Below, piece by piece: positions 1 through 64,000 of a stretch of 64,000 bases of DNA. The position numbers were made by a program, and so were the translations under genes. Numbering within the stretch: the stretch's first letter is position 1; each line of letters begins with the position of its first letter. Source of the stretch: Compostimonas suwonensis. GTDB taxonomy: Bacteria; Actinomycetota; Actinomycetes; Actinomycetales; Microbacteriaceae. Location of the stretch: NCBI RefSeq assembly GCF_002797855.1, contig NZ_PGFB01000003.1, positions 62,001 through 126,000 on the forward strand. The letters are read 5' to 3'. Below the pieces are notes generated by a model. That model worked only from the letters and a program-made list of their open reading frames with translations, did not search any database and had not been told where the DNA came from.

Positions 1-28
1 GATCTAGCGCCAGCTGCCCCCCCGGTCT

Positions 29-94
29 CGCGGCGCACACCGTTCGTCGCGGCGCAGGTTCTTCGGTGCGCCCCGACGAACGTCGTGCGCCGCG
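29..94. terminator. long intergenic hairpin, family A copy 1
   Basis: Arms at 29-56 and 67-94 pair at 25 of 28 positions around a 10-base loop. The stem is built on CGCGGCGCAC and GTTCGTCG. A second element of the same length, loop size and nearly the same sequence lies at 54701-54766. It lies just beyond the stop codon of the leftward gene at 124-885, so it probably ends that transcript. There is no T-tract, as is common for actinobacterial terminators. Confidence 0.6.
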
Positions 95-123
95 GCATCC
101 GCCGTGCGCGCACGACGCCGCGT

Positions 124-885
124 TCAGAGGGCGCGCAGGTAGCGGTTCTTGAGGGCGTGGCGCAGGCGGCGTGGCAATCGTGGGTAGATCACGGCCGCGG
201 CCCGCCAGAACCGCTCGAAACGGCGGGCGGATGCCGCAGACCACGGCAGTCCGTAGGCATCCCGCAGCTCGTCCGGCAGCAGCCCCGCCGTCAGCAGTCT
301 CGCGAGCGGCATGGCGGCCTTCAGCCACAGCGGAGCCGTGCGCGGGTGCAGCAGATCCCACGCGACCCTGCGCGCCTCAGGCGTGACGGTCAGCCCGGCG
401 ACCGACTGGCGCCAGTAGCGCCGGAACGCCTCCCGATCGGCCGGCCACGAACCGACCGGCACCTGCAGCGCCGTGCCCACGACCTCGTACTGCCGGTAGA
501 AGGCCTCGGCCGACTCCTCGTCGAGCTCGCCGTAGACCCGCTCGTAGATCTGCAAAGCGGTGTCGTAGAGGGTCGCGGCCACCCACAGCTGCAGCCCGGG
601 GTCGAAGGCGTCGTAGCCGTCGCCGTGCGCGTCGGCCTTGCGGCGCACGGGCCCGTGCGCCCGGTTGACGCGCCTGCGCACCTCGGCCACGTTCTCGGGC
701 GTGCCGAAGCCGATCGCATAGAGATAGGTCATCGTGCCGCGCAGGCGGTCGAGCGGCCGGTTCGCGAAGTCGCTGTGCGCGGCGACTCCTGCGCCCACCG
801 CAGGGTTCGCGATCTGCAGCAGGATGGCGCGCCCGCCCCCCGCGAGCAGGATGCCCTCTGCGCCGATGTCCTGGATGCCGCGCAT
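124..885 (-). CDS. oxygenase MpaB family protein (DUF2236)
   Basis: The 253-residue protein matches the MpaB/latex-clearing-protein-like DUF2236 family by overall pattern: an early G-x-x-L-L-x-G-G-x-R-A-x-L-L-Q-x-A-x-P segment (about residues 9-30), an R-L-x-x-T segment near residue 47, and a conserved R-x-H-x-x-V region near 75-80. Family members are predicted heme-dependent oxygenases with unknown substrates. No signal peptide is seen. The protein starts MRGIQDIG at 885. It stands alone, with its 3' end next to a long hairpin. The family assignment rests on recalled motifs, and no substrate can be inferred. Confidence 0.75.
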   Translation of the reverse strand: MRGIQDIGAEGILLAGGGRAILLQIANPAVGAGVAAHSDFANRPLDRLRGTMTYLYAIGFGTPENVAEVRRRVNRAHGPVRRKADAHGDGYDAFDPGLQLWVAATLYDTALQIYERVYGELDEESAEAFYRQYEVVGTALQVPVGSWPADREAFRRYWRQSVAGLTVTPEARRVAWDLLHPRTAPLWLKAAMPLARLLTAGLLPDELRDAYGLPWSAASARRFERFWRAAAVIYPRLPRRLRHALKNRYLRAL

Positions 886-953
886 AGTGGTGTCACTGTA
901 CCCGGCGCGTCAACCCTCTGTCTGAGAGAGGCCCGGCAGGTCATACTGGCGCA

Positions 954-1112
954 ATGGGAATCCTCATCGTGTTGCTCATCCTCGTCGGCATCCTCTTCCT
1001 TGCGCTCGGCATCTTCGTCGAGGCCGTCAAGTTCCTGCTCTGGCTCGGCATCGCGCTGCTGATCATCGGCGTGATCGTCTGGTTGATGAAGTACATCCGC
1101 CGCAACGTCTGA
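954..1112 (+). CDS. small hydrophobic membrane peptide, 52 aa
   Basis: An ATG at 954 opens a 52-codon frame ending with TGA at 1110-1112. The product is almost wholly hydrophobic: two likely membrane helices (about residues 2-22 and 28-45) are joined by a short segment containing Glu and Lys, and the tail KYIRRNV is basic, which predicts a cytoplasmic C-terminus. It is transcribed away from the DUF2236 gene. Short hydrophobic proteins of this kind are widespread in actinobacteria and mostly uncharacterised. No clear ribosome site precedes the ATG. A sequence TCATACT lies about 10 bases upstream and could serve as a -10 element giving a near-leaderless transcript. Confidence 0.6.
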   Translation: MGILIVLLILVGILFLALGIFVEAVKFLLWLGIALLIIGVIVWLMKYIRRNV

Positions 1113-1235
1113 GCGCGAGCAGCCGGGGCCGCCCTCCTGCGGGATGCGCCATATGGCCGTTCCGGACGGCGACGGACGCGCCGGCGCCCGTTCGCCTCGC
1201 GACGTGCGCCCCATCCGGAGGGAGGAGGTCGCCGG

Positions 1236-2108
1236 CTACTTCAGCGCTCCCGCCAGGATGCCCGACACGAACTGCTTCTGGAACACGAGGAAGAAGATCA
1301 GAGTCGGGATCGTGGTGATCGAGGTGCCGAGGAGAAGAGCTCCGAAGTCGGTCTGGCTCAGTCCCACCAGGGTGCCCAGGAAGACCGGCGCCGTGTACAG
1401 CTGCGGATCTGTCAGCACGAGGAGCGGCCAGAGGAACGAGTTCCACTGGAACATGAACATCAGCAGGGCGACCACGGCGAGGGCGGGCCGGATCGAGGGG
1501 AGAGCGATCCGGTAGAAGATCCTGAAGTCACCTGCACCATCCAGACGCGCCGCCTCGATGAGCTCGGTGGGGAACGCCAGAAAGGACTGGCGCATGAAGA
1601 ACACCCCGAAGGCGTTGAGTGTGAACGGCAGGATGACGGCCTGTGCGGTGTTGATCCATCCGAGGCTGGACATCAGCTCGAACAAGGGCACGAGCGTCAC
1701 CTGATACGGGATCGTCATCGTCAGGAGTATGACAGTGAGGATCGCCTGGCGCCCGCGGAACGAGTACTTCGCCAGCGCGAAGCCCGCCATGGCGGCCACG
1801 AGACCGGCGAGCAGGGTGTACACGACGGCGATGACGATCGACATGAGCAGGTTGGTGGCGAACGTCGTGTCCTGAAACAGGGTGGTGACGTTGGCGGCGA
1901 GCTCGCCGCCCGGCAGAAGCGCCGGTGGTGCGGAGTAGATGTCCGCGCTCTGGCGGGTGCCGGCCACGAACATCCAGTAGATGGGGAAAAGGCTGATGGC
2001 GGCACCCAGCACGAGTCCCACGTGGATCGCGATGGATCGTATGACGGCGCCCGCCGAGCGGCGTTGAGCTCGTGGTGCGGAGGGGGATCGGAGCACTGCC
2101 TCGGTCAT
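1236..2108 (-). CDS. carbohydrate ABC transporter permease (MalG/CUT1 type)
   Basis: This is a 290-residue inner-membrane permease with about six transmembrane segments. The EAA loop reads E-A-A-R-L-D-G-A-G near residue 185, the docking site for the ATPase. The protein ends with the typical GILAGALK-like tail of MalG-family permeases. Its ATG overlaps the stop of the upstream permease by four bases (ATGA), so the two are translationally coupled. It is the last gene of the leftward operon lacI, binding protein, permease, permease. No ATPase gene is present, so a shared MsiK-type ATPase encoded elsewhere is inferred. Substrate is probably the oligosaccharide handled by the divergent glycosidases. 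Confidence 0.93.
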   Translation of the reverse strand: MTEAVLRSPSAPRAQRRSAGAVIRSIAIHVGLVLGAAISLFPIYWMFVAGTRQSADIYSAPPALLPGGELAANVTTLFQDTTFATNLLMSIVIAVVYTLLAGLVAAMAGFALAKYSFRGRQAILTVILLTMTIPYQVTLVPLFELMSSLGWINTAQAVILPFTLNAFGVFFMRQSFLAFPTELIEAARLDGAGDFRIFYRIALPSIRPALAVVALLMFMFQWNSFLWPLLVLTDPQLYTAPVFLGTLVGLSQTDFGALLLGTSITTIPTLIFFLVFQKQFVSGILAGALK

Positions 2109-3046
2109 TCGTCGTCCTTGTCGCGGAGAAGGCGCATCTGGATGAGCGCGATGATCATCACGATGATGACCAGGACCCAGGCGATCGCTGACGCATAGCC
2201 GAAGTCGAGGCTCTTGAACGCGGTTCGATACAGGTACAGCACGATCGTCAGCGTCGCCCCGGCAGGGCCGCCCTGGGTCAGGATGTAGGGCTCATCGAAC
2301 ATCTGCAATGTGCCGATCGTCGATGTCACGACGCAGAACAGGATGACGGGCTTGAGCAGCGGCACGGTGATGTAGCGGAAGGTCTGCCCGGCGTTCGCGC
2401 CATCCATCGTGGCGGCCTCTCGCACGCTCGGATCGATGGAGGACATGCCGGCGAGCATGATGACCATGTTGTACCCCATCCACCTCCAGGTGACCGCGGA
2501 GATGAGGGACACGCGCGCCCAGAACGGATCGCCCAGCCAGTTGATCGGCTCGACTCCGAACATGCCGATGATCTGGTTGGCGACACCGGAATCGCCGTTG
2601 AGCAGGGCGCGGAACACGATCGCGTACGCGAGCAGGGCGGTGACCGCCGGAAGGAAGTAGATCAGCCGGAAGCCGGTCTTCAGCTTCACATAGCTCGAAC
2701 GCAGCGCCGATGCCACGACGAGCGCGATGAGCAGCATGAGGGGAACCTGGATGACCAGGATGATGAGCGTATTGCCGAGGGCGAGCCAGAAGTTGGGATC
2801 GCCGATGAGCCGCTCGTACTGACGGAAACCGACCCAGGCGAGTTCTCCTCCCTCGCGGGACTGGAAGCTCAGTATCAGGCTGCGCACGATCGGATAGGCC
2901 TGGAACACCGCGAAGAGCACGAGCGCTGGTGCGAGGAACAGGAGGTAACGATGGTTGATCTTCCGTCGAGAGGGGCGCGAGGCCCCGGGGAGCCGTGCGT
3001 TCTGCACAGCTCCCCGGGCGGTCGCGTCCGGAAGGACGCCCGGCAT
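2105..3046 (-). CDS. carbohydrate ABC transporter permease (MalF/CUT1 type)
   Basis: This 313-residue permease has about six membrane segments and an EAA loop with R-E-A-A-T-M-D-G-A-N near residue 215. The frame is open further upstream, but there it only shadows the binding-protein gene. The ATG at 3046 shares one base with that gene's TGA (TGATG), which is a typical coupled start, so I chose it. It pairs with the downstream permease to form the channel of a sugar importer fed by the lipoprotein encoded just upstream. Confidence 0.92.
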   Translation of the reverse strand: MPGVLPDATARGAVQNARLPGASRPSRRKINHRYLLFLAPALVLFAVFQAYPIVRSLILSFQSREGGELAWVGFRQYERLIGDPNFWLALGNTLIILVIQVPLMLLIALVVASALRSSYVKLKTGFRLIYFLPAVTALLAYAIVFRALLNGDSGVANQIIGMFGVEPINWLGDPFWARVSLISAVTWRWMGYNMVIMLAGMSSIDPSVREAATMDGANAGQTFRYITVPLLKPVILFCVVTSTIGTLQMFDEPYILTQGGPAGATLTIVLYLYRTAFKSLDFGYASAIAWVLVIIVMIIALIQMRLLRDKDDE

Positions 3047-4356
3047 CACTGACCGATCTGATTCCGCAGCTGCGCCGCGGCGTCCTTCATCGTCGACGCG
3101 GGGTCGGCGTTCGATACGACGATCTTGTTCATCGCGTCGATGACGATCTGGTCGGCCTTGTCGTAGTCGGAGGTGAACGGCACGGCGGCGATGTCCGGGA
3201 TCGTGTCGGCGAACAGCTGGTAGACCTTCTGCCCGCCGAAGTAGTCGACCGGCTCGGTGAAGGCGGGTTCGCTGTGCGCGGCGAGCAGTGACGACATGCT
3301 GCCGAGCTCCATCATGGTGTTCGCGGAGTCGACCGTGCCGAGCGCGAAGGTCGCGAACAGGTAGCCGCCCTGCGGGTTCGAGGACTTCGCGGGGACGACG
3401 AGATAGGAGCCGCCCTGATTGGAGGCGCGGGAGCCGCCGTCCTCGAGCTCGGGAAGGGTGAGGACGCCCCACTGGCCGGCCATCTCGGGCAGGTTGGTCT
3501 GGAACGAGCCGGAGTACCACACGGGCATGATGAGGCTGCCGACGGCACCGCTCTTGAGCGCCGTCGTCAGGCCGTCGTCGTTGTTGACGATCTCGGCGTA
3601 GCCTCCCTGCACGGCCTTCTGCAGCCGAGTCGCGACGGCGATCGAATCGTCGCTGTCGAGATTGACCTCGCCGGAGTCGGTGAAGTAGCTCTCTCCGAGC
3701 TGCTGCAACTGAGAGCTGTAGAGCTGCGAATTGGCGACGGAGAGCGGGAACAGCTTCACCCCGAGATCCTGCAGCTTGTCACCGGCGGCCAGGTAGTCGT
3801 CCCAGGTGACGATCGATGCGGGATCGATGCCCGCCTGCTCGAACAGGTCGGCGCGGTAGTACACGGCCACCGGTCCCATGTCCCACGGGACGCCGAAGAG
3901 CTCGTTGTCGTCACCGGTCGCAGCGGGCCACTTCGCAGGAGCCCACTCGGATTCCCGCTCGTCGAGGCCGAAGGTGCTCAGATCGACGAGGCCGTCGGGG
4001 AACGTGCCGGTCACGGTCTTCATGCGCTCGACGGTGACTCCCACGACGTCGGGAAGATTCGTCCCGCTCTGCAGGCCGACGGTGAGGCGTGTGCTCACGT
4101 CGTCGTATCCGACGACTTCGAGGTTGACTGTGAGGTTGGGGTACTCCTTCTCAAAAGCGGGGATCACGGCCTTGAGCGGGCCATCCGAGCCCTGCCAGGC
4201 GAGCACGTTCACCGTTCCCGAGACGGCTTGCGGGTCGGTGATGGGTGCGAGCGCTGCGTCGTTGCCCGAGGATCCGGAGCAACTGGTGAGGGCGATCGTC
4301 GCTGCTGTGGCGGCGGCGACGGCAAGTGCCTTCGCCCCCATGGTTCGATGCGACAT
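3046..4356 (-). CDS. extracellular sugar-binding lipoprotein of ABC importer
   Basis: The 436-residue protein starts with a lipoprotein signal: basic start, hydrophobic Ala-rich stretch and a lipobox L-T-S-C with Cys26 as the lipidated residue. The body resembles CUT1 solute-binding proteins, with VNVLAWQG-type beta strand and WDDYLAAGDKL helix motifs. The frame opens upstream, but the ATG at 4356 is preceded by GAAGGAG at proper spacing, which fixes the start. It delivers sugars to the two permeases downstream. It follows lacI by 53 bases on the same strand and may share its promoter. Confidence 0.93.
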   Translation of the reverse strand: MSHRTMGAKALAVAAATAATIALTSCSGSSGNDAALAPITDPQAVSGTVNVLAWQGSDGPLKAVIPAFEKEYPNLTVNLEVVGYDDVSTRLTVGLQSGTNLPDVVGVTVERMKTVTGTFPDGLVDLSTFGLDERESEWAPAKWPAATGDDNELFGVPWDMGPVAVYYRADLFEQAGIDPASIVTWDDYLAAGDKLQDLGVKLFPLSVANSQLYSSQLQQLGESYFTDSGEVNLDSDDSIAVATRLQKAVQGGYAEIVNNDDGLTTALKSGAVGSLIMPVWYSGSFQTNLPEMAGQWGVLTLPELEDGGSRASNQGGSYLVVPAKSSNPQGGYLFATFALGTVDSANTMMELGSMSSLLAAHSEPAFTEPVDYFGGQKVYQLFADTIPDIAAVPFTSDYDKADQIVIDAMNKIVVSNADPASTMKDAAAQLRNQIGQ

Positions 4357-4409
4357 TGGACTCTCCTTCGAGTTAATGGCTGGGTGACCCGTGTTGAGGC
4401 CACGTCTGC

Positions 4410-5432
4410 TCACCCGCGACGTGCCGGCGAGGTTGAATCCCGCACGACGAGGCGCACGGGGAGTACGGTGGTGCCCGCGGTCGGCCGAAGGCCGGAGTCG
4501 AGCAGGATCTCGGCGGCCTTCTCGCCGAGGTCGGGGGAGGAGACGTGCACGCTCGTGAGCGCAGGGCTCACGAGCGCTGCGGCCGGGATGTCGTCGAAGC
4601 CCGTGACCGAGATGTCCCCGGGAACGCTGTATCCGTTGTGCTGCAGCCAGTTCATGGCCCCGATCGCCATGCGGTCGTTCATCGCCATGATCGCAGTCGG
4701 GTGCTGCTCGGCGCTCATCAGGCGGGCTGCTGCCGCCTCGCCGCTCTCCGTGCCGAAATCGCCGCGTTCGACGACCACGATCTCGCCGATCGCCGCGTCT
4801 TTCATCGCCCGCTGGATTCCCGCCCGACGAGACGCGAGTACAAGACGATCCTCCTCGGGACCGTCGATGACCGCGATGCGCCGATGGCCGAGGGCCAGGA
4901 GGTGCTGGGTGAGGGCGTACATGCCGCCTTCGTCGTCGCCGCGCACGGAGGCGACCTCGTGCGTCGTGTAACCGATCACGATCATCGGATACCCCGCCTT
5001 CACGATGTCGGCGAAGCCTTCTTCGCCCACACCCGCTTCGACGATCATCGCGTCGGTGATCCGCTCGGCGAGGGCGTCGGCGAAGACGTTCGTGCGGTCG
5101 TGCTCGGTGGCGGGCAGGGACAGGAGCATCTTGTGGCCGCGGGCGGCGATCGCCCGGGTCGCGCCGTGCACGACCCCGAGCAGGTGCGGATCGTTGAACA
5201 GCGCGTCGGCGCCGTACGGTGCGATCACGCCGATGATCTTCGAGGTGGAGCGGGCCTGGGTCGACCGCGTGGCGGTGGTGAGGACGTAGTTCTGCTCCGC
5301 GGCCGCTGCGAGAACTCGCTGCCGGGTCGACTCCACCACCGTCGTGTCGCCGTTGAGGACTCGGGCGACGGTCTGGTGGGAGACCCCCACCACCTCGGCG
5401 ACCGATCTCATGGTCGGGCGTTTTGCTGTCAT
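4410..5432 (-). CDS. LacI-family transcriptional regulator
   Basis: The 340-residue protein carries an N-terminal helix-turn-helix and hinge (R-S-V-A-E-V-V-G-V-S-H-Q-T-V-A-R-V-L-N-G, about residues 8-27) followed by a periplasmic-binding-protein-like sensor domain ending in the usual MTAKRP-distal LacI fold. I chose the ATG at 5432 because AGGAG lies six bases upstream. A GTG 15 bases earlier would place the start inside the operator-like dyad. It heads the leftward importer operon and faces the glycosidase operon, so it most likely represses both in the absence of the sugar. A consensus-like promoter overlaps its operator, which implies autoregulation. Confidence 0.93.
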   Translation of the reverse strand: MTAKRPTMRSVAEVVGVSHQTVARVLNGDTTVVESTRQRVLAAAAEQNYVLTTATRSTQARSTSKIIGVIAPYGADALFNDPHLLGVVHGATRAIAARGHKMLLSLPATEHDRTNVFADALAERITDAMIVEAGVGEEGFADIVKAGYPMIVIGYTTHEVASVRGDDEGGMYALTQHLLALGHRRIAVIDGPEEDRLVLASRRAGIQRAMKDAAIGEIVVVERGDFGTESGEAAAARLMSAEQHPTAIMAMNDRMAIGAMNWLQHNGYSVPGDISVTGFDDIPAAALVSPALTSVHVSSPDLGEKAAEILLDSGLRPTAGTTVLPVRLVVRDSTSPARRG

Positions 5433-5441
5433 CTGGACTCC

Positions 5442-5453
5442 TGTCACGTGACG
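5442..5453. promoter_or_regulatory. putative LacI operator O1
   Basis: The sequence TGTCACGTGACG is a dyad with arms TGTCA and TGACg around a central CG, the usual layout of LacI-family operators. It lies at the predicted transcription start of lacI and 10 bases before its ATG. It shares the core TGTCAyGTGAC with the site at 5597-5608. Confidence 0.6.
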
Positions 5454-5456
5454 GTC

Positions 5457-5486
5457 ACTCTAGATGAATGCCGCCGTGATCGTCAA
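5457..5486 (-). promoter_or_regulatory. predicted lacI-operon promoter
   Basis: Read leftwards, TTGACG (5486-5481) and TAGAGT (5462-5457) are separated by 18 bases, close to the housekeeping sigma consensus. Transcription would start near 5450, inside operator O1, so bound repressor would block it. Confidence 0.6.
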
Positions 5487-5544
5487 CCCGAAGGCCTGAA
5501 CGATCCGAAGATCTCAAGATATTGGCCCTCATCTCCTGAATTTC

Positions 5545-5572
5545 TTTGTATGATCGACGCATTCGTTATAGC
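5545..5572 (+). promoter_or_regulatory. possible promoter of glycosidase operon
   Basis: TTTGTA (5545-5550) and TATAGC (5567-5572) are 16 bases apart, in an unusually AT-rich stretch for this window. An alternative -10 box, TATGAT, lies at 5549-5554. Operator O2 starts about 25 bases downstream of TATAGC. The -35 box is poor, so the exact promoter is uncertain. Confidence 0.35.
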
Positions 5573-5596
5573 GTCAAGGTCAACGACGGGGCATCC

Positions 5597-5608
5597 TGTC
5601 ATGTGACA
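5597..5608. promoter_or_regulatory. putative LacI operator O2
   Basis: TGTCATGTGACA has perfect 5-base arms around a central TG and matches O1 at 10 of 12 positions. It lies between the predicted promoter and the start of the GH35-like gene, well placed to block rightward transcription. Confidence 0.6.
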
Positions 5609-5663
5609 GACGCATCGTGAGGTGTAAGACATCACGAAGCACAATGAAGTGATCGGAGACTGG

Positions 5664-7235
5664 ATGCCCGCACCGTGGCTCACCGCTTTCGCGCCGTATC
5701 TCCTCGGCGCGGAGCTGCACAATTCATCGGCCAGTTCTCCCGAGCTGATCGCCGAACGCATCGGGCGCGTCGCCGGCCTGGGAGCGGACGTCGTGCTTGC
5801 GCCGATCGCCTGGGAGCTCGTGGAGCCGGAGGAGGGGCGGTTCGACGTCGAGATCGTCGACGCGATGGTCGCGACCGTGCGAGAGGTCGGCCTCCGTCTC
5901 ATCCCCCTGTGGTTCGGGAGCTGGAAGAACGGCGTGTCGAGCTACGCACCCTCCTGGGTGCAGGACGATCCCGCGCGGTTTCCCGCTGTCCGGACAGGCG
6001 ACGGGCGGGCGCTCGCGATACTGTCGCCGTTCTCCCACGAGCTCGGGCTCGCTGAGCGGACCGCCTTCCGCCAGGTCATGAGCCGCCTCGCACAACTCGA
6101 TCCCGGCAAGGAGACGGTGGTCGCCGTGCAGGTCGAGAACGAGGTCGGTGTCCTGGGCGCCAGCCGCGATCATTCGGAGCCAGCGGGCCGCGCGCTCGCT
6201 GAGCCGATTCCCGAGGTCGTGCTCGAATCGCTCCTGCGCGACCGCGGAGTGCTGCGACCTCGAGTGCGGGAGGCCGTGCGCGTCCTCGAGGGAGCACATC
6301 GCGCCCCGACATGGCAGGACCTGCTCGATGGAGATCCGGAAACGGACGAGCTGTTCATGGCCGCTGGATACGCACGCCACATCGCCGCCGTCGCGTCCGA
6401 GGGGCGGGGCGCTTACGACGTCCCCATGTTCGTCAACGCCTGGCTCGACTCCGACGAGGCCCCGGAGTCCATCGCGTTCGCGGGCGGAAACCGACCGGGT
6501 CTCTACCCGAGCGGGGGGCCGCTCGTGCCCGTCGCTCCGGTCTGGTCGGCGCTCGCACCCGGACTCGTGCTGGCGCCGGACATCTACCACGGCGACTTCG
6601 CGGAGTGGTGCAGGATGTTCGCCGCGGTCAACGACGGCATCCTCCTGATCCCGGAGATGCCGCCGACCGTCAGCTCGATCGCAGACATCCACATCGCGCT
6701 CGGCGAGTTCGGCGCGAGCCTGGTCTCCCCGTTCGGCGCCGACGGGCTCGACAGCGAGAGCGAGCACGCTGTCGCCCTCCGGGGGGCGTATCGCGCCCTG
6801 TCGAACGTCCGAACGCCCCTCGGCCGCGCGCGGGAGGCCGGTCGCTGCATCGGCTTCGGCATCCGGGCCGATGAGACGATCGAGCGTGCGCTCGACGACG
6901 TCGTGTTCCGGATCGGACCCGACCGCGCCGATGCCCCGGGCTCCGGGCCAGGCGGCTGGGGCATCGTGTTCCGTGAGGACGACGGCACCTTCGTCGCGAT
7001 CGGATCCGGATACTGCCTCACGGTCGTCTCGCCGGCTTCCGCCACGGTTCGCGGCGCGCAGACGGGCGGCTACCGCGATGGGGTGTGGCGGGCGTTCCAG
7101 TTCCTCAACGGGGACGAGACGAACTCCGCAACCCATGTGAGGATGCCGCATCGCGATCCCGGCATCGCGTTCCCGGTAGACGGCTCCGGCGAGCTGCGAA
7201 TCCAATGCTTCTCGATCAGTGAATGGACAGTATGA
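5664..7235 (+). CDS. GH35-like beta-galactosidase (DUF5597 type)
   Basis: The 523-residue protein has a TIM-barrel pattern of clan GH-A. V-Q-V-E-N-E-V-G holds the probable acid/base Glu160, and I-L-L-I-P-E-M-P holds the probable nucleophile Glu331, followed by the S-P-F-G motif of DUF5597-type GH35 proteins. No signal peptide is seen, so it should act on imported sugar in the cytoplasm. I chose the ATG at 5664, which GGAG precedes at 5655-5658, over a GTG at 5649. It is the first gene of the rightward operon and overlaps the next gene. The exact linkage hydrolysed cannot be told from sequence; beta-galactoside is the family expectation. Confidence 0.78.
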   Translation: MPAPWLTAFAPYLLGAELHNSSASSPELIAERIGRVAGLGADVVLAPIAWELVEPEEGRFDVEIVDAMVATVREVGLRLIPLWFGSWKNGVSSYAPSWVQDDPARFPAVRTGDGRALAILSPFSHELGLAERTAFRQVMSRLAQLDPGKETVVAVQVENEVGVLGASRDHSEPAGRALAEPIPEVVLESLLRDRGVLRPRVREAVRVLEGAHRAPTWQDLLDGDPETDELFMAAGYARHIAAVASEGRGAYDVPMFVNAWLDSDEAPESIAFAGGNRPGLYPSGGPLVPVAPVWSALAPGLVLAPDIYHGDFAEWCRMFAAVNDGILLIPEMPPTVSSIADIHIALGEFGASLVSPFGADGLDSESEHAVALRGAYRALSNVRTPLGRAREAGRCIGFGIRADETIERALDDVVFRIGPDRADAPGSGPGGWGIVFREDDGTFVAIGSGYCLTVVSPASATVRGAQTGGYRDGVWRAFQFLNGDETNSATHVRMPHRDPGIAFPVDGSGELRIQCFSISEWTV

Positions 7236-8944
7236 CCCCGCCCGCAGACAGCTCGGCCGCCCCGGTCGACCCGCAGCTCTTCCCGCGAGCGGGGACGGCT
7301 CCCGAATCCCTCGTGACCCTCGACGTGCGCGTCGGGCATCCCGACGGTGACACTCCTGATGCCGCCGCGGCGGCGAAAGTGCTCCAGGGTCTCGTGAACC
7401 GACGCGGTGCAGAGAAGCTCTACCTCTACAACTCCTGCTCGGACATCACCCATCAGATCGGCGGCGCCGAGTGGGAGGTGCAGCGCGACTGGCTCCGGGC
7501 GCTGCCGCAGCTGGAATCGCTGCCGACGACGGAACTGGTCCGTCATCGGCACAGGGACGGCGGGCTCCGTCGGCTGCTCGAGGTCTACGGCGACACCGTC
7601 ACCGGCGTCGTCGTGTGGGACCCGCGTCGACGGGGGAAGGTCGCGATGGCGACCTTCGGCGCGGCGGTCACCATCGCGTCGCAGCGCGAGGCGGTTCCGG
7701 TCTCCCCGGAGCTCCTCGATGAGCTCCGCGGCTGGGGGATCGACCTCCCCGTGATCGAGGACCTGCGCGACCACGGCTTCCGCAGCGACCACGAGGTGGT
7801 CGAGTGGAGCGTTCGCGAGTACTGGGCGACCTCCGACACCACGCTCAACGTCGTCTTCTCGCTCGGCCTCGACGGGTGGCAGGGAATCCAGGAGTGGGCC
7901 GACAACTGGTGGAGCAACGACGTCTTCAACGAGGGGCCCATCGACTACGCCGTGGCGGTGAACGGCTTCTGCTTCAACCTCGACATGGTCGACGGATACG
8001 ACGATCACGCCCTACTCGACCTGTTGTCCCGCTATCCGGCGGGGCGGACGGCGATCCTCGGCTGGGTGCCGACGCATCCTGTCGTCTACGGCTTCGCCGA
8101 GATGCCGCAGTGCCTGAACCTCACCTCGTCGTATGTGATCGGAGTGAACGGCTTCTCGAACCTGAGCGTGTTCGCGTCTTACCCGCCCACGGCCCGAACG
8201 CCCGGCGCCGGGCGTTCCATCCCGATCGGCGAACGCGACACGGTGATCGCGCTGATCGCGACAGACGGCGACGCATTGCACTGCGTGTACCGAGGGATGT
8301 TCTCCGCGTTCTCCCAGCGCCGGGACGACACCTTCGGGGCCACTCCCATCACGTGGACGATCTCGCCCGCGCTCGCCGAGCTCGCACCCCCGCTGTTCGA
8401 CTATTTCGACAGGCAGCTTCCCGAGGGCAGCGATTTCGCGGCTGCATGGGCGAACAAGATCCAGACCCCGTACGATTCCGATCTCCAGACCGCCGTGGAC
8501 GATGTCTACGCCCGCAGCGTTCGGGCGGGAATCCGCACACTCTGGACCGTTCATTCGGGCGAGGAGAGCCAGTTGCTCCCGGCACATCCCTGGGACGGGC
8601 TCATCATCGGCTACGCCGACAGCCGAGAGGAAGCACGCCTGAGCGCGGCGAATCCCGTGGTTCCGGTCATCGGCACCTGGTCGTTCGGGGCGAACGAGGT
8701 CGAGGAGACCGCCGACGGCCTCCGAGCCCTGTCGGCGACGGCTGACGGGCCGCTGTTCCTGGTGGTGAACCTGGGGGCGGAGTTCGACGAGGCCGCGGAC
8801 TTCTCGCGCCGCGCATCCGAACTGCGCGCCCTGCTCGAGAACGACCCCCGGCGCTCGTACCACTTCCTCGGCGCCGCGGATCTGTTCGCCACCTATACGA
8901 GCTACGTCGCCGCCCTCGAGAGCACGAGCGGAGCACGCGCATGA
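7232..8944 (+). CDS. cytoplasmic GxGYxYP-like protein, putative glycoside hydrolase
   Basis: The 570-residue protein resembles the GxGYxYP family of putative glycosidases: an N-terminal V-L-Q-G-L-V-N-R segment, a T-D-G-D-A-L-H-C-V-Y-R-G motif near residue 345, and W-T-I-S-P with L-A-P shortly after. At the place where the family name motif normally follows, this protein reads A-W-A-N-K-I instead, so it is a divergent member. No signal peptide is present. The ATG at 7232 overlaps the upstream stop as ATGA; another ATG lies at 7223. It is about half identical by eye to the secreted protein at 11056-13752. Its position between GH35-like and GH42 genes implies a role in breaking down the imported sugar. 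Confidence 0.62.
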   Translation: MTPPADSSAAPVDPQLFPRAGTAPESLVTLDVRVGHPDGDTPDAAAAAKVLQGLVNRRGAEKLYLYNSCSDITHQIGGAEWEVQRDWLRALPQLESLPTTELVRHRHRDGGLRRLLEVYGDTVTGVVVWDPRRRGKVAMATFGAAVTIASQREAVPVSPELLDELRGWGIDLPVIEDLRDHGFRSDHEVVEWSVREYWATSDTTLNVVFSLGLDGWQGIQEWADNWWSNDVFNEGPIDYAVAVNGFCFNLDMVDGYDDHALLDLLSRYPAGRTAILGWVPTHPVVYGFAEMPQCLNLTSSYVIGVNGFSNLSVFASYPPTARTPGAGRSIPIGERDTVIALIATDGDALHCVYRGMFSAFSQRRDDTFGATPITWTISPALAELAPPLFDYFDRQLPEGSDFAAAWANKIQTPYDSDLQTAVDDVYARSVRAGIRTLWTVHSGEESQLLPAHPWDGLIIGYADSREEARLSAANPVVPVIGTWSFGANEVEETADGLRALSATADGPLFLVVNLGAEFDEAADFSRRASELRALLENDPRRSYHFLGAADLFATYTSYVAALESTSGARA

Positions 8945-11004
8945 AGATCTGGTACGGCGGCGATTACAACCCCGAGCAGTGGGACTCCGAGACCGTGGAG
9001 GAGGACATCGCCCTCATGGGTGTCGCAGGTGTCAACCTCGTGACGATCAACGTCTTCGGATGGGCGATCATCGAGCCGCGTGAGGGCGAGTTCGACTTCA
9101 GCGCGCTCGACGAGCTGATCGCGCGATTGGGCGCAGCAGGCATCGGGGTCGACCTCGCAACGGGCACGGCCTCCCCGCCGCCGTGGCTCACGACCCGGTA
9201 TCCCGAGATGCTCCCGGTACGCGCCGACGGCACCCGACTGAGCCAGGGGAGCCGCCAGGAGTACTGCCCGAGCTCACCGGTGTACCGCGAGGCGAGCCTC
9301 CGACTCACGCGAGCCCTCGTGTCGCGCTACGCGGCCCATCCCTCGATCGAGCTCTGGCACATCAACAACGAGTACGGCGGTCACAACTCGCACTGCTACT
9401 GCGACGTCTCGGCAGCGGCCTTCCGCGACTGGCTCGAGCACCGCTACGGAACCGTCGACGAGCTCAACGCCGCGTGGAGCACGACGTTCTGGTCCCAGAG
9501 ATACGACAGCTTCGCTGAGATCCTCCCCCCACGTGTGACGTCGACGCACGGCAACCCGATGCAGCTCCAGGACTTCGACATCTTCTCGACCCACGAGCTC
9601 ATGGAGTGCTATCGGGGCGAGGTCGCCATCGTCCGTGAACTCTCGCCGGGCATCCCGCTCACCACGAACTTCATGGGCTTCTTCAAGCGAGCGGATTACT
9701 GGACCTGGGCGCGCGAGGTCGACATCGTGTCCAACGATGCGTATCCGGATCCGGCCGACCCCGACGCCGCCGCATACGCCGCGATGAACTGGGATCTCAT
9801 GCGGTCGCTCTCCGGCGGGCGGCCGTGGATGCTGATGGAGCAGGCCGCGAGCGCCGTCAACTGGCGAGCGGCGAACCAGCCCAAGGCGCCGGGGCAGATG
9901 CGCGCATGGTCCCTGCAGGCCGTCGCCCGCGGCGCGCGCTCGGTGCTGTTCTTCCAGTGGCGCCAGTCGGCGGGCGGAGCCGAGCAGTACCATTCCGCGA
10001 TGCTTCCCCACGCTCACACGCGCTCGCGCGTGTGGCGGGAGGTCCGCGAACTCGGGGCGGAGCTGCAGGGGCTCTCCGCACTCGGCGCCGATCTCGATGT
10101 GGGGCTCAACGGCCTGGGGGCCCGGGTGGCGATCGTGTTCGACTGGCCGTCGTGGTGGGCCATCGAGCAGGAGCACCTCCCCACCGCGCACGACTATCTC
10201 CGGCACGTGTTCGCGTGGTACCTGCCGTTGTGGCAGAACGACGTGCCCGTCGACTTCGTGCGGGCGGGCGACGATCTGTCGCGTTTCGATGTCGTGATCA
10301 CGCCGAGCACGTTCACGATGACGGATCAGGCGGCCGAGTCGATCGACCGCTTCGTGCTCTCAGGAGGCACTCTGGTCGCCACCTATCAGACGGCGGTCGT
10401 GGACGAGGTCCTCCGCGTCCGCCGCGACGGCTACCTGGGACCCCTGGCCCACACCCTCGGCATCTGGATCGAGGAGTTCACTCCGCCCGCGGGAGCCGAC
10501 CTCTGGGAACAGCGCGAGGAGGCGCCGTCGGTGTCGTTTCGCGGGCCGGCCGGCAGACGGCTCATGGGGTCGAGCTGGGCAGAGGTGCTCCACACCGACA
10601 CGGCATCGGCCGTCGCCGAGTTCGACTCCGGCCCTGCGAACGGCCACCCTGCCGTCACGCGGAACGAGCGCGGTCACGGGGTCGCCTGGTACGTCGCCAC
10701 CCAGCCCGACCGCGAAGCCATGCGCGAGCTCCTCGTGGCGATCGGCGTCACCCAGGGCGTCGAGCCCATCGATCCCGCGCTCGAACGCGTCGAGCGCGGC
10801 GGGCTCGTCTTCCTGATCAACCACGGCTCCGTCGCCGCGCGGGTTCGCGATCACGGCACGGATCTGCTCACGGGCGACCGGGAACCGGAGTGGGTTCCGT
10901 CATTCGGCGTGCGGATCATGTCGAACGCGCGCTCCGGCCTCGCGACACCGTCGGACAGCGACCGTGACCTCGCGGAGAGCACCATCCCCGGCGCACCCGC
11001 TTAA
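8941..11004 (+). CDS. GH42 beta-galactosidase
   Basis: The 687-residue protein opens with the GH42 hallmark Y-G-G-D-Y-N-P-E-Q-W. The motif W-H-I-N-N-E-Y-G contains the acid/base Glu144, and W-M-L-M-E-Q contains the nucleophile Glu300. Cysteines at 109, 152 and 154 match the metal-binding cluster of many GH42 enzymes. The trimerisation and C-terminal beta domains follow, giving the usual length. No signal peptide is seen, so it acts in the cytoplasm. Its start overlaps the previous stop by four bases (ATGA). It should release terminal beta-galactose from the oligosaccharide brought in by the divergent importer. Confidence 0.93.
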   Translation: MKIWYGGDYNPEQWDSETVEEDIALMGVAGVNLVTINVFGWAIIEPREGEFDFSALDELIARLGAAGIGVDLATGTASPPPWLTTRYPEMLPVRADGTRLSQGSRQEYCPSSPVYREASLRLTRALVSRYAAHPSIELWHINNEYGGHNSHCYCDVSAAAFRDWLEHRYGTVDELNAAWSTTFWSQRYDSFAEILPPRVTSTHGNPMQLQDFDIFSTHELMECYRGEVAIVRELSPGIPLTTNFMGFFKRADYWTWAREVDIVSNDAYPDPADPDAAAYAAMNWDLMRSLSGGRPWMLMEQAASAVNWRAANQPKAPGQMRAWSLQAVARGARSVLFFQWRQSAGGAEQYHSAMLPHAHTRSRVWREVRELGAELQGLSALGADLDVGLNGLGARVAIVFDWPSWWAIEQEHLPTAHDYLRHVFAWYLPLWQNDVPVDFVRAGDDLSRFDVVITPSTFTMTDQAAESIDRFVLSGGTLVATYQTAVVDEVLRVRRDGYLGPLAHTLGIWIEEFTPPAGADLWEQREEAPSVSFRGPAGRRLMGSSWAEVLHTDTASAVAEFDSGPANGHPAVTRNERGHGVAWYVATQPDREAMRELLVAIGVTQGVEPIDPALERVERGGLVFLINHGSVAARVRDHGTDLLTGDREPEWVPSFGVRIMSNARSGLATPSDSDRDLAESTIPGAPA

Positions 11005-11055
11005 GACCTGGGCCCCTGCATCGACGCGGGACCCTCAAGGAGAAGGAGACAGGCA

Positions 11056-13752
11056 ATGAAGCGCTGGTTATCTCACACGACGGCACTCGCCGTGCTCGTC
11101 GCACTGCTCGGGGTGGTGCCGATCGTCCAAGGAACGGCGGAGTCGGCCATCGCCTCGACACCGAGGCTGACCGACCCTCTTTTCACCAAGGTGCCGCAGG
11201 CGACGGCGCTGACGACGCTCGACATGCGCGTGCAGTACACAGGCGGTGACTCCACGGACGCCGTCGCCACTGCACGCGTGCTGCAGGGCCTGGTGAACCG
11301 CACCGCCACGAACAAGGTCTATCTGCTCAACGACGCGATCGACGCCTTGCACGAGATCGGGGGAAAGAACTGGAACGTGCAGGAGGACTGGATCACCAAC
11401 ACGGATGAGCTCACAGACCTTCCGCGTACTGCGCTCGCGCGCAGCAGCGGCGAGAACGGGGGCCTTCGCGCCCTGGTCGACCAGTACTCGGGGTATATCA
11501 ACGGTGTGGTGATCTGGGATCCGACGGCGACCGGAGACGTCGACGTCGCCACGTTCGGCGCGGCCGTGACGATCGCTGCGCAGACGGGGGCGCTCGCCGT
11601 TTCGCCCGATCTCCGAGACGACCTCGTCTCGTGGGGGTACAGCTTCCCGGTTCTCGAGGACCTCCGGGACTACGATTTCGACGACGACTTCGAGGTGCTG
11701 AACTGGTCTGTCGAGAACTACTGGGCGGGGTCGAACCAAGATCTGCGATCGGTCTTCTCGCTCGGCGCGGACAGCTATCTCGACATCCGTGCCTTCAATG
11801 AGGGGCCCATCGACTATGCCGTCGCGACCAACGGATTCGCGTTCGACATCAACATGGTCGACGCCGACGACGACGCCGCGCTGATGGGGCTGCTGGACAA
11901 CTACGTCGACGGCGAGACGGCGATCCTCGGCTGGATTCCCACCCACCCGGGCGGAACCGGTTTCGGCGAGACGCCGGCGGTGCTCGACGGCACGTCGTAT
12001 TACGTGCTCGGCGGGAACGGCCTGTCGGACTTCAGCGTCTACGGGTCGTTCCCGGACAGCGACATCGATCTGCCCGACCCGGTCGCCGACACGGTGGGCG
12101 CCAACGACGTCTACGTCGGCCTGATGCTGACGGATGGCGACGCACTGCACTGCGTCTACCGCGGTATGTTCTCGGAGTTCACGCAGGAGCGCACGTCGAG
12201 CTTCGGGGAGGTGCCGATCACCTGGTCGATCGCACCCCAGCTGGCGAACCTGGCGCCGCCGGTGTACAACTACTTCGCCGAGAACCTCCCGGAGGGCAGC
12301 GATCTGACCATCGGCTGGGCCGACAAGGTCAACAGATCCACTGATACGGGCCTGACCGCTCTTGCTGAGCAGTGGAGGCAGTACGCGGACCTGAGCGATA
12401 TCCACACGGTCTGGACGGTGCACTCGCAGGAGGATTCGCAACGCTCCGACCTCGTCGGCTGGGACGGTGTCGCGATCGGCTACACCAACAGCCAGATCCC
12501 GGCGCACCCGGCGACGCTGCGCTCCGACACCGCCGTGCTCGGCACCTGGAACTTCGGGTACGACGCGCCGGCCGAGGACGTCGTGGCCGGCATTCAGGAC
12601 TATGCGGGCCAGAACCCGGGTGCGCCGTTGTTCATGATGGTGACGATGGGTGCGCCCTTCAGCGAGACGGGCAGCTACTACGACAAGGCGAAGGACATCG
12701 CCGACGCCCTCGGGGCCGACCCGCAGGGACGCAACTACAAGTTCGTCGGCCTCTCCGACATGGCCGCCACGTACAGCGAGTTCGCCGCCAACGGCGGCAT
12801 CGGCGGCGGCGGTGCGGGCAACCTGATGTCCAACGGCGGCTTCGAGCTCAACCCGCTCGACGCGAACGGCTGGGGAACGCAGGACTGGAACAGCAACGCC
12901 TCGCTCAGCTGGGCGACCGACCAGAAGCGCAGCGGCCTGTATTCGGCGAAGGTGTCGGGCACCGGCGTGAACGCGGGGTTCAATCGCGACTACACGAACA
13001 AGATCTCCATCGGCCCGTCCGAGACATACACCCTGGGAGGGTGGATGAAGACCGATTCCGTGTCGGGGACCGGCGCCTGGGTGTGGACCGAGCAGTTGGA
13101 CTCCCTCGGCAATGTCATCTCCGGCACCCGGTGGGACAGCCCGCAGGAGCTCGGGACGAACGACTGGAACAAGGTCAGCCATACCTTCACAGCGGCGCCG
13201 AACGCGGCCAATATGAACCTGTACGTGCACCTCAACGGATCGGGCACGGTCTGGTACGACGACATGACGCTCGCCTCGGGCGCGGGCCCGGTCGTCTCGA
13301 ACAGCGGCTTCGAGTCCGACCCGATCGACGCGAACGGCTGGGACACGTTCTCGTGGTCCGGTTCGCCCGCGATCACGTGGGCGACCGATCAGGTGCACGG
13401 AGGATCGAGGTCGCTTCGCGTGACGAACGCGTCATCCGCGTTCGGCGGTGTCAACCGCGACGGGAATCGCGTCCCGGTCGAGGCGTCGACGAGCTACACG
13501 CTCGAGGGATGGGTGCGCACCGACTCGGTCTCCAGCCCGACGGGGGAGGGCGCCTATTGGGCGATCGGTTTCGCGGATGCGGCCGGCAACTGGATCGGGA
13601 CGAGCACCTACACGGATGTGCTGAGCGCGACCCACGATTGGACGCAGGTGTCTGCGACGGTGACGTCTCCCGCGAACGCCGCATACGCCACGATCGGAGC
13701 GCGGCTGAACGGAACGGGAACGGCCTGGTTCGACGATGTGACGCTCGAATAG
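11056..13752 (+). CDS. secreted GxGYxYP-like protein with two C-terminal binding modules
   Basis: The 898-residue protein has a Sec signal peptide (residues 1 to about 33). A GxGYxYP-like region of about 540 residues follows, a paralogue of the gene at 7232-8944 with the same T-D-G-D-A-L-H-C-V-Y-R-G motif. A Gly-rich linker (G-G-I-G-G-G-G-A-G) leads to two tandem beta-sandwich modules that begin S-N-G-G-F-E and S-N-S-G-F-E and end G-x-x-W-Y/F-D-D-x-T-L, typical of CBM4/9-type carbohydrate-binding domains. A strong AAGGAGAAGGAG site precedes the ATG. It is the only exported enzyme-like protein of this locus and probably attacks the polymer outside the cell. The family motif is again missing, so catalysis is unproven. 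Confidence 0.7.
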   Translation: MKRWLSHTTALAVLVALLGVVPIVQGTAESAIASTPRLTDPLFTKVPQATALTTLDMRVQYTGGDSTDAVATARVLQGLVNRTATNKVYLLNDAIDALHEIGGKNWNVQEDWITNTDELTDLPRTALARSSGENGGLRALVDQYSGYINGVVIWDPTATGDVDVATFGAAVTIAAQTGALAVSPDLRDDLVSWGYSFPVLEDLRDYDFDDDFEVLNWSVENYWAGSNQDLRSVFSLGADSYLDIRAFNEGPIDYAVATNGFAFDINMVDADDDAALMGLLDNYVDGETAILGWIPTHPGGTGFGETPAVLDGTSYYVLGGNGLSDFSVYGSFPDSDIDLPDPVADTVGANDVYVGLMLTDGDALHCVYRGMFSEFTQERTSSFGEVPITWSIAPQLANLAPPVYNYFAENLPEGSDLTIGWADKVNRSTDTGLTALAEQWRQYADLSDIHTVWTVHSQEDSQRSDLVGWDGVAIGYTNSQIPAHPATLRSDTAVLGTWNFGYDAPAEDVVAGIQDYAGQNPGAPLFMMVTMGAPFSETGSYYDKAKDIADALGADPQGRNYKFVGLSDMAATYSEFAANGGIGGGGAGNLMSNGGFELNPLDANGWGTQDWNSNASLSWATDQKRSGLYSAKVSGTGVNAGFNRDYTNKISIGPSETYTLGGWMKTDSVSGTGAWVWTEQLDSLGNVISGTRWDSPQELGTNDWNKVSHTFTAAPNAANMNLYVHLNGSGTVWYDDMTLASGAGPVVSNSGFESDPIDANGWDTFSWSGSPAITWATDQVHGGSRSLRVTNASSAFGGVNRDGNRVPVEASTSYTLEGWVRTDSVSSPTGEGAYWAIGFADAAGNWIGTSTYTDVLSATHDWTQVSATVTSPANAAYATIGARLNGTGTAWFDDVTLE

Positions 13753-13767
13753 CGGAATGGCAGGCCA

Positions 13768-13834
13768 CTGCTGCTCGCCGGCGAGAGGAGGACGCACGCG
13801 GTCCGCGCGTCTCCACGAAGCCGGCGAGCAGCAG
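13768..13834. terminator. intergenic hairpin after the glycosidase operon
   Basis: Perfect 15-base arms lie at 13768-13782 and 13820-13834, with a second imperfect GC stem inside the 37-base loop. It begins 16 bases after the last glycosidase stop and probably ends the rightward operon. The remaining bases up to sucC (13835-14093) hold the sucC promoter and operator listed below. I see nothing else there. Confidence 0.55.
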
Positions 13835-13962
13835 GAGGTCGTCGCCGCAGCCTCCGGCTCCGCCGTCGAACGCCGTGTCGGGGCGGTGTGGTCGTCCGCT
13901 GTCGCGGAGGGCGCCGCCCTGTCGCGGGCCTGCCGGTCTACGTGCCCGCCACCCGCAAGGGG

Positions 13963-13968
13963 TAGAGT
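13963..13968 (+). promoter_or_regulatory. predicted -10 element of sucCD
   Basis: TAGAGT at this place fits the TAnnnT -10 pattern seen throughout the window. No convincing -35 box is seen. Transcription would start near 13975, giving a leader of about 120 bases. Confidence 0.4.
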
Positions 13969-13982
13969 TCTCCTGGCGAAAA

Positions 13983-14000
13983 TATCTCGGCGTCGAGCTA
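13983..14000. promoter_or_regulatory. putative operator shared by sucC and icd
   Basis: TATCTCGGCGTCGAGCTA is an imperfect 18-base dyad placed just after the predicted sucC transcription start. It matches 14 of 18 bases of the dyad TCTCTCGATGTCGAGATA upstream of icd at 35593-35610. Two TCA-cycle genes sharing such a site suggests one regulator, not identified here. Confidence 0.45.
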
Positions 14001-14093
14001 AATCGACACGCCTGATTGTGCCTACCATCACGTCAGAAAAGCGCGGCAGAAGCCACCAGCCCAGCGCCGCGAACCCACCGGACAAGGAAAACC

Positions 14094-15257
14094 GTGGATC
14101 TATACGAGTACCAGGCCAGAGACCTGTTCGAACGCTACGAGGTCCCGGTGCTCCCGGGCATCGTCGCCGACACCCCCGAGGAGGTGCGTGCAGCGGCCGA
14201 GAAGCTCGGCGGCGTGGTCGTCGTCAAAGCTCAGGTGAAGGTCGGCGGGCGCGGCAAGGCGGGTGGCGTGAAGGTCGCCAAGACTCCGGATGACGCAGAG
14301 GCTGCTGCTCGCGACATCCTCGGCCTCGACATCAAGGGCCACACCGTCAAGCGCGTGATGGTCGCCGGCGGTGCACGCATCGCCCAGGAGTTCTACTTCT
14401 CGGTTCTGCTCGACCGGGCCAACCGCTCGTACCTCTCGCTCACGAGCTTCGAGGGCGGTATGGAGATCGAGATCCTCGCCGTCGAGCGCCCCGACGCGCT
14501 CGCCCGCATCGAGGTCAACCCGATTAAAGGCATCGACCTCGAGACCGCCACGGCGATCGCCCGCCAGGCGAACTTCCCTGACGACCTCGTCGACAAGGTC
14601 GCCCCCGTCTTCGTGAAGCTCTGGAACGTCTACAAGGGCGAGGACGCGACGCTCGTCGAGGTCAACCCGCTCGTGCTGACCGAGGAGGGCGACATCGTCG
14701 CCCTCGACGGCAAGGTCTCGCTCGACGAGAACGCCGGCTTCCGTCACCCCGAGCACGAGGCGCTCGAAGACAAGGATGCAGCCGACCCGCTCGAGGCGAA
14801 GGCGAAGGCCAACGACCTCAACTACGTGAAGCTCGACGGCGAGGTCGGCATCATCGGCAACGGCGCGGGCCTCGTGATGTCGACTCTCGACGTGGTCGCC
14901 TACGCGGGCGAGAAGCACGGCGGCGTGAAGCCCGCCAACTTCCTCGACATCGGCGGCGGAGCGTCGGCCGAGGTCATGGCCAACGGGCTCGACGTCATCC
15001 TCGGCGACGCGCAGGTCAAGAGCGTCTTCGTGAACGTCTTCGGCGGCATCACGGCGTGCGACGCGGTGGCCAACGGCATCGTCGCGGCACTCGGCATCCT
15101 GGGCGACTCGGCGACGAAGCCGCTCGTCGTGCGCCTCGACGGCAACAAGGTCGACGAAGGCCGCAAGATCCTCGAGGACGCGGCGCACCCGCTCGTGACC
15201 CTCGCCCTCAGCATGGACGAAGGCGCCGACAAGGCCGCCGAGTTGGCTTCGAAGTAA
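14094..15257 (+). CDS. sucC: succinate-CoA ligase, ADP-forming, beta subunit
   Basis: The 387-residue protein has an N-terminal ATP-grasp domain (E-Y-Q-A-R-D-L-F start, then [19 protein letters not shown]) and a C-terminal CoA-ligase domain with N-G-A-G-L-V-M and G-G-G-A-S motifs. With SucD it turns succinyl-CoA into succinate while making ATP in the TCA cycle. I chose the GTG at 14094, preceded by AAGGAAAA, because the protein then begins DLYEYQA exactly like its family; the open frame further upstream has no conserved sequence. sucD follows after 16 bases. Confidence 0.97.
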
Positions 15258-15261
15258 GTAA

Positions 15262-16161
<900 letters not shown>

Positions 16162-16169
16162 GGCCTCGT

Positions 16170-16249
16170 CACGACGACGGAGATCCCTCTCCCTCTCGGC
16201 ACCGCTCCTCGAGCGCGACCCGATCGGGGGTGGGATCTCCGTCGTCGTG
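16170..16249. terminator. long intergenic hairpin, family C copy 1
   Basis: Perfect 18-base arms lie at 16170-16187 and 16232-16249 around a 44-base loop. The stem core ACGACGGAGAT is the same as in the hairpin at 46440-46530. It begins nine bases after the sucD stop and likely ends that operon. Confidence 0.6.
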
Positions 16250-16299
16250 GGCCGGGGAGGTGGCTCTAGCATGGTGCGAGAACGACTCCGGGGGGATCC

Positions 16300-19059
16300 A
16301 TGGGCGACCAGACGCAGACGACGACGGCGACGGATGCCGCGGCCTACCGGCGCGGCGGCGACGAGGTCGCGCGTTCCCTGGGCTCAGACGCGGCATCCGG
16401 TCTGAGCGCTGCCGAGGCATCCGCCCGTCTCTCCTCGCACGGCCCCAACCGCCTGACCGCCCGCAGGCCGCCGTCGATGGCGCTCGTGGTTCTCACGATC
16501 CTGCGCGCGCCCATGAACATCATGCTCATCGTCGTGGCGGCGGCCGCGATCCTGATCGGGCAGTACGGCATCACGCTCGTGCTCGCCGTGCTCGTGACCG
16601 TGAACCTCGTGCTCGGCATCCGCCAGGAGCTCTCGTCGCGCGCGGGCGTCGACACGCTCGCGGCCGAACAGGTGGAGCGGGTGCGGGTCGTGCGCGACGG
16701 CCGGCCCGCGAGCATCGACGCCGAGGAGCTCGTGCCGGGCGACATCGTGACGGTCGAGGCCGGCGACCTCATCGCCGCCGACGGCCGCATCCTGGAGTCG
16801 GCGAGCCTCGAGGTGCAGGAGGCCGCCCTCACGGGGGAGAGCGCCGCGGTCGCGAAGGATCCGCTCGCGATCGCCGACGGCACGGGAGCCGGCGGCGCGG
16901 GAGGCGATGCCGGCGCCGAGGTCGCGCTGGGCGACCGCTCGAACATGCTCTTCCAGGGCACGACGGTCTCGCGCGGAACCGCCCGCTTCGTCGTCACGCA
17001 GACGGGCATGTCGACCGAGATCGGGCACATCGCCACCCTGCTCACCGAGGTGGAGCGGGTCGACTCGCCCCTGCAGATCGAGCTCGCGGCGCTCACCACG
17101 CGGGTCGCGATCGTCGCCTGGGTGGCGGTCGCCCTCATGCTCGTGATCGGCGCGCTGCGCGGACTGCCCGTCGCCGATCTCGTGCTGCTCGGCGTGACCG
17201 TGGCGATCTCGTCGATCCCCACGAGCATGCCCACCTTCGTGCAGACGATGCTCGCCTACGGCGCGAAGAAGCTCGCCGACGGCAAGGCGATCATCCGCAA
17301 CCTCGCCGACGTCGAGACCCTGGGCGCGACGAGCGCGATCGCGACCGACAAGACCGGCACGCTCACGCTCAACGAGATGGTCGTGACCGAGCTCTTCGCG
17401 AGCGGCGAGTGGTTCAGCGTCGAGGGCGACGGCTACGGGAAGAGCGGCCGGGTGCTGGGCGCGGCCGGGCGCGAGGTGCCCGACTTCACCCAGCTCGCCT
17501 ATGCGCTGTGCCTCGTCTCGGACGCGACGGTCTCCGACGCGGGCGAGGTCGTGGGCGACCCGACCGAGGCTGCGATGGTCGTGCTCGCCGCCAAGCTCGG
17601 CGTCGACGAAGTGCTCACCCGGCGCGAGTACCCGCGCCTGGCCGAGGTGCCGTTCGACTCCGAGTACAAGTTCATGGCCACCTACCACCGGGTTCCGCTC
17701 GACGGCGCCGACACCGTCGTCGGCCTCGTGAAGGGCGCCCCGGATGTCGTCATCGACCGCTGCTCGACGGCCCTCACCTCCGACGGCTCCCGCGTCGACC
17801 TCGCCGAACGCCGCGCCGACATCGAGGAGGCCAACCGGCAGCTCGCCTCCCGCGGCCTGCGGGTGCTCGCCTTCGCGATGCGGGTGTTCCCCGACGAGGC
17901 GCTCGACGGCATCCTCGCCGACCCCATGGGGCAGGTCGGCGAGCTGACCTTCGTGGGCCTGCTCGGGCTCATCGACCCGCTGCGCCCCTCGGCGAAGGCC
18001 GCGATCGCCGAAGCGCGCTCGGCGGGCGTCTCGGTGCGCATGATCACGGGCGACCACATCGTGACCGCCGCGGCCATCGGCGCCGAGCTGGGCCTCGAGC
18101 CGGGTGCGATGACGGGCGCCCGGTTCCGCGCCCAGAGCGACGAGGAGATGCGCCGGACCCTTCCCGACGTGCACGTCTTCGGGCGTGTGAGCCCCGAGGA
18201 CAAGCTGCGGCTCGTCGAGGCGCTCAAGGCCGAGGGCGAGGTGGTCGCGATGACGGGCGACGCGGTCAACGACGCCGCGGGCATCAAGGCGGCGAGCATC
18301 GGGGTGGCGATGGGCAGCGGCAGCGCCGTGACCAAGCAGGCCGCCCGCCTCGTGCTCACCGACGACAACTTCGGCACCCTCGTGGCCGGCATCCGCATCG
18401 GCCGGGAGGTCTACGACAAGATCGTCGCCTACGTGCGCTATCAGATGTCGACCCTGCTCGCGCTCGTGCTGCTGTTCCTGATCTCCTCGATCCTCGGCAT
18501 CGCCGAGGGCGTGCCGATGACCCCGGCGATGGTGCTCTTCCTCGCCTTCTTCTTCTCGGTCGTCCCGGTCGTCACGATCATGACCGACCGCCCCGCGCCC
18601 GACCTCATGTCGAGGCCGCCCCGCGACCTGACGGCGTCGATCGCGAGCCCCGGCTCGCTGCTGCAGTGGCTCGTCTACGCCCTCGCGATCCTGCTGCCGA
18701 CGCTCGTGCCGCTGCTGTTCGGGCCGGATCGCCCGCAGCTCGGCGTGGCCTCGGCATCCGTCACCATGGTCTTCGTCGTGCAGGCGCTCGCCTACGGCTT
18801 CGGCGGCATCACGCTGCGGCGCGACCCGGAGTCGGGGCTCAACAGCCCGCTGCTCGGCCCCGTGCTGCTGATGCTCGTGCCGGTCGCGCTGCTCATGATG
18901 TCGACCGAGTTCCCGGTCTTCACCGAGACGCTGCAGACGGTGCCGCTCTCGCCCGCGCAGTGGCTGCTGTGCTTCGTGCTCGCGCTCGTCTTCCCGGTCG
19001 TGGTCGAGCTCGACAAGGCCGTGCGCCGGGCCCGGGCGCGCCGCGCCGCCCGCCGCTAG
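16300..19059 (+). CDS. cation-translocating P-type ATPase
   Basis: The 919-residue pump has all P-type parts: an N-terminal cation-ATPase domain, T-G-E in the actuator domain near residue 178, the phosphorylated Asp350 in D-K-T-G-T-L-T, an ATP-binding domain, and the hinge motif T-G-D near residue 653. About ten membrane helices are predicted, as in P2/P3-type pumps. The membrane motif before the phosphorylation domain reads I-P-T-S-M-P where calcium pumps have PEGLP, and the hinge reads T-G-D-A-V-N-D where most have TGDGVND. The ion is therefore uncertain. A G-rich ribosome site precedes the ATG, and TAGCAT at 16266-16271 may be the -10 box. Confidence 0.88.
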   Translation: MGDQTQTTTATDAAAYRRGGDEVARSLGSDAASGLSAAEASARLSSHGPNRLTARRPPSMALVVLTILRAPMNIMLIVVAAAAILIGQYGITLVLAVLVTVNLVLGIRQELSSRAGVDTLAAEQVERVRVVRDGRPASIDAEELVPGDIVTVEAGDLIAADGRILESASLEVQEAALTGESAAVAKDPLAIADGTGAGGAGGDAGAEVALGDRSNMLFQGTTVSRGTARFVVTQTGMSTEIGHIATLLTEVERVDSPLQIELAALTTRVAIVAWVAVALMLVIGALRGLPVADLVLLGVTVAISSIPTSMPTFVQTMLAYGAKKLADGKAIIRNLADVETLGATSAIATDKTGTLTLNEMVVTELFASGEWFSVEGDGYGKSGRVLGAAGREVPDFTQLAYALCLVSDATVSDAGEVVGDPTEAAMVVLAAKLGVDEVLTRREYPRLAEVPFDSEYKFMATYHRVPLDGADTVVGLVKGAPDVVIDRCSTALTSDGSRVDLAERRADIEEANRQLASRGLRVLAFAMRVFPDEALDGILADPMGQVGELTFVGLLGLIDPLRPSAKAAIAEARSAGVSVRMITGDHIVTAAAIGAELGLEPGAMTGARFRAQSDEEMRRTLPDVHVFGRVSPEDKLRLVEALKAEGEVVAMTGDAVNDAAGIKAASIGVAMGSGSAVTKQAARLVLTDDNFGTLVAGIRIGREVYDKIVAYVRYQMSTLLALVLLFLISSILGIAEGVPMTPAMVLFLAFFFSVVPVVTIMTDRPAPDLMSRPPRDLTASIASPGSLLQWLVYALAILLPTLVPLLFGPDRPQLGVASASVTMVFVVQALAYGFGGITLRRDPESGLNSPLLGPVLLMLVPVALLMMSTEFPVFTETLQTVPLSPAQWLLCFVLALVFPVVVELDKAVRRARARRAARR

Positions 19060-19062
19060 ACT
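19057..19062 (+). promoter_or_regulatory. leaderless promoter -10 of the 19069 gene
   Basis: TAGACT overlaps the stop codon of the P-type ATPase and lies six bases before the GTG start of the next gene. This spacing places the transcription start on the start codon. Confidence 0.5.
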
Positions 19063-19068
19063 CGCACC

Positions 19069-19578
19069 GTGAGCGAGGAGAGCGGGCGTCTGGGCGCGAA
19101 GGCGGTGTCGGTGCTGCATCGCAACTACGTGAGCGAGCAGGCGATCTACGGCACGATCCTCGTGAGCGCCGTCATCGGCATCGGCGCAGACGACGACACC
19201 GACCTCGAGGTGCTGCTGTTCACGGTCGTCACGGTCGTGATCTTCTGGCTCGCCCACGTCTACGCGGCGACCTTCGCGATCCACGCCCGCGGCGAGCAGC
19301 CCATCGGCCGATCGATCGGCGAGGCCTTCCACCGCGAGTCGCGGATGCTCATCCCGCTCGTGCTGCCCGCGATCGCCCTTCTGACGGGGGTCTTCGGCCT
19401 CGTCGATGAGGAGACGGCCTTCCTCATCGCACTCTGGGTGGGCACGCTCGTGCTGGCCGTGCTGGGCTATCTCGCCTTTATGCGGCGCGGCAGCGTGTGG
19501 TGGGCGCGGGTGCTCGGCGGGCTCGGCACGGCGGCCTTCGGCGTTGTGATGATCGGGCTCAACTCGCTCATCCACTGA
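19069..19578 (+). CDS. hypothetical four-helix membrane protein
   Basis: I do not recognise a named family. The 169-residue protein has about four membrane helices (roughly residues 23-40, 45-68, 100-118 and 120-165, the last possibly two). A soluble loop between helices two and three contains H-A-R-G-E-Q and E-A-F-H-R-E. There is no signal peptide. The GTG start at 19069 is supported by a leaderless promoter. It follows the P-type ATPase by nine bases and could be functionally linked to it, but nothing in the sequence proves this. Confidence 0.7.
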   Translation: MSEESGRLGAKAVSVLHRNYVSEQAIYGTILVSAVIGIGADDDTDLEVLLFTVVTVVIFWLAHVYAATFAIHARGEQPIGRSIGEAFHRESRMLIPLVLPAIALLTGVFGLVDEETAFLIALWVGTLVLAVLGYLAFMRRGSVWWARVLGGLGTAAFGVVMIGLNSLIH

Positions 19579-19681
19579 TCGCCGGCGGTGCGTTCCGTCA
19601 CCCATTCGGGTGCCACGACTCCCCTGATCCGGGCGGCCCCCGGGCGCTAGAGTGGGCAGCAATCGACACGGGGAGTCCAGG

Positions 19682-21070
19682 ATGGCGCGCACGACGATGA
19701 GCGAGCTGCAGGCGACGATCGCCCGCCTCGAAGCCGAGAACGCCGCGCTGCGCGAGCGGGCGGATGCCGCGGGCGACGCGAATCCCACCCTCGAGCTGCC
19801 CCGGGCCGAGGCCGCCGTGCGCAAGCCCCGCGGCAGGGGCTGGACGGTGCTCTCCGTCTTCCTCATCGTGATCGGTCTCGTGCTCGCCCCCGTCGCCGTG
19901 CTCTCCACTTTCGCCCGCGCGCAGCTGACCGACACAGACGCCTTCGTGACGACCTTCGCCCCGCTCGCCGACGATCCTGCCGTGCAGTCCTTCGTGGCCG
20001 ACGAGGTCGTCACGGTCATCAACGAGCAGGTCGACATCCCGGGGCTCACGAAGCAGGTCTTCGAGGGGCTCGACTCGCTGAGCCTGCCGCCCGCGGCGTC
20101 CTCGGCCCTGCAGCTGCTGGAGGGCCCGGCGGCGCAGGGGCTGCAATCGCTCGTCGCCTCCGTGGTCGAGAACCTCGTGGCATCCGAGGCCTTCTCCGAC
20201 ATCTGGGAGCAGGCGCTGCGCACAACGCACACCCAGCTGCTGGCGACCCTGCAGAACGACCCGAGCGCCGCGGTGGGCGTCACCGGCCGCGGAGAGATCG
20301 AGCTGCAGCTCGGCCCGATCATCGAAGAGGTCAAACAGCGGCTCGTCGACAACGGCGTGGGTTTCGCCTCGAGCATCCCGACCGTCGACCGGAGCATCGT
20401 GATCGCCCAGTCGGACTCCGTGACGAGCGTGCAGCTCGGCTACGGCATCGCGGTGGCCGTGGGCATCTGGCTGCCCTGGATCGCGCTCGTCCTCCTCGCC
20501 GCCGGGGTCGTCGTCGCGCTCAGGCGCACGACGGCGCTCATCTGGACGGCGGCCGGCCTCGGAGCCGTGATGGTCGTGCTCGGAAGCGGGATCGGCATCG
20601 GCCGGATCGTCTTCGTGGCGACCGTGTCGCCGTCGATCATCCCCTCCGACGCCGCGACCGTCATCTACGAGACGGTCGTCGTGTCGATGGCGAACACGAC
20701 CGTCGCGGTGGCCGTCGTCGCGTTCACCGTCGCGATCATCGCCTGGTTCGGCGGGCCCTACCGGGTTCCCCGGGCCCTGCGCGGCCTCGCGACGAGCGGC
20801 GCCGACGCCCTGCGCAGGCTGGGCGACAGCCGCGGGCTCGGCACGGGCCGGTTCGGTCGCTGGCTCTACACGCAGCGCACCCTCGTGACGGTCGTCATCG
20901 CCGTCGGGGCCTCGGCGATCATCCTGTTCGTGCGCCCGCTCACCGTGGGGCTCATCGTCTGGACGGCCGTGATCGCGCTCCTGCTCGTCGCCCTGCGCGA
21001 GATCCTGCAGAGGCCCGTCATCCAGGTTCCCGAAGACGCGCAAGCGGACACCCCGGTCACCGTCGGCTGA
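19682..21070 (+). CDS. hypothetical membrane protein with N-terminal coiled coil
   Basis: The 462-residue protein begins with a short coiled coil (E-L-Q-A-T-I-A-R-L-E-A-E-N-A-A-L-R, about residues 7-25). A first membrane helix near 55-75 is followed by a large outside region of about 180 residues and then four to five more helices from about residue 255. This layout is common among uncharacterised actinobacterial membrane proteins, with an A-x-L-T-D-T-D-A-F-V motif just after the first helix. The ATG at 19682 has GGGGAG upstream, and TAGAGT at 19649-19654 is a likely -10 box. No function is proposed. Confidence 0.72.
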   Translation: MARTTMSELQATIARLEAENAALRERADAAGDANPTLELPRAEAAVRKPRGRGWTVLSVFLIVIGLVLAPVAVLSTFARAQLTDTDAFVTTFAPLADDPAVQSFVADEVVTVINEQVDIPGLTKQVFEGLDSLSLPPAASSALQLLEGPAAQGLQSLVASVVENLVASEAFSDIWEQALRTTHTQLLATLQNDPSAAVGVTGRGEIELQLGPIIEEVKQRLVDNGVGFASSIPTVDRSIVIAQSDSVTSVQLGYGIAVAVGIWLPWIALVLLAAGVVVALRRTTALIWTAAGLGAVMVVLGSGIGIGRIVFVATVSPSIIPSDAATVIYETVVVSMANTTVAVAVVAFTVAIIAWFGGPYRVPRALRGLATSGADALRRLGDSRGLGTGRFGRWLYTQRTLVTVVIAVGASAIILFVRPLTVGLIVWTAVIALLLVALREILQRPVIQVPEDAQADTPVTVG

Positions 21071-21103
21071 GCGGGTGAGCGGGCCGGGTAGGCTCCCCCT
21101 CAG

Positions 21104-22345
21104 ATGAATCGCACGACTACAGCCCTGCTCGCCGCACTCGAGGCGCTCATCGTGGTCGCCATCGGCATCGGCGTCTCCCTCGTTCCCCTCACGGTGCTCT
21201 GGGCCGTGCAGTACGGGCTGCAGATCGACTGGCTCGTCTTCTGGCGGGCGTCGGCCGACGTCTGGCTGCTCGGCAACGGCGCGAACCTCACGGTCCAGCT
21301 CGATCCGGGTCTCGTCGCGACCCTCGCGCTGCCGGGTGCCGAGGCCCCCTTCCCGGTCACGATCGCGCCCCTCGGCTTCGCCCTGCTCGCCGTGCTGCTC
21401 GGGGTGCGCACCGGCCGCCGCGCCGCGCGCTCGCCGTACCGGCTGCTCGCCGTGCTCTCGGCGGTGATCGCCTACGGGGCGCTCGCCGCCCTCGTGACGC
21501 TGAGCGCCTCGGCCCCCGGCGTGCACCCCTCCCTCTGGCAGGGCATCCTCCTTCCCACCCTCGTCTACGCGGCCGGTGTCGTCACGGGCTCCGAGACCGG
21601 CCAGGCCGATCTGCCGACCGCCGAGCAGGATGCCGCGAGCCGCGCGGTACGCGCCCGCCTCGCGCTGCTCCCGCAGATCGTCCGCTCCGTGCTCGACGTC
21701 TCGCTGCGTGCGGGCACAGCGGCAGTCGCCGCGCTGCTCGCCGTCTCGGCGGTCGTGGTCGCCGTCGTCGTGATGGTGCACTACACGACCATGATCGGCC
21801 TCTACGAGAGCCTGCAGGCCGGCATCGTCGGCGGCGCCTCGCTCACGATCGCCCAGCTCGCCTTTGTGCCGAACGCCGTGATCTGGGCGGCCTCCTGGCT
21901 CACCGGGCCCGGGTTCGCGGTCGGCGCCGGCAGCGCCGTCTCGCCGATCGGCACCGACCTGGGGCCGGTGCCGGGCATCCCGCTGCTCGGGGCCCTGCCC
22001 ACGGGCGAGCTCGCCTGGGGGTTCCTCGGGCTCGTCGTTCCCGTGCTCGTGGGCTTCGGGTGCGCGATCGTCGTGCGCGGGCGGCTGCTGCGCGGACTCT
22101 CGGGCATGCCGTCGGCACGGTGGTTCGCGGCATCCGCCCTCGGCATCGCCATCGTCTCGGGGGTGCTGCTCGGCCTGCTGGCCTGGTGGTCGTCGGGCGC
22201 GGCCGGGCCGGGCCGGCTCGTCGAGGTGGGGCCCAACGGCTGGGTCGTCGGGCTCTTCGACGGTCTCGAGATCGGCATCGGCGCGCTCGTGGGCTTCTTC
22301 GCGGGCGGGCGCTCGCGGGCGGAGCCGCCCGCGCCGGGGCAGTAG
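21104..22345 (+). CDS. DUF6350-type multi-pass membrane protein
   Basis: The 413-residue protein has about nine hydrophobic helices and lies directly before purN, the usual place of DUF6350 (PerM-like) proteins in actinobacteria. The N-terminus A-L-x-E-A-L-I-V-V-A-I-G-I-G and the segment W-L-L-G-N-G-A-N-L fit my memory of that family. Its role is unknown. TAGGCT at 21089-21094 is a probable -10 box, which would put the transcript start about three bases before the ATG. Its TAG stop is part of the purN promoter. Confidence 0.75.
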   Translation: MNRTTTALLAALEALIVVAIGIGVSLVPLTVLWAVQYGLQIDWLVFWRASADVWLLGNGANLTVQLDPGLVATLALPGAEAPFPVTIAPLGFALLAVLLGVRTGRRAARSPYRLLAVLSAVIAYGALAALVTLSASAPGVHPSLWQGILLPTLVYAAGVVTGSETGQADLPTAEQDAASRAVRARLALLPQIVRSVLDVSLRAGTAAVAALLAVSAVVVAVVVMVHYTTMIGLYESLQAGIVGGASLTIAQLAFVPNAVIWAASWLTGPGFAVGAGSAVSPIGTDLGPVPGIPLLGALPTGELAWGFLGLVVPVLVGFGCAIVVRGRLLRGLSGMPSARWFAASALGIAIVSGVLLGLLAWWSSGAAGPGRLVEVGPNGWVVGLFDGLEIGIGALVGFFAGGRSRAEPPAPGQ

Positions 22346-22348
22346 GCT
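22343..22348 (+). promoter_or_regulatory. leaderless promoter -10 of purN-purH
   Basis: TAGGCT at 22343-22348 begins with the TAG stop of the upstream gene and lies six bases before the GTG of purN, so the purN-purH message is probably leaderless. Confidence 0.5.
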
Positions 22349-22354
22349 CTATTC

Positions 22355-22948
22355 GTGCTTTCCCTCGTCGTCCTGATCTCCGGTGGCGGGTCGAACCTGC
22401 GCGCTCTGCTCGAGGCGGCTGAAGACGCCGAGTATCCGGCGCGGGTGGTGGCCGTCGGCGCCGACCGCCAGGCCGACGGGCTCGAGCACGCCGAGGAGTT
22501 CGGCATCCCCTCGTTCACGGTGCCGTTCACGTCTTTTCCCGACCGCGAGAGCTGGGGTGAGGAGCTGCTCGAGCAGATCCGCTCCTGGAACCCCGACCTC
22601 GTGGTGCTCTCCGGTTTTATGCGGCTGCTGCCGCCCCGCGTCGTCGAGGCGCTCTCGCCCGACCTCATCAACACCCACCCGGCCTACCTGCCCGAGTTCC
22701 CGGGCGCGCACGGCGTGCGCGACGCGCTCGCCGCCGGCGTGAGCCAGACGGGCGCGAGCCTCATCGTCGTCGACAACGGGGTCGACGCGGGGCCCATCAT
22801 CTCGCAGGAGCGCGTGCCGGTTCTGCCCGGAGACACCGAGGCGCAGCTGCACGAGAGAATCAAACCCGTCGAACGCCGTCTGCTCGTGCAGGCCGTGCTC
22901 GACATCGCCAACGGTCACGTCAACCTCAAGGAGCTAGCCCAAGCATGA
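22355..22948 (+). CDS. purN: phosphoribosylglycinamide formyltransferase (GAR transformylase)
   Basis: The 197-residue enzyme transfers a formyl group from 10-formyl-THF to GAR in purine synthesis. It begins with [13 protein letters not shown], the phosphate-binding loop. The catalytic Asn and His lie in [13 protein letters not shown], and the catalytic Asp in V-D-A-G-P-I-I. It starts with GTG at 22355 behind a leaderless promoter. Its stop overlaps the purH start by four bases (ATGA), so both purine enzymes are made together. Confidence 0.97.
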
Positions 22949-24585
22949 GCGGTCCCAGCCACGACCCGTCCCTCTACCGCGAACGGGATGTCGTCCCGCT
23001 CACCCGCGCACTCGTCTCGGTGAGCGACAAGACGGGCCTGCTCGAGCTCGCCGCAGCCCTCGCCGCGGCTGGGGTCGAGATCGTCTCGACGGGGTCGACG
23101 GCGAAGACGATCGCGGATGCCGGGCACGCCGTCACCGAGGTCGCGAGCGTCACGGGATTCCCCGAATCCCTCGACGGCCGGGTCAAGACCCTGCACCCCG
23201 CCGTGCACGCCGGCATCCTCGCCGATCTGCGCCTCGAATCCCATGAGGCGCAGCTGGCGGAGCTCGGCATCAAGCCCTTCGACCTCGTCGTCGTGAACCT
23301 GTACCCCTTCCGCGAGACGGTCGCCTCGGGCGCCCCCGCCTCCGACATCGTCGAGCAGATCGACATCGGCGGCCCCGCCCTGGTGCGCGCCTCCGCCAAG
23401 AACCACGCCAACGTCGCGATCGTCGTCTCGCCCGATCGCTACCCCGTCATCGTCGAGGCGCTCGCCGCTGGCGGCACGAGCTTCGAGACCCGCCGCGAGC
23501 TGGCCGCCGAGGCCTTCGCGCACACGGCGTCGTACGACACGGCGGTCGCGGGGTGGTTCGCCTCGGCCGCGCAGCCCGTTTCGGGCGCCGAGCCCGCTTC
23601 GGCCGCGGAGGGTGCGGAGGCGGCATCCGCCTTCACCCCCACCGTCACGGTCTCGGGCGAGCTCGCCCACGTGCTGCGTTACGGCGAGAACTCGCACCAG
23701 TCGGCGGCGCTCTACCTCGACCCGCGGGGCACCGGGATCGCCCAGGCGCAGCAGCTGAACGGCAAGGAGATGTCGTACAACAACTTCGTCGACGCCGATG
23801 CGGCCGTGCGCTCCGCCTACGACTTCGACGGCCCCGCGGTCGCGATCATCAAGCACGCCAACCCGTGCGGCATCGCGATCGCCCTGCCCGGCGACGCCGA
23901 CCCGATCGCCGCCGCGCACAAGCGCGCTCACGAGTGCGACCCCGTCTCGGCCTACGGCGGGGTCATCGCCGCGAACCGCACGGTCACGCTCGCGATGGCC
24001 GAGACCGTGAAAGACATCTTCACCGAGGTGCTCGTCGCGCCCGGCTTCGAGCCCGAGGCGCTCGAGCTGCTGCGCGCCAAGAAGAACCTGCGCCTGCTCG
24101 TGCTGCCCGAGGGCTTCGCCCGCGAGGCGCGCGAGGTCAAGCAGATCTCGGGCGGGCTGCTCGTGCAGGACGCCGACGGCTTCGCCGGCTTCGACTCCTC
24201 GAGCTGGACGCTCGTGACCGGCGACGAGGCGGATGCCGCCACCCGCGCCGACCTCGAGTTCGCCTGGAAGGCCTGCCGCGCCGTCAAGTCCAACGCCATC
24301 CTGCTCGCCTCGGGCGGGGCGTCCGTGGGCGTCGGCATGGGGCAGGTCAACCGCGTGGACTCGTGCCGGCTCGCCGTGAGCCGGGCGGGGGAGCGCGTTG
24401 TGGGGTCGGTCGCGGCATCCGACGCCTTCTTCCCCTTCGCCGACGGGCTGCAGATCCTGCTCGACGCGGGGGTGCGCGCCGTCGTTCAGCCCGGCGGCTC
24501 GATCCGCGACGAGGAGGTCATCGCCGCCGCGCGTGCCGCCGGCGTGACGATGTACTTCACGGGCGAGCGCCACTTCTTCCACTGA
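22945..24585 (+). CDS. purH: bifunctional AICAR transformylase / IMP cyclohydrolase
   Basis: The 546-residue enzyme carries out the last two steps of IMP synthesis. The N-terminal cyclohydrolase (MGS-like) domain has S-T-G-S-T-A-K-T-I and [11 protein letters not shown]. The C-terminal transformylase domain has the K-H pair in I-I-K-H-A-N-P-C-G and ends F-T-G-E-R-H-F-x-H, typical of the family. A short Ala/Pro-rich insert near residues 205-225 is a linker seen in other actinobacteria. Its substrate ZMP is the alarmone sensed by the riboswitch before glyA in this window. Confidence 0.97.
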
Positions 24586-24644
24586 GCGGGCGCTGAGCCC
24601 GCGCGACCTCGCCGGCTCACGTCGGGCACGGGATCCTCTTGTGC

Positions 24645-24710
24645 CGAGCGCGGCTTTGTTCGCGGGCGACGAGCGCCGGTGAGGCGCGCCCGCGAACAAA
24701 GCCGCGCTCG
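24645..24710. terminator. long perfect intergenic hairpin (family D)
   Basis: Perfect 24-base arms lie at 24645-24668 and 24687-24710 around an 18-base loop. The stem contains GGCTTTGTTCGCGGGCG. It lies 59 bases beyond purH and probably ends the purine operon. Confidence 0.65.
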
Positions 24711-24734
24711 ACGAACGGGCGCAGGATGAACGGG

Positions 24735-24740
24735 TACAGT
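24735..24740 (+). promoter_or_regulatory. leaderless promoter -10 of the DDAH-like gene
   Basis: TACAGT lies six bases before the GTG at 24747, the spacing seen at other leaderless starts in this window. It supports that GTG over the ATG at 24726. Confidence 0.45.
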
Positions 24741-24746
24741 CTGAGG

Positions 24747-25976
24747 GTGAGTTCACCCCTCGTGCAGAAACCGTCCGTCGCGCGCCGCACCCTCGCCGTG
24801 TTCGTGTCAGCCCTGGCCGTCACCCTCGTGGCGCACCTCGTCATCGTGCTGGCGTTCTTCATCGCCGGGGGCGCGCAGGCGATCGTGCTCGCCCAGATCA
24901 GCGACTACTTCCTGCTCGCCTCGACGGTCGCCTTCGTCGTGCTCGTGCTGCTCGGTCTCGCGGGCAGCAACACGAACCTGTGGGCCGCCCTCGGCGCCGG
25001 TCTCGCGGCCGCGATCCTCGGCACCCTCATCGGCACCACGGCGAACACCCTGACGCAGGGCACGGCGCTCACTCCCGAGGTCGTGCTCTTCGTGCTGGGC
25101 TCGCTCGCGAGCATCAACCTGCTCTACATCCTCGGGATGGCGGTGGCCGCCCCGACTCTCGGCCGGCGTGTCTACGCGGCGATCGTGAGCCGGCGCGGGA
25201 CACCGGCTCTCGGCACCCGTCACGTCGCGCTCGTGCGCCCGCCCGCGACGAATCTCGCGGAGGGCCTGCTCACGCACCTCGAGCGTCAGGCCGTGGATGT
25301 CGCGCTCGCCGACGAGCAGTGGGACAACTACGTGCAGGCCCTCGCCGACCACGGCTGGACCACGATCGACGTCGAGCCCGCCGACACCCTGCCCGACAGC
25401 GTCTTCGTGGAGGACGCGGTCGTGCTCTTCGGCGAGCTCGCCGTGATCACGAGCCCGGGCGCCGCCGTCCGCCGGCCCGAGACGGCCGCCGTCGAGGCCA
25501 GCGTGCGCGAGCTGGGCCTCGTGGTCGAGCGCATCGAGCTGCCCGGCCTGCTCGACGGGGGCGACGTGCTCACCGTCGGCACGACCGTCTACGTCGGCCG
25601 CAGCGGCCGCACGAACGCCGACGGCATCCGTCAGCTGCGGGCGCTGCTCGCGCCCCTCGGCTACACGGTCGTCGCGGTTCCCCTCACGAAGGTGCTGCAT
25701 CTCAAGAGCGCCGTGACCGCCCTGCCCGACGGCACGATCATCGGCTACGTGCCCCTCGTCGACAACACCGCGATCTTCCCGAGCTTCATGGCCGTGCCTG
25801 AGCCGGGTGGCGCGCACGTCGTCGTGCTCTCCGAGGACACGGTGCTCATGGCGGCATCCGCCCCTCAGAGCGCCGCGCTCGTCTCGGAGCTCGGCTACCG
25901 CGTGGTGACGGTCGACATCAGCGAGTTCGAGAAGCTCGAGGGCTGCGTGACCTGCCTGAGCGTGCTCGTGCGCTGA
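24747..25976 (+). CDS. membrane-anchored DDAH/arginine-deiminase-fold hydrolase
   Basis: The 409-residue protein joins four membrane helices (about residues 12-140) to a C-terminal amidinotransferase-fold domain. That domain has the dimethylarginine dimethylaminohydrolase pattern: D-S-V-F-V-E-D near residue 215, L-L-D-G-G-D-V near 270, His318 in L-H-L-K-S-A-V, and a C-terminal Cys403 in V-T-C-L-S-V. DDAH turns methylated arginine into citrulline. Typical DDAH is a soluble protein of about 250-280 residues, so the membrane half is an unusual addition. The leaderless promoter favours the GTG at 24747. A separate upstream gene wrongly joined to DDAH is unlikely, since the frame is continuous. 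Confidence 0.8.
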
Positions 25977-26025
25977 GCGTCTCGTTTCCCGAACGGGGTC
26001 CCGCTCGATGCGCATGCATCGGAGA

Positions 26026-26053
26026 TTGCGGCATCCGGAAAAGCGGGTATAGC
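26026..26053 (+). promoter_or_regulatory. promoter of the ABC exporter leader
   Basis: TTGCGG (26026-26031) and TATAGC (26048-26053) are 16 bases apart. Transcription would begin near 26060, leaving a leader of about 330 bases before the first exporter gene. The leader holds two short ORFs and a C/T-rich tract at about 26296-26321. I see no other gene in 25977-26389. Confidence 0.55.
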
Positions 26054-26110
26054 CTGGAAAGCTGTCTCGCGATCGTGAATGACAGTATGTCCGACCACCG
26101 GGAGGATCCG

Positions 26111-26197
26111 ATGACATCGACAGACTTCGCCGCCGCTGCGGCACGCAACGATCGCGCCCTGGGCCACTGCTATCCGCGCGCCGTGATGTCTCACTAG
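26111..26197 (+). CDS. 28-residue putative leader peptide of the ABC exporter operon
   Basis: GGGAGGATCCG directly precedes an ATG at 26111, and the frame ends with TAG at 26195-26197. The peptide reads Met-Thr-Ser-Thr-Asp-Phe, then Ala-rich, and ends CYPRAVMSH. The ribosome site is one of the strongest in the window although the product is tiny, and it lies in the long leader of a multidrug-type exporter. A role as a ribosome-stalling or attenuation peptide, like BmrB before Bacillus bmrCD, is inference. An isolated small protein is the alternative. Confidence 0.5.
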   Translation: MTSTDFAAAAARNDRALGHCYPRAVMSH

Positions 26198-26339
26198 GCA
26201 TTCCGGCGGTCCGCCGCACGATCCAGCACCGCACCCTCTCCGCACACAACCACCGATGACCGACGTTCGACGTGTGCTCACGCACCCCGCCGGCATCCCC
26301 TTCTTCTTCTCTCTCTCAGCCCCAGCCAAAGGATTCCCC

Positions 26340-26393
26340 ATGTTCGTCCGCCGGCGCGACACGATGCCGCACCCCGGGGAGGCCGCCCGATGA
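26340..26393 (+). CDS. 17-residue upstream ORF coupled to the exporter start
   Basis: AAAGGA lies before an ATG at 26340. The 17-codon frame ends with a TGA that overlaps the exporter ATG as ATGA (26390-26393). The peptide is basic at the start (F-V-R-R-R-D). Such overlap normally couples translation of two genes, so this ORF may set the rate of exporter translation. The exporter also has its own GGGGAGG site inside this ORF, so the tiny ORF could be chance. Confidence 0.3.
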
Positions 26394-28201
26394 GCGACCG
26401 CCCGCAGACCACACCGACAGCCAAGCAGCCCAGCACCTTCGCCTCGATCAGGCGGCTCTACCCCTACGCGCGCCCGGCCATGCCGCGCATCTACCTCGGA
26501 ATGGTCGCCGCACTGCTCGCGGCCGGGGTCGCGCTCGCGATCCCGCTCGTGCTGCAGGGCCTCGTCGACGGGCCGCTCTCCGAGGGCGATCCCGCGCAGG
26601 TCTGGCCCGCCGTGATCGTCGTGCTCGCGCTCGGCGTCATCGAGGCGATCATGATCGCCCTGCGCCGCTGGTTCGTGCTCGCCCCGGGCACGCACATCGA
26701 GGCCCGGCTGCGCAACGGCCTCTACGCGAAGCTGCAAGACCTGCCGGTCGCCTTCCACGACCGCTGGCAGAGCGGGCAGCTGCTCTCGCGCGCCGTGAGC
26801 GACCTCAACCTCATCCGCCGCTGGCTCTCCTTCGGCCTCGTGCTGCTGGTCGTCAACATCGTCACGATCCTCATCGGCTTCGGCATCCTGATCTACTGGA
26901 ACTGGGTGCTCGGCATCGTCTTCCTGCTGTGCTCGATCCCGCTGTGGATCTACGGCTACCTCTTCGAGCAGAAGTACTCGGTGATCGCCCGGCGCAGCCA
27001 GGATCAGGCCGGAGACCTCGCGACCTCCGTGGAGGAGGCCGTGCACGGCATCCGGGTGCTCAAGGCCTTCGGGCGCGGCAAGCACGCACTCAAGAACTTC
27101 GCGTTGCGCGCCGAGGACCTGCGCGGCACCGAGATCGAGAAGGCGAAGGCCATCGCGGGCATCTGGCTGTGGCTTCTACTGGTTCCGGATGTCGCGTTCG
27201 CGCTGTGCCTCTTCGGCGGCGTGTGGCTCGCCTCCGTCGGCCAGCTCTCGATCGGCGAGCTCTTCGCCTTCTTCGCGACCGCGACCGTGCTGCGCTTCCC
27301 CGTCGAGTCGATCGGCTTCCTGCTGTCGATGACCTTCGACACCCGCACGGCCGTCGACCGCTTCTTCGAGGTCATGGACTCGGAGAGCACGATCACCGAC
27401 CCGGTCTCGCCGACGACGATCGAGCATCCACGCGGCGCGCTCGCCTTCCACGACGTGCACTTCCGTTACCAGGACTCGCCCGAGCGCTTCCCCGACCTGC
27501 TCGACGGCGTCGAGCTCCAGATCGAGCCGGGGGAGACCATGGCGCTCGTCGGCCTGACCGGTTCGGGCAAGTCGACCCTCACGGCGCTCACGACACGGCT
27601 CTACGACGTGACGGGCGGCTCGATCAGCCTCGACGGCGTCGACGTGCGCGACCTCACGCGCCAGGAGCTGCGTCGCCACCTTGCGATGGCCTTCGAGGAT
27701 GCGACGCTCTTCTCGGCGTCGGTGCGCGAGAACGTGCTGCTCGGCCGTCCGGACTCGAGCGAGGAGGAGCTGGCCGAGGCGATCTCGATCGCGCAGGCCG
27801 GCTTCGTCTACGAGCTGCCCGACGGCCTCGACACGAAGGTCGGCGAGGAGGGGCTGAGCCTCTCGGGCGGCCAGCGGCAGAGGCTCGCGCTCGCCCGCGC
27901 GGTCGCGGCCAAGCCCGCGGTGCTCGTGCTCGACGATCCGCTCTCGGCGCTCGACGTCGACACGGAGGCCCTCGTGGAGGCCGCGCTGCGCAAGGTGCTC
28001 GCCTCGACGACGGCGCTCGTGGTCGCCCACCGACCCTCGACGGTCATGCTCGCCGACAGGGTCGCCCTGCTCGAGGAGGGCCGGGTCACGGCCGTCGGCA
28101 CCCACTCCGAGCTGCTCGCGACGAACGATCACTACCGCTTCGTGATCTCGAGCCTCGAAGACGACGAAGAACAGACCAGGGAGAGGACGGTGAACGTATG
28201 A
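26390..28201 (+). CDS. heterodimeric ABC exporter, subunit with degenerate ATPase site
   Basis: The 603-residue half-transporter has six membrane helices followed by an ATPase domain. Walker A is G-L-T-G-S-G-K-S-T near residue 390 and the signature is L-S-G-G-Q. Walker B ends L-D-D, so the catalytic Glu is replaced by Asp (near residue 515). That replacement marks the inactive site of heterodimeric exporters such as BmrCD and TM287/288. The partner is encoded directly downstream with a four-base overlap. Substrate is unknown; multidrug or lipid export is the family expectation. Confidence 0.92.
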
Positions 28202-30003
28202 GCGTGCTCGGTGTCGAAGGCGAGGAGCGCGACGACTTCTCGAACACGGAGAGCAAGCAGATCCGGCAGCGGTCGCTGAGGCTGCTCGGCTCGCTCCTGC
28301 GCCCCGTGCGCGGTCAGGTCGTGCTCACCCTCGTGGTCGTCGTGCTGAGCACGGCGGCGCAGGTGGCCGGCCCCGCGCTCATCGCGATCGGGCTCGACAC
28401 GGGCCTGCCCGCTCTGCTCGCACAGGACTGGATGCCGCTGAGCCTCACGGTCGTGGCCTACCTCGTGACGGGTGCGGCGGGCGCGGTGCTCATCGCGCAG
28501 TACACGGTGCTCTCGGCCCGGATCAGCCAGGCGATCCTCATCGACCTGCGCAAGCGGGTGTTCCTGCACACGCAGAAGCTGAGCCTCGAGTTCCACGAGA
28601 GCTACACCTCGGGGCGCATCATCTCGAGGCAGACAAGCGACCTCGACTCGATCAGGGAGTTGCTCGACTCGGGCATCAACCAGCTCGTGCAGGGCTCGCT
28701 CTACCTCGTGTTCATCGCGGGGGCGCTGTTCCTCACCGACTGGGTGAGCGGGCTCATCCTCATGGTCTCGCTCGTTCCCCTGCTCGTGCTCACGCGCTGG
28801 TTCCAGATCCGCTCGCAGCGGCTCTTCCGCCTGAGCCGGGTCGCGTCGGCGCGGCTCATCGTGAAGTTCGTCGAGTCGATGACGGGCATCCGCGCCGTCA
28901 AGGCGTTCCGCACCGAGAAGCAGAACCAGAAGGAGTTCGGCGGGCTCGTCGAGGACTACCGCGACGTCAACGGCCGCGTCATCCAGCTCTTCGGCATCTT
29001 CGACCCGGGGCTCGTGCTCATCGGCAACGTGACGGTCGCGGCCGTGCTGCTCGTGGGCGGTTTCCGGGTCGCCGACGGCCAGCTCGCGATCGGCGCTCTG
29101 CTGGCCGCCCTGCTCTACGCGCGGCGCTTCTTCGACCCGATGGAGGAGATGGCGATGTTCTACAACTCCTACCAGTCGGCCGCCGCCGCGCTCGAGAAGA
29201 TCTCGGGTGTGCTCGAGGAGGAGCCGAGCGTTCCCGACCCGGCGAAGCCCGTCGACCTGTGGCACGCGCAGGGCACTGTGGCGTTCGAGGGGGCGGAGTT
29301 CGCCTATACGAAGGACCGCGTCATCCTGCCCGAGTTCTCATTGCGGATGCCGGCGGGCCAGACGATCGCGCTCGTGGGCTCGACGGGCGCCGGCAAGTCG
29401 ACGCTCGCCAAGCTCATCGCGCGGTTCTACGACCCGACGAAGGGCCGGGTGACGCTCGACGGCATCGACCTGCGCGAGCTGCACCCGAAAGACCTGCGGC
29501 GCGCGATCGTCATGGTGACGCAGGAGGCCTACCTGTTCTCGGGCACCGTCGCCGACAACATCGCGATCGGCAAGCCGGACGCGAGCCTCGAGGAGATCCA
29601 GGCCGCGGCGCGCGCGGTGGGCGCCGACGCCTTCATCCAGGGGCTTCCGAACGGCTACGACACCGACGTGAACAAGCGCGGAGGGCGGGTGTCGGCGGGG
29701 CAGAGGCAGCTCATCTCGTTCGCGCGGGCCTTTCTCGCCGACCCTGTCGTGCTCATCCTCGACGAGGCGACGTCGTCGCTCGACATCCCGAGCGAGCGGC
29801 TCGTGCAGGAGGGGTTGCAGACCCTGCTCGCCGACCGCACGGCCGTCATCATCGCGCACCGCCTGTCGACGGTCGCGATCGCCGACCGGGTGCTCGTCAT
29901 GGAGCACGGCCGCATCGTGGAGGACGGGACCCCCGCCGACCTCATCGGCGGCACCGGCCGTTTCGCCCAGCTGCACGCCGCCTGGCGGGACTCCCTGGTC
30001 TGA
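28198..30003 (+). CDS. heterodimeric ABC exporter, subunit with active ATPase site
   Basis: The 601-residue half-transporter has six membrane helices and an ATPase domain with Walker [10 protein letters not shown] near residue 394 and a complete Walker B, I-L-D-E-A-T, near 520. Its signature reads V-S-A-G-Q where LSGGQ is usual. In the dimer this weak signature faces the degenerate Walker B of the partner, so both changes fall in the same, inactive site. I chose the ATG at 28198, which overlaps the upstream stop (ATGA). Confidence 0.92.
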
Positions 30004-30008
30004 CCCTT

Positions 30009-30074
30009 CCCGCGAGTGGGCGCAAAACGGGGGTGCGGAGAGGTTCGCACCCCCGTTTTGCGTCTACTCGCGGG
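30009..30074. terminator. long intergenic hairpin, family B copy 1
   Basis: Arms at 30009-30037 and 30046-30074 pair at 27 of 29 positions around an 8-base loop. The stem starts CCCGCGAGTGGGCGC. A near copy lies at 38182-38247. It begins six bases after the exporter stop and should end that operon; its right edge is only five bases from the next promoter. Confidence 0.7.
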
Positions 30075-30079
30075 AGTAG

Positions 30080-30109
30080 TTGACAGGGGAAGGGGGCGGG
30101 GGATATTGT
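30080..30109 (+). promoter_or_regulatory. promoter of the GH95-like gene
   Basis: A perfect TTGACA (30080-30085) and TATTGT (30104-30109) are separated by an 18-base purine-rich spacer. Transcription should start near 30116, just before the operator. Confidence 0.7.
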
Positions 30110-30118
30110 CGGCCAAGT

Positions 30119-30143
30119 AATAAATCCATCGTTTGGTGTTATT
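30119..30143 (+). promoter_or_regulatory. 25-base AT-rich operator, copy 1
   Basis: The site has dyad form AATAA-n2-CCA-n5-TGG-n2-TTATT and contains TCCATCGTTTGG. It sits right after the predicted transcription start, a blocking position. Copies with the same core lie at 39347-39371 and, reversed, at 39266-39290. The ROK regulator encoded at 36951-38177 is the likely binder. Confidence 0.65.
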
Positions 30144-30262
30144 GCTCGGCCGCTTTCTCCGGTGCGGCAGAGGAACACCCTCGGCGGATCCGGCCCGCGT
30201 TCCGATGGCGCGGGCCTCGTGCGGTCGACCACCTGAGCGGCCGGTTCATCAAGGAGGATGAA

Positions 30263-33200
30263 TTGAAGCACCAACGTGCGGATATCCATACACAGCAGCG
30301 AACATCCACCCGACTCCTCTCCCTTCTCGTCGCGACCGCGACCGTGGCGAGCCTCGCGACCGTCGCCGTCGCGTCACCGGCGCAAGCGGCCCCCGACGAC
30401 GCGGAATGGACCGCACTGCAAGCGCAGCTCGCGGGCATCACGGGCAGCTGGACGAGCCAGGCCTACTCGGGCGCCCTCACCACGGGCATGCCCGAGACGG
30501 CCCTGCTCGGCAACGGAGACGTCGGAGTCGTCTCCGGCGGCGGCACGGGATACAAGACGTTCTACGTCACCAAGGGCGACCTGTGGTCCGGCAGCAACAC
30601 AGCCCCCGCCGGCCTCGGCAGCGTGAGCATCAAGCCCGTGACGGTTCCGGATGCCGGGGCCGTCGACCTCGCTGTCGGCTCCACCGCCACGGCGAGCAAC
30701 CACTACCAGGACTTCACCCCCGACCGCGCCGTCAACGGCCAGTGGGGCGCCGGCTACGAGGGCTGGGTCACCCAGGTCGGCAAGCCGCAGTGGCTCGCGC
30801 TCGACCTCGGCGAGGTGAAGACGATCGCGCGCTACGTCGTGCGCTTCGACTCCGCCGCCCGCCCCGCGGAGACCGTCAACAACGGCAAGGACTTCGTGGT
30901 GCAGTCGAGCACCAACGGCACCGACTGGGTCGACGTCGACACCGTGACGAACAACACGGCCGGAACCGTCGAGAAGACGGTCGGCCCGATCACGACGCGC
31001 TACGTGCGCCTCTTCATCAGCGAGCCCACGCAGGCCACCGACGCCGACTCGACGAACAACCCGCGGGCGCGCGTCGGGGCCTTCGAGCTCTACGCCCCCG
31101 TCGCCAACGTCAACCTCGCGCTCGGCGCGACCGCGACGGCCACGAGCAACCACCCCGACTTCCCGGCCAGCCGCGCCGTGAGCGGGGCCTGGGGCCCGGG
31201 CTACGAGGGCTGGGTGACGAACGTCGGCAAGCCGCAGACCATCACCCTCGACCTGCACGAGCCGCAGACCATCGCGCGCTACGTGCTCAAGCACGACGGC
31301 GCCGCGCGCCCCGCCGAGACGGCCAACAACACGAAGAACTTCGTGGTGCAGGTCAGCACGAACAACACCGACTGGACGACCGTCGACACCGTGACCAACA
31401 ACACGGCCTCGATCACCGACAAGTCGATCACCCCCGTGACGGCGCGCTACCTGCGGATCACGGCATCCGAGCCCGTGCAGAACCTCGGCGAGGCCAACCC
31501 GCGGGCGCGCATCGGCCAGATCGAGCTCTACGGCAGCGACGCGCCCGTCACGCCGCCGGCCCCGCCGACGCAGTTCCTCGAGGAGGAGAACATCCTCGAC
31601 GCCCGTGTCGACACCGACGTGAACATCGGCAGCGCGGACGTCGCGATGCACACCTGGGTCGCCGCGAACGACAACGTCGTGGTCACCGAGCTGACCTCCG
31701 AGGCCGATGAGGATGTCGCGCTGCAGCTGGAGACGTGGGCGGGAGCGACCTCGGGCACGGCGCGCGCGGGCTCCACCGCGACATCCGGCGTCGACGGCTC
31801 GACCCTGTGGGCCGCGCGTGCGACGAGCCCCAACGGCAACCCGGCCTGGATCGGCCGCGCGGCGCTCGCCACGCGACTGCTCGGCGCCGAGCTGACCGAG
31901 ACGGGCGCGACCGGCCCGACGGCATCCGGCCGGTTCACGCTCGAGCCCGGCCAGACCGTGCAGATCGTCACGGGCGTGGGCGGCGGCGGCCGGAACGCGA
32001 CCGACCACGTGCAGCAGGCCGAGGCGCTCGCGAACCCGCTGACGGAGGACTCCGTCGGCGAGCTGCGGGCCGAGCACGCCGAATGGTGGAAGCAGTACTG
32101 GCTGACCTCGCACGTGAGCCTCGGCGATCCGCTGCTCGAGAAGTACTACTACTCGGCGCTCTACTTCATGGGCTCGGCCAGCCGCGAGGGCAAGCAGGCC
32201 CCCGGCATCTTCGGCATCTGGTCCACCCAGGACAACGCGATGTGGGATGGCGACTACCACCTCAACTACAACGCGCAGGCCCCCTTCTACGGGCTGTACT
32301 CGGCGAACCGGGCCGACTTCGCGTTGCCGTTCACGCAGACGATCCTGGACTACGTGCCCGAGGCGCAGCGCAGGGCGAAGCAGGATCTGAGCCGTCTGTT
32401 CCCCTCGAACATCGGCATCGGAAGCCGCCCCGACCTCGCGAACGGCATCGACGACGCCGTCTTCTTCCCCGTGGGGATCGGGCCGTTCGGCTCGACGACC
32501 GACGACAACTACCACCACCAGACGCTCGACTCGCTGTTCAACGCGACGCAGTTCATCTCGTACTACGAGTACACGGGTGACACGGACTACCTCGAGAACA
32601 CGGCATATCCGTACCTCGTGAAGACCGCGAACTTCTTCGAGAAGTACCTGCAGTTCGACGACGCGACCGACGAGTACTTCATGTGGTCGGCCCACCACGA
32701 GGGAACCTGGGCGAAGAACTCGAGCCCCGACATCGGCATGCTCAAGCACCTGCTGACCTCGCTCGTCGAGGAGAGCACGACCCTGGGCGTCGACGCCGAC
32801 AAGCGCGTGACCTGGCAGCACATCCTCGACCACCTGCCCGACATGCCGACCTCGGTCTACAACGGCAAGACGGTCTACTCGCTCGCTGAGCCCGGCACGA
32901 CGACGATCCCCGGTGACGACGGCGGCGGAAGCGACGTGCGCGACATCCGCCCCGGCGACCAGCCCGTCAACCTCGAGTTCGTCACCCCCGGCGAGCAGAT
33001 CGGCATCAACTCGCCCGCCGACCAGCGCCAGATCGCGATCGACTCGCTCGCCGGGATGAACTCGTGGGGGCAGGACAACGCGTTCCCGAAGGTCTTCACG
33101 ATCGCAGCGCGCATCGGCTGGCCGGCGGATGACATCATCACCCGTCTGAAAGGCCAGATCACCGGCCACATGGGGCCGAACCTGCGCATCGTGTCGTCTC

Positions 33201-34588
33201 AGCACGGCATCGAGAAGAACGGCGCGATCGAGGCGATCGACAGCATGCTGCTGCAGAGCTCCGAAGGCCGCACCAACGTCTTCGCGAACTGGCCGGCCGA
33301 CAAGGATGCGAGCTTCACGAAGCTGCGCGCCAAGGACGCCTTCGTGGTCTCGGCCGCGCAGACCGGCGGAGTGGTCGGCCCCGTGTCGATCACGAGCGAC
33401 GCGGGCAACACGATGAGGCTCACCGACCCGTGGGCGGCCCCGTACGCGAGCGTCGTCGACGGCGAGGGACAGCCGGTCGAGTTCACGCTCGACGACGGCG
33501 TCATCGCCTTCGACACCGAGGCCGGCGAGGACTACGTCGTCTCGGCGGCCGAGCTGCCCGCCGACACGACCGCCCCCGTGGCGAGCGCGACCGTCGACCC
33601 CGCCGCACCGGCGCCGAGCGGCTGGTACCTGACCCTGCCCTCTGCGACCCTCACGGCGAGCGACGCGGAGAGCGGCGTCGCATCGATCGAGTACCGTCTC
33701 GGCAGCGGCGAGTGGACCGCCTACACGGCGCCCGTCGTCGTGCCCGACGGCACGGCGTCGCTCGAGTACCGGGCGACGGATGCCGCGGGCAACGTGAGCG
33801 CGGTGCAGTCGCTGCCGCTGAAGGTCGACACGGTCGATCCGACGGCCGAGGCATCCATCGCCGACGACCGCACGGTCACCGTGACCGGGGCCGACGCGGG
33901 CTCGGGTGTCGAGCGCCTCGAGTACTCGATCGGCGCGATCGGCGACTGGCAGGCCTACGGCTCGCCCTTCGCCGTCGACACCGACGAGAGCGTCGTCTAC
34001 GTGCGGGCCGCGGATGCCGCGGGCAACACGGGCGCGGTCGAGGAGCTGGGCTTCGGCGGGGCCGAGCTGTCACGCGACAGCGTCACGGCCGGCGACCCGG
34101 TGACGGTCACGGGCCGGGGCTTCGCGCCCGGAGCGCTCGTGTCGTTCACCCTCGAGTCCGAGCCCGTCGCGATCGGAACAGCCGTGGCCGACGCCCAGGG
34201 CGCCTTCTCGCAGGCCGTCACGATCCCGGCGGACACCCTCACGGGCGACCACCACGTGGTCGTGGGCGTTCTCGGGCAGCGGGTGAGCCTGCCGCTGCAC
34301 GTCGATGCGCTCGTGGTCCCGACCGACGAGCCGACGGATGTGCCGACCGACACGCCCACGGACGTGCCGACCGACACGCCCACGGACGACCCGGGCACGC
34401 CGTCCGACACCCCGTCGGACGCGCCGTCCAGCGCGCCGTCGTCGTCTGCCGCACCTGTGGCCGTCGACGGATCGCTGCCCGGCACGGGAATCGCGGCCGG
34501 GGCGATCGGGGGCATCGCGCTGCTGCTGCTGGCGGCCGGAGCCTCGGTGATCATCATCCGTCGCCGCACGCGGGCGAACGCGGAGTAG
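30263..34588 (+). CDS. LPxTG-anchored GH95-like glycosidase with two F5/8C domains
   Basis: The 1441-residue protein has a signal peptide (to about residue 42) and a split N-terminal beta domain (L-L-G-N-G-D-V-G-V and D-L-W-S-G). Two F5/8-type-C (CBM32-like) domains follow at about 134-280 and 281-425. An (alpha/alpha)6 barrel at about 600-1010 has G-I-W-S-T-Q-D-N-A-M-W-D-G-D-Y-H-L-N-Y-N, recalling GH95 fucosidases. OmpL47-like repeats and a Thr/Pro/Asp-rich stalk lead to a sorting signal L-P-G-T-G near 1405, a membrane helix and a basic tail. It should be attached to the cell wall by sortase. The start is TTG at 30263 behind AAGGAGG. The sugar linkage is not certain. Confidence 0.8.
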   Translation: MKHQRADIHTQQRTSTRLLSLLVATATVASLATVAVASPAQAAPDDAEWTALQAQLAGITGSWTSQAYSGALTTGMPETALLGNGDVGVVSGGGTGYKTFYVTKGDLWSGSNTAPAGLGSVSIKPVTVPDAGAVDLAVGSTATASNHYQDFTPDRAVNGQWGAGYEGWVTQVGKPQWLALDLGEVKTIARYVVRFDSAARPAETVNNGKDFVVQSSTNGTDWVDVDTVTNNTAGTVEKTVGPITTRYVRLFISEPTQATDADSTNNPRARVGAFELYAPVANVNLALGATATATSNHPDFPASRAVSGAWGPGYEGWVTNVGKPQTITLDLHEPQTIARYVLKHDGAARPAETANNTKNFVVQVSTNNTDWTTVDTVTNNTASITDKSITPVTARYLRITASEPVQNLGEANPRARIGQIELYGSDAPVTPPAPPTQFLEEENILDARVDTDVNIGSADVAMHTWVAANDNVVVTELTSEADEDVALQLETWAGATSGTARAGSTATSGVDGSTLWAARATSPNGNPAWIGRAALATRLLGAELTETGATGPTASGRFTLEPGQTVQIVTGVGGGGRNATDHVQQAEALANPLTEDSVGELRAEHAEWWKQYWLTSHVSLGDPLLEKYYYSALYFMGSASREGKQAPGIFGIWSTQDNAMWDGDYHLNYNAQAPFYGLYSANRADFALPFTQTILDYVPEAQRRAKQDLSRLFPSNIGIGSRPDLANGIDDAVFFPVGIGPFGSTTDDNYHHQTLDSLFNATQFISYYEYTGDTDYLENTAYPYLVKTANFFEKYLQFDDATDEYFMWSAHHEGTWAKNSSPDIGMLKHLLTSLVEESTTLGVDADKRVTWQHILDHLPDMPTSVYNGKTVYSLAEPGTTTIPGDDGGGSDVRDIRPGDQPVNLEFVTPGEQIGINSPADQRQIAIDSLAGMNSWGQDNAFPKVFTIAARIGWPADDIITRLKGQITGHMGPNLRIVSSQHGIEKNGAIEAIDSMLLQSSEGRTNVFANWPADKDASFTKLRAKDAFVVSAAQTGGVVGPVSITSDAGNTMRLTDPWAAPYASVVDGEGQPVEFTLDDGVIAFDTEAGEDYVVSAAELPADTTAPVASATVDPAAPAPSGWYLTLPSATLTASDAESGVASIEYRLGSGEWTAYTAPVVVPDGTASLEYRATDAAGNVSAVQSLPLKVDTVDPTAEASIADDRTVTVTGADAGSGVERLEYSIGAIGDWQAYGSPFAVDTDESVVYVRAADAAGNTGAVEELGFGGAELSRDSVTAGDPVTVTGRGFAPGALVSFTLESEPVAIGTAVADAQGAFSQAVTIPADTLTGDHHVVVGVLGQRVSLPLHVDALVVPTDEPTDVPTDTPTDVPTDTPTDDPGTPSDTPSDAPSSAPSSSAAPVAVDGSLPGTGIAAGAIGGIALLLLAAGASVIIIRRRTRANAE

Positions 34589-34597
34589 CCCGAGTAA

Positions 34598-34641
34598 CCA
34601 AGACACCGGTCGGGTCCGAGAGGACCCGGCCGGTGTCTTGG
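34598..34641. terminator. strong hairpin terminator
   Basis: Perfect or near-perfect 20-base arms at 34598-34617 and 34622-34641 surround a GAGA tetraloop. It begins nine bases after the stop codon of the cell-wall glycosidase. Confidence 0.75.
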
Positions 34642-34656
34642 GGTCCGCGAGAGTTC

Positions 34657-34733
34657 GCGACCGCGCAGTTCTGGGCGACACACCGATGGCGGTGCCTCAA
34701 CACACCGTGCGCGGGTCGAAACTGCGCGGTTGC
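34657..34733. repeat. second intergenic inverted repeat
   Basis: Arms at 34657-34670 and 34720-34733 match at 13 of 14 positions around a 49-base centre. It lies between two convergent genes and, with the preceding hairpin, could stop transcripts from both sides. Confidence 0.45.
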
Positions 34734-34774
34734 GCACCCTCTGCGAGGGTCCAGTCGAACCGGGGTTCGCCCGT

Positions 34775-35086
34775 TCAGGGGCGCCAGCGCGCCGCGCGGA
34801 TGTTCACGCGATAGGCGCCGTCGGCTCCCACGACGAGTGGCGTGCCCTCGCGCTCGTAGTGCGGGCGCGCGCTCGCCTCGTGTCCGACCGGGGGCTGCCC
34901 GCTCGAGCGGATGACGCGCCACCAGGGCACCTCGCTGCCGTAGCGGGCCATGACCTGCCCGACGACACGCGCCCCTCGCGAGCCCAGGAAGGCCGCGACA
35001 TCCCCGTAGCTGAGGACCTGGCCCTCGGGGATGCTGTCGACGACCTCGAGCACGCGCCCGACGAAGTCGTCAGAGTGCGATGGCAC
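34775..35086 (-). CDS. alkyltransferase-like protein (ATL)
   Basis: The 103-residue protein matches the C-terminal DNA-binding domain of O6-alkylguanine-DNA alkyltransferase: [13 protein letters not shown], then R-V-V-G-Q-V-M, then V-P-W-W-R-V-I. The methyl-accepting Cys of P-C-H-R is Trp here (P-W-W-R), the mark of ATL proteins, which flag alkylated guanine for nucleotide excision repair but do not repair it themselves. The best start is the GTG at 35086, giving VPSHSDDF and a normal ATL length; it overlaps the 3' end of the upstream GNAT gene by 17 bases, so the two are probably co-transcribed. Confidence 0.88.
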
Positions 35087-35522
35087 CGATCGTCTCGCCG
35101 TACTGGGTCTCTCCGATGGGCTGGAAGCCCACTCTGAGGAAGAACGCCTCGGGGCCGGCGTCGCCGGACTCCCAGATGACCGTGACGCGCTCGAAGCCGC
35201 GGTTGCGGGCCTCGTCGGCGAGGGCGTGCACGGCGAAGCGCCCGACGCCCTGGCCCTGCGCCCCGGCGTCGACGTTGATGCGCCAGATGCAGCTGCGGAA
35301 CTCCTCCTGCTCGGCATCGGGATCGAAGTTGCCCATGATGAAGCCGACGACCTCGTCGCCGTCGAGAACGACGCGCGGCCACGCCGTCGTGGGGTTCACG
35401 TACGCTTCGGCGATGGAGTGGGAGACCGGTGCGACGAACTGTTCCTGGCCGGGCTTGAGGGTCAGGGTGTTCGCGGCCACGATGTTCGACGCAGACAGTT
35501 CTTCAAGTCTCAGCTCAGCCAT
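35070..35522 (-). CDS. GNAT acetyltransferase, polyamine-acetyltransferase-like
   Basis: The 150-residue protein has the GNAT fold: V-V-G-F-I-M-G in the central strand, the acetyl-CoA loop G-Q-G-V-G-R near residue 100, and a C-terminal F-F-L-R-V-G-F. The N-terminus (L-x-P-G-Q-E-x-F-V-A-P) recalls spermidine/diamine acetyltransferases such as Blt-operon BltD. The natural substrate is unproven. A leaderless promoter lies directly before the ATG at 35522. It overlaps the ATL gene downstream. Confidence 0.85.
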
Positions 35523-35528
35523 CCGACT

Positions 35529-35534
35529 AGGCTA
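35529..35534 (-). promoter_or_regulatory. leaderless promoter -10 of the GNAT gene
   Basis: Read leftwards, TAGCCT lies six bases before the ATG at 35522, matching the leaderless pattern seen elsewhere in the window. Confidence 0.5.
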
Positions 35535-35592
35535 CCCTCCCGCACCAACGCCCGGAAGTCGCCCGGGTGGGCGAACCGGTGAACTCCTGAAG

Positions 35593-35610
35593 TCTCTCGA
35601 TGTCGAGATA
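35593..35610. promoter_or_regulatory. putative operator upstream of icd
   Basis: TCTCTCGATGTCGAGATA contains the perfect dyad TCTCGAtgTCGAGA and resembles the site before sucC (13983-14000). A -10-like TAGTAA lies at 35622-35627, so a bound protein would cover the -35 region of icd. Confidence 0.45.
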
Positions 35611-35706
35611 GTTCGCCGCTCTAGTAAGCTGGCTGCTGGCCGGGCGGCTCGGATCCCCGGCGGAGCGCCTCGGGCGCGAAAACCATTGAGTCTTGAGGAG
35701 CAGGTC

Positions 35707-36921
35707 GTGGCAAAGATCCATGTTGAAGGCACCGTCGTCGAACTCGACGGCGACGAGATGACGCGCATCATCTGGCAGTCGATCAAAGACACGCTCATCC
35801 ACCCGTACCTCGACGTGAACCTCGAGTACTACGACCTCGGCATCGAGAGCCGCGACGCGACCGACGACCAGATCACGATCGACGCCGCGCACGCCATCCA
35901 GAAGCACGGCGTCGGCGTCAAGTGCGCGACGATCACGCCCGACGAGGCGCGCGTCGAGGAGTTCGGCCTCAAGAAGATGTGGCGTTCGCCGAACGGCACG
36001 ATCCGCAACATCCTCGGCGGCACGATCTTCCGCGAGCCGATCATCATCTCCAACATCCCGCGCCTGGTCCCCGGATGGAACAAGCCCATCATCATCGGCC
36101 GCCACGCCTTCGGCGACCAGTACCGCGCCACCGACTTCCGCTTCGAGGGCGAGGGCACCCTCACGATGACCTTCACCCCGAAGGACGGCTCCGAGCCGCA
36201 GTCGTTCGAGGTCTTCCAGTCGCCCGGCTCCGGCGTCGCGATGGGCATGTACAACCTCGACGACTCGATCCGCGACTTCGCGCGCGCCTCGCTCAGCTAC
36301 GGCCTCAACCGCGGCTACCCGGTCTACCTCTCGACCAAGAACACGATCCTCAAGGCCTACGACGGCCGGTTCAAAGACCTGTTCCAGGAGGTCTTCGAGA
36401 CGGAGTTCAAGGAGCAGTTCGACGCCGCCGGCCTCACGTACGAGCACCGCCTCATCGACGACATGGTCGCCGCGGCCCTCAAGTGGGAGGGCGGCTACGT
36501 CTGGGCCGCCAAGAACTACGACGGCGACGTGCAGAGCGACACCGTCGCGCAGGGCTTCGGCTCGCTGGGCCTCATGACGAGCGTGCTCTCCACGCCCGAC
36601 GGCAAGATCGTCGAGGCGGAGGCCGCCCACGGCACCGTGACCCGTCACTTCCGCCAGCACCAGGCCGGCAAGCCCACCTCGACGAACCCGATCGCCTCGA
36701 TCTACGCCTGGACCCGCGGCCTCGCCCACCGCGGCAAGCTCGACGGCAACCAGGAGCTCATCGACTTCTCGCTGACCCTCGAAGACGTCGTCATCACGAC
36801 GGTCGAGTCGGGCGCCATGACGAAGGACCTCGCTCTTCTCGTGGGCCCGGAGCAGCCGTACCAGACCACCGAGGAGTTCCTCGCGACTCTCGCCGAGAAC
36901 CTCAAGACCCGCCTGGCGTAG
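35707..36921 (+). CDS. icd: NADP-dependent isocitrate dehydrogenase
   Basis: The 404-residue enzyme oxidises isocitrate to 2-oxoglutarate with NADP. It is of the eukaryote-like homodimeric type: [11 protein letters not shown] near the start, [15 protein letters not shown] for isocitrate binding, and [10 protein letters not shown] for NADP. I chose the GTG at 35707, preceded by GAGGAG, giving AKIHVEG. The frame is open for another 600 bases upstream across the GNAT gene, but that part is non-conserved. A palindrome before the gene suggests co-regulation with sucCD. Confidence 0.96.
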
Positions 36922-36950
36922 CGGGAGAGCGTCGGGGGAGCGGGCAGAGT

Positions 36951-38177
36951 TTGAGACGGGGAACGAATCTTCCCGCCGTCGGCGGATTCAACCAGACGGT
37001 CATCCTCGATGTCATCCGGCGCTCGCCGGAGGCGCTGAGCAGGGTCGAGCTGGCTGAGAAGACCGGGCTCGCCCCCCAGACCATCTCGAACGTGACCCGC
37101 CGCCTGCTCGACGACGGCCTCATCACCGAGGCGGGCAAGCACATCCAGGGCCGCGGCAAGCCCCGGGTCATGCTCGAGCTCGCCCCGCAGAGCCGGTACG
37201 CGCTCGGCGTGCACCTCGACCCCGCGGTCATCACCTACGCGGTGCTCGACCTGCGGGGTCAGGTCGTGCACGACGCGAGTATGCGCACCCCGCGCGCGGG
37301 CCGGCCGGACGAGATCATCGCGAGCATGGCCGCCGCCCTCGACGAGCTCATCGAGGCCTCGGGCGTCGACCGCGAGAAGATCCTCGGGATCGGCATCGCG
37401 GCGCCCGGGCCCGTGGATGTCGCGCGCGGCATCGTGCTCGACCCTCCCCACCTCGAGGGCTGGCGCGACGTCCCGCTGCGCGACGCGCTCTTCGAGGCCA
37501 CCGGTCTTCCCGTGCTGCTCGAGAAGGACGTCACGGCCGCCGCGATCGCCGAGCTCTGGCTGAGCGGCGAGGCGCAGCACAGCGACTTCGCGTTCTTCTA
37601 CCTCGGAACCGGCATCGGCATCGGCCTCGCCCTCGACGGCGAGGTGCTGCGCGGTTCGACGGGCAACGCCGGCGAGGGCGGAACCCTCGTCGTGCCCGTC
37701 GACGGGCTCGTCGACGGACGGCGCAGCGACCTGCTGGGCCACCTCGCGACGCCGCGCTACATGCTCGAGCAGGCCGCCGACGAAGGGGTGCTCGTGCCCG
37801 CTCCGCCCGCGAACGACATGGTCGCGATCGACGAGGGCTTCGACGAGCTCGTGCGGCTGGCCGAGGCGGGGGATGCCGGTGCGCTCCGTATCCTCGACCG
37901 TGCGGCGTCGCTCATCGCCTCCGCCCTCGTGAGCGTCGTCAACCTGCTCGACATCGACGAGGTCATCTTCGGCGGACCGTTCTGGGAGCGCGTCTCGGCG
38001 CGGTTCATCTTCCAGATCTCGAGGATCATCGATCATTCGCCCGACCGTGTGACGCGGCATCCTGTCGCCCTGAGCGGCTCCTCGATCGGCGACGACGTCG
38101 CCGCCGTCGGCGCGGCCTGCCTCGTGCTCGACCACGCTCTCTCCCCGCGCCCCTCCGGCCTCCTCATCACCGGCTGA
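36951..38177 (+). CDS. ROK-family transcriptional regulator lacking the zinc motif
   Basis: The protein of about 408 residues has an N-terminal winged helix (S-R-V-E-L-A-E-K-T-G-L-A-P-Q-T-I-S-N-V) and a ROK sugar-kinase-like domain. The catalytic region reads E-K-D-V where active kinases have ENDV/GNDAN, and the cysteine-rich zinc motif (C-x-C-G-x-x-G-C) is absent: N-A-G-E-G-G-T-L-V-V-P-V-D runs on without cysteines. It is therefore a regulator, not a kinase. I chose the TTG at 36951 after a GGGGGAG stretch; no ATG or GTG fits nearby, so the start is uncertain. It lies midway between the promoters at 30080 and 39305 that share the AT-rich operator, and probably controls both. Confidence 0.85.
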   Translation: MRRGTNLPAVGGFNQTVILDVIRRSPEALSRVELAEKTGLAPQTISNVTRRLLDDGLITEAGKHIQGRGKPRVMLELAPQSRYALGVHLDPAVITYAVLDLRGQVVHDASMRTPRAGRPDEIIASMAAALDELIEASGVDREKILGIGIAAPGPVDVARGIVLDPPHLEGWRDVPLRDALFEATGLPVLLEKDVTAAAIAELWLSGEAQHSDFAFFYLGTGIGIGLALDGEVLRGSTGNAGEGGTLVVPVDGLVDGRRSDLLGHLATPRYMLEQAADEGVLVPAPPANDMVAIDEGFDELVRLAEAGDAGALRILDRAASLIASALVSVVNLLDIDEVIFGGPFWERVSARFIFQISRIIDHSPDRVTRHPVALSGSSIGDDVAAVGAACLVLDHALSPRPSGLLITG

Positions 38178-38181
38178 CCGT

Positions 38182-38247
38182 CCCGCGAGTGGGCGCGAAT
38201 CGGGGGTGTTGGAGGCATCCGACCCCCGATTCGCGTCCACTCGCGGG
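38182..38247. terminator. long intergenic hairpin, family B copy 2
   Basis: Arms at 38182-38207 and 38222-38247 pair at 25 of 26 positions. The stem start CCCGCGAGTGGGCGC is the same as at 30009. It fills the gap between two convergent genes, so it can end both transcripts. Confidence 0.7.
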
Positions 38248-38248
38248 G

Positions 38249-39205
38249 TCAGAGAGCGAGGAGGAACCGGCGGGCCTGGAGGAGGTCGTCGGGGCCGCCG
38301 CCCTCGTGGCCGTTGTAGGGCCAGACGGCGATGCCCTTGGGGGCGGTGTAGGCGTTGTAGGCGCCGAAGACCGAGGAGGGCAGCACCACGGGATCCATGA
38401 GCCCGACCGAGAACCGGGCGGGCGCAGTCGCATGCCGCGCGAAGTTGACCGCGTCGAAGTAGGCGAGCGTGCGCTCGACCTGCGCGACGCTGCCGCGGTG
38501 CACGGCGAGGTAGTCGGTGACCTCGCGCCAGGGGTAGCGGTCGTTCAGCGCGAGCGAGCGCGGGAAGTCGCTCGGGCCGGGGACGAGCGCCACGACCGCC
38601 TGCACCTCGGGCGCGAGGGCGCCCACCGCGATCGCCGCGCCGCCGCCCTGGCTCACGCCGACGACCGAGACGCGCCGCGGGTCGATCGCGGGCAGCGTGC
38701 GTGCGGCGTCGACCGCGCGCACCCCGTCGGTGTAGAGGCGTCGGTAGTAGTAGCTCTCGGGGCTCTCGATGCCCTGCGTCCACATGCCGGGGGCGTGCGG
38801 TCCGCTGCCGACGGGATCGGGGGTCGCGCCGAGGCTCCAGCCCGAGCCCTGCCCGCGGGAGTCCATGTGCAGGTGCGCGAAGCCGCTCGATGCCCAGAAG
38901 AGGTTCTCGATCGCGTGTCCGCGACCTCCGCCGTACCCCGCGAACTCGACGACCGCGGGCAGGGGCTCGTTAGCCCCCGCGGGGATCCGGAGCCAGCCGC
39001 GGATGCGGTGGCCGCCGAAGCCCGAGAAGGTGACGTCGTAGACGTCGACGGTCTCGAGCCCGGTGTCGACGCGCTCGAGCACGACGTCGACGTCGTGCGT
39101 GCGCGAGTCGGCGACCGTGCTCGCCCAGAACTGCAGGAAGTCCTCCGGTTCGAGCTGTGAACTACGGTAGACCTCGAGTCCTGGCAGGGGGATGTCGGTG
39201 TTCAC
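38249..39205 (-). CDS. CE7 acetyl-xylan esterase / cephalosporin-C deacetylase
   Basis: The 318-residue alpha/beta hydrolase has the length and motifs of family CE7: R-G-Q-G near residue 118, the nucleophile Ser in G-V-S-Q-G-G-G, the acid Asp in G-L-M-D-P-V, and the His in N-G-H-E-G-G. Such enzymes are cytoplasmic and remove acetyl groups from short xylo-oligosaccharides. No signal peptide is present, in line with this. The GTG start has GGAGG upstream. It is divergent from the importer at 39492, with copies of the same operator before each, so the imported sugar is likely acetylated. Confidence 0.9.
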   Translation of the reverse strand: MNTDIPLPGLEVYRSSQLEPEDFLQFWASTVADSRTHDVDVVLERVDTGLETVDVYDVTFSGFGGHRIRGWLRIPAGANEPLPAVVEFAGYGGGRGHAIENLFWASSGFAHLHMDSRGQGSGWSLGATPDPVGSGPHAPGMWTQGIESPESYYYRRLYTDGVRAVDAARTLPAIDPRRVSVVGVSQGGGAAIAVGALAPEVQAVVALVPGPSDFPRSLALNDRYPWREVTDYLAVHRGSVAQVERTLAYFDAVNFARHATAPARFSVGLMDPVVLPSSVFGAYNAYTAPKGIAVWPYNGHEGGGPDDLLQARRFLLAL

Positions 39206-39265
39206 GTGGGGGCCTCCACTCGGCGACGGCTCTCACTGCAGCCGCGGCATCCGGGGCTCGGGAAC

Positions 39266-39290
39266 CATTAAATCGAAACGATGGATATAT
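39266..39290 (-). promoter_or_regulatory. 25-base AT-rich operator, copy 3 (reverse)
   Basis: On the minus strand this site contains TATCCATCGTTT and matches copy 2 at 20 of 25 positions. It lies 61 bases before the esterase start. A -10-like TAAAAT overlaps its upstream edge on the same strand. Confidence 0.5.
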
Positions 39291-39304
39291 TTTAGACAAC
39301 GAAG

Positions 39305-39334
39305 TTGACGTTCTCGCCCGGAGCGAGGTAATCT
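39305..39334 (+). promoter_or_regulatory. promoter of the second importer operon
   Basis: TTGACG (39305-39310) and TAATCT (39329-39334) are 18 bases apart. The operator starts 12 bases later, the same geometry as at 30080-30143. Confidence 0.65.
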
Positions 39335-39346
39335 CCCCTGAGCAAC

Positions 39347-39371
39347 AATAAATCCATCGTTTGGTGATAAT
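39347..39371 (+). promoter_or_regulatory. 25-base AT-rich operator, copy 2
   Basis: It has the form AATAA-n2-CCA-n5-TGG-n2-ATAAT and is identical to copy 1 at 23 of 25 positions. It is 145 bases before the start codon, against 144 for copy 1. Both leaders end with the same ATCAAGGAGGATGAA stretch. Confidence 0.65.
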
Positions 39372-39491
39372 GATCGGGAAACCTCGATCTCCGCCGCCCG
39401 GCGATGAACCCCCACAGCGCCCGTCACCGAACGGGCACGAACCTGCACCGATCGGTCGGCGGAAGCCGGCCGAATCATCAAGGAGGATGAA

Positions 39492-40790
39492 GTGAAACGC
39501 ACTCGCACTCTGGCGACTCTCGCGCTCGGAGCGGCCGCCCTCGTGGCCCTCTCCGCTTGCTCGACGAGCGCCACCGGCGGATCGACGAGCGGAACCGGGG
39601 AGGGGGATGCGACGATCACGTTCATGACGTTCGAGACGCCCGCGCTCACCTCGTCGTTCTGGGACACCTCGATCGCCGAAGCCGCAGCGGCCGTTCCCGG
39701 TCTCTCGGTCAACAAGATCGTCTCGCCCGACGCCGACCGCAACGCCTATGCGAAGCAGCTGCAGGCATCCGGTCAGTTCCCCGACGTGCTCTCGTCGATC
39801 AACCCGAAGGACTTCACCGAGGCCGGCCTGCTCGAGCCCTTCGACCAGACCTGGCTCGACGACAACTTCCTGCTGCCCGACGGCAACTCGATCGACGGCA
39901 AGACCTACATCCCTCCGACCAACTCGCAGATCATCCCGATGATCTTCTACAACAAGGAGATCTTCGCGGCCAACGGCCTGAGCGTCCCCACCACATGGGA
40001 CGAGTTCATGAACGTCGTCACGACCCTCCGCGCGGCCGGCGTCACGCCGCTCGAGATGGCCGGTGGCGAGCCCTGGTCGGCCGCCATCCCGCTCTCGGGC
40101 CTCATCACGGCCGACGTCATCGGCGCCGACCCCGACTGGGTGCAGCAGCGCTACGCCGGTGACGTCGAGTTCACCGACGAGAACGTCGTCGCCGCCGTCG
40201 ACAAGTACCGTCAGATCATCGACGCGGGCGGGTTCGACCCGGGCGCCCTCGGCGTCAACTACAACGACGCGAACGCCCAGTTCCTCTCCGGCGCCTCCGC
40301 CATGTACCCCATGGGCAGCTGGTTCATCGGCCAGATCAAGCCCGAGGATGCCGACAAGTACGGCACCTTCCTGCTGCCGAGCGCCACGGGCGAGAGCATC
40401 GTTCCCTTCAACACGGGCGGAACGACATCCGTCGCCTCGAAGTCGAAGGCCCTCGACGACTCGGTCGAGTTCGCCAAGGCCTGGTCGCTCTCGACCGACA
40501 ACCTGAAGACCCTCATCGAGACCGACGGAGCGTTCCCCATGCTCTCGCAGGTGGCCTTCGAGGACTTCGGCGCGACCGTGACCCCCGTCTACGACGAGGC
40601 GTACACCTTCGTGACGGACGACAGCGGCCAGAAGGTCAACGGCTTCGCCCAGGTCAACAACGACGACGCACTGCCCGCCGGCCTCAACGACGTCTTCTAC
40701 GCGATGTCGCAGGAGCTGTTCACGAGCAACGACGTGCAGGGCCAGCTGGCCGCGTTCGACACGGCGTGGGATCAGGCCGCAGGACAGTAG
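39492..40790 (+). CDS. extracellular sugar-binding lipoprotein of second importer
   Basis: The 432-residue binding protein has a lipoprotein signal with lipobox L-S-A-C and lipidated Cys23. Its body is of CUT1 type (V-P-T-T-W-D-E-F-M and G-S-W-F-I-G motifs). It starts with GTG at 39492 behind a full AAGGAGG. A hairpin separates it from the permease genes. Its promoter and operator mirror those of the cell-wall glycosidase gene, so the importer probably takes up that enzyme's products. Confidence 0.94.
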   Translation: MKRTRTLATLALGAAALVALSACSTSATGGSTSGTGEGDATITFMTFETPALTSSFWDTSIAEAAAAVPGLSVNKIVSPDADRNAYAKQLQASGQFPDVLSSINPKDFTEAGLLEPFDQTWLDDNFLLPDGNSIDGKTYIPPTNSQIIPMIFYNKEIFAANGLSVPTTWDEFMNVVTTLRAAGVTPLEMAGGEPWSAAIPLSGLITADVIGADPDWVQQRYAGDVEFTDENVVAAVDKYRQIIDAGGFDPGALGVNYNDANAQFLSGASAMYPMGSWFIGQIKPEDADKYGTFLLPSATGESIVPFNTGGTTSVASKSKALDDSVEFAKAWSLSTDNLKTLIETDGAFPMLSQVAFEDFGATVTPVYDEAYTFVTDDSGQKVNGFAQVNNDDALPAGLNDVFYAMSQELFTSNDVQGQLAAFDTAWDQAAGQ

Positions 40791-40819
40791 CCTTCGCCTG
40801 CTGACGCGGTTGCACAGAC

Positions 40820-40861
40820 GTGCCGCGGGTCGAGCTCGGAGAGCTGCTCGGCCCGCGGCAC
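40820..40861 (+). terminator. hairpin between binding-protein and permease genes
   Basis: Arms at 40820-40835 and 40846-40861 pair at 15 of 16 positions around a 10-base loop. It should partly stop transcription, or protect the 3' end, so that more binding protein than permease is made. Confidence 0.6.
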
Positions 40862-40912
40862 ACATTCGATGTCCCTGACATAGACCTAGGGGACCTGAAA
40901 GGAAAGACTTCG

Positions 40913-41803
40913 GTGTCAAGACGACCCGGACGTGGAGCCCGGAACATCGGCCTCGCCCCTGTGGCGATCGTCGCGATCATCCTCTACGGGATGTTCCTGA
41001 TCTTCCCCGTGCTCCAGAGCCTGTTTCTCAGCTTCACAGACAAGAACCCCCTCAAACCCGACATCAACTTCGTCGGCGGCGACAACTACGCCGAGCTCTT
41101 CACCGACCAGCGTCTGCTGGCGAGCCTCGGATTCACCGTCGTCGTCGTCATCTTCGTGACCGTCGTCGCCAACGTCATCGGCCTGCTCTTCGCCATGCTG
41201 CTCAACCGCACGACGACGAACTACAAGATCATGCGCACGCTCATCTTCATCCCCCAGGTGCTCTCGGGTGTCATCGTCGCCTTCATCTGGCGCAGCATCC
41301 TGACCCAGGGCGGCCTGCTCAACACCGGGCTGCAGAACCTCGGGCTCATCGACACCCCCGTGCCGTGGATCGGCTCGTCGGGTCTCGCGACCCTCTCCAT
41401 CTGCATCGTCGTCAGCTGGATCACGATCGCCTTCGCGACCGTCGTCTACACGGCATCCCTCCAGTCGGTGCCCGGCGAGCTCTACGAGGCCGCGCGGATG
41501 GACGGCGCGGGCGCGTTCGGCCGCTTCCGTCACGTGACCTGGCCCATGATCGCCCCGGGAACCACCATCACGGTGACCCTGTGCCTCATCACGACCTTCA
41601 AGCTCTACGACGTCATCGCCGTGCTCACGGGCGGCGGACCCGCCAACTCGACCCAGTCGACGGCGTTCTACCTCGTGCAGACGGCCTTCACCAACAACCG
41701 GTTCGGCTACTCCTCGGCGATCGCGATGCTCCTGCTCGCCCTCACTGCGGGCGTCGCCTACCTCGTCACCTACCTGCTCCGCAAAAGGGAGGCAGCACTG
41801 TGA
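40913..41803 (+). CDS. carbohydrate ABC transporter permease (MalF type)
   Basis: The 296-residue permease has six membrane helices and an EAA loop E-A-A-R-M-D-G-A-G near residue 195. The frame is open from 40820, but that part encodes only the hairpin. I chose the GTG at 40913 because AAAGGAAAG lies before it. Its stop overlaps the next start (GTGA). It forms the channel with the following gene. Confidence 0.92.
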   Translation: MSRRPGRGARNIGLAPVAIVAIILYGMFLIFPVLQSLFLSFTDKNPLKPDINFVGGDNYAELFTDQRLLASLGFTVVVVIFVTVVANVIGLLFAMLLNRTTTNYKIMRTLIFIPQVLSGVIVAFIWRSILTQGGLLNTGLQNLGLIDTPVPWIGSSGLATLSICIVVSWITIAFATVVYTASLQSVPGELYEAARMDGAGAFGRFRHVTWPMIAPGTTITVTLCLITTFKLYDVIAVLTGGGPANSTQSTAFYLVQTAFTNNRFGYSSAIAMLLLALTAGVAYLVTYLLRKREAAL

Positions 41804-42645
41804 GACTCTCCTCGCGCGGCAAATTCTTCCGTGGCGGCGGCCGGGTGGTCCTCGCCTGGATCGTCACCCTCGCCTTCGTCCTGCCCGTCTACATCGCGCT
41901 CGTGAGCGCGTTCAAGAGCCAGGACCAGATCCTCGACAATCCCGCGGGCCTGCCGGCGCCGTTCACCCTCGACAACATCGTCCAGGCGCTGGGCCGCCCG
42001 GACCACCTCGTGCAGAACGGCCTGCTCAACTCGATCTTCGTGACGGCGGCCACGCTCATCGTGATCGTGCCGCTCGCCTCCGCGGTGAGCTTCTGGATCT
42101 CGGAGCGCAAGCCCGTGCTCAAGGGCGTGCTGCTCGCGCTCTTCGCCCTCGGGCTCATGGTGCCGCCGCAGGTCGTGCTGCTTCCCATCGTCAACCTGCT
42201 GCAGTGGATCGGCCTCGCCAACAGCTACCCCGGGCTCATCCTCTCGAACGTGGGCGGCGGCTACCTGTCGTTCGCCGTGTTCGTCTACGTGGGCTTCCTG
42301 CGCACCATCCCGCGCGAGATCATCGAGGCCGCGCGTGTCGACGGCGCCGGCGACATCCGCATCTGGTGGCGGATCGTGCTGCCCGTGCTGCGCCCCGCGA
42401 CGGCGACGGTGAGCATCTTCCTCGGCCTCTGGGTGTGGAACGACTTCCTCAACCCGCTGTTCATCCTCGGGCCGCTGCAGGGCCAGACGATCACGACCGG
42501 CATCTACGTGTCGCTCGGCGCCTACTCGATCGACTACGCGCAGCTCTTCGGGATCATGTTCCTCGCCGCGATCATCCCGCTCGTCGGCTACCTCGTCAGC
42601 CAGCGTGAGTTCATCCACGGGCTGATGTCGGGGGCCAGCAAGTGA
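41800..42645 (+). CDS. carbohydrate ABC transporter permease (MalG type)
   Basis: The 281-residue permease has six membrane helices, an EAA loop E-A-A-R-V-D-G-A-G near residue 183 and the MalG-like end F-I-H-G-L-M-S-G-A-S-K. The GTG start at 41800 overlaps the previous stop by four bases, and its own stop overlaps the start of the next gene. No ATPase gene is in the operon. Confidence 0.94.
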   Translation: MRLSSRGKFFRGGGRVVLAWIVTLAFVLPVYIALVSAFKSQDQILDNPAGLPAPFTLDNIVQALGRPDHLVQNGLLNSIFVTAATLIVIVPLASAVSFWISERKPVLKGVLLALFALGLMVPPQVVLLPIVNLLQWIGLANSYPGLILSNVGGGYLSFAVFVYVGFLRTIPREIIEAARVDGAGDIRIWWRIVLPVLRPATATVSIFLGLWVWNDFLNPLFILGPLQGQTITTGIYVSLGAYSIDYAQLFGIMFLAAIIPLVGYLVSQREFIHGLMSGASK

Positions 42646-45326
42646 GCCGGCGCGGACGCGGGCTCCCGCCCCTCGACGAACTGGCCGGGCCGTGGATGCC
42701 GCGAGAAGACCTCGCGCACCTGCCCACCCTGCGCAACCGCTGGGGCCAGGCCCACGTGAACGACGACCTGACCTCGCTGTCGTGGCTCGCGATGCCGCCC
42801 TACGCGGGCGGTTACCGCACGGGAGTGCTGCGCATCGACGGCGAGATCGCCCGTGCCGAACGGCTGCGCTGGTCGCCGTGGGGCGTCCAGCGGGTCGCGG
42901 ACTGCTCCGGCATCCGGGTGCTCAGCGACACGCGTATGGCCTACGAGGACAGCACGCTGCTCTGGAAGCTGCACGTCGAGAACACGAGCGAGCAGACCAG
43001 GGTCGTCGAGGTCGAGCAGGAGCTCATCTCCCTGGTCGCGACCTCCGAGGTCGACTGGGGCTGGCTCTACGGAACGCCCTGGAACGCCGGTCACTACCAC
43101 GACTTCTACGCGACCGAGAGGCTGCGCGGCGCGGTTCTGGGCGGCGAGGGAACGCAGGTCCAGCTCCGGCAGGACGGCGAACGCTGGGTGCGCCTCGGCA
43201 GCCCGCGCATCCCCGGCATCCAGCGCGACGAGGATTCCGAGCCCATGCTGCTCGAGCACGAGCTGCCCGATCACTCGACGAGCGACTCCGGGCGGGTCCG
43301 GGCGTCCGGAGCGGCCGCGCGCATCCGCGGGCTCGCGGTCGTCGACGCCGACGGCGGCACGGTCGCGGTCGGCGACGCGCAGGCCGTGCACCCGATCGGG
43401 CCGGACACCGACATCCGTGCCGGTCGCACCGAGCTGCCCTTCGACTCGATCCTCGTCTTCGAGGTCGAGCTCGCCGACGGCGGCGCCGACGGTGTTGTGC
43501 TGACCCACGGCAACCACCCCGACTCCCTGCAGTTCGGCGTGAGCGCGGGGCTGCCCTGGTTCACGATCGGCGGCGAGCGGGTGCTCGGCGACACCTCGCT
43601 GACCCCTGGTTCCTGGCATCGCGTCGAGCTGCGGGTCGCCGCAGAGGGCGCGAGCGCGAGCGTCGACGGCGAGCCCGTCGGGCGAACCCGACCGTGGTGG
43701 TCGGGGCAGCGCTGGCTCGCCTCGACACAGGGCGAGACGGTGGCCGTCATCGACAGCCTGACGCCGGCCCGCTCGGCCTTCGCCTTCAGCGAGCGGCCGC
43801 ACGAGATCGTGGTCGACGGCTCCCGGGCCTTCGCGCGCTGGCGTCTCGAGCTCGAGCCCGGCGCCCCCCACGAGCTCGGCGTCGTCGTGCGCCTCGCGAG
43901 CGACGAGGCGTCGGCGGACGCCGGTGCGCGCGCGGTCGCGGAGCGCTTCGAGGTCGAGCTCGCCGACGTCGCCGAACGGTGGCGCGAGAGCTGGCTCAAC
44001 GCCTTCACCCCCGGAAACCCGGAGTTCTCGGGCTACCTGCCGACCCTGCACACCAAGGACTCCGACCTCGCCCGCAGCTACTACCTGGGTGTTCTGCTCG
44101 CGCTGTACATGCGCAACACGAAGGTGAGCCCCATCGGGCCGGTGACGCTCACGGGCGGCCCGCGCCTGGGCGCGACGACGACGTTCTACTGGGACCAGTC
44201 CGAGTGGGCGCGGGTCGCGGCGATGCTCGATCCGGTCGGGCACCGCAACTGGATCCTCGCGGCCCTCGGGCAGCCCTACGAGTCGTCGCACTCCTTCGAC
44301 ACGAAGAACCTGCTGCCGGTCGGCAACCACTACGCGGCCAACGACCACGCGCTGTTCCGCATCGTCTCCTCCTACATCGGCGTGACGGGCGACCTCGCCC
44401 TGCTCGACGAGACGGCGCGGGGGCGCACGGTGCGCGAGCACCTGCGCGACATGGCCTACCGGCCGAGGGAGACGCGGGTCGCCTTCCGCAGCTCCACCCT
44501 CGCCGACCTGGGCCGCGACGCCTGGGAGCTGCTCGAGTGCGTCCCGAACTACCGCGACGCCGTCGTCTCGTTCAACGCCGGCTACGTCGGCATGCTGCGC
44601 GAGTTCGCCGAGCTCGCGCGGATCGACGGCGACGAGGCATCCGCTGCTCAGGCCGACGCCGAGGCGGAGGCGCTCGCGCACGACGTCATGGGGCAGTACG
44701 CGGGCGGCGGCCGCTGGATGATCGCGCATCCGGAGGGCGACGAGACGATCGGGCACTGCCTCGACTTCGAGCTCGTCGCGGCCGACATGACGCAGGACCT
44801 CAGCCCGGCGATCCGCGGCGAGATGGTCGACTTCGTGGTGGGACACCTCATCGACGGGGACTGGATGCGCGCCCTGTCGCCCGACGACCCGATCGCGCCG
44901 CTCTCGGATCGCCCCGATCACGGCGCGGCCGGTGCCTTCGCCGCCTGGCCGGGTGCGACCGCTTACGGTCTGTGCAGGCTGGGCCGAGCGGATGTCGCGG
45001 CCGGCGTGCTGCGGAGGGCGCACCGTGCGACCTCCGGCGGCCTCTGGGGCCAGGCCATGGAGGCGATCGGCGACGGCCGGTTCCGGGTCGCCGAGCGCGG
45101 TGTCTCCAACCGCGAGAGCAACGCGGCGGTCGCCGTCTCCGAGGCGGTCATCGCCGGCCTGTTCGGCGTCGAGGCGTCGGTGCACGGCCTGCGCTCGCCC
45201 GTCGAGGGCTCGGTGGAGTCGGCCTGGGGCCGGCTCTCGAACATCCGAGCGGTCGGTTTCGACCTGCAGCAGCCGAGCGTCGACAGTCGTTCGGCACGCG
45301 ATCTGTCGGTGAGCACCAACCTCTGA
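42642..45326 (+). CDS. large cytoplasmic glycosidase-like protein (six-hairpin type?)
   Basis: I do not recognise a numbered glycosidase family. The 894-residue protein lacks a signal peptide. Residues 1 to about 430 are beta-rich and include an insert (about 280-370) that looks like a LamG/concanavalin module (W-H-R-V-E-L-R-V near 329). From about 450 the pattern is helical: Y-Y-L-G-V-L-L-A-L-Y-M-R, T-F-Y-W-D-Q-S-E-W, and L-L-P-V-G-N-H-Y-A-A-N-D-H, like the (alpha/alpha)6 barrels of GH15, GH63 or GH65 type proteins. D-Q-S-E and N-D-H are candidate active-site residues. Its GTG overlaps the permease stop (GTGA), so it should process the imported sugar. Confidence 0.6.
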   Translation: MSRRGRGLPPLDELAGPWMPREDLAHLPTLRNRWGQAHVNDDLTSLSWLAMPPYAGGYRTGVLRIDGEIARAERLRWSPWGVQRVADCSGIRVLSDTRMAYEDSTLLWKLHVENTSEQTRVVEVEQELISLVATSEVDWGWLYGTPWNAGHYHDFYATERLRGAVLGGEGTQVQLRQDGERWVRLGSPRIPGIQRDEDSEPMLLEHELPDHSTSDSGRVRASGAAARIRGLAVVDADGGTVAVGDAQAVHPIGPDTDIRAGRTELPFDSILVFEVELADGGADGVVLTHGNHPDSLQFGVSAGLPWFTIGGERVLGDTSLTPGSWHRVELRVAAEGASASVDGEPVGRTRPWWSGQRWLASTQGETVAVIDSLTPARSAFAFSERPHEIVVDGSRAFARWRLELEPGAPHELGVVVRLASDEASADAGARAVAERFEVELADVAERWRESWLNAFTPGNPEFSGYLPTLHTKDSDLARSYYLGVLLALYMRNTKVSPIGPVTLTGGPRLGATTTFYWDQSEWARVAAMLDPVGHRNWILAALGQPYESSHSFDTKNLLPVGNHYAANDHALFRIVSSYIGVTGDLALLDETARGRTVREHLRDMAYRPRETRVAFRSSTLADLGRDAWELLECVPNYRDAVVSFNAGYVGMLREFAELARIDGDEASAAQADAEAEALAHDVMGQYAGGGRWMIAHPEGDETIGHCLDFELVAADMTQDLSPAIRGEMVDFVVGHLIDGDWMRALSPDDPIAPLSDRPDHGAAGAFAAWPGATAYGLCRLGRADVAAGVLRRAHRATSGGLWGQAMEAIGDGRFRVAERGVSNRESNAAVAVSEAVIAGLFGVEASVHGLRSPVEGSVESAWGRLSNIRAVGFDLQQPSVDSRSARDLSVSTNL

Positions 45327-45377
45327 GCACCTTCTGAGCACCTTCTGAGCGCTGCGCGGGCCGATCCTCGCACTGCT

Positions 45378-45453
45378 CGCCGAACGCCCGCCGTCCTGCT
45401 GTTCTCCACCCGGTCTCCCGGGCCGAGAGCGGCGGGGCGGCGGGCGTTCGGCG
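45378..45453. terminator. intergenic hairpin after the second importer operon
   Basis: Perfect 16-base arms lie at 45378-45393 and 45438-45453. Just before it, the 12-base unit GAGCACCTTCTG is repeated in tandem. It probably ends the operon. In the rest of 45327-45744 I see only the repeat at 45591 and no gene. Confidence 0.55.
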
Positions 45454-45590
45454 TCGGCGCCCGGGGTTCGGCGCGCTCCGTGCGGGCCGTGGTGGGGGCG
45501 GCGCCGGGCGGTCGTGGGGGCCGCGCGCGTACATCGTCCCCTCGTCGATCGGAGGCATATACCGGGAAGAGTGTTTATACCTCTGGCGAA

Positions 45591-45609
45591 TACACCACTT
45601 TTCTGTGTA
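45591..45609. promoter_or_regulatory. TACAC-n9-GTGTA inverted repeat
   Basis: The dyad TACAC-n9-GTGTA lies in an AT-rich stretch, and its right arm overlaps a -10-like TAGCAT. It could be an operator for the nearby XRE regulator. Nothing shows this directly. Confidence 0.35.
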
Positions 45610-45744
45610 GCATGATCTGGACGGTGGCGGCCGATGCCGGCGTCGAACACGAGCCGGTGCCCCAGCGATGACAGCGGTCACGACGATAGGGACGTCGTGG
45701 CGGCTGCGCCCCCTCATCCCCCTCGGGTCGTTGGGGCACCGGTG

Positions 45745-46059
45745 ATGAAGACCAGTTTCACTCGAGTCAGGACACTCATCGTGGACACAGGCGACATCCC
45801 GTACCGTGTGCCGTTCGGTGTGGATCGTTCGCGGCCGCCGCGCTATCTCCTGCGCAACGAGAGCGACGAGGAGCTGCGTGGCGTCTCGGCGATCGTGCTG
45901 GGCTCGGGTGCTCTGACGCCGCGGGGTCCCGCCATCCTGAAGCCGGGGGAGGCGCTGGTCGTCGAGGTGCGGGGGAGCGATCTCGCGGTCGACACCGTGC
46001 TCGTGGTGCGCTGGTTCCGGCCGTCGGGGGAGGAGTACCTGTGGCGGGTGAGCTTCTAG
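45745..46059 (+). CDS. hypothetical small beta-rich protein, 104 aa
   Basis: I do not recognise a family. The 104-residue product (starting MKTSFTRV at 45745) is rich in beta-strand patterns (Y-R-V-P-F-G-V, Y-L-L-R-N-E-S, A-L-V-V-E-V-R-G, V-L-V-V-R-W-F), which suggests a small immunoglobulin-like fold. There is no signal peptide. A GTG lies one codon upstream. The end is convergent with the XRE gene, and the two stop codons overlap within CTAG. Confidence 0.55.
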   Translation: MKTSFTRVRTLIVDTGDIPYRVPFGVDRSRPPRYLLRNESDEELRGVSAIVLGSGALTPRGPAILKPGEALVVEVRGSDLAVDTVLVVRWFRPSGEEYLWRVSF

Positions 46060-46367
46060 CCCGAGGCGCCGTCGCGCCGCCGTTGCTCTCGGATGAGGTC
46101 GGCCGCCGTGAGCTTGTGGGTTCGGTGGGGCACCATGTCGGAGGTGAGTCCCGCGACGAGGTCGCCGGGGTCGAGGTTGACGGCGATCGCCAGGTTCACG
46201 ATCGTCTGCAGGTTCGGGTTGGCCTGGCCGCGTTCGATCTTCCCGACGTTGGTCACGTGCATCTCGGCGAGGGCGGCGACGTCCTCCTGGCTGATCCCGA
46301 GTTTGAGTCGTTGAGCCCGGAGGCGTGAGCCGAGCACCTGGGCGGCTTCAGATTGTGGTTCTTGCAC
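46056..46367 (-). CDS. XRE-family helix-turn-helix regulator
   Basis: The protein of about 103 residues has one XRE (Cro/CI-type) helix-turn-helix: L-R-A-Q-R-L-K-L-G-I-S-Q-E-D-V-A-A-L-A, then V-T-N-V-G-K-I-E-R-G-Q-A-N-P-N-L-Q-T. The start is uncertain: I give the GTG at 46367 (VQEPQSEAAQ). The frame is open to a GTG at 46448, but that lies inside the downstream hairpin. It is convergent with the small protein at 45745. Target genes are unknown. Confidence 0.8.
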   Translation of the reverse strand: MQEPQSEAAQVLGSRLRAQRLKLGISQEDVAALAEMHVTNVGKIERGQANPNLQTIVNLAIAVNLDPGDLVAGLTSDMVPHRTHKLTAADLIREQRRRDGASG

Positions 46368-46439
46368 ACTCCATGAATACGTGTCCGACGTCTTCGAGAC
46401 CAGAGTGTCCGTGCCTCTAGTGTGACTTTCCTCCCCTGC

Positions 46440-46530
46440 CCCACTCACAACGACGGAGATTCTGCCCGAAAAGGGCCGGAAACGGCACTTTTCCCTCCGA
46501 AACGGCGGAATCTCCGTCGTTGTGAGTGGG
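46440..46530. terminator. long intergenic hairpin, family C copy 2
   Basis: Perfect 23-base arms lie at 46440-46462 and 46508-46530. The stem contains ACGACGGAGAT as at 16170. It lies between two divergently transcribed genes, upstream of both, where a terminator is not expected. Confidence 0.6.
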
Positions 46531-46601
46531 GCGAGAGGAAGCGGGGGCGTGTTACAGGGGTGTAAAGAGTTGAGCCGGAGAGGCGGCAGGGCTTGCGAGT
46601 A

Positions 46602-46624
46602 GTTAGTTCGTAAGCTTTACTAAC
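46602..46624. promoter_or_regulatory. putative ROK operator before the amino-sugar regulator
   Basis: Six-base arms GTTAGT (46602-46607) and ACTAAC (46619-46624) enclose a second near-palindrome GTAAGCTTTAC. The site ends five bases before the regulator's ATG. Self-control by the ROK protein is likely. Confidence 0.55.
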
Positions 46625-46628
46625 AAAC

Positions 46629-47915
46629 ATGACTGCACCGGAAGTGCGGCGCGGCCCTTCCATCGAGGCTCCCGCGCATCTGCCCCTCATCGCCTCATCG
46701 GCCGCCCCCGCTGCCCCCGGGGCCGCCGGCACCCCCTTCGCCTCGCGGATGGCGGCGAGCGGCGAGCAGAGCAGCCGCGTGCTCCGCCCCCGCTCCAAGG
46801 TGCTTCCCGAGCACGCCCGCAGCCACAACCGGGCCCTCGTGCTGCAGACCCTCTACCGCACGGGCCTGCTCAGCCGGGCCGATGTCGCCCGCGCCACCGG
46901 CCTCACCCGCGTCACCGTCTCCGACCTCGTCGCCGAGCTCATCGCCGAGGGCATCGTCGTCGAGCGGGGCCCGAGTGAAGACGTGCGCCCCGGCAAACCC
47001 GCGACGATGCTCGACATCGACCGCACCGCGTTCCACATCGTGGGGCTCGACCTCTCCCAGCACGCCGAGTTCTGGGGCGCCGTGCTCGACCTCGACGGCC
47101 GCATCATCTCCCGCGCCCAGGTCCCGCTCGCCAGCAGCACGGGCGAGGATGCCGTGGCCAAGGTCGTGGCCCTCGTCGAGACCCTGCTCGGCCAGACGAG
47201 CACCCCCGTGCTCGGCATCGGCGTCGGATCCCCCGGTGTCGTCGACCTCGCCGGCGTCGTTCTGAGCGCGCCCAACCTCGGCTGGGCCGGTCTCGAGCTG
47301 CAGGCCCTGCTCCACGATCGCTTCCGACTCCCCGTCATCGTGGGCAACGACGCCAACGCCGCCGTGCTCGCCGAGCACAGCTTCGGAGACGCCGACAGCG
47401 ACCTGATGCTCGTGAAGATCGGCCACGGCGTCGGCGCCGGCCTGCTCGTGAGCGGCACACCGCTCTTCGGCAGCCGCTTCGCCGCGGGCGAGATCGGCCA
47501 CGTCGTCGTCGGCACCGACGGCGGGGCCGCGTGCGTCTGCGGGAAGAGCGGATGCCTCGAGACCTGGCTCTCGACCCCCAACCTCGAGAGCGCGCTCGCG
47601 GCCGCCGAGCTCGCATCGACGGGGGCGGAGGATGCCGGCATCCGTCGTGACGCCGTGCTCCGCGAGGCCGGGCAGAGGCTCGGCATCGCGCTCGCGCCCA
47701 TCGTGGGCGCCCTGAACCTCTCGGAGATCGTTCTGAGCGGACCCGTCGCCTTGCTCGACGGGACCCTCTCGGAGTCGACCATCGAGACCCTCCGCCGTCG
47801 CACGATGGCGGAGTTCCACGGAGACCTCACCCTGCGTATGACATCGCAGGGTGACGACATCGTGCTGCGCGGGGCCGCCGTCCTGGTGCTCTCCGCGCGC
47901 CTCGGGGTGTCGTGA
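46629..47915 (+). CDS. ROK-family transcriptional regulator (NagC-like)
   Basis: The 428-residue protein has a long Ala/Pro-rich lead of about 60 residues, a winged helix (S-R-A-D-V-A-R-A-T-G-L-T-R-V-T-V-S-D-L), and a ROK domain with G-N-D-A-N and the complete zinc motif G-E-I-G-H-x8-G-x2-C-x-C-G-x2-G-C-L-E. It heads the amino-sugar locus and probably represses it until GlcNAc or GlcNAc-6-P appears. The start could also lie further in, as the lead is not conserved. Its intact zinc motif contrasts with the ROK regulator at 36951. Confidence 0.9.
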   Translation: MTAPEVRRGPSIEAPAHLPLIASSAAPAAPGAAGTPFASRMAASGEQSSRVLRPRSKVLPEHARSHNRALVLQTLYRTGLLSRADVARATGLTRVTVSDLVAELIAEGIVVERGPSEDVRPGKPATMLDIDRTAFHIVGLDLSQHAEFWGAVLDLDGRIISRAQVPLASSTGEDAVAKVVALVETLLGQTSTPVLGIGVGSPGVVDLAGVVLSAPNLGWAGLELQALLHDRFRLPVIVGNDANAAVLAEHSFGDADSDLMLVKIGHGVGAGLLVSGTPLFGSRFAAGEIGHVVVGTDGGAACVCGKSGCLETWLSTPNLESALAAAELASTGAEDAGIRRDAVLREAGQRLGIALAPIVGALNLSEIVLSGPVALLDGTLSESTIETLRRRTMAEFHGDLTLRMTSQGDDIVLRGAAVLVLSARLGVS

Positions 47916-48010
47916 CGGCTCCGACGAGAGAACACCAGCACGGAGAAAGAACCAGCACCGGAAAACCAGCAACACACCACCACGACATGGCCCGCAGCGC
48001 CCAGCTGCAG

Positions 48011-48028
48011 GCCATCGCCCTAGGAAAG
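48011..48028 (+). repeat. 18-base direct repeat, copy 1
   Basis: GCCATCGCCCTAGGAAAG lies 12 bases before the binding-protein start and supplies its ribosome site. An exact copy lies at 49448-49465 before the permease. Confidence 0.6.
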
Positions 48029-48039
48029 GAACATCACAG

Positions 48040-49308
48040 ATGAGGAAAATCGCATTCGCGGCGCTCGGCGTCGCGGCGGCGCTCACGCTCGCCGGTTGTG
48101 CGTCAGGCGGCTCGTCCGCCGACGGAGGCGACGAGAGCGCGGATATCCGTGTGTGGCTCGCGGGAACCGACACCCCCGACGAGGCGCGCGAATACCTGAA
48201 GACGACCTTCGAGGCCGACCACCCGGGTTCGACCCTCACGATCGAGGAGCAGTCCTGGACGGGGCTCGTCGACAAGCTCACGACGAACCTCTCCGGAAGC
48301 GACAGCCCCGACGTCGTCGAGGTCGGCAACACCCAGGCCGCCGCGTTCACCTCCTCGGGCGCCTTCCTCGACCTGACCGACGAGTACGAGGAGCTGGGCG
48401 GCGACGACCTGCTGCCGGGCTTCGTCGAGGCCGGGTCGTACGACGGCTCGTTCTTCGCGGCGCCCTACTACTCCGGCTCGCGCGTGGTCTTCTACAAGAA
48501 GGACCTGCTTGCGAACGCGGGGCTGTCGGTTCCCACCACCCTCGACGAGTACATCGCCAACGGCGAGGCGCTCGCGGCCGCGAACCCCGGCGTCTCGGGG
48601 GTCTACTTCCCGGGCCAGGACTGGTACAACGCCCTGCCCTACATCTGGGAGAACGGCGGCGAGATCGCCGTGCAGGACGGCGACACCTGGACCTCGAGCT
48701 TCTCGACGCCGGAGTCGATCGCCGGGCTCGAGCAGGTGCAGCAGGTCATGACGAAGGCCTCGGTCGCCCCGAAGGACGGCAACGAGACCGACGCGCAGGT
48801 TCCGTTCTGCGCCGGCCTCATCGCCAACGTCTCGGCGCCGAGCTGGCTCCAGGGCTCGATCCTGGCCCCGGCCGACTCCGACGCGCCCGGCTGCCCCGAG
48901 CAGGAGGACAACCTCGGCGTCTACGCCCTTCCGGGCAAGGACGGCGGGGCGGCGCAGGTCTTCGCCGGCGGCTCGAACATCGCCGTCGCCGCGAAGTCGG
49001 CTCACCCCGAGCTCGCGACCGACGCCCTCGCGATCATGCTGAGCGACGAGTACCAGACGATCCTCGGCGAGAACGGTCTCATCCCCGCGAAGCTCTCGCT
49101 CGCCGACACGATCGGAACCGACGAGGTCGCGAAGGTGCAGACGGCTGCTGCGGCGAATGCCAAGCTCACGCCGGCCTCTCCGAAATGGGCCGATGTCGAG
49201 GCATCCGGTCTTCTGCAGGACTTCTTCGTGCAGATCGCGCAGGGCGGCGACGTCGCGTCGCTCGCGAAAGACCTCGACACGAAGATCGACGCGATCCTCA
49301 ACGGCTGA
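48040..49308 (+). CDS. extracellular sugar-binding lipoprotein, amino-sugar importer
   Basis: The 422-residue protein has a lipoprotein signal with lipobox L-A-G-C and Cys20. It resembles NgcE/CUT1-type binding proteins (I-R-V-W-L-A-G-T, S-W-T-G-L-V-D-K-L, V-V-E-V-G-N-T-Q). The ATG at 48040 has AAAGGAA before it. With nagA, nagB and a GH3 downstream, the ligand is most likely GlcNAc, chitobiose or a muropeptide sugar. A hairpin follows the gene. Confidence 0.92.
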   Translation: MRKIAFAALGVAAALTLAGCASGGSSADGGDESADIRVWLAGTDTPDEAREYLKTTFEADHPGSTLTIEEQSWTGLVDKLTTNLSGSDSPDVVEVGNTQAAAFTSSGAFLDLTDEYEELGGDDLLPGFVEAGSYDGSFFAAPYYSGSRVVFYKKDLLANAGLSVPTTLDEYIANGEALAAANPGVSGVYFPGQDWYNALPYIWENGGEIAVQDGDTWTSSFSTPESIAGLEQVQQVMTKASVAPKDGNETDAQVPFCAGLIANVSAPSWLQGSILAPADSDAPGCPEQEDNLGVYALPGKDGGAAQVFAGGSNIAVAAKSAHPELATDALAIMLSDEYQTILGENGLIPAKLSLADTIGTDEVAKVQTAAAANAKLTPASPKWADVEASGLLQDFFVQIAQGGDVASLAKDLDTKIDAILNG

Positions 49309-49373
49309 CGCCTGATCGCCTGATCGGCTGACGCCCGTCCGGCTGACGCCTCGCGTCTCGACGGGACGGAGAA

Positions 49374-49407
49374 GGGTGGTGCTCACGTTGCAGCGTGAGC
49401 ACCACCC
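49374..49407 (+). terminator. hairpin between binding-protein and permease genes
   Basis: Perfect 14-base arms (49374-49387 and 49394-49407) surround the loop TTGCAG. The place is the same as the hairpin at 40820, so it probably lowers permease relative to binding-protein expression. Confidence 0.65.
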
Positions 49408-49447
49408 GCCCAGAGGCCGTCAGCGCTCGAAGCACCTTCGACCCAGT

Positions 49448-49465
49448 GCCATCGCCCTAGGAAAG
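49448..49465 (+). repeat. 18-base direct repeat, copy 2
   Basis: This is an exact copy of GCCATCGCCCTAGGAAAG from 48011-48028. Here it lies 40 bases before the permease start. Confidence 0.6.
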
Positions 49466-49505
49466 TGGCGTGTGCACATCCGCAATCTTATGGGAGCCCC
49501 CTCTT

Positions 49506-50504
49506 ATGTCTTCCCTCAACAGCACGGTGGATGCCGCCCCCAGCGGCATCGACGGTGAGAGGCTCGTGGCGCCGACGCCGACGCCGCCGCCGCAGGAGCA
49601 TCCCGGGCGCCGTCGCCGAGCCGGCCGGTTCACCCCCTACACGCTCCTGATCCCCGCCGTCGTCATCCTCGCGGTCGTCATCGGCTGGCCGCTCATCCAG
49701 CTCTTCGTGATGTCGTTCCAGGAGTTCGGCCGAGCGCAGGTCTTCGGCCAGCCCGCGCCCTTCATCGGCTTCGACAACTACGTGAAGGTGCTCACCGACC
49801 AGCAGTTCTGGAACGTGCTCGGCCGCAGCCTCGCGTTCTGCGCCGTCAACGTCGTGATCACGATGACCCTCGGCACACTCATCGCGTTGCTGATGACGAG
49901 GGTCAACCGCTTCTTCCGGCTGCTCGTCTCCGTGGGCCTCCTGCTGGCGTGGGCCATGCCGGCCCTCACCGCGACGATCGTCTGGGGCTGGATCTTCGAC
50001 ACCCAGTTCGGCGTCGCCAACTACATGCTGACCCACTGGTTCGGGCTCGACTTCGACCAGCACGCCTGGCTCATCGAGCCGCTCAGCTTCTTCTTCGTGG
50101 CGACGATCATCGTCGTCTGGGGCGCCGTGCCGTTCGTGACCCTCACGGTCTACGCGGGGCTCACCCAGGTCTCCGAGGAGGTGCTCGAAGCGGCGGCGCT
50201 CGACGGGGCGGGCGGCTTCCAGCGCTTCCGGCTCATCATCTTCCCGTATCTCAAGTCGATCTTCCTCGTCGTCACGATCCTGCAGGTGATCTGGGATCTG
50301 AGGGTCTTCACGCAGATCTTCGCGCTGCAGGGGATCGGCGGCATCAAGGAGCAGACCTCCACACTCGGCGTCTACATCTACCAGGTGTCGCTGGGCGCGG
50401 GGGAGTACGGCATCGGCGGGGCCATCGCCGTGATCACCGTCATCATCATGATGTCGATCTCGATCTACTACGTGCGCCAGACGATCAAGGAGGACGAGCT
50501 GTGA
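49506..50504 (+). CDS. carbohydrate ABC transporter permease (MalF type), amino-sugar importer
   Basis: The 332-residue permease has a Pro/Arg-rich cytoplasmic lead of about 45 residues, six membrane helices, and an EAA loop E-A-A-A-L-D-G-A-G near residue 228. The ATG at 49506 lies after GGGAG; a GTG at 49470 is possible. It overlaps the next permease by four bases (GTGA). Confidence 0.93.
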   Translation: MSSLNSTVDAAPSGIDGERLVAPTPTPPPQEHPGRRRRAGRFTPYTLLIPAVVILAVVIGWPLIQLFVMSFQEFGRAQVFGQPAPFIGFDNYVKVLTDQQFWNVLGRSLAFCAVNVVITMTLGTLIALLMTRVNRFFRLLVSVGLLLAWAMPALTATIVWGWIFDTQFGVANYMLTHWFGLDFDQHAWLIEPLSFFFVATIIVVWGAVPFVTLTVYAGLTQVSEEVLEAAALDGAGGFQRFRLIIFPYLKSIFLVVTILQVIWDLRVFTQIFALQGIGGIKEQTSTLGVYIYQVSLGAGEYGIGGAIAVITVIIMMSISIYYVRQTIKEDEL

Positions 50505-51343
50505 CCCGCCGTCGCATCAACTCCGTCGTGCTGAGCGTGGTGGCGGTCGTCGTCTTCGTGTGCTCGGTGTTCCCGGTGTACTGGATGGTGAGCTCCTCGT
50601 TCCAGCCGAACAACGAGATCCGCGGGCCCGAGGTGCACTTCTGGCCCGAGGACTTCACGCTCAGGAACTACGAGACCGTGCTCGTCGAGCCGTCGCGCTC
50701 GCCGTTCCTGCCGGCGCTCGGCAACTCGCTCACGGTCACGATCCTCACGATCGTCGTCGCGCTCGTCTTCGCCTTCCTCGCCTCGCTCGCGGTCACGCGG
50801 TTCCGCTTTAAGAGCCGCAAGCTCTTCATCCTCACCATTCTCATCGTGCAGATGATCCCGGCCGAGGCGATGATCGTCTCGACCTATCGCGTGCTCGACA
50901 GCTGGTCGCTGCTCAACACGATCGGCGGCCTCACCCTCGTCTACGTGGCGACGGTGCTGCCGTTCACGATCTGGACGCTGCGCGGCTTCGTCAACGGCAT
51001 CCCCGTCGACCTCGAGGAGGCCGGCATGATCGACGGGCTCTCGCGCTCGGGCGCCTTCTGGCGCATCACCTTCCCCCTGCTCGCGCCCGGTCTCGTCGCG
51101 ACGGGCGTCTTCGGCTTCATCCAGTCGTGGAACGAGTTCCTGCTCGCGCTCGTCGTCAACTCGCGGCCCGAGATGATGACGCTGCCGGTCTGGCTGCGCA
51201 CCTTCCAGGTCGCGACGGGAACGACGAACTGGGCGGCGATCATGGCCGGCTCGACGCTCATGGCGATCCCCGTGATCGTGTTCTTCCTCATCGTGCAGAG
51301 CCGGATGACGAGCGGGCTCGTGAGCGGGGCGGTGAAAGGATGA
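50501..51343 (+). CDS. carbohydrate ABC transporter permease (MalG type), amino-sugar importer
   Basis: The 280-residue permease has six membrane helices and the EAA loop E-E-A-G-M-I-D-G-L near residue 175. The end M-T-S-G-L-V-S-G-A-V-K-G is typical for MalG-type subunits. It starts with GTG overlapping the stop of its partner, and ends overlapping the GH3 gene (ATGA), so uptake and first breakdown are coupled. Confidence 0.94.
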   Translation: MTRRRINSVVLSVVAVVVFVCSVFPVYWMVSSSFQPNNEIRGPEVHFWPEDFTLRNYETVLVEPSRSPFLPALGNSLTVTILTIVVALVFAFLASLAVTRFRFKSRKLFILTILIVQMIPAEAMIVSTYRVLDSWSLLNTIGGLTLVYVATVLPFTIWTLRGFVNGIPVDLEEAGMIDGLSRSGAFWRITFPLLAPGLVATGVFGFIQSWNEFLLALVVNSRPEMMTLPVWLRTFQVATGTTNWAAIMAGSTLMAIPVIVFFLIVQSRMTSGLVSGAVKG

Positions 51344-52977
51344 GCGGGCACGATCGGCCGGCCGAGCTGCGCGCCGCCGTCGCGGGCACGCTCCTGCCCG
51401 GTTTCACCGGCACCGCGCTTCCCGACTGGCTCGCCCAGCGGCTGCGCGACGGTCTCGGCGGGGTCTGCCTCTTCGGCGTCAACATCGAGTCGCCGAGCCA
51501 GCTCGCTGCGCTCACGGCCTCGATCCTCGACGCGAACCCGGATGCCGTTCTCGCCATCGACGAGGAGGGCGGCGACGTGACCCGGCTCCACTACGACAAG
51601 GGTGCGCCCTTCCCCGGCAACGCCGTGCTGGGCCGCATCGACGACGAGGTGCGCACGGAATCCGTCGCGCGCCGGGTGGGCGTCGAGCTGCGCGCCGCCG
51701 GGTGCACGTTGACCTTCGCCCCGGATGCCGACATCAACTCCGATCCGCGCAATCCCGTCATCGGGGTGCGCAGCTTCGGCGACGACGCGGGCCTCGTCGC
51801 GCGGCACACGGCGGCCTGGACGCGGGGGCTGCAGTCTACGGGCGTCGCCGTGAGCGCGAAGCACTTCCCCGGCCATGGCGACACCGCGCACGACTCCCAC
51901 CTCGCGCTGCCCGTCGTCGACCGCTCGCTCGAGCAGCTGCGCGAACGCGAGCTCGTGCCCTTCGCCGCGGCCGTCGCGGCGGGAGCGCGCACCGTGATGA
52001 CGTCGCACATCCTGCTGCCGCGGATCGACCCGGGGAATCCGGCGACGTTCTCTCGCGGCATCCTGCAGGGGATCCTGCGCGAGGAGCTCGGCTTCGACGG
52101 GGTGATCGTGAGCGACGCCCTCGACATGGTGGGTGCAAGCGGTGAGATCGGCATGCCCGAGGCCGCGGTGCGCGCCCTCGCGGCGGGCTGCGAGCTGCTG
52201 TGCCTCGGCCTCGACAACACCCCCGAGCAGCTGCGGCGGATCGAGGACCACGTGCTCGACGCGATCGGCCAGGGCCGGCTGGACGCCTCGACCGTGCAGG
52301 ATGCCGCGGCTCATGTGCGCTCGCTGGCGCGCGAGCTCGCGGCGCAGCGGCAGAGCATTCCGATCGGGGAATACTCGGACGGCGACGCGTCGCATGTGCT
52401 GGGGGCGGGCCCTGCGGGGAACGACTTCGACGCGGTCGCGCTGAGCGACGCCTTCGAGACGAACGACGCCGCCCGGGCCTGGATCGCCTCGCCGCCCCGT
52501 GACGTCGTGGTCGTGCGCATCGACACGGTCGCGAGCATCGCCATCGGCGCGGTGCCCTGGGGCCCCTTCGCGGCGGCATCCGCTGCCGACGGCCCATGGT
52601 CTCCCGGACGGGTCGTCGGCTTCGCGGAGGGTATGCCGCTGAGCGCGCTCGCGATCGACCCGTCCACGGCCGTGATCGTCGTGGGCAGAGACATCCATCG
52701 CCATGCCTTCGTGTGCGAGGCGATCGACCTGCTGCGCGCCGGGGGACGAGCCGTTCTCGTGGTCGAGATGGGCTGGCCGTCGCCCGATCGCAGCTACGCC
52801 GACCTCGCGACCTTCGGGGCCTCGCGCCTCATCGGCGAGACGCTGCTCGCCGTGCTCGGCTCGGCGGAAGGCCCGCCCGGAGCACAGTCCACGACGGCAC
52901 AGCCCACGACCGCGCAGGCCACGACCGCACAGCCCACGACGGCACAGCCCACGACGGCACAGGGAGAAGCACGATGA
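51340..52977 (+). CDS. GH3 beta-N-acetylhexosaminidase (NagZ-like)
   Basis: The 545-residue protein has the NagZ-type GH3 barrel: D-E-E-G-G-D-V-T-R-L, the loop K-H-F-P-G-H-G-D-T holding His179, and the nucleophile Asp259 in S-D-A-L-D-M. It lacks a signal peptide and should cut beta-linked GlcNAc from imported chitobiose or muropeptides in the cytoplasm, possibly by phosphorolysis as reported for some actinobacterial relatives. A C-terminal domain follows, ending in five A-Q-x-T-T repeats from a 15-base tandem repeat. It overlaps the genes on both sides. Confidence 0.9.
   Translation: MSGHDRPAELRAAVAGTLLPGFTGTALPDWLAQRLRDGLGGVCLFGVNIESPSQLAALTASILDANPDAVLAIDEEGGDVTRLHYDKGAPFPGNAVLGRIDDEVRTESVARRVGVELRAAGCTLTFAPDADINSDPRNPVIGVRSFGDDAGLVARHTAAWTRGLQSTGVAVSAKHFPGHGDTAHDSHLALPVVDRSLEQLRERELVPFAAAVAAGARTVMTSHILLPRIDPGNPATFSRGILQGILREELGFDGVIVSDALDMVGASGEIGMPEAAVRALAAGCELLCLGLDNTPEQLRRIEDHVLDAIGQGRLDASTVQDAAAHVRSLARELAAQRQSIPIGEYSDGDASHVLGAGPAGNDFDAVALSDAFETNDAARAWIASPPRDVVVVRIDTVASIAIGAVPWGPFAAASAADGPWSPGRVVGFAEGMPLSALAIDPSTAVIVVGRDIHRHAFVCEAIDLLRAGGRAVLVVEMGWPSPDRSYADLATFGASRLIGETLLAVLGSAEGPPGAQSTTAQPTTAQATTAQPTTAQPTTAQGEAR
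52883..52957 (+). repeat. 15-base tandem repeat in the end of the GH3 gene
   Basis: Five units of the type CACAGCCCACGACGG run in frame and encode A-Q-(S/P/A)-T-T. Unit number can change without shifting the frame, so only tail length would vary. Confidence 0.8.
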
Positions 52978-53873
52978 GGCTCGGCATCGACATCGGCGGA
53001 ACGAAGACCGCGGCCGTCGCCATGGACGCGAACGGGCGGGTCACCGAGCAGATCCGCATGCCCACCGGCTGGGGCGGCGAGGCCGTCGTCGACACCGCCG
53101 TGCGGGCGGTGACCGAGCTCGCCGGCCTCACCGGCGTGAGCGCCCACCGCTTCGACTCGATCGGCATCGGCATCCCCGGGCAGGTGGAACGCACGACGGG
53201 CCGGGTCTCGCACGCCGTCAACCTCGGCGTCGACGATCTCGACCTGGGCGGCCGGCTCGCCGGGCGCCTCGGCATCGGCGTGCGCGTCGAGAACGACGTC
53301 AAGGCCGCGGCGCTCGGCGCCTATCATCTGCTCGCGCTCGACGGCTCGATGGCCTTCCTCAACGTGGGCACGGGACTCGCGGCCGGCATCGTCTTCGACG
53401 GCCGGCTCTGGCGGGGCGCGCGTGGAACGGCGGGCGAGGTCGGCCACATGACGGTCGATCCGAGCGGCATCGTGTGCGCCTGCGGGCAACGCGGATGCCT
53501 CGAGACCGTCGCCTCGGGCGCTGCGATCGCCCGCGACTGGCCCACCTCCGACCCCCTGCCCGTGCGGGCGCTCTTCGATGCGGCCGACACGGGCGACGGG
53601 CGTGCGATCGCCCTGCGCGACCGGATGTCGGACGGCCTCGCGATGGCCATCCGCAATCTCGTGCTCACCGTCGACGTCGACCGCGTGGTCATCGGCGGCG
53701 GCATCAGCGCCATGGGCTCCCGTCTGCTCGACGAGGTGCTGCGGGCGCTGCGGGCCTCCGCGCTCGACTCGCCGTTCATCGCCTCGCTCGAGCTCGGCTC
53801 GCGCGTGCAGCTCATGCCGCTCGGCTCCCCCGCCGCAGCCGTCGGGGCCGCGCTCGTCGGCGTCGGCGGCTGA
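52974..53873 (+). CDS. ROK-family sugar kinase, probably GlcNAc kinase
   Basis: The 299-residue kinase has the phosphate motif D-I-G-G-T-K at its start, E-N-D-V-K-A-A with the catalytic Asp, and the zinc motif G-H-M-x7-G-x2-C-x-C-G-x2-G-C-L-E. There is no DNA-binding domain. Its place between a hexosaminidase and nagB-nagA suggests that it phosphorylates GlcNAc; glucose or MurNAc are alternatives. The ATG overlaps the GH3 stop (ATGA). Confidence 0.85.
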   Translation: MRLGIDIGGTKTAAVAMDANGRVTEQIRMPTGWGGEAVVDTAVRAVTELAGLTGVSAHRFDSIGIGIPGQVERTTGRVSHAVNLGVDDLDLGGRLAGRLGIGVRVENDVKAAALGAYHLLALDGSMAFLNVGTGLAAGIVFDGRLWRGARGTAGEVGHMTVDPSGIVCACGQRGCLETVASGAAIARDWPTSDPLPVRALFDAADTGDGRAIALRDRMSDGLAMAIRNLVLTVDVDRVVIGGGISAMGSRLLDEVLRALRASALDSPFIASLELGSRVQLMPLGSPAAAVGAALVGVGG

Positions 53874-53900
53874 GCGGCGCCCCCATCGTCGTCACACAGT

Positions 53901-53906
53901 TAGGAT
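53901..53906 (+). promoter_or_regulatory. -10 element of nagB
   Basis: TAGGAT lies nine bases before the nagB ATG, which would give a transcript with almost no leader. Confidence 0.45.
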
Positions 53907-53915
53907 CATCGTTCC

Positions 53916-54692
53916 ATGGAAGTTCTCATCCTGCCCACCCCGGAGGAGGTCGGCCGCGTGGCCGCCGACCGGATCACCTCGGTCGTTCGCGCGAAGCCCG
54001 GCGCCGTGCTCGGCCTGGCCACGGGCTCCTCCCCGCAGGCGATCTACGCCGAGCTCGCGCGTCGGGTGCGCGACGGGTCGCTCGATCTTGCTCTCACCCG
54101 GGCTTTCGCGCTCGACGAATACGTCGGGCTGCCCGTCGATCATCCGCAGAGCTACGCCGCCGTCATCGCGAGGGATGTCGTGGGGCCGCTCGGCATGGAT
54201 CCGCAACGCGTGCGCGTGCCCGACGGCCTGAGCGAGGATGTCGAGCGCACGACCGCCGAGTACGAGCTCGCGATCGCCCGTGCCGGTGGCATCGACATCC
54301 AGCTGCTCGGCATCGGCGCGAACGGCCACATCGGCTTCAACGAGCCGACCTCCTCGCTCGCCTCCCGCACGCGCATCAAGACGCTCGCCCCGCAGACCCG
54401 GGCCGACAACGCGCGCTTCTTCGCCTCGCTCGACGAGGTGCCGATGCACTGCATCACACAGGGACTCGGCACGATCCTCGACGCGCGCGAGCTGCTGCTC
54501 GTGGCCCAGGGCGAGGGCAAAGCGGATGCCGTGGCCCACGCGGTCGAGGGCCCCGTCTCGAGCATGTGGCCGGCCTCGGCGCTGCAACTGCACCCGCACG
54601 CCACGGTCATCCTCGACGAGCCCGCCGCCTCCCGCCTCGCTCTCGCCGACTACTACCGCTACACGGCCGCCCACAAGCCGCCCGCCTCGTAG
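53916..54692 (+). CDS. nagB: glucosamine-6-phosphate deaminase
   Basis: The 258-residue enzyme turns GlcN-6-P into fructose-6-phosphate and ammonia. It shows L-G-L-A-T-G-S-S-P near the start, L-D-E-Y-V-G-L for the catalytic Asp, and G-I-G-A-N-G-H-I-G-F-N-E-P with the catalytic His. Length fits NagB. It has its own near-leaderless promoter 42 bases after the kinase. It is convergent with nagA across hairpin A. Confidence 0.96.
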   Translation: MEVLILPTPEEVGRVAADRITSVVRAKPGAVLGLATGSSPQAIYAELARRVRDGSLDLALTRAFALDEYVGLPVDHPQSYAAVIARDVVGPLGMDPQRVRVPDGLSEDVERTTAEYELAIARAGGIDIQLLGIGANGHIGFNEPTSSLASRTRIKTLAPQTRADNARFFASLDEVPMHCITQGLGTILDARELLLVAQGEGKADAVAHAVEGPVSSMWPASALQLHPHATVILDEPAASRLALADYYRYTAAHKPPAS

Positions 54693-54700
54693 CCCGCGTT

Positions 54701-54766
54701 CGCGGCGCACGCTCTTCGTCGCGGCGCACACTCCTCGGTGCGCCCCGACGAACAACGTGCGCCGCG
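54701..54766. terminator. long intergenic hairpin, family A copy 2
   Basis: Arms at 54701-54728 and 54739-54766 pair at 25 of 28 positions. Length, loop size and most bases equal those of the element at 29-94, including the same C/G mismatch in the stem. It lies between the convergent nagB and nagA genes and can end both. Confidence 0.7.
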
Positions 54767-54792
54767 ACGGCGCCAAGCCGAGCCCGGGCGGC

Positions 54793-55950
54793 TCAGGCGG
54801 TGGCGAGGGAGAGCTCGGTGCCCGCAGCCCAGACGCGCTGCACCTGCCACTCGGGGGAGAGCAGCACGAGGTCGGCGGCGTAGCCGGGGCGCAGGTAGCC
54901 GAGCTCGTCGTCGAGGCCGAGCACGCGTGCGGGCGTGGCGGTGAGCGCCTCGACGGCGGCGACCGGCTCGATGCCGGTCGTGACGACCGCGCAGTGCAGC
55001 GCCGAGTCCTGCGTGAGCGTCGAGCCCGCGATCGTCGAGGTGCCGGAGAGCATCGCGATGCCGCCCTCGACGGTGACGTTGAGCGAGCCGAGACGGTAGT
55101 TGCCGTCGACCGAGCCGGCCGCGGCCATGGCGTCGGTGATGAGCGCCACACGGCCGGGGGCCGCGCGGAAGGTCATGGCCGCGACATCCGGGTGCACGTG
55201 GTTGCCGTCGAGCACGAGCTCGATCGTCACGCGCTGGTCGTGGAAGGCGGCGATGACCGGCCCGGGCGAGCGGTGATGGATGCCGGGCATCGCGTTGAAG
55301 GCGTGCGTGAGCAGCCGCGCTCCCCGCTCGAAGGCATCCCGGGCGAGGTCGTAGTCGGCGTTCGTGTGACCGATGGCGACGATGACGCCGGCGTCGACGA
55401 AGGCGCCGATCGCGTCGAGGGCTCCGGGCAGCTCCGGGGCGATCGTGATCTGGCGCACGGTGCCGCGGCCGGCGGCGAGCAGCGACTCGATCTCGGCCGG
55501 GTCGGGGGCGTGCAGGAAGGCGGGGTTGTGCGCCCCGCGACGCTCCACCGAGAGGAAGGGCCCCTCGAGGTGCGTGCCGAGCACGAGCGGGTCGTGCTCG
55601 ACGAGGCCGGCGACGACCCCGAGGCTCTGCTCGAGACGCTCGAGCGGATTGGCGACGAGGCTGATCACGGAGCGGGTCGTGCCGTGGGCGCGATGGGTCG
55701 CCAATGCGGCACTGATCTCGTCGACCCCGTTGTCGTAGGCGTGCCCGCCGCCGCCGTGGCCGTGCAGGTCGATGAAGCCGGGGGTCAGGATGGCGCCGCC
55801 CGCGTCGACGAGACGGGCGTCGTCGGCGAAATCCCGCCAGCTCTGACCGGTGCCCACGCGGGTGATCGTCTCACCCTCGATCGTGAGCCAGTAGCCGTCG
55901 AACGCGCCGTCGGCGTCGATCTTGCGGGCACCGTGCACGAGGATGGTCAC
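54793..55950 (-). CDS. nagA: N-acetylglucosamine-6-phosphate deacetylase
   Basis: The 385-residue amidohydrolase removes acetate from GlcNAc-6-P. It shows P-G-F-I-D-L-H-G-H-G-G-G for metal binding, a central H-L-E-G-P-F, G-H-T-N-A-D-Y, and the catalytic Asp in L-I-T-D-A-M-A-A-A. The GTG start at 55950 overlaps the stop of the upstream gene (GTGA). Together with nagB it feeds amino sugars to glycolysis. Confidence 0.95.
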   Translation of the reverse strand: MTILVHGARKIDADGAFDGYWLTIEGETITRVGTGQSWRDFADDARLVDAGGAILTPGFIDLHGHGGGGHAYDNGVDEISAALATHRAHGTTRSVISLVANPLERLEQSLGVVAGLVEHDPLVLGTHLEGPFLSVERRGAHNPAFLHAPDPAEIESLLAAGRGTVRQITIAPELPGALDAIGAFVDAGVIVAIGHTNADYDLARDAFERGARLLTHAFNAMPGIHHRSPGPVIAAFHDQRVTIELVLDGNHVHPDVAAMTFRAAPGRVALITDAMAAAGSVDGNYRLGSLNVTVEGGIAMLSGTSTIAGSTLTQDSALHCAVVTTGIEPVAAVEALTATPARVLGLDDELGYLRPGYAADLVLLSPEWQVQRVWAAGTELSLATA

Positions 55951-56327
55951 GAATAGGCCTTGCGCCCGCTGAGAACGCCGCTCACGGCGGCGACGACCCC
56001 GAAGACGAGGGCGATGATCGGCTGGCCGATGCTCCACCAGGAGAGGGCCGCGGCGCCCATCACGAAGATCTCGACGAGTGCGCGGCCGAAAGGATCGAGG
56101 TGCACGACAGCCTTGGGGGAGACGAAGAGCGCCCAGAGCAGGATCGCGAAGGCGGGGGTCGCGATGCCGGCGAGGATGTTCCACGCGAACGGCCAGGCGA
56201 CGAAGCCCCAGAAGCCGAGCGAGAAGAAGGCGAAGAGCTCGAGCACAAAACGGAGCACGGCGCCAGCGCCGATGGCCGGGGTCTGGCGTTGCTGCTGCTC
56301 CACGAGGTCGAGTTTAGTGCGGCTCAT
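55947..56327 (-). CDS. YrdB-like (DUF2568) membrane protein
   Basis: The 126-residue protein has four membrane helices with motifs recalling YrdB/DUF2568: L-R-F-V-L-E-L, G-F-W-G-F, and L-W-A-L-F-V-S-P-K-A. The role is unknown. Its ATG overlaps the stop of purU and its stop overlaps the start of nagA, so it is in one leftward operon with them. Confidence 0.82.
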   Translation of the reverse strand: MSRTKLDLVEQQQRQTPAIGAGAVLRFVLELFAFFSLGFWGFVAWPFAWNILAGIATPAFAILLWALFVSPKAVVHLDPFGRALVEIFVMGAAALSWWSIGQPIIALVFGVVAAVSGVLSGRKAYS

Positions 56328-57229
56328 CGGAAGATGATGGTTCGCGCGCCGTCGAGCAGGACCCGGTCTTCGGCGAACCATTTGACGGCCTGCGTGAGGG
56401 TGCGCGACTCCTCGTCCTGCCCGATCGCCACGAGCTCCGAGGCCGAGCGGGAATGGTCGACCCGCACGACGTTCTGCTCGATGATCGGGCCCTCGTCGAG
56501 GTCGCTCGTCACGAAGTGGGCGGTCGCGCCGATGAGCTTGACGCCGCGTGCGTGCGCCTGCTTGTAGGGGTTCGCGCCCTTGAAGCCGGGCAGGAAGGAG
56601 TGGTGGATGTTGATGGCCCGCCCGCTCAGCCGCTCGCACAGCTCGGGGGAGAGGATCTGCATGTACCGGGCGAGCACGACGAGCTCGATGGTGTGCTCCT
56701 CGACGGCCTGCACGACCCGCTCTTCGAAGAGGGCCTTGCTCGCGGCATCCGTCACCGGGATCGACTCGAAGGGCACGCCGTAGAACCCGGCGAGGTCGCG
56801 CAGGGTGCCGTGGTTGCTGAGCACGAGCGGGATCTCGACCGGCAGCTGGCCGGCGCGCTGGCGGAACAGCAGGTCGTTGAGGCAGTGCGCGGCGGTGGAG
56901 GCGAGCACGAGGGTGCGCAGCGGGCGGCCGACCACGTCGAGCTGCCAGGTCATGTCGTAGCGCTCGGTCACGGGGCGCAGCGCGCTCTCGAACTCCTCGC
57001 GCCCGGTCGTCGTCTCGACCTGCAGGCGCATGAAGAAGCGGCCGGTGTCGGCGCTCGAGAACTGCTGGCTCTCGGTGATGTTGCCGCCCGCCGCGACGAC
57101 CGCGCCGCTGATCGCGTGCACGATGCCGGGGCCGTCGGCGCAGACGAGCGTGAGCACCCAGTGGGTGATGCGCTCGGCGTCATGGTGCGCGGGAACGGAG
57201 GCGACGGGGTCAGCCGCAGAAAAGCTCAT
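56324..57229 (-). CDS. purU: formyltetrahydrofolate deformylase
   Basis: The 301-residue enzyme hydrolyses 10-formyl-THF to formate and THF. The N-terminal ACT domain shows V-C-A-D-G-P-G-I-V-H-A-I-S, and the C-terminal formyltransferase-like domain has N-I-H-H-S-F-L-P-G-F-K-G and an L-D-E-G-P-I-I segment. I chose the ATG at 57229, which a leaderless promoter supports; another ATG lies two codons upstream. It is the first gene of the purU, YrdB-like, nagA operon. Confidence 0.95.
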   Translation of the reverse strand: MSFSAADPVASVPAHHDAERITHWVLTLVCADGPGIVHAISGAVVAAGGNITESQQFSSADTGRFFMRLQVETTTGREEFESALRPVTERYDMTWQLDVVGRPLRTLVLASTAAHCLNDLLFRQRAGQLPVEIPLVLSNHGTLRDLAGFYGVPFESIPVTDAASKALFEERVVQAVEEHTIELVVLARYMQILSPELCERLSGRAINIHHSFLPGFKGANPYKQAHARGVKLIGATAHFVTSDLDEGPIIEQNVVRVDHSRSASELVAIGQDEESRTLTQAVKWFAEDRVLLDGARTIIFR

Positions 57230-57235
57230 TGGCAT

Positions 57236-57241
57236 AGGGTA
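57236..57241 (-). promoter_or_regulatory. leaderless promoter -10 of purU
   Basis: Read leftwards, TACCCT lies six bases before the ATG at 57229 and favours it over the ATG at 57235. Confidence 0.5.
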
Positions 57242-57396
57242 ACGCGCTGCGCGGCATGCTTTTCGCGCTGCTCGGCTACACTCGATACCGGTCGGTGGTT
57301 CCCACTCGGCCCTGGGCGCGCCCACGTGCGCGAAGTCGATCCGCCCCGGTCACCGTCAGCCCGTTGCGTGCGGATGCGCCATTCGTGAGCCATTTC

Positions 57397-58620
57397 ATGT
57401 CTGTCACCCAACGTTCCACATCCGTTCAGCCGAAGCCGTTTCCGTGGGTCGGCCTCATCGCGCTCTCGGCGGCGACCTTCCTCTCGGTCACGGGCGAGAT
57501 GATCCCCACGGGCCTGCTGCCCGACATGAGCGCATCGCTCGACGTCTCGGAGTCGCAGATCGGCCTGCTCGTGACCGTCTTCGCCTTCACGGTGGTCGTC
57601 TCGAGCGCGCCGCTCACGATGCTCACCCGGAGGATGCCGCGGCACGCCCTCATCGTCGGCGTGCTGTTCGTGCTCGCCGTCAGCAGCGTGCTCACGGCTC
57701 TCGCCCCCGGCTACGGCTTCGTCGTCGTCTCGCGTGTGATCGGCGGGCTCGCCCACGGCCTCTTCTGGTCGGTCGTCGGGGCGTACGCCGGCCACCTCGT
57801 GCCCAAGGAGCAGATCGGCCGGGCCGTCTCGATCACGATCAGCGGCGGCACTCTCGCGTTCGTGCTCGGCGTGCCGCTCGGCACGGCGCTCGGCCACGCC
57901 TTCGGCTGGCGTCTCGCCTTCGGCGCGCTCGCCGTGCTGCTCGTGGTGGGCGCCGTGCTCGTCTGGCGCTTCCTGCCCACGGTCGACAGAGCGGATGCCG
58001 CGGCCGAGGTCTCCGCGAACCCCGGGCGCCGCCGCGACAGCACCGTGTGGCCCGTGCTGCTCGTCTGCACGATCACCGCCATCACGATGACCGGCCACTA
58101 CGCCTTCTACACCTACATCGCGCCCTACCTGATCGACGTGGTCGGCGTCGACCCGGGCACCATCAGCACCCTGCTGTTCGGCTACGGCGTCGCGGGGGTC
58201 GGCGGTCTCGTGCTCGCCGGATCGGTGTTCGGCCCGAGGCCGCAGATCGGGCTCATCTCCGCCCTTCTCGTCTGCGGCGTCTTCGTCGCCGTGCTCGCGG
58301 CCGCGGCCTCCCTGCCCGTCGTCGCGATCGTCGCGTTCCTGCTCTGGGGCCTCGCCTTCGGCGCCCTTCCCCCACTCCTGCAGACGCGGCTCCTGCACAC
58401 GGCGTCCGCGGCGTTCCGCGACACCGCGAGCGCCATCTACACGACGGCCTTCAACGTGGGGATCGGCGCGGGCGCCCTCGTGGGCGCGCTCGCCTTCGAC
58501 GGTCTCGGCGTCGGGTTCGAGCCGTACGTCTACCTGGGCTTCGTGGCCGTGGCGCTGGTGCTCGTGCTGTCGACGACACGTCGTCGCCGGGTCGGGCCCG
58601 CGGCCGCGGCATCCGCCTGA
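57397..58620 (+). CDS. MFS sugar/drug efflux transporter
   Basis: The 407-residue protein has twelve membrane helices and belongs to the DHA1-like AraJ/NepI/PbuE group: T-G-L-L-P-D-M near residue 37 and R-x-I-G-G-L-A-H-G in helix four. The group exports sugars, purine nucleosides or drugs. The start is uncertain. The ATG at 57397 (MSVTQRS) fits the family length, but no clear ribosome site is seen; a GTG lies at 57385. TACACT at 57277-57282 may be its -10 box. It is divergent from purU. Confidence 0.85.
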   Translation: MSVTQRSTSVQPKPFPWVGLIALSAATFLSVTGEMIPTGLLPDMSASLDVSESQIGLLVTVFAFTVVVSSAPLTMLTRRMPRHALIVGVLFVLAVSSVLTALAPGYGFVVVSRVIGGLAHGLFWSVVGAYAGHLVPKEQIGRAVSITISGGTLAFVLGVPLGTALGHAFGWRLAFGALAVLLVVGAVLVWRFLPTVDRADAAAEVSANPGRRRDSTVWPVLLVCTITAITMTGHYAFYTYIAPYLIDVVGVDPGTISTLLFGYGVAGVGGLVLAGSVFGPRPQIGLISALLVCGVFVAVLAAAASLPVVAIVAFLLWGLAFGALPPLLQTRLLHTASAAFRDTASAIYTTAFNVGIGAGALVGALAFDGLGVGFEPYVYLGFVAVALVLVLSTTRRRRVGPAAAASA

Positions 58621-58676
58621 CGCGTCGCGCGCCGGCCCCGGCGGACAGCCCTCGCCTCGGGTGGTCGCGGCGTCGC

Positions 58677-58734
58677 GCGAGTCGCGCCAGATCGTCGTCT
58701 GTGTGCTGTTTCAGAACGATGTGACGCGACTCGC
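58677..58734. terminator. intergenic hairpin between convergent genes
   Basis: Arms at 58677-58695 and 58716-58734 pair at 17 of 19 positions. The element lies between the convergent MFS and sigma-factor genes and can end both transcripts. Confidence 0.6.
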
Positions 58735-58742
58735 CCGGGCGA

Positions 58743-61007
58743 TCAGATCAGTCCGACCTGGACTCCGATGGCCGTGGCCGGCTGGATGCGCTCGGGATGC
58801 AGCGGGTCGACGTAGCTCGCGGTCAGGGTCACGGTGTGCGCCCAGAACGTGAACTCGGCCTCGAACACCGGTGACTCGCCCGGCGCGGGGGAGAGACAGG
58901 TCTTCGTTCCCCCGTCGAGCATGCAGACCTCGACCTGCGCGCCCTCCGGGTAGTCCAGCTGCATGACGATCGTCGACGACAGCCAGGGGAGGCTCGACCC
59001 GTTGGCCGGCGAGAGGATCGTCGGGCCCGCGGGCACGTCGAGCGTCAGCGGCGCGCTCGCCTCGGAGACGTTGCCCGAGGGGTCGGTCTGGAGCGCCCGC
59101 ACGAGGTACCGGCCGCCGGCCAGTGCGAGCGGCGATGCGACCCAGGTGCCCGCGTCGTCGGCCGTCGACGCCTCGATCGGTCGTCCGTCGATCTGCTGAG
59201 CGACGGGCACGCCGTCGATCGTCGTCACCTGGAAGGCGACCGTGGCGCCGGGCTCCGCGGTTCCGCGCAGCTCGGGGTACAGCCAGCTCGGGGCGTCGCC
59301 GGCGGTCACGACGGGAGGCAGGGCCTCGGTGTCGGCCGGCGGCTCCGGGTCGGTGGGCTCCTCGGGCTCCGTCGGGGTCTCCGGATCCGTCGGGGTCTCC
59401 GGGTCGGTGGGGGTCTCCGGGTCGACGGGCACTTCGGGGTCGGTCGGCGGGTCGACCGGAACCTCGGGGTCGACCGGCGTCTGCGGGTCGGCGGGCTCGT
59501 TCGGCACGACCGGTTTCTGCGGCTCCGTCGGCTTGACGGGGTCGGACGGCTTCACCGGGTCGTCGGGCACCGGCCGGGGGTCGCGCACGGGCGTGCGGGT
59601 GACGGGAGGCTCGGGAGCCACCGGCGCCTGCTCCACAACGGGAGGGACGACGGGGGGCTGCGGATCGGCCGCCGGCGCCTGAGAGCCGGTGTCATCCGCG
59701 TCGCTCGGCGCCTCGGCGGTGCCCTGCTCGGCGCCCGCGATCGGCTCCGAGGTGGGCGGCGCCCAGAGGGACGGGCCGAGGGTCACGGCTGCCGCGATGC
59801 CCGCGGCGACGAGGGCGGTCACGACGGTTCCGGCGATGACGCCCGTGGCGACGCTCGCGCCCGCTGCGGCGCCGGCTCCGGCAGCCGCACCGGCCGCGGC
59901 TCCGCCAGCCGCAGCTCCGCCGGCTCCAGCTCCGCCAGCCGCAGCTCCGCCGGCTCCAGCTCCGCCGGCTCCAGCTCCGCCGGCTCCAGCTCCGCCGGCT
60001 CCAGCTCCGCCGACTCCAGCGCCGCCGACTCCAGCGCCGCCGGATGCCCCGGCTCCGGCCCCCGCGCCGACTCCGGCCCCGACGGTCGTGCCCGTGCCGA
60101 CGACCGACGCCCCGCCCGCGCCCATGGCCATCGTCGCGACGGGCGCGCCGGCCTGCAGCCAGGCGAGGTAGCCGGTCGCGCCGGCGACGCCCGCTGCGAG
60201 GGGCAGCAGCACGAGGGCGAGACGGGAGTCGACATCCTTCGCCTCGGCGGCGACGATCGTGCACTTGGCGCAGCCGTCGAGGTGCGTCTCGATACGACGG
60301 GACTCGCGGATGCCGGTGCCGCCACGGGTGTACGCGGCGAGGCGTTCGATCGTCCACCGGCAGTCCGAGTCGGCCGGGGCGGCGTTGAGGTGCGACTGGA
60401 TCCAGGCCTGACGCAGGCCCTCGCGCGCCCGGTAGCAGAGGGCCGCGACCGCGTTCGCCTTCATGCCGAGCAGCGGGGCCATCTCCTGGGGGGTCATCCC
60501 CTCGACCTCGCTGTACCAGAGCGCCTCCTGCCAGCGGGTCGGAAGCGATTGGAACGCCCGGGCGGTGAGGCTCCTGTCGAGGGCCTCGAGGGTCTTCTCG
60601 TCGCTGAACGCGGGATCCTCGAACGACTCCAGGGTGTCGATCGACGTCTCCTGGCGTTTGCGGCCCCACTCGGCGGCGGTGTTGCGCACCGTCGTGAACA
60701 GGTACGGGCGGAACGCGCCCGTGGGCCCGCCGCCCTTCTGGATGGCCTGGAAGACCTTCGCGAACGCCTCGGAGACGAGGTCGTCGGGGTCGAGGCTCGA
60801 GGTGTACGAACGGGCGACCGTGCGCGCGGACTGCGCGTGCCTCGTCCAGAGCTCGGCGAAGGCCGCCGAGTCCCCGGAGCGCGTGAGCTCGATGAGCTCG
60901 GCGTCGCTCAGCCCATCGCCCGGTGCGCGGCGCAACGGCGGTCTGAGGGCCACAATCTCTCCGGGGGTTCGGGCGAAGGTGCGGCGATCGTCTCGATTTA
61001 ATGTCAT
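58743..61007 (-). CDS. giant ECF sigma factor with zinc finger, membrane and extracellular regions
   Basis: The protein of about 754 residues joins several parts. Sigma region 2 (residues 35-110, with D-P-D-D-L-V-S-E-A-F) and region 4 (about 150-195, L-P-T-R-W-Q-E-A-L-W) are followed by an anti-sigma-type zinc finger, H-L-D-G-C-A-K-C, near 250. Then come a hydrophobic segment, a Gly/Ala repeat, a second hydrophobic helix (about 405-430), a Pro/Thr/Asp-rich stalk and an outside region with Ig-like and cell-wall-protein features (about 570-754). The make-up is like actinobacterial ECF groups with long C-terminal extensions (such as ECF52). The ATG at 61007 is my choice; 61037 is another. Confidence 0.85.
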   Translation of the reverse strand: MTLNRDDRRTFARTPGEIVALRPPLRRAPGDGLSDAELIELTRSGDSAAFAELWTRHAQSARTVARSYTSSLDPDDLVSEAFAKVFQAIQKGGGPTGAFRPYLFTTVRNTAAEWGRKRQETSIDTLESFEDPAFSDEKTLEALDRSLTARAFQSLPTRWQEALWYSEVEGMTPQEMAPLLGMKANAVAALCYRAREGLRQAWIQSHLNAAPADSDCRWTIERLAAYTRGGTGIRESRRIETHLDGCAKCTIVAAEAKDVDSRLALVLLPLAAGVAGATGYLAWLQAGAPVATMAMGAGGASVVGTGTTVGAGVGAGAGAGASGGAGVGGAGVGGAGAGGAGAGGAGAGGAGAGGAAAGGAGAGGAAAGGAAAGAAAGAGAAAGASVATGVIAGTVVTALVAAGIAAAVTLGPSLWAPPTSEPIAGAEQGTAEAPSDADDTGSQAPAADPQPPVVPPVVEQAPVAPEPPVTRTPVRDPRPVPDDPVKPSDPVKPTEPQKPVVPNEPADPQTPVDPEVPVDPPTDPEVPVDPETPTDPETPTDPETPTEPEEPTDPEPPADTEALPPVVTAGDAPSWLYPELRGTAEPGATVAFQVTTIDGVPVAQQIDGRPIEASTADDAGTWVASPLALAGGRYLVRALQTDPSGNVSEASAPLTLDVPAGPTILSPANGSSLPWLSSTIVMQLDYPEGAQVEVCMLDGGTKTCLSPAPGESPVFEAEFTFWAHTVTLTASYVDPLHPERIQPATAIGVQVGLI
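59898..60046 (-). repeat. 15-base tandem repeats coding for Gly/Ala repeats
   Basis: About ten units of GCCGGCTCCAGCTCC or close variants run in frame through the sigma-factor gene and encode G-G-A-G-A on the minus strand. Unit number can vary without a frameshift. Confidence 0.75.
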
Positions 61008-61620
61008 CTCATCTGAGGAGACGACGAGATCGCACATCCATGACGCGGTTCGGGGGTATTTGCGGCTAATTCTACGCGTGAGGCCCTCTCAGGCCGCATC
61101 CGAGGGGGCTGGAACCCCGGTTTCACCCCCGTATCACCCCCGTATCACCCCCGAAAAGGGTTCAGGGGAGCCCGTCGAGACGATCGCGCAGAAATTTCTT
61201 GGAAAAAGTTCGCAAACCCGCGTCATAAACCCCGGGACCTCCCCTCTCTTAGTGCAGAGGCGAAGCCCAGATGCCAGGAGAGGCACATCTCCCTGACGGC
61301 GAAGCAGCCTTCACAGCACGGAGCCCTGGCGATGTGCTGAGCAAGACCATCGCGATCGACCCGAACGTCGCGAGGAGGCACCCGGTGAGCTAGGGGGAGC
61401 GCGAGAGCGCACTGGTTCCCGGGAAAAGTGTGGGGGTTGGGTGATCCGGGGGGACACCCAGCCCTCACTCTGCCTCGGCCAGGAGATACCCCGGTCGTCT
61501 GCTCGTGCCGCCGGGGTCACCCGCGCCCCGCCACCCGGCTCCGGGCCCCTCGGCGTCCGCCCGTCGTCTGCACCGGCCTTCCCGGCGTCTCCTCCGCCGA
61601 TCATCGCGACGCGCGGCTGC
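61008..61620. other. long non-coding stretch upstream of sigma factor and glyA
   Basis: No convincing gene is seen; the frames here have coding patterns unlike the neighbours. At 61118-61155 the 11-base unit (T/T)ATCACCCCCG occurs three times in slightly varied form, on the promoter side of the sigma gene. An AT-rich part lies near 61190-61235. The sigma-gene promoter should lie here but I cannot place it. Confidence 0.5.
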
Positions 61621-61626
61621 TAAACT
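61621..61626 (+). promoter_or_regulatory. -10 element of glyA-folD
   Basis: TAAACT would start transcription near 61633, at the first bases of the riboswitch. Confidence 0.55.
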
Positions 61627-61631
61627 CGCGG

Positions 61632-61703
61632 ATGTCGCGACTGGCGTTCAGATGGTCACCATCGGGGAGCGATTGACACGGATTCGGCCGTACGCCTGGG
61701 CCG
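61632..61703 (+). ncRNA. ZTP/ZMP riboswitch (pfl motif)
   Basis: The region shows the conserved parts of the pfl RNA in the right order. CGCGACTGGCG (61636-61646) forms the first domain. GGTCACC and CGGGGAGCG follow. CCGTACGCCTGGGC (61688-61701) is the second conserved domain. The class binds ZMP/ZTP, which builds up when 10-formyl-THF is short, and it switches on one-carbon genes. glyA and folD downstream are classic targets. The ribosome site AAGGAG lies at 61738-61743; the switching stem in between is not clear to me. Confidence 0.9.
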
Positions 61704-61749
61704 AAACGGATACCGTAGTTTCTGCCGCCATGTCACGAAGGAGCCAGTC

Positions 61750-63033
61750 TTGTCCGACCGTCTGCCATCCACCTTCAACGAACCGCTCTCCGTCGTCGAT
61801 CCGGAGATCGCCGAGGTTCTCGAACTCGAACTGGGCCGTCAGCGCGACACCCTCGAGATGATCGCGAGCGAGAACTTCGTTCCCGTCTCGGTTCTGCAGT
61901 CGCAGGGCTCCGTGCTCACGAACAAGTACGCCGAAGGCTACCCGGGCCGCCGCTACTACGGCGGCTGCGAATACGTCGACATCGCCGAGCAGCTCGCGAT
62001 CGACCGCGCCAAGAAGCTCTTCGGCGCCGAGTACGCGAACGTGCAGCCGCACTCGGGCGCCTCCGCGAACGCGGCCGTGCTCTCGGCCGTCGCGACCCCC
62101 GGCGACACGATCCTCGGCCTCGAGCTCTCGCACGGCGGCCACCTCACCCACGGCATGAAGCTCAACTTCTCGGGCAAGCTCTACAACGCCGTCTCCTACG
62201 GCGTCGACCCGGAGACCTTCCTCGTCGACATGGACGTCGTGCGCGACAAGGCCCTCGAGCACAAGCCCCGCGTCATCATCGCCGGCTGGTCGGCCTACCC
62301 GCGCCACCTCGACTTCGCGGCGTTCCGCGCGATCGCCGACGAGGTGGGCGCCACGCTCTGGGTCGACATGGCGCACTTCGCCGGACTCGTCGCGGCAGGC
62401 CTGCATCCGTCGCCCGTGCCCTACGCCGACGTCGTGAGCTCGACCGTGCACAAGACGATCGGCGGCCCGCGCTCGGGCTTCATCGTGAGCCGTGACACCG
62501 AGCTCGCCAAGAAGCTCAACTCGAACGTCTTCCCCGGCCAGCAGGGCGGCCCGCTCATGCACGTCATCGCGGCCAAGGCGACGGCGTTCAAGCTCGCCGG
62601 CACGGAGGAGTTCCGCGACCGGCAGGAGCGCACCATCCGAGGCGCCGCCATCCTCGCCGACCGCCTGACCGCCGACGACTCGAAGGCCGACGGCGTCGAC
62701 GTGCTCACCGGAGGCACCGACGTGCACCTCGTCCTCGCCGACCTGCGCGACTCGCCGCTCGACGGCCAGCAGGCCGAAGACGTGCTGCACGAGGTCGGCA
62801 TCACGGTCAACCGCAACGCGGTTCCCTTCGACCCGCGCCCGCCCATGGTCACCTCGGGTCTGCGCATCGGAACGCCCGCACTCGCGACCCGCGGCTTCGG
62901 CGACGCCGAGTTCACCGAGGTCGCCGACATCATCGCGCTGGCCCTCAAGCCGGGCGCGGATGTCGCGGCTCTCCGCGCGCGCGTGAAGAACCTCACGGGC
63001 GCCTTCCCGCTCTACCCGGGCCTGCAGCAGTGA
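61750..63033 (+). CDS. glyA: serine hydroxymethyltransferase
   Basis: The 427-residue PLP enzyme turns serine and THF into glycine and 5,10-methylene-THF. It shows I-A-S-E-N-F near residue 38, [13 protein letters not shown], and the PLP lysine Lys235 in [14 protein letters not shown]. The start is TTG at 61750, seven bases after AAGGAG. A ZTP riboswitch precedes it. It overlaps folD by four bases (GTGA). Confidence 0.97.
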
Positions 63034-63935
63034 CCGCCGTCGTCCTCGACGGCGTCGCGACCGCATCCGCCGTCAAGTCGGAGCTCATCGAGCGCATCAC
63101 TGCGCTCAAGGCCCAGGGCGTCGTCCCCGGCCTCGGCACGCTGCTGGTGGGCGACGACCCAGGCTCGCGCTCCTACGTCGCGGGCAAGCACCGCGACTGC
63201 GCGGAGGTCGGCATCGAGTCGATCCGCATCGACCTGCCGGAGACGGCGTCGGCGGCCGACATCCGCGCGGCCATCGCCGATCTCAACGCGAGCCCCTCGG
63301 TCACCGGCTACATCATCCAGCTGCCGTTGCCGAAGGGCATCGACGAGAACGCGATGCTCGAGCTCATCGACCCCGCGAAGGATGCCGACGGCCTGCACCC
63401 GACGAACCTCGGCCGGCTCGTGCTCGGCGTCGACGGCGAGCTCGACTCGCCGCTGCCCTGCACCCCGGCCGGCATCGTCGAGATGCTCACCCGCTACGGG
63501 GTCTCGATCCCGGGCACGCACGTCGTTGTGGTCGGCCGCGGGCTGACCGTCGGACGCCCGCTCGGTCTGCTGCTCACCCGCAAAGGCGTCGACGCCACAG
63601 TGACACTCACCCACTCGCGCACGGTCGACCTGGCCGCCGAGGTGCGCCGTGCCGACGTCGTCGTCGCGGCGGTCGGCGTGCCCGCTCTCATCAAGCCCGA
63701 CTGGGTGAAGCCCGGCGCCGCGGTGCTCGACGTGGGCATCACTCGTGTCGTCGACGACGAGACGGGCAAGGCGAAGCTCACGGGCGACGTCGACCCGGCT
63801 GTCGCCGAGGTCGCCGGCTTCCTGTCTCCCGTGCCGGGAGGCGTGGGCCCGATGACCCGCGCGATGCTGCTCGCGAACGTCGTCGAGGCCGCAGAGCGTG
63901 CGGTGCGCGAGCGGGCTGCGGCGCAGGGCTCGTGA
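63030..63935 (+). CDS. folD: methylene-THF dehydrogenase / methenyl-THF cyclohydrolase
   Basis: The 301-residue enzyme oxidises 5,10-methylene-THF to 10-formyl-THF. S-Y-V-A-G-K-H holds the catalytic Lys, Y-I-I-Q-L-P-L-P the folate site, and V-V-G-R-G-x-T-V-G-R-P the cofactor loop in its usual actinobacterial form. D-G-L-H-P-T-N and [10 protein letters not shown] are present. It starts with GTG overlapping the glyA stop, so the riboswitch should control both. Confidence 0.97.
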
Positions 63936-63943
63936 GCTGAATC

Positions 63944-64000
63944 GTGACGATCTCGAGTCATCCGGCCGTCGACCGCGTCGAGGCGGCACTGCGTGCCTCG
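63944..64000 (+). CDS. start of a YbaK/EbsC-like protein (partial)
   Basis: A GTG at 63944 opens a frame to the window edge giving MTISSHPAVDRVEAALRAS. The pattern H-P-A-V-x-R-V-x-A-A-L is the usual N-terminus of YbaK/EbsC Cys-tRNA(Pro) deacylase-like proteins. Only 19 codons are visible, so the call is tentative. It begins nine bases after the folD stop. Confidence 0.5.
   Translation, partial: MTISSHPAVDRVEAALRAS

Follow-up and report, generated by a model that had tools for sequence, protein, structure and literature searches.

How does a bacterium make use of a sigma factor that appears to carry its own sensor, and which genes would such a protein switch on? The question is raised by a gene in a 64,000-nucleotide stretch of Compostimonas suwonensis (contig NZ_PGFB01000003.1; hereafter the window). 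An earlier note had described the product as an ECF sigma factor with its own zinc finger, membrane part and outside domain in one chain, and this description is borne out by an intact reading frame and by Pfam and TIGR02937 matches above their cut-offs.

The minus-strand frame is open over 764 codons (58743-61037, from the open-reading-frame translation). A start at its very beginning is unlikely because the predicted promoter (site B) is located there. The ATG at 61007, where the gene had earlier been taken to begin, is doubtful as well: the GTG at 60953 is the probable start, since a Shine-Dalgarno-like sequence directly precedes it (Table 1) and since strong homologues mostly start to align at residues 30 to 44, with one (G017) aligning from residue 2. 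A scan of positions 57200-61800 for sigma-70 promoters and terminators found none.

Table 1. Features of the sigma factor locus, in window positions.
Feature	Position	Strand	Residues or details	Basis or remark
Single-chain ECF sigma factor gene	58743..60953	-	likely coding sequence from GTG 60953, 736 aa	longest frame: 764 aa from 61037
Shine-Dalgarno-like GGAGAG	60957..60962	-	5' of GTG 60953	read from sequence
Sigma region 2	60651..60851	-	63-129	Pfam
Sigma region 4	60420..60560	-	160-206	Pfam
ZAS-type anti-sigma zinc finger	60261..60362	-	C226 H252 C256 C259	zf-HC2, invariant ligands, ChrR profile match
Hydrophobic segment 1	60165..60221	-	273-291	conserved Pro and Gly; modelled as two short low-confidence helices
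Uncharged Gly/Ala linker	59841..60164	-	292-399	holds 15-base repeat array 59899-60043
Hydrophobic segment 2	59784..59840	-	400-418	predicted transmembrane helix, N-in/C-out by family statistics
Pro/Glu/Asp-rich stalk	59313..59750	-	about 430-575	read from sequence
Two Ig/Fn3-like outside modules	58746..59312	-	about 576-764	Big_13 below cut-off; structure model
Site B, CGCGTCATG-N15-CGTCTC	61018..61047	-	exact; reads towards sigma gene	predicted promoter of the sigma gene itself
Site A	61219..61248	+	one mismatch; reads away from sigma gene	towards glyA, about 500 bases off

The window protein is an ECF (group IV) sigma factor, with both sigma2 and sigma4 regions and a score of 72.5 bits against the ECF superfamily profile TIGR02937 (cut-off 42.9). 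Sigma70_r2 (38.4 bits) and Sigma70_r4_2 (27.6 bits) exceed their Pfam gathering cut-offs of 24 and 25.7, and the sigma regions are intact. In an AlphaFold model of residues 27-309 (mean pLDDT 81.6, with a pTM of only 0.53), the sigma domains match known folds. The short helical domain that follows sigma4 has the zinc ligands of a class I (ZAS) anti-sigma domain and is matched by zf-HC2 (residues 226-259; 30.1 bits, gathering cut-off 22.2). The H-x3-C-x2-C finger noted earlier is present but was incomplete as described, as a fourth ligand, a cysteine 26 residues before the histidine, makes it C-x25-H-x3-C-x2-C, and none of the four ligand columns varies among the 62 aligned sequences. Positions 204-268 of the family profile match the ChrR anti-sigma chains 2q1z_B and 2z2s_B (E 3e-4). 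The finger may inhibit the fused sigma factor in cis.

Beyond the finger, the protein has Gly/Ala repeats between two hydrophobic segments, as previously reported; they derive in part from a 15-base tandem repeat of 9.7 copies with 90% matches. The linker they form varies from 5 to 130 residues across family members. Both hydrophobic segments are indeed there, but the charge bias in relatives argues for one membrane span instead of two. Among 108 distinct members (30 frames with no complete finger, too short or duplicate were set aside, as were L009, a duplicate of L029, and L001, the window itself), the 15 residues before segment 2 hold 97 K/R against 13 D/E, with 57 members positive, 2 negative and 49 neutral, whereas the 30 residues after it hold 86 K/R against 376 D/E, with 1 member positive and 92 negative. 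The window protein is one of the 49 without net charge before the segment. Segment 2 is thus predicted to run N-in/C-out in the family, which would most likely leave the Gly/Ala linker on the cytoplasmic side. Segment 1, with a nearly invariant Pro and Gly in the family alignment, is modelled as two short helices and is probably not a simple transmembrane span; like the linker, it most likely remains in the cytoplasm or enters the membrane only partway. Two spanning segments would place the stalk and Ig modules inside the cell, so a two-span topology needs to be changed.

The Pro-rich stalk of the earlier description can be read directly in the sequence, and the Ig-like outside modules are upheld by a Big_13 match over residues 588-667 (22.9 bits, below the cut-off of 27) and by a model of the C-terminal 190 residues as beta modules (mean pLDDT 74.7, pTM 0.58). 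Among the PDB matches listed for the modelled modules, bacterial adhesins (the Bap C region, SiiE) rank first and numerous Fn3 pairs come next, none with a TM-score as high as 0.5. A Pfam scan of the protein gave no NPCBM or other carbohydrate-binding match, and among 112 family members checked for a C-terminal LPXTG or LAXTG signal the window protein had none, only L149 being positive.

Relatives are widespread: matches with E below 1e-30 occur in 13 of 39 other genomes, and matches at E <= 1e-15 in 79 of 148 genomes of the class, some of which are not single chains. Some locus and genome records are identical (for example, L157 and G009), so that counts from different comparisons overlap and are not additive. 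The neighbouring genes glyA, folD, nagA, MFS and purU bear names that we assigned by recognition, nagA presumably serving amino-sugar use. When these five were searched by tblastn against 129 loci, 22 had at least one of them, all in Microbacteriaceae, going by record title or kinship, except L093 (Planococcus), and in 8 of the 22 the sigma gene stands between glyA and either MFS or purU. From this shared neighbourhood, the window gene appears to be a long-standing family member that has kept its position. In a tree of 139 sequences the window protein falls among Microbacteriaceae copies, although its exact position there is without support (0.004). Members ending in NPCBM (the domain is present in L360, L362, L363 and L365) form a separate clade with L155 (support 0.987) within the same sigma/ZAS tree, whose deep branches are weak. 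A gene split in other strains had been named as grounds for giving up the idea. Broken or truncated genes do exist in at least seven relatives (L004, L058, L059, which is the same gene as L157, the second copy of L047, L116, L156 and L158); these are of other species, and the window frame is intact.

A clue to what the protein may read comes from upstream sequences of orthologues, which share CGCGTMATR-N15-CGTCTC, two boxes at a fixed gap. The finding of this motif upstream of the gene and its relatives is new here. With its rigidly spaced pair of boxes and the CGTC of the downstream one, the motif resembles an ECF promoter. The spacing is strict: in 1.406 Mb (the named loci plus the window), a gap of 15 gives 14 exact and 19 one-mismatch sites, whereas gaps of 12-14 and 16-18 give no exact and at most 1 one-mismatch site. 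In the 450 or so bases before the sigma gene, a site with at most one mismatch is present at 23 of 71 loci against 0 of 882 control windows, and one with at most two mismatches at 40 of 71 against 4 of 882; since the motif was partly read from the same 71 regions and the controls come from the same loci, these counts show its spread and are no independent test. Across 398 genomes of the family there are 74 exact sites in 54 genomes, about 17 of them within frames of crude gene calls, and reversed-pattern controls sum to 6. Relaxed matching is less selective (about 86 sites against 48 controls with at most one mismatch in 59 genomes; 43 against 31 with at most two in the window's own genome), and a single site with one or two mismatches carries little weight by itself. 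In several actinobacterial families the site occurs together with the sigma gene.

In which direction would such a site fire? Counting as targets genes that start within 200 bases, an N-terminal signal or membrane segment is found in 17 of 47 non-sigma targets in the sense that runs towards the CGTCTC side, against 2 of 42 in the other (Fisher p 2e-4); 2 of the 17 (L280, L290) are probably antisense frames, and both opposite-sense cases (L253, L264) are sites inside called genes. At 25 loci where a divergent partner gene is conserved, the site that fits best (at most three mismatches) points to the partner in 23, to sigma in none, and is absent in 2, with 7 of the 23 partner-directed sites having three mismatches. 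Many targets also have Shine-Dalgarno-like sequences at suitable distances under a loose rule. On the strength of target signal segments, divergent partners and this spacing, we read the motif as firing towards CGTCTC. The reverse arrangement, GAGACG-N15-YATKACGCG firing from site A towards sigma, was considered and rejected, as the gene-start, signal-peptide and divergent-partner comparisons favour the opposite sense. Before sigma genes, exact sites run towards sigma in one sense in 12 cases and in the other in 9, which counts against this reading and leaves site A unexplained. We infer that the tethered sigma factor itself may be what reads CGCGTMATR-N15-CGTCTC.

What lies downstream of the site in related genomes points to the cell surface. 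Relatives' signal peptides, sorting signals and genes were called by simple rules (hydropathy, motif, GC by codon position) and not by trained predictors. Under our own rule, 10 of 14 signal-bearing targets that we fetched end in a sorting signal, compared with a background of 10 of 827 frames of the named loci. A Fisher test of these fractions is biased, the 14 having been chosen for signal peptides, and a fairer comparison sets at least 10 of 47 non-sigma targets against the 10 of 827; of the latter 10, 4 are the L149 sigma itself and Arthrobacter pilins near it or its relatives. Ten target proteins scanned with each of Pfam and NCBIfam contained SdrD_B, Big_8, SpaA, DUF5979, ice-binding-like adhesive and choice-of-anchor domains, together with LAVTG-type signals, of which only one exceeded its cut-off. 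In related genomes, the site precedes at least ten genes for predicted sortase-anchored surface proteins. The window's own genome has two exact sites beyond the sigma locus: C4:106444, which precedes a 64-residue frame, and C2:5046, where the only good gene, which we take to be an ABC transporter ATPase, lies in the unfavoured direction. At the 19 places in this genome that match a shorter pattern with at most one mismatch, no adhesin gene was found within 250 bases. The genome has 3 sortase matches and 11 LAVTG-type signals above the model cut-off, and we infer that it may hold an adhesin target.

A second line of evidence comes from paralogues. We chose 40 paralogue regions by hand, mostly from multicopy genomes, so that they are not a random sample; G003, for example, has 27 matches to the window protein, and 24 of these places were fetched. 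At 23 of 38 single-chain sigma loci, the sigma gene lies directly behind an LxxTG gene whose open frame covers 1,052-1,803 residues (many run off the end of the locus), at a gap of -112 to 194 bases measured from the longest frame. These 23 are confined to three multicopy genomes, with 17 in G003, 4 in G019 and 2 in G017. Pfam found Big_9, SdrD_B, DUF5979 or related domains in five of these giant LxxTG proteins. The named set had a surface-protein neighbour flagged in 2 of 60 loci, one of them doubtful, and no adjoining surface-protein gene was found for its glyA-linked sigma copies. Paralogue loci of G003, G019 and others are mostly without the two-box site (a match with at most two mismatches in 6 of 40), and paralogues of this type may read another site. 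In three Arthrobacter records (L143, L149 and L159), genes for a tip protein, an LPxTG pilin and a sortase form a cluster that contains the sigma gene or lies close to it, and the sigma chain of L149 (Arthrobacter alkaliphilus) continues into GramPos_pilinD1, pilinBB, SpaA and an LPTTG signal, a pilin half found in 1 of 112 family members. In the open-licence literature, outside of which most subscription journals lie, we found no paper linking this sigma family to sortase substrates or describing a sigma-pilin chain. Judged from the site and these gene arrangements, a link to wall-anchored surface proteins most likely extends across the family. The outside signal had earlier been sought in the cell wall in general, and the evidence moves that idea to wall-anchored surface proteins.

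Together, these results suggest a model that we consider somewhat more probable than its negation: a membrane-tethered ECF sigma factor that would be silent in cis, control itself through site B and belong to a family tied to sortase-anchored surface proteins. Sigma2 and sigma4 would be held silent by the fused ZAS domain, from which a flexible Gly/Ala linker would lead to a single N-in/C-out helix, a Pro/Glu stalk and adhesin-like Ig modules outside. The trigger would be an outside event, perhaps a changed state of the wall-anchored surface proteins or of the wall around the stalk. The sigma part would then be freed, probably by stepwise proteolysis, possibly by a change of shape that loosens the zinc finger; the cutting step, which may apply here by analogy, draws on published proposals for this protein type (PMC8999054, PMC5826349). 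Once free, it would read its own promoter at site B, an autoregulation, and, across the family, the same motif before sortase-anchored adhesin and pilus genes. The confinement of all 23 giant-protein neighbours to three genomes lowers our confidence in this model.

A more conventional explanation, possible though in our view doubtful, would make the window protein a typical sigma factor of the ECF52-like kind, responding to carbohydrate or wall material and governing genes of growth or development; the sortase link would then stem from expanded paralogues and certain genomes and would not hold for this copy. Its overall plan is that of SCO4117, NPCBM-bearing members sit inside the same tree and nagA adjoins several orthologues; its own genome shows no adhesin under the motif, and giant-protein adjacency is confined to the three genomes. 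Against this, the window protein lacks a carbohydrate-binding domain, and elsewhere in the family, in other genera, the motif of its promoter stands before sortase adhesin genes. We think it unlikely that some other regulator or sigma factor acts through the two-box site on the sigma gene and the surface-protein genes alike, with the tethered sigma reading something else. The site was found by comparison only, G003, the genome with most paralogues, has no exact site and few weaker ones, and some sites are without an evident target, all of which such a regulator would accommodate; the promoter-like form of the site, with its rigid spacing and downstream CGTC, and its association with the sigma gene in several families speak for the tethered sigma.

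The mode of activation can also be questioned. Activation by a change of shape or loss of zinc, with the uncut protein binding polymerase at the membrane, strikes us as rather unlikely, even though the long flexible linker would allow it and release would need only the opening of a domain in the same chain. IutY, the only such fused sigma factor with an experimentally worked mechanism according to a 2022 paper, is cut (PMC8999054), and a truncated SCO4117 consisting of the sigma part only retains some activity (PMC5826349). Finally, low-complexity repeats and the existence of broken relatives could mean that the protein is an inactive remnant whose outside or anti-sigma part is degenerating. 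We regard this as very improbable given the zinc ligands invariant in 62 of 62 sequences, sigma regions over their cut-offs, an open frame, and conserved synteny and promoter.

How does the tethered, self-controlled sigma factor that we favour compare with known systems? In the SigI/RsgI system of Clostridium thermocellum, the regulator's outside domains resemble the surface proteins under its control; the window family is alike in idea, but SigI/RsgI is a two-protein system and SigI is not known as an ECF sigma factor with a ZAS domain. Some chaplins are sortase-anchored, and IutY is not known to have an Ig or pilin outside part. The closest published plan is that of ECF52, in which sigma factor, zinc finger, membrane segment or segments and a Pro-rich outside stretch form one chain, with release by proteolysis proposed (PMC8999054, PMC5826349). 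The window protein shares with SCO4117 of Streptomyces coelicolor, an ECF52 member, the sigma factor, zinc finger, membrane segment and Pro-rich extension, but it has Ig-like modules in place of a carbohydrate-binding end and falls in a different clade from the NPCBM members; this likeness is judged by domain plan and published descriptions. The motif reported for SCO4117, CSGYN-17bp-SRHA, differs from CGCGTMATR-N15-CGTCTC, and rdl and chp expression is strongly reduced in a SCO4117 mutant (PMC5826349). Some ECF52 and ECF53 proteins have predicted glycosyl hydrolase or carbohydrate-binding domains (PMC10766802). ECF48 and ECF53 resemble the window protein, by their description, in having C-terminal fusions with a zinc finger and one or two membrane helices, and their activation is expected to be proteolytic (PMC8999054). 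IutY (ECF243, Pseudomonas putida) likewise fuses a sigma factor to a membrane anti-sigma factor and undergoes stepwise proteolysis; it differs in serving iron starvation, where it answers to aerobactin (PMC8999054).

The single-chain architecture is therefore already known, and the surface-protein link is the interesting part. Little is known of how Gram-positive bacteria adjust the synthesis of adhesins and pili to the state of the completed surface. Tentatively, and as a prospect clearly short of even, the family may consist of surface-assembly sensors whose outside half mimics the very sortase-anchored fibres or adhesins switched on by the sigma factor, so that the state of the fibre would set the release of sigma in a feedback loop within one polypeptide. 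The fibre states in question would be anchored, pulled, missing or mis-sorted, and the extreme case is the complete LPTTG pilin in one Arthrobacter member. With sensor and sigma factor in one chain, a predicted promoter, and sortase substrates nearby in relatives, the system is directly testable. It would point to a shared task for the tethered sigma factors of Actinomycetota, which have been little studied, and the genome with 27 matches (G003) would offer a ready-made series of sensors whose outside domains have been exchanged. Such switches may serve to adjust the cell surface.

The conserved partner protein of the sigma gene is about 220-280 aa long. Its gene lies behind a copy of the predicted promoter motif (CGCGTMATR-N15-CGTCTC) shared with the sigma gene, usually in divergent orientation, as in 25 named loci. 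None of the eight members scanned matched a Pfam family above the cut-off, and one gave a weak GGDEF_2 match (E 0.0035). A DPLTGL-like stretch in the sequence suggests a degenerate GGDEF-like fold.

Within the window, site A is predicted to fire away from the sigma gene. This site is well conserved in several Microbacterium and Agromyces loci, in which no divergent gene was recognised behind it. Between sites A and B lies a tandem 11-base repeat, with about 3.6 copies of ACCCCCGTATC, a possible operator.

Copies of the site also occur elsewhere. Ten loci carry one 10-75 bases 3' of the sigma stop codon, in the same direction in all ten; often the genes on either side converge and no target is apparent. 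In the organism's own genome, an exact site (locus L174) precedes a reading frame of 64 aa that has a Shine-Dalgarno-like sequence, and sits behind a gene that, by recognition, we take to be fumarase/aspartase-like.

In Agromyces bauzanensis, a single open frame runs through an RtcB ligase and on into the sigma factor, which reflects either a genuine fusion or an error in the sequence. The locus titled Planococcus sp. APC 4015 (L093) appears mislabelled, because its gene order and sequence are Microbacteriaceae-like.

The 3.8 Mb multicopy genome G003 (loci L029-L048 and L065-L068) contains 27 matches to the window's sigma factor, the majority with long frames, and giant LxxTG surface-protein genes directly precede 17 of them. 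Outside domains differ among these paralogues. In Arthrobacter alkaliphilus, the outside half of a sigma factor is a sortase pilin bearing an LPTTG signal, and after the gene for this protein come those for tip protein, pilin and sortase.

Positions of features in the window, its genome and loci of relatives
Feature	Location	Strand
Site A	window 61219-61248	+
11-base tandem repeat	window 61114-61153	
Exact site, own genome	C4:106444	
Partner protein gene	L124:9047-9811	
Partner protein gene	L137:8992-9759	
Partner protein gene	L142:9080-9748	
Partner protein gene	L159:1797-2558	
RtcB-sigma frame	L092:8438-11806	
Sigma-pilin gene	L149:9944-12535	
Site behind sigma stop	L220, L227, L240, L243, L244, L256, L283, L289, L290, L295
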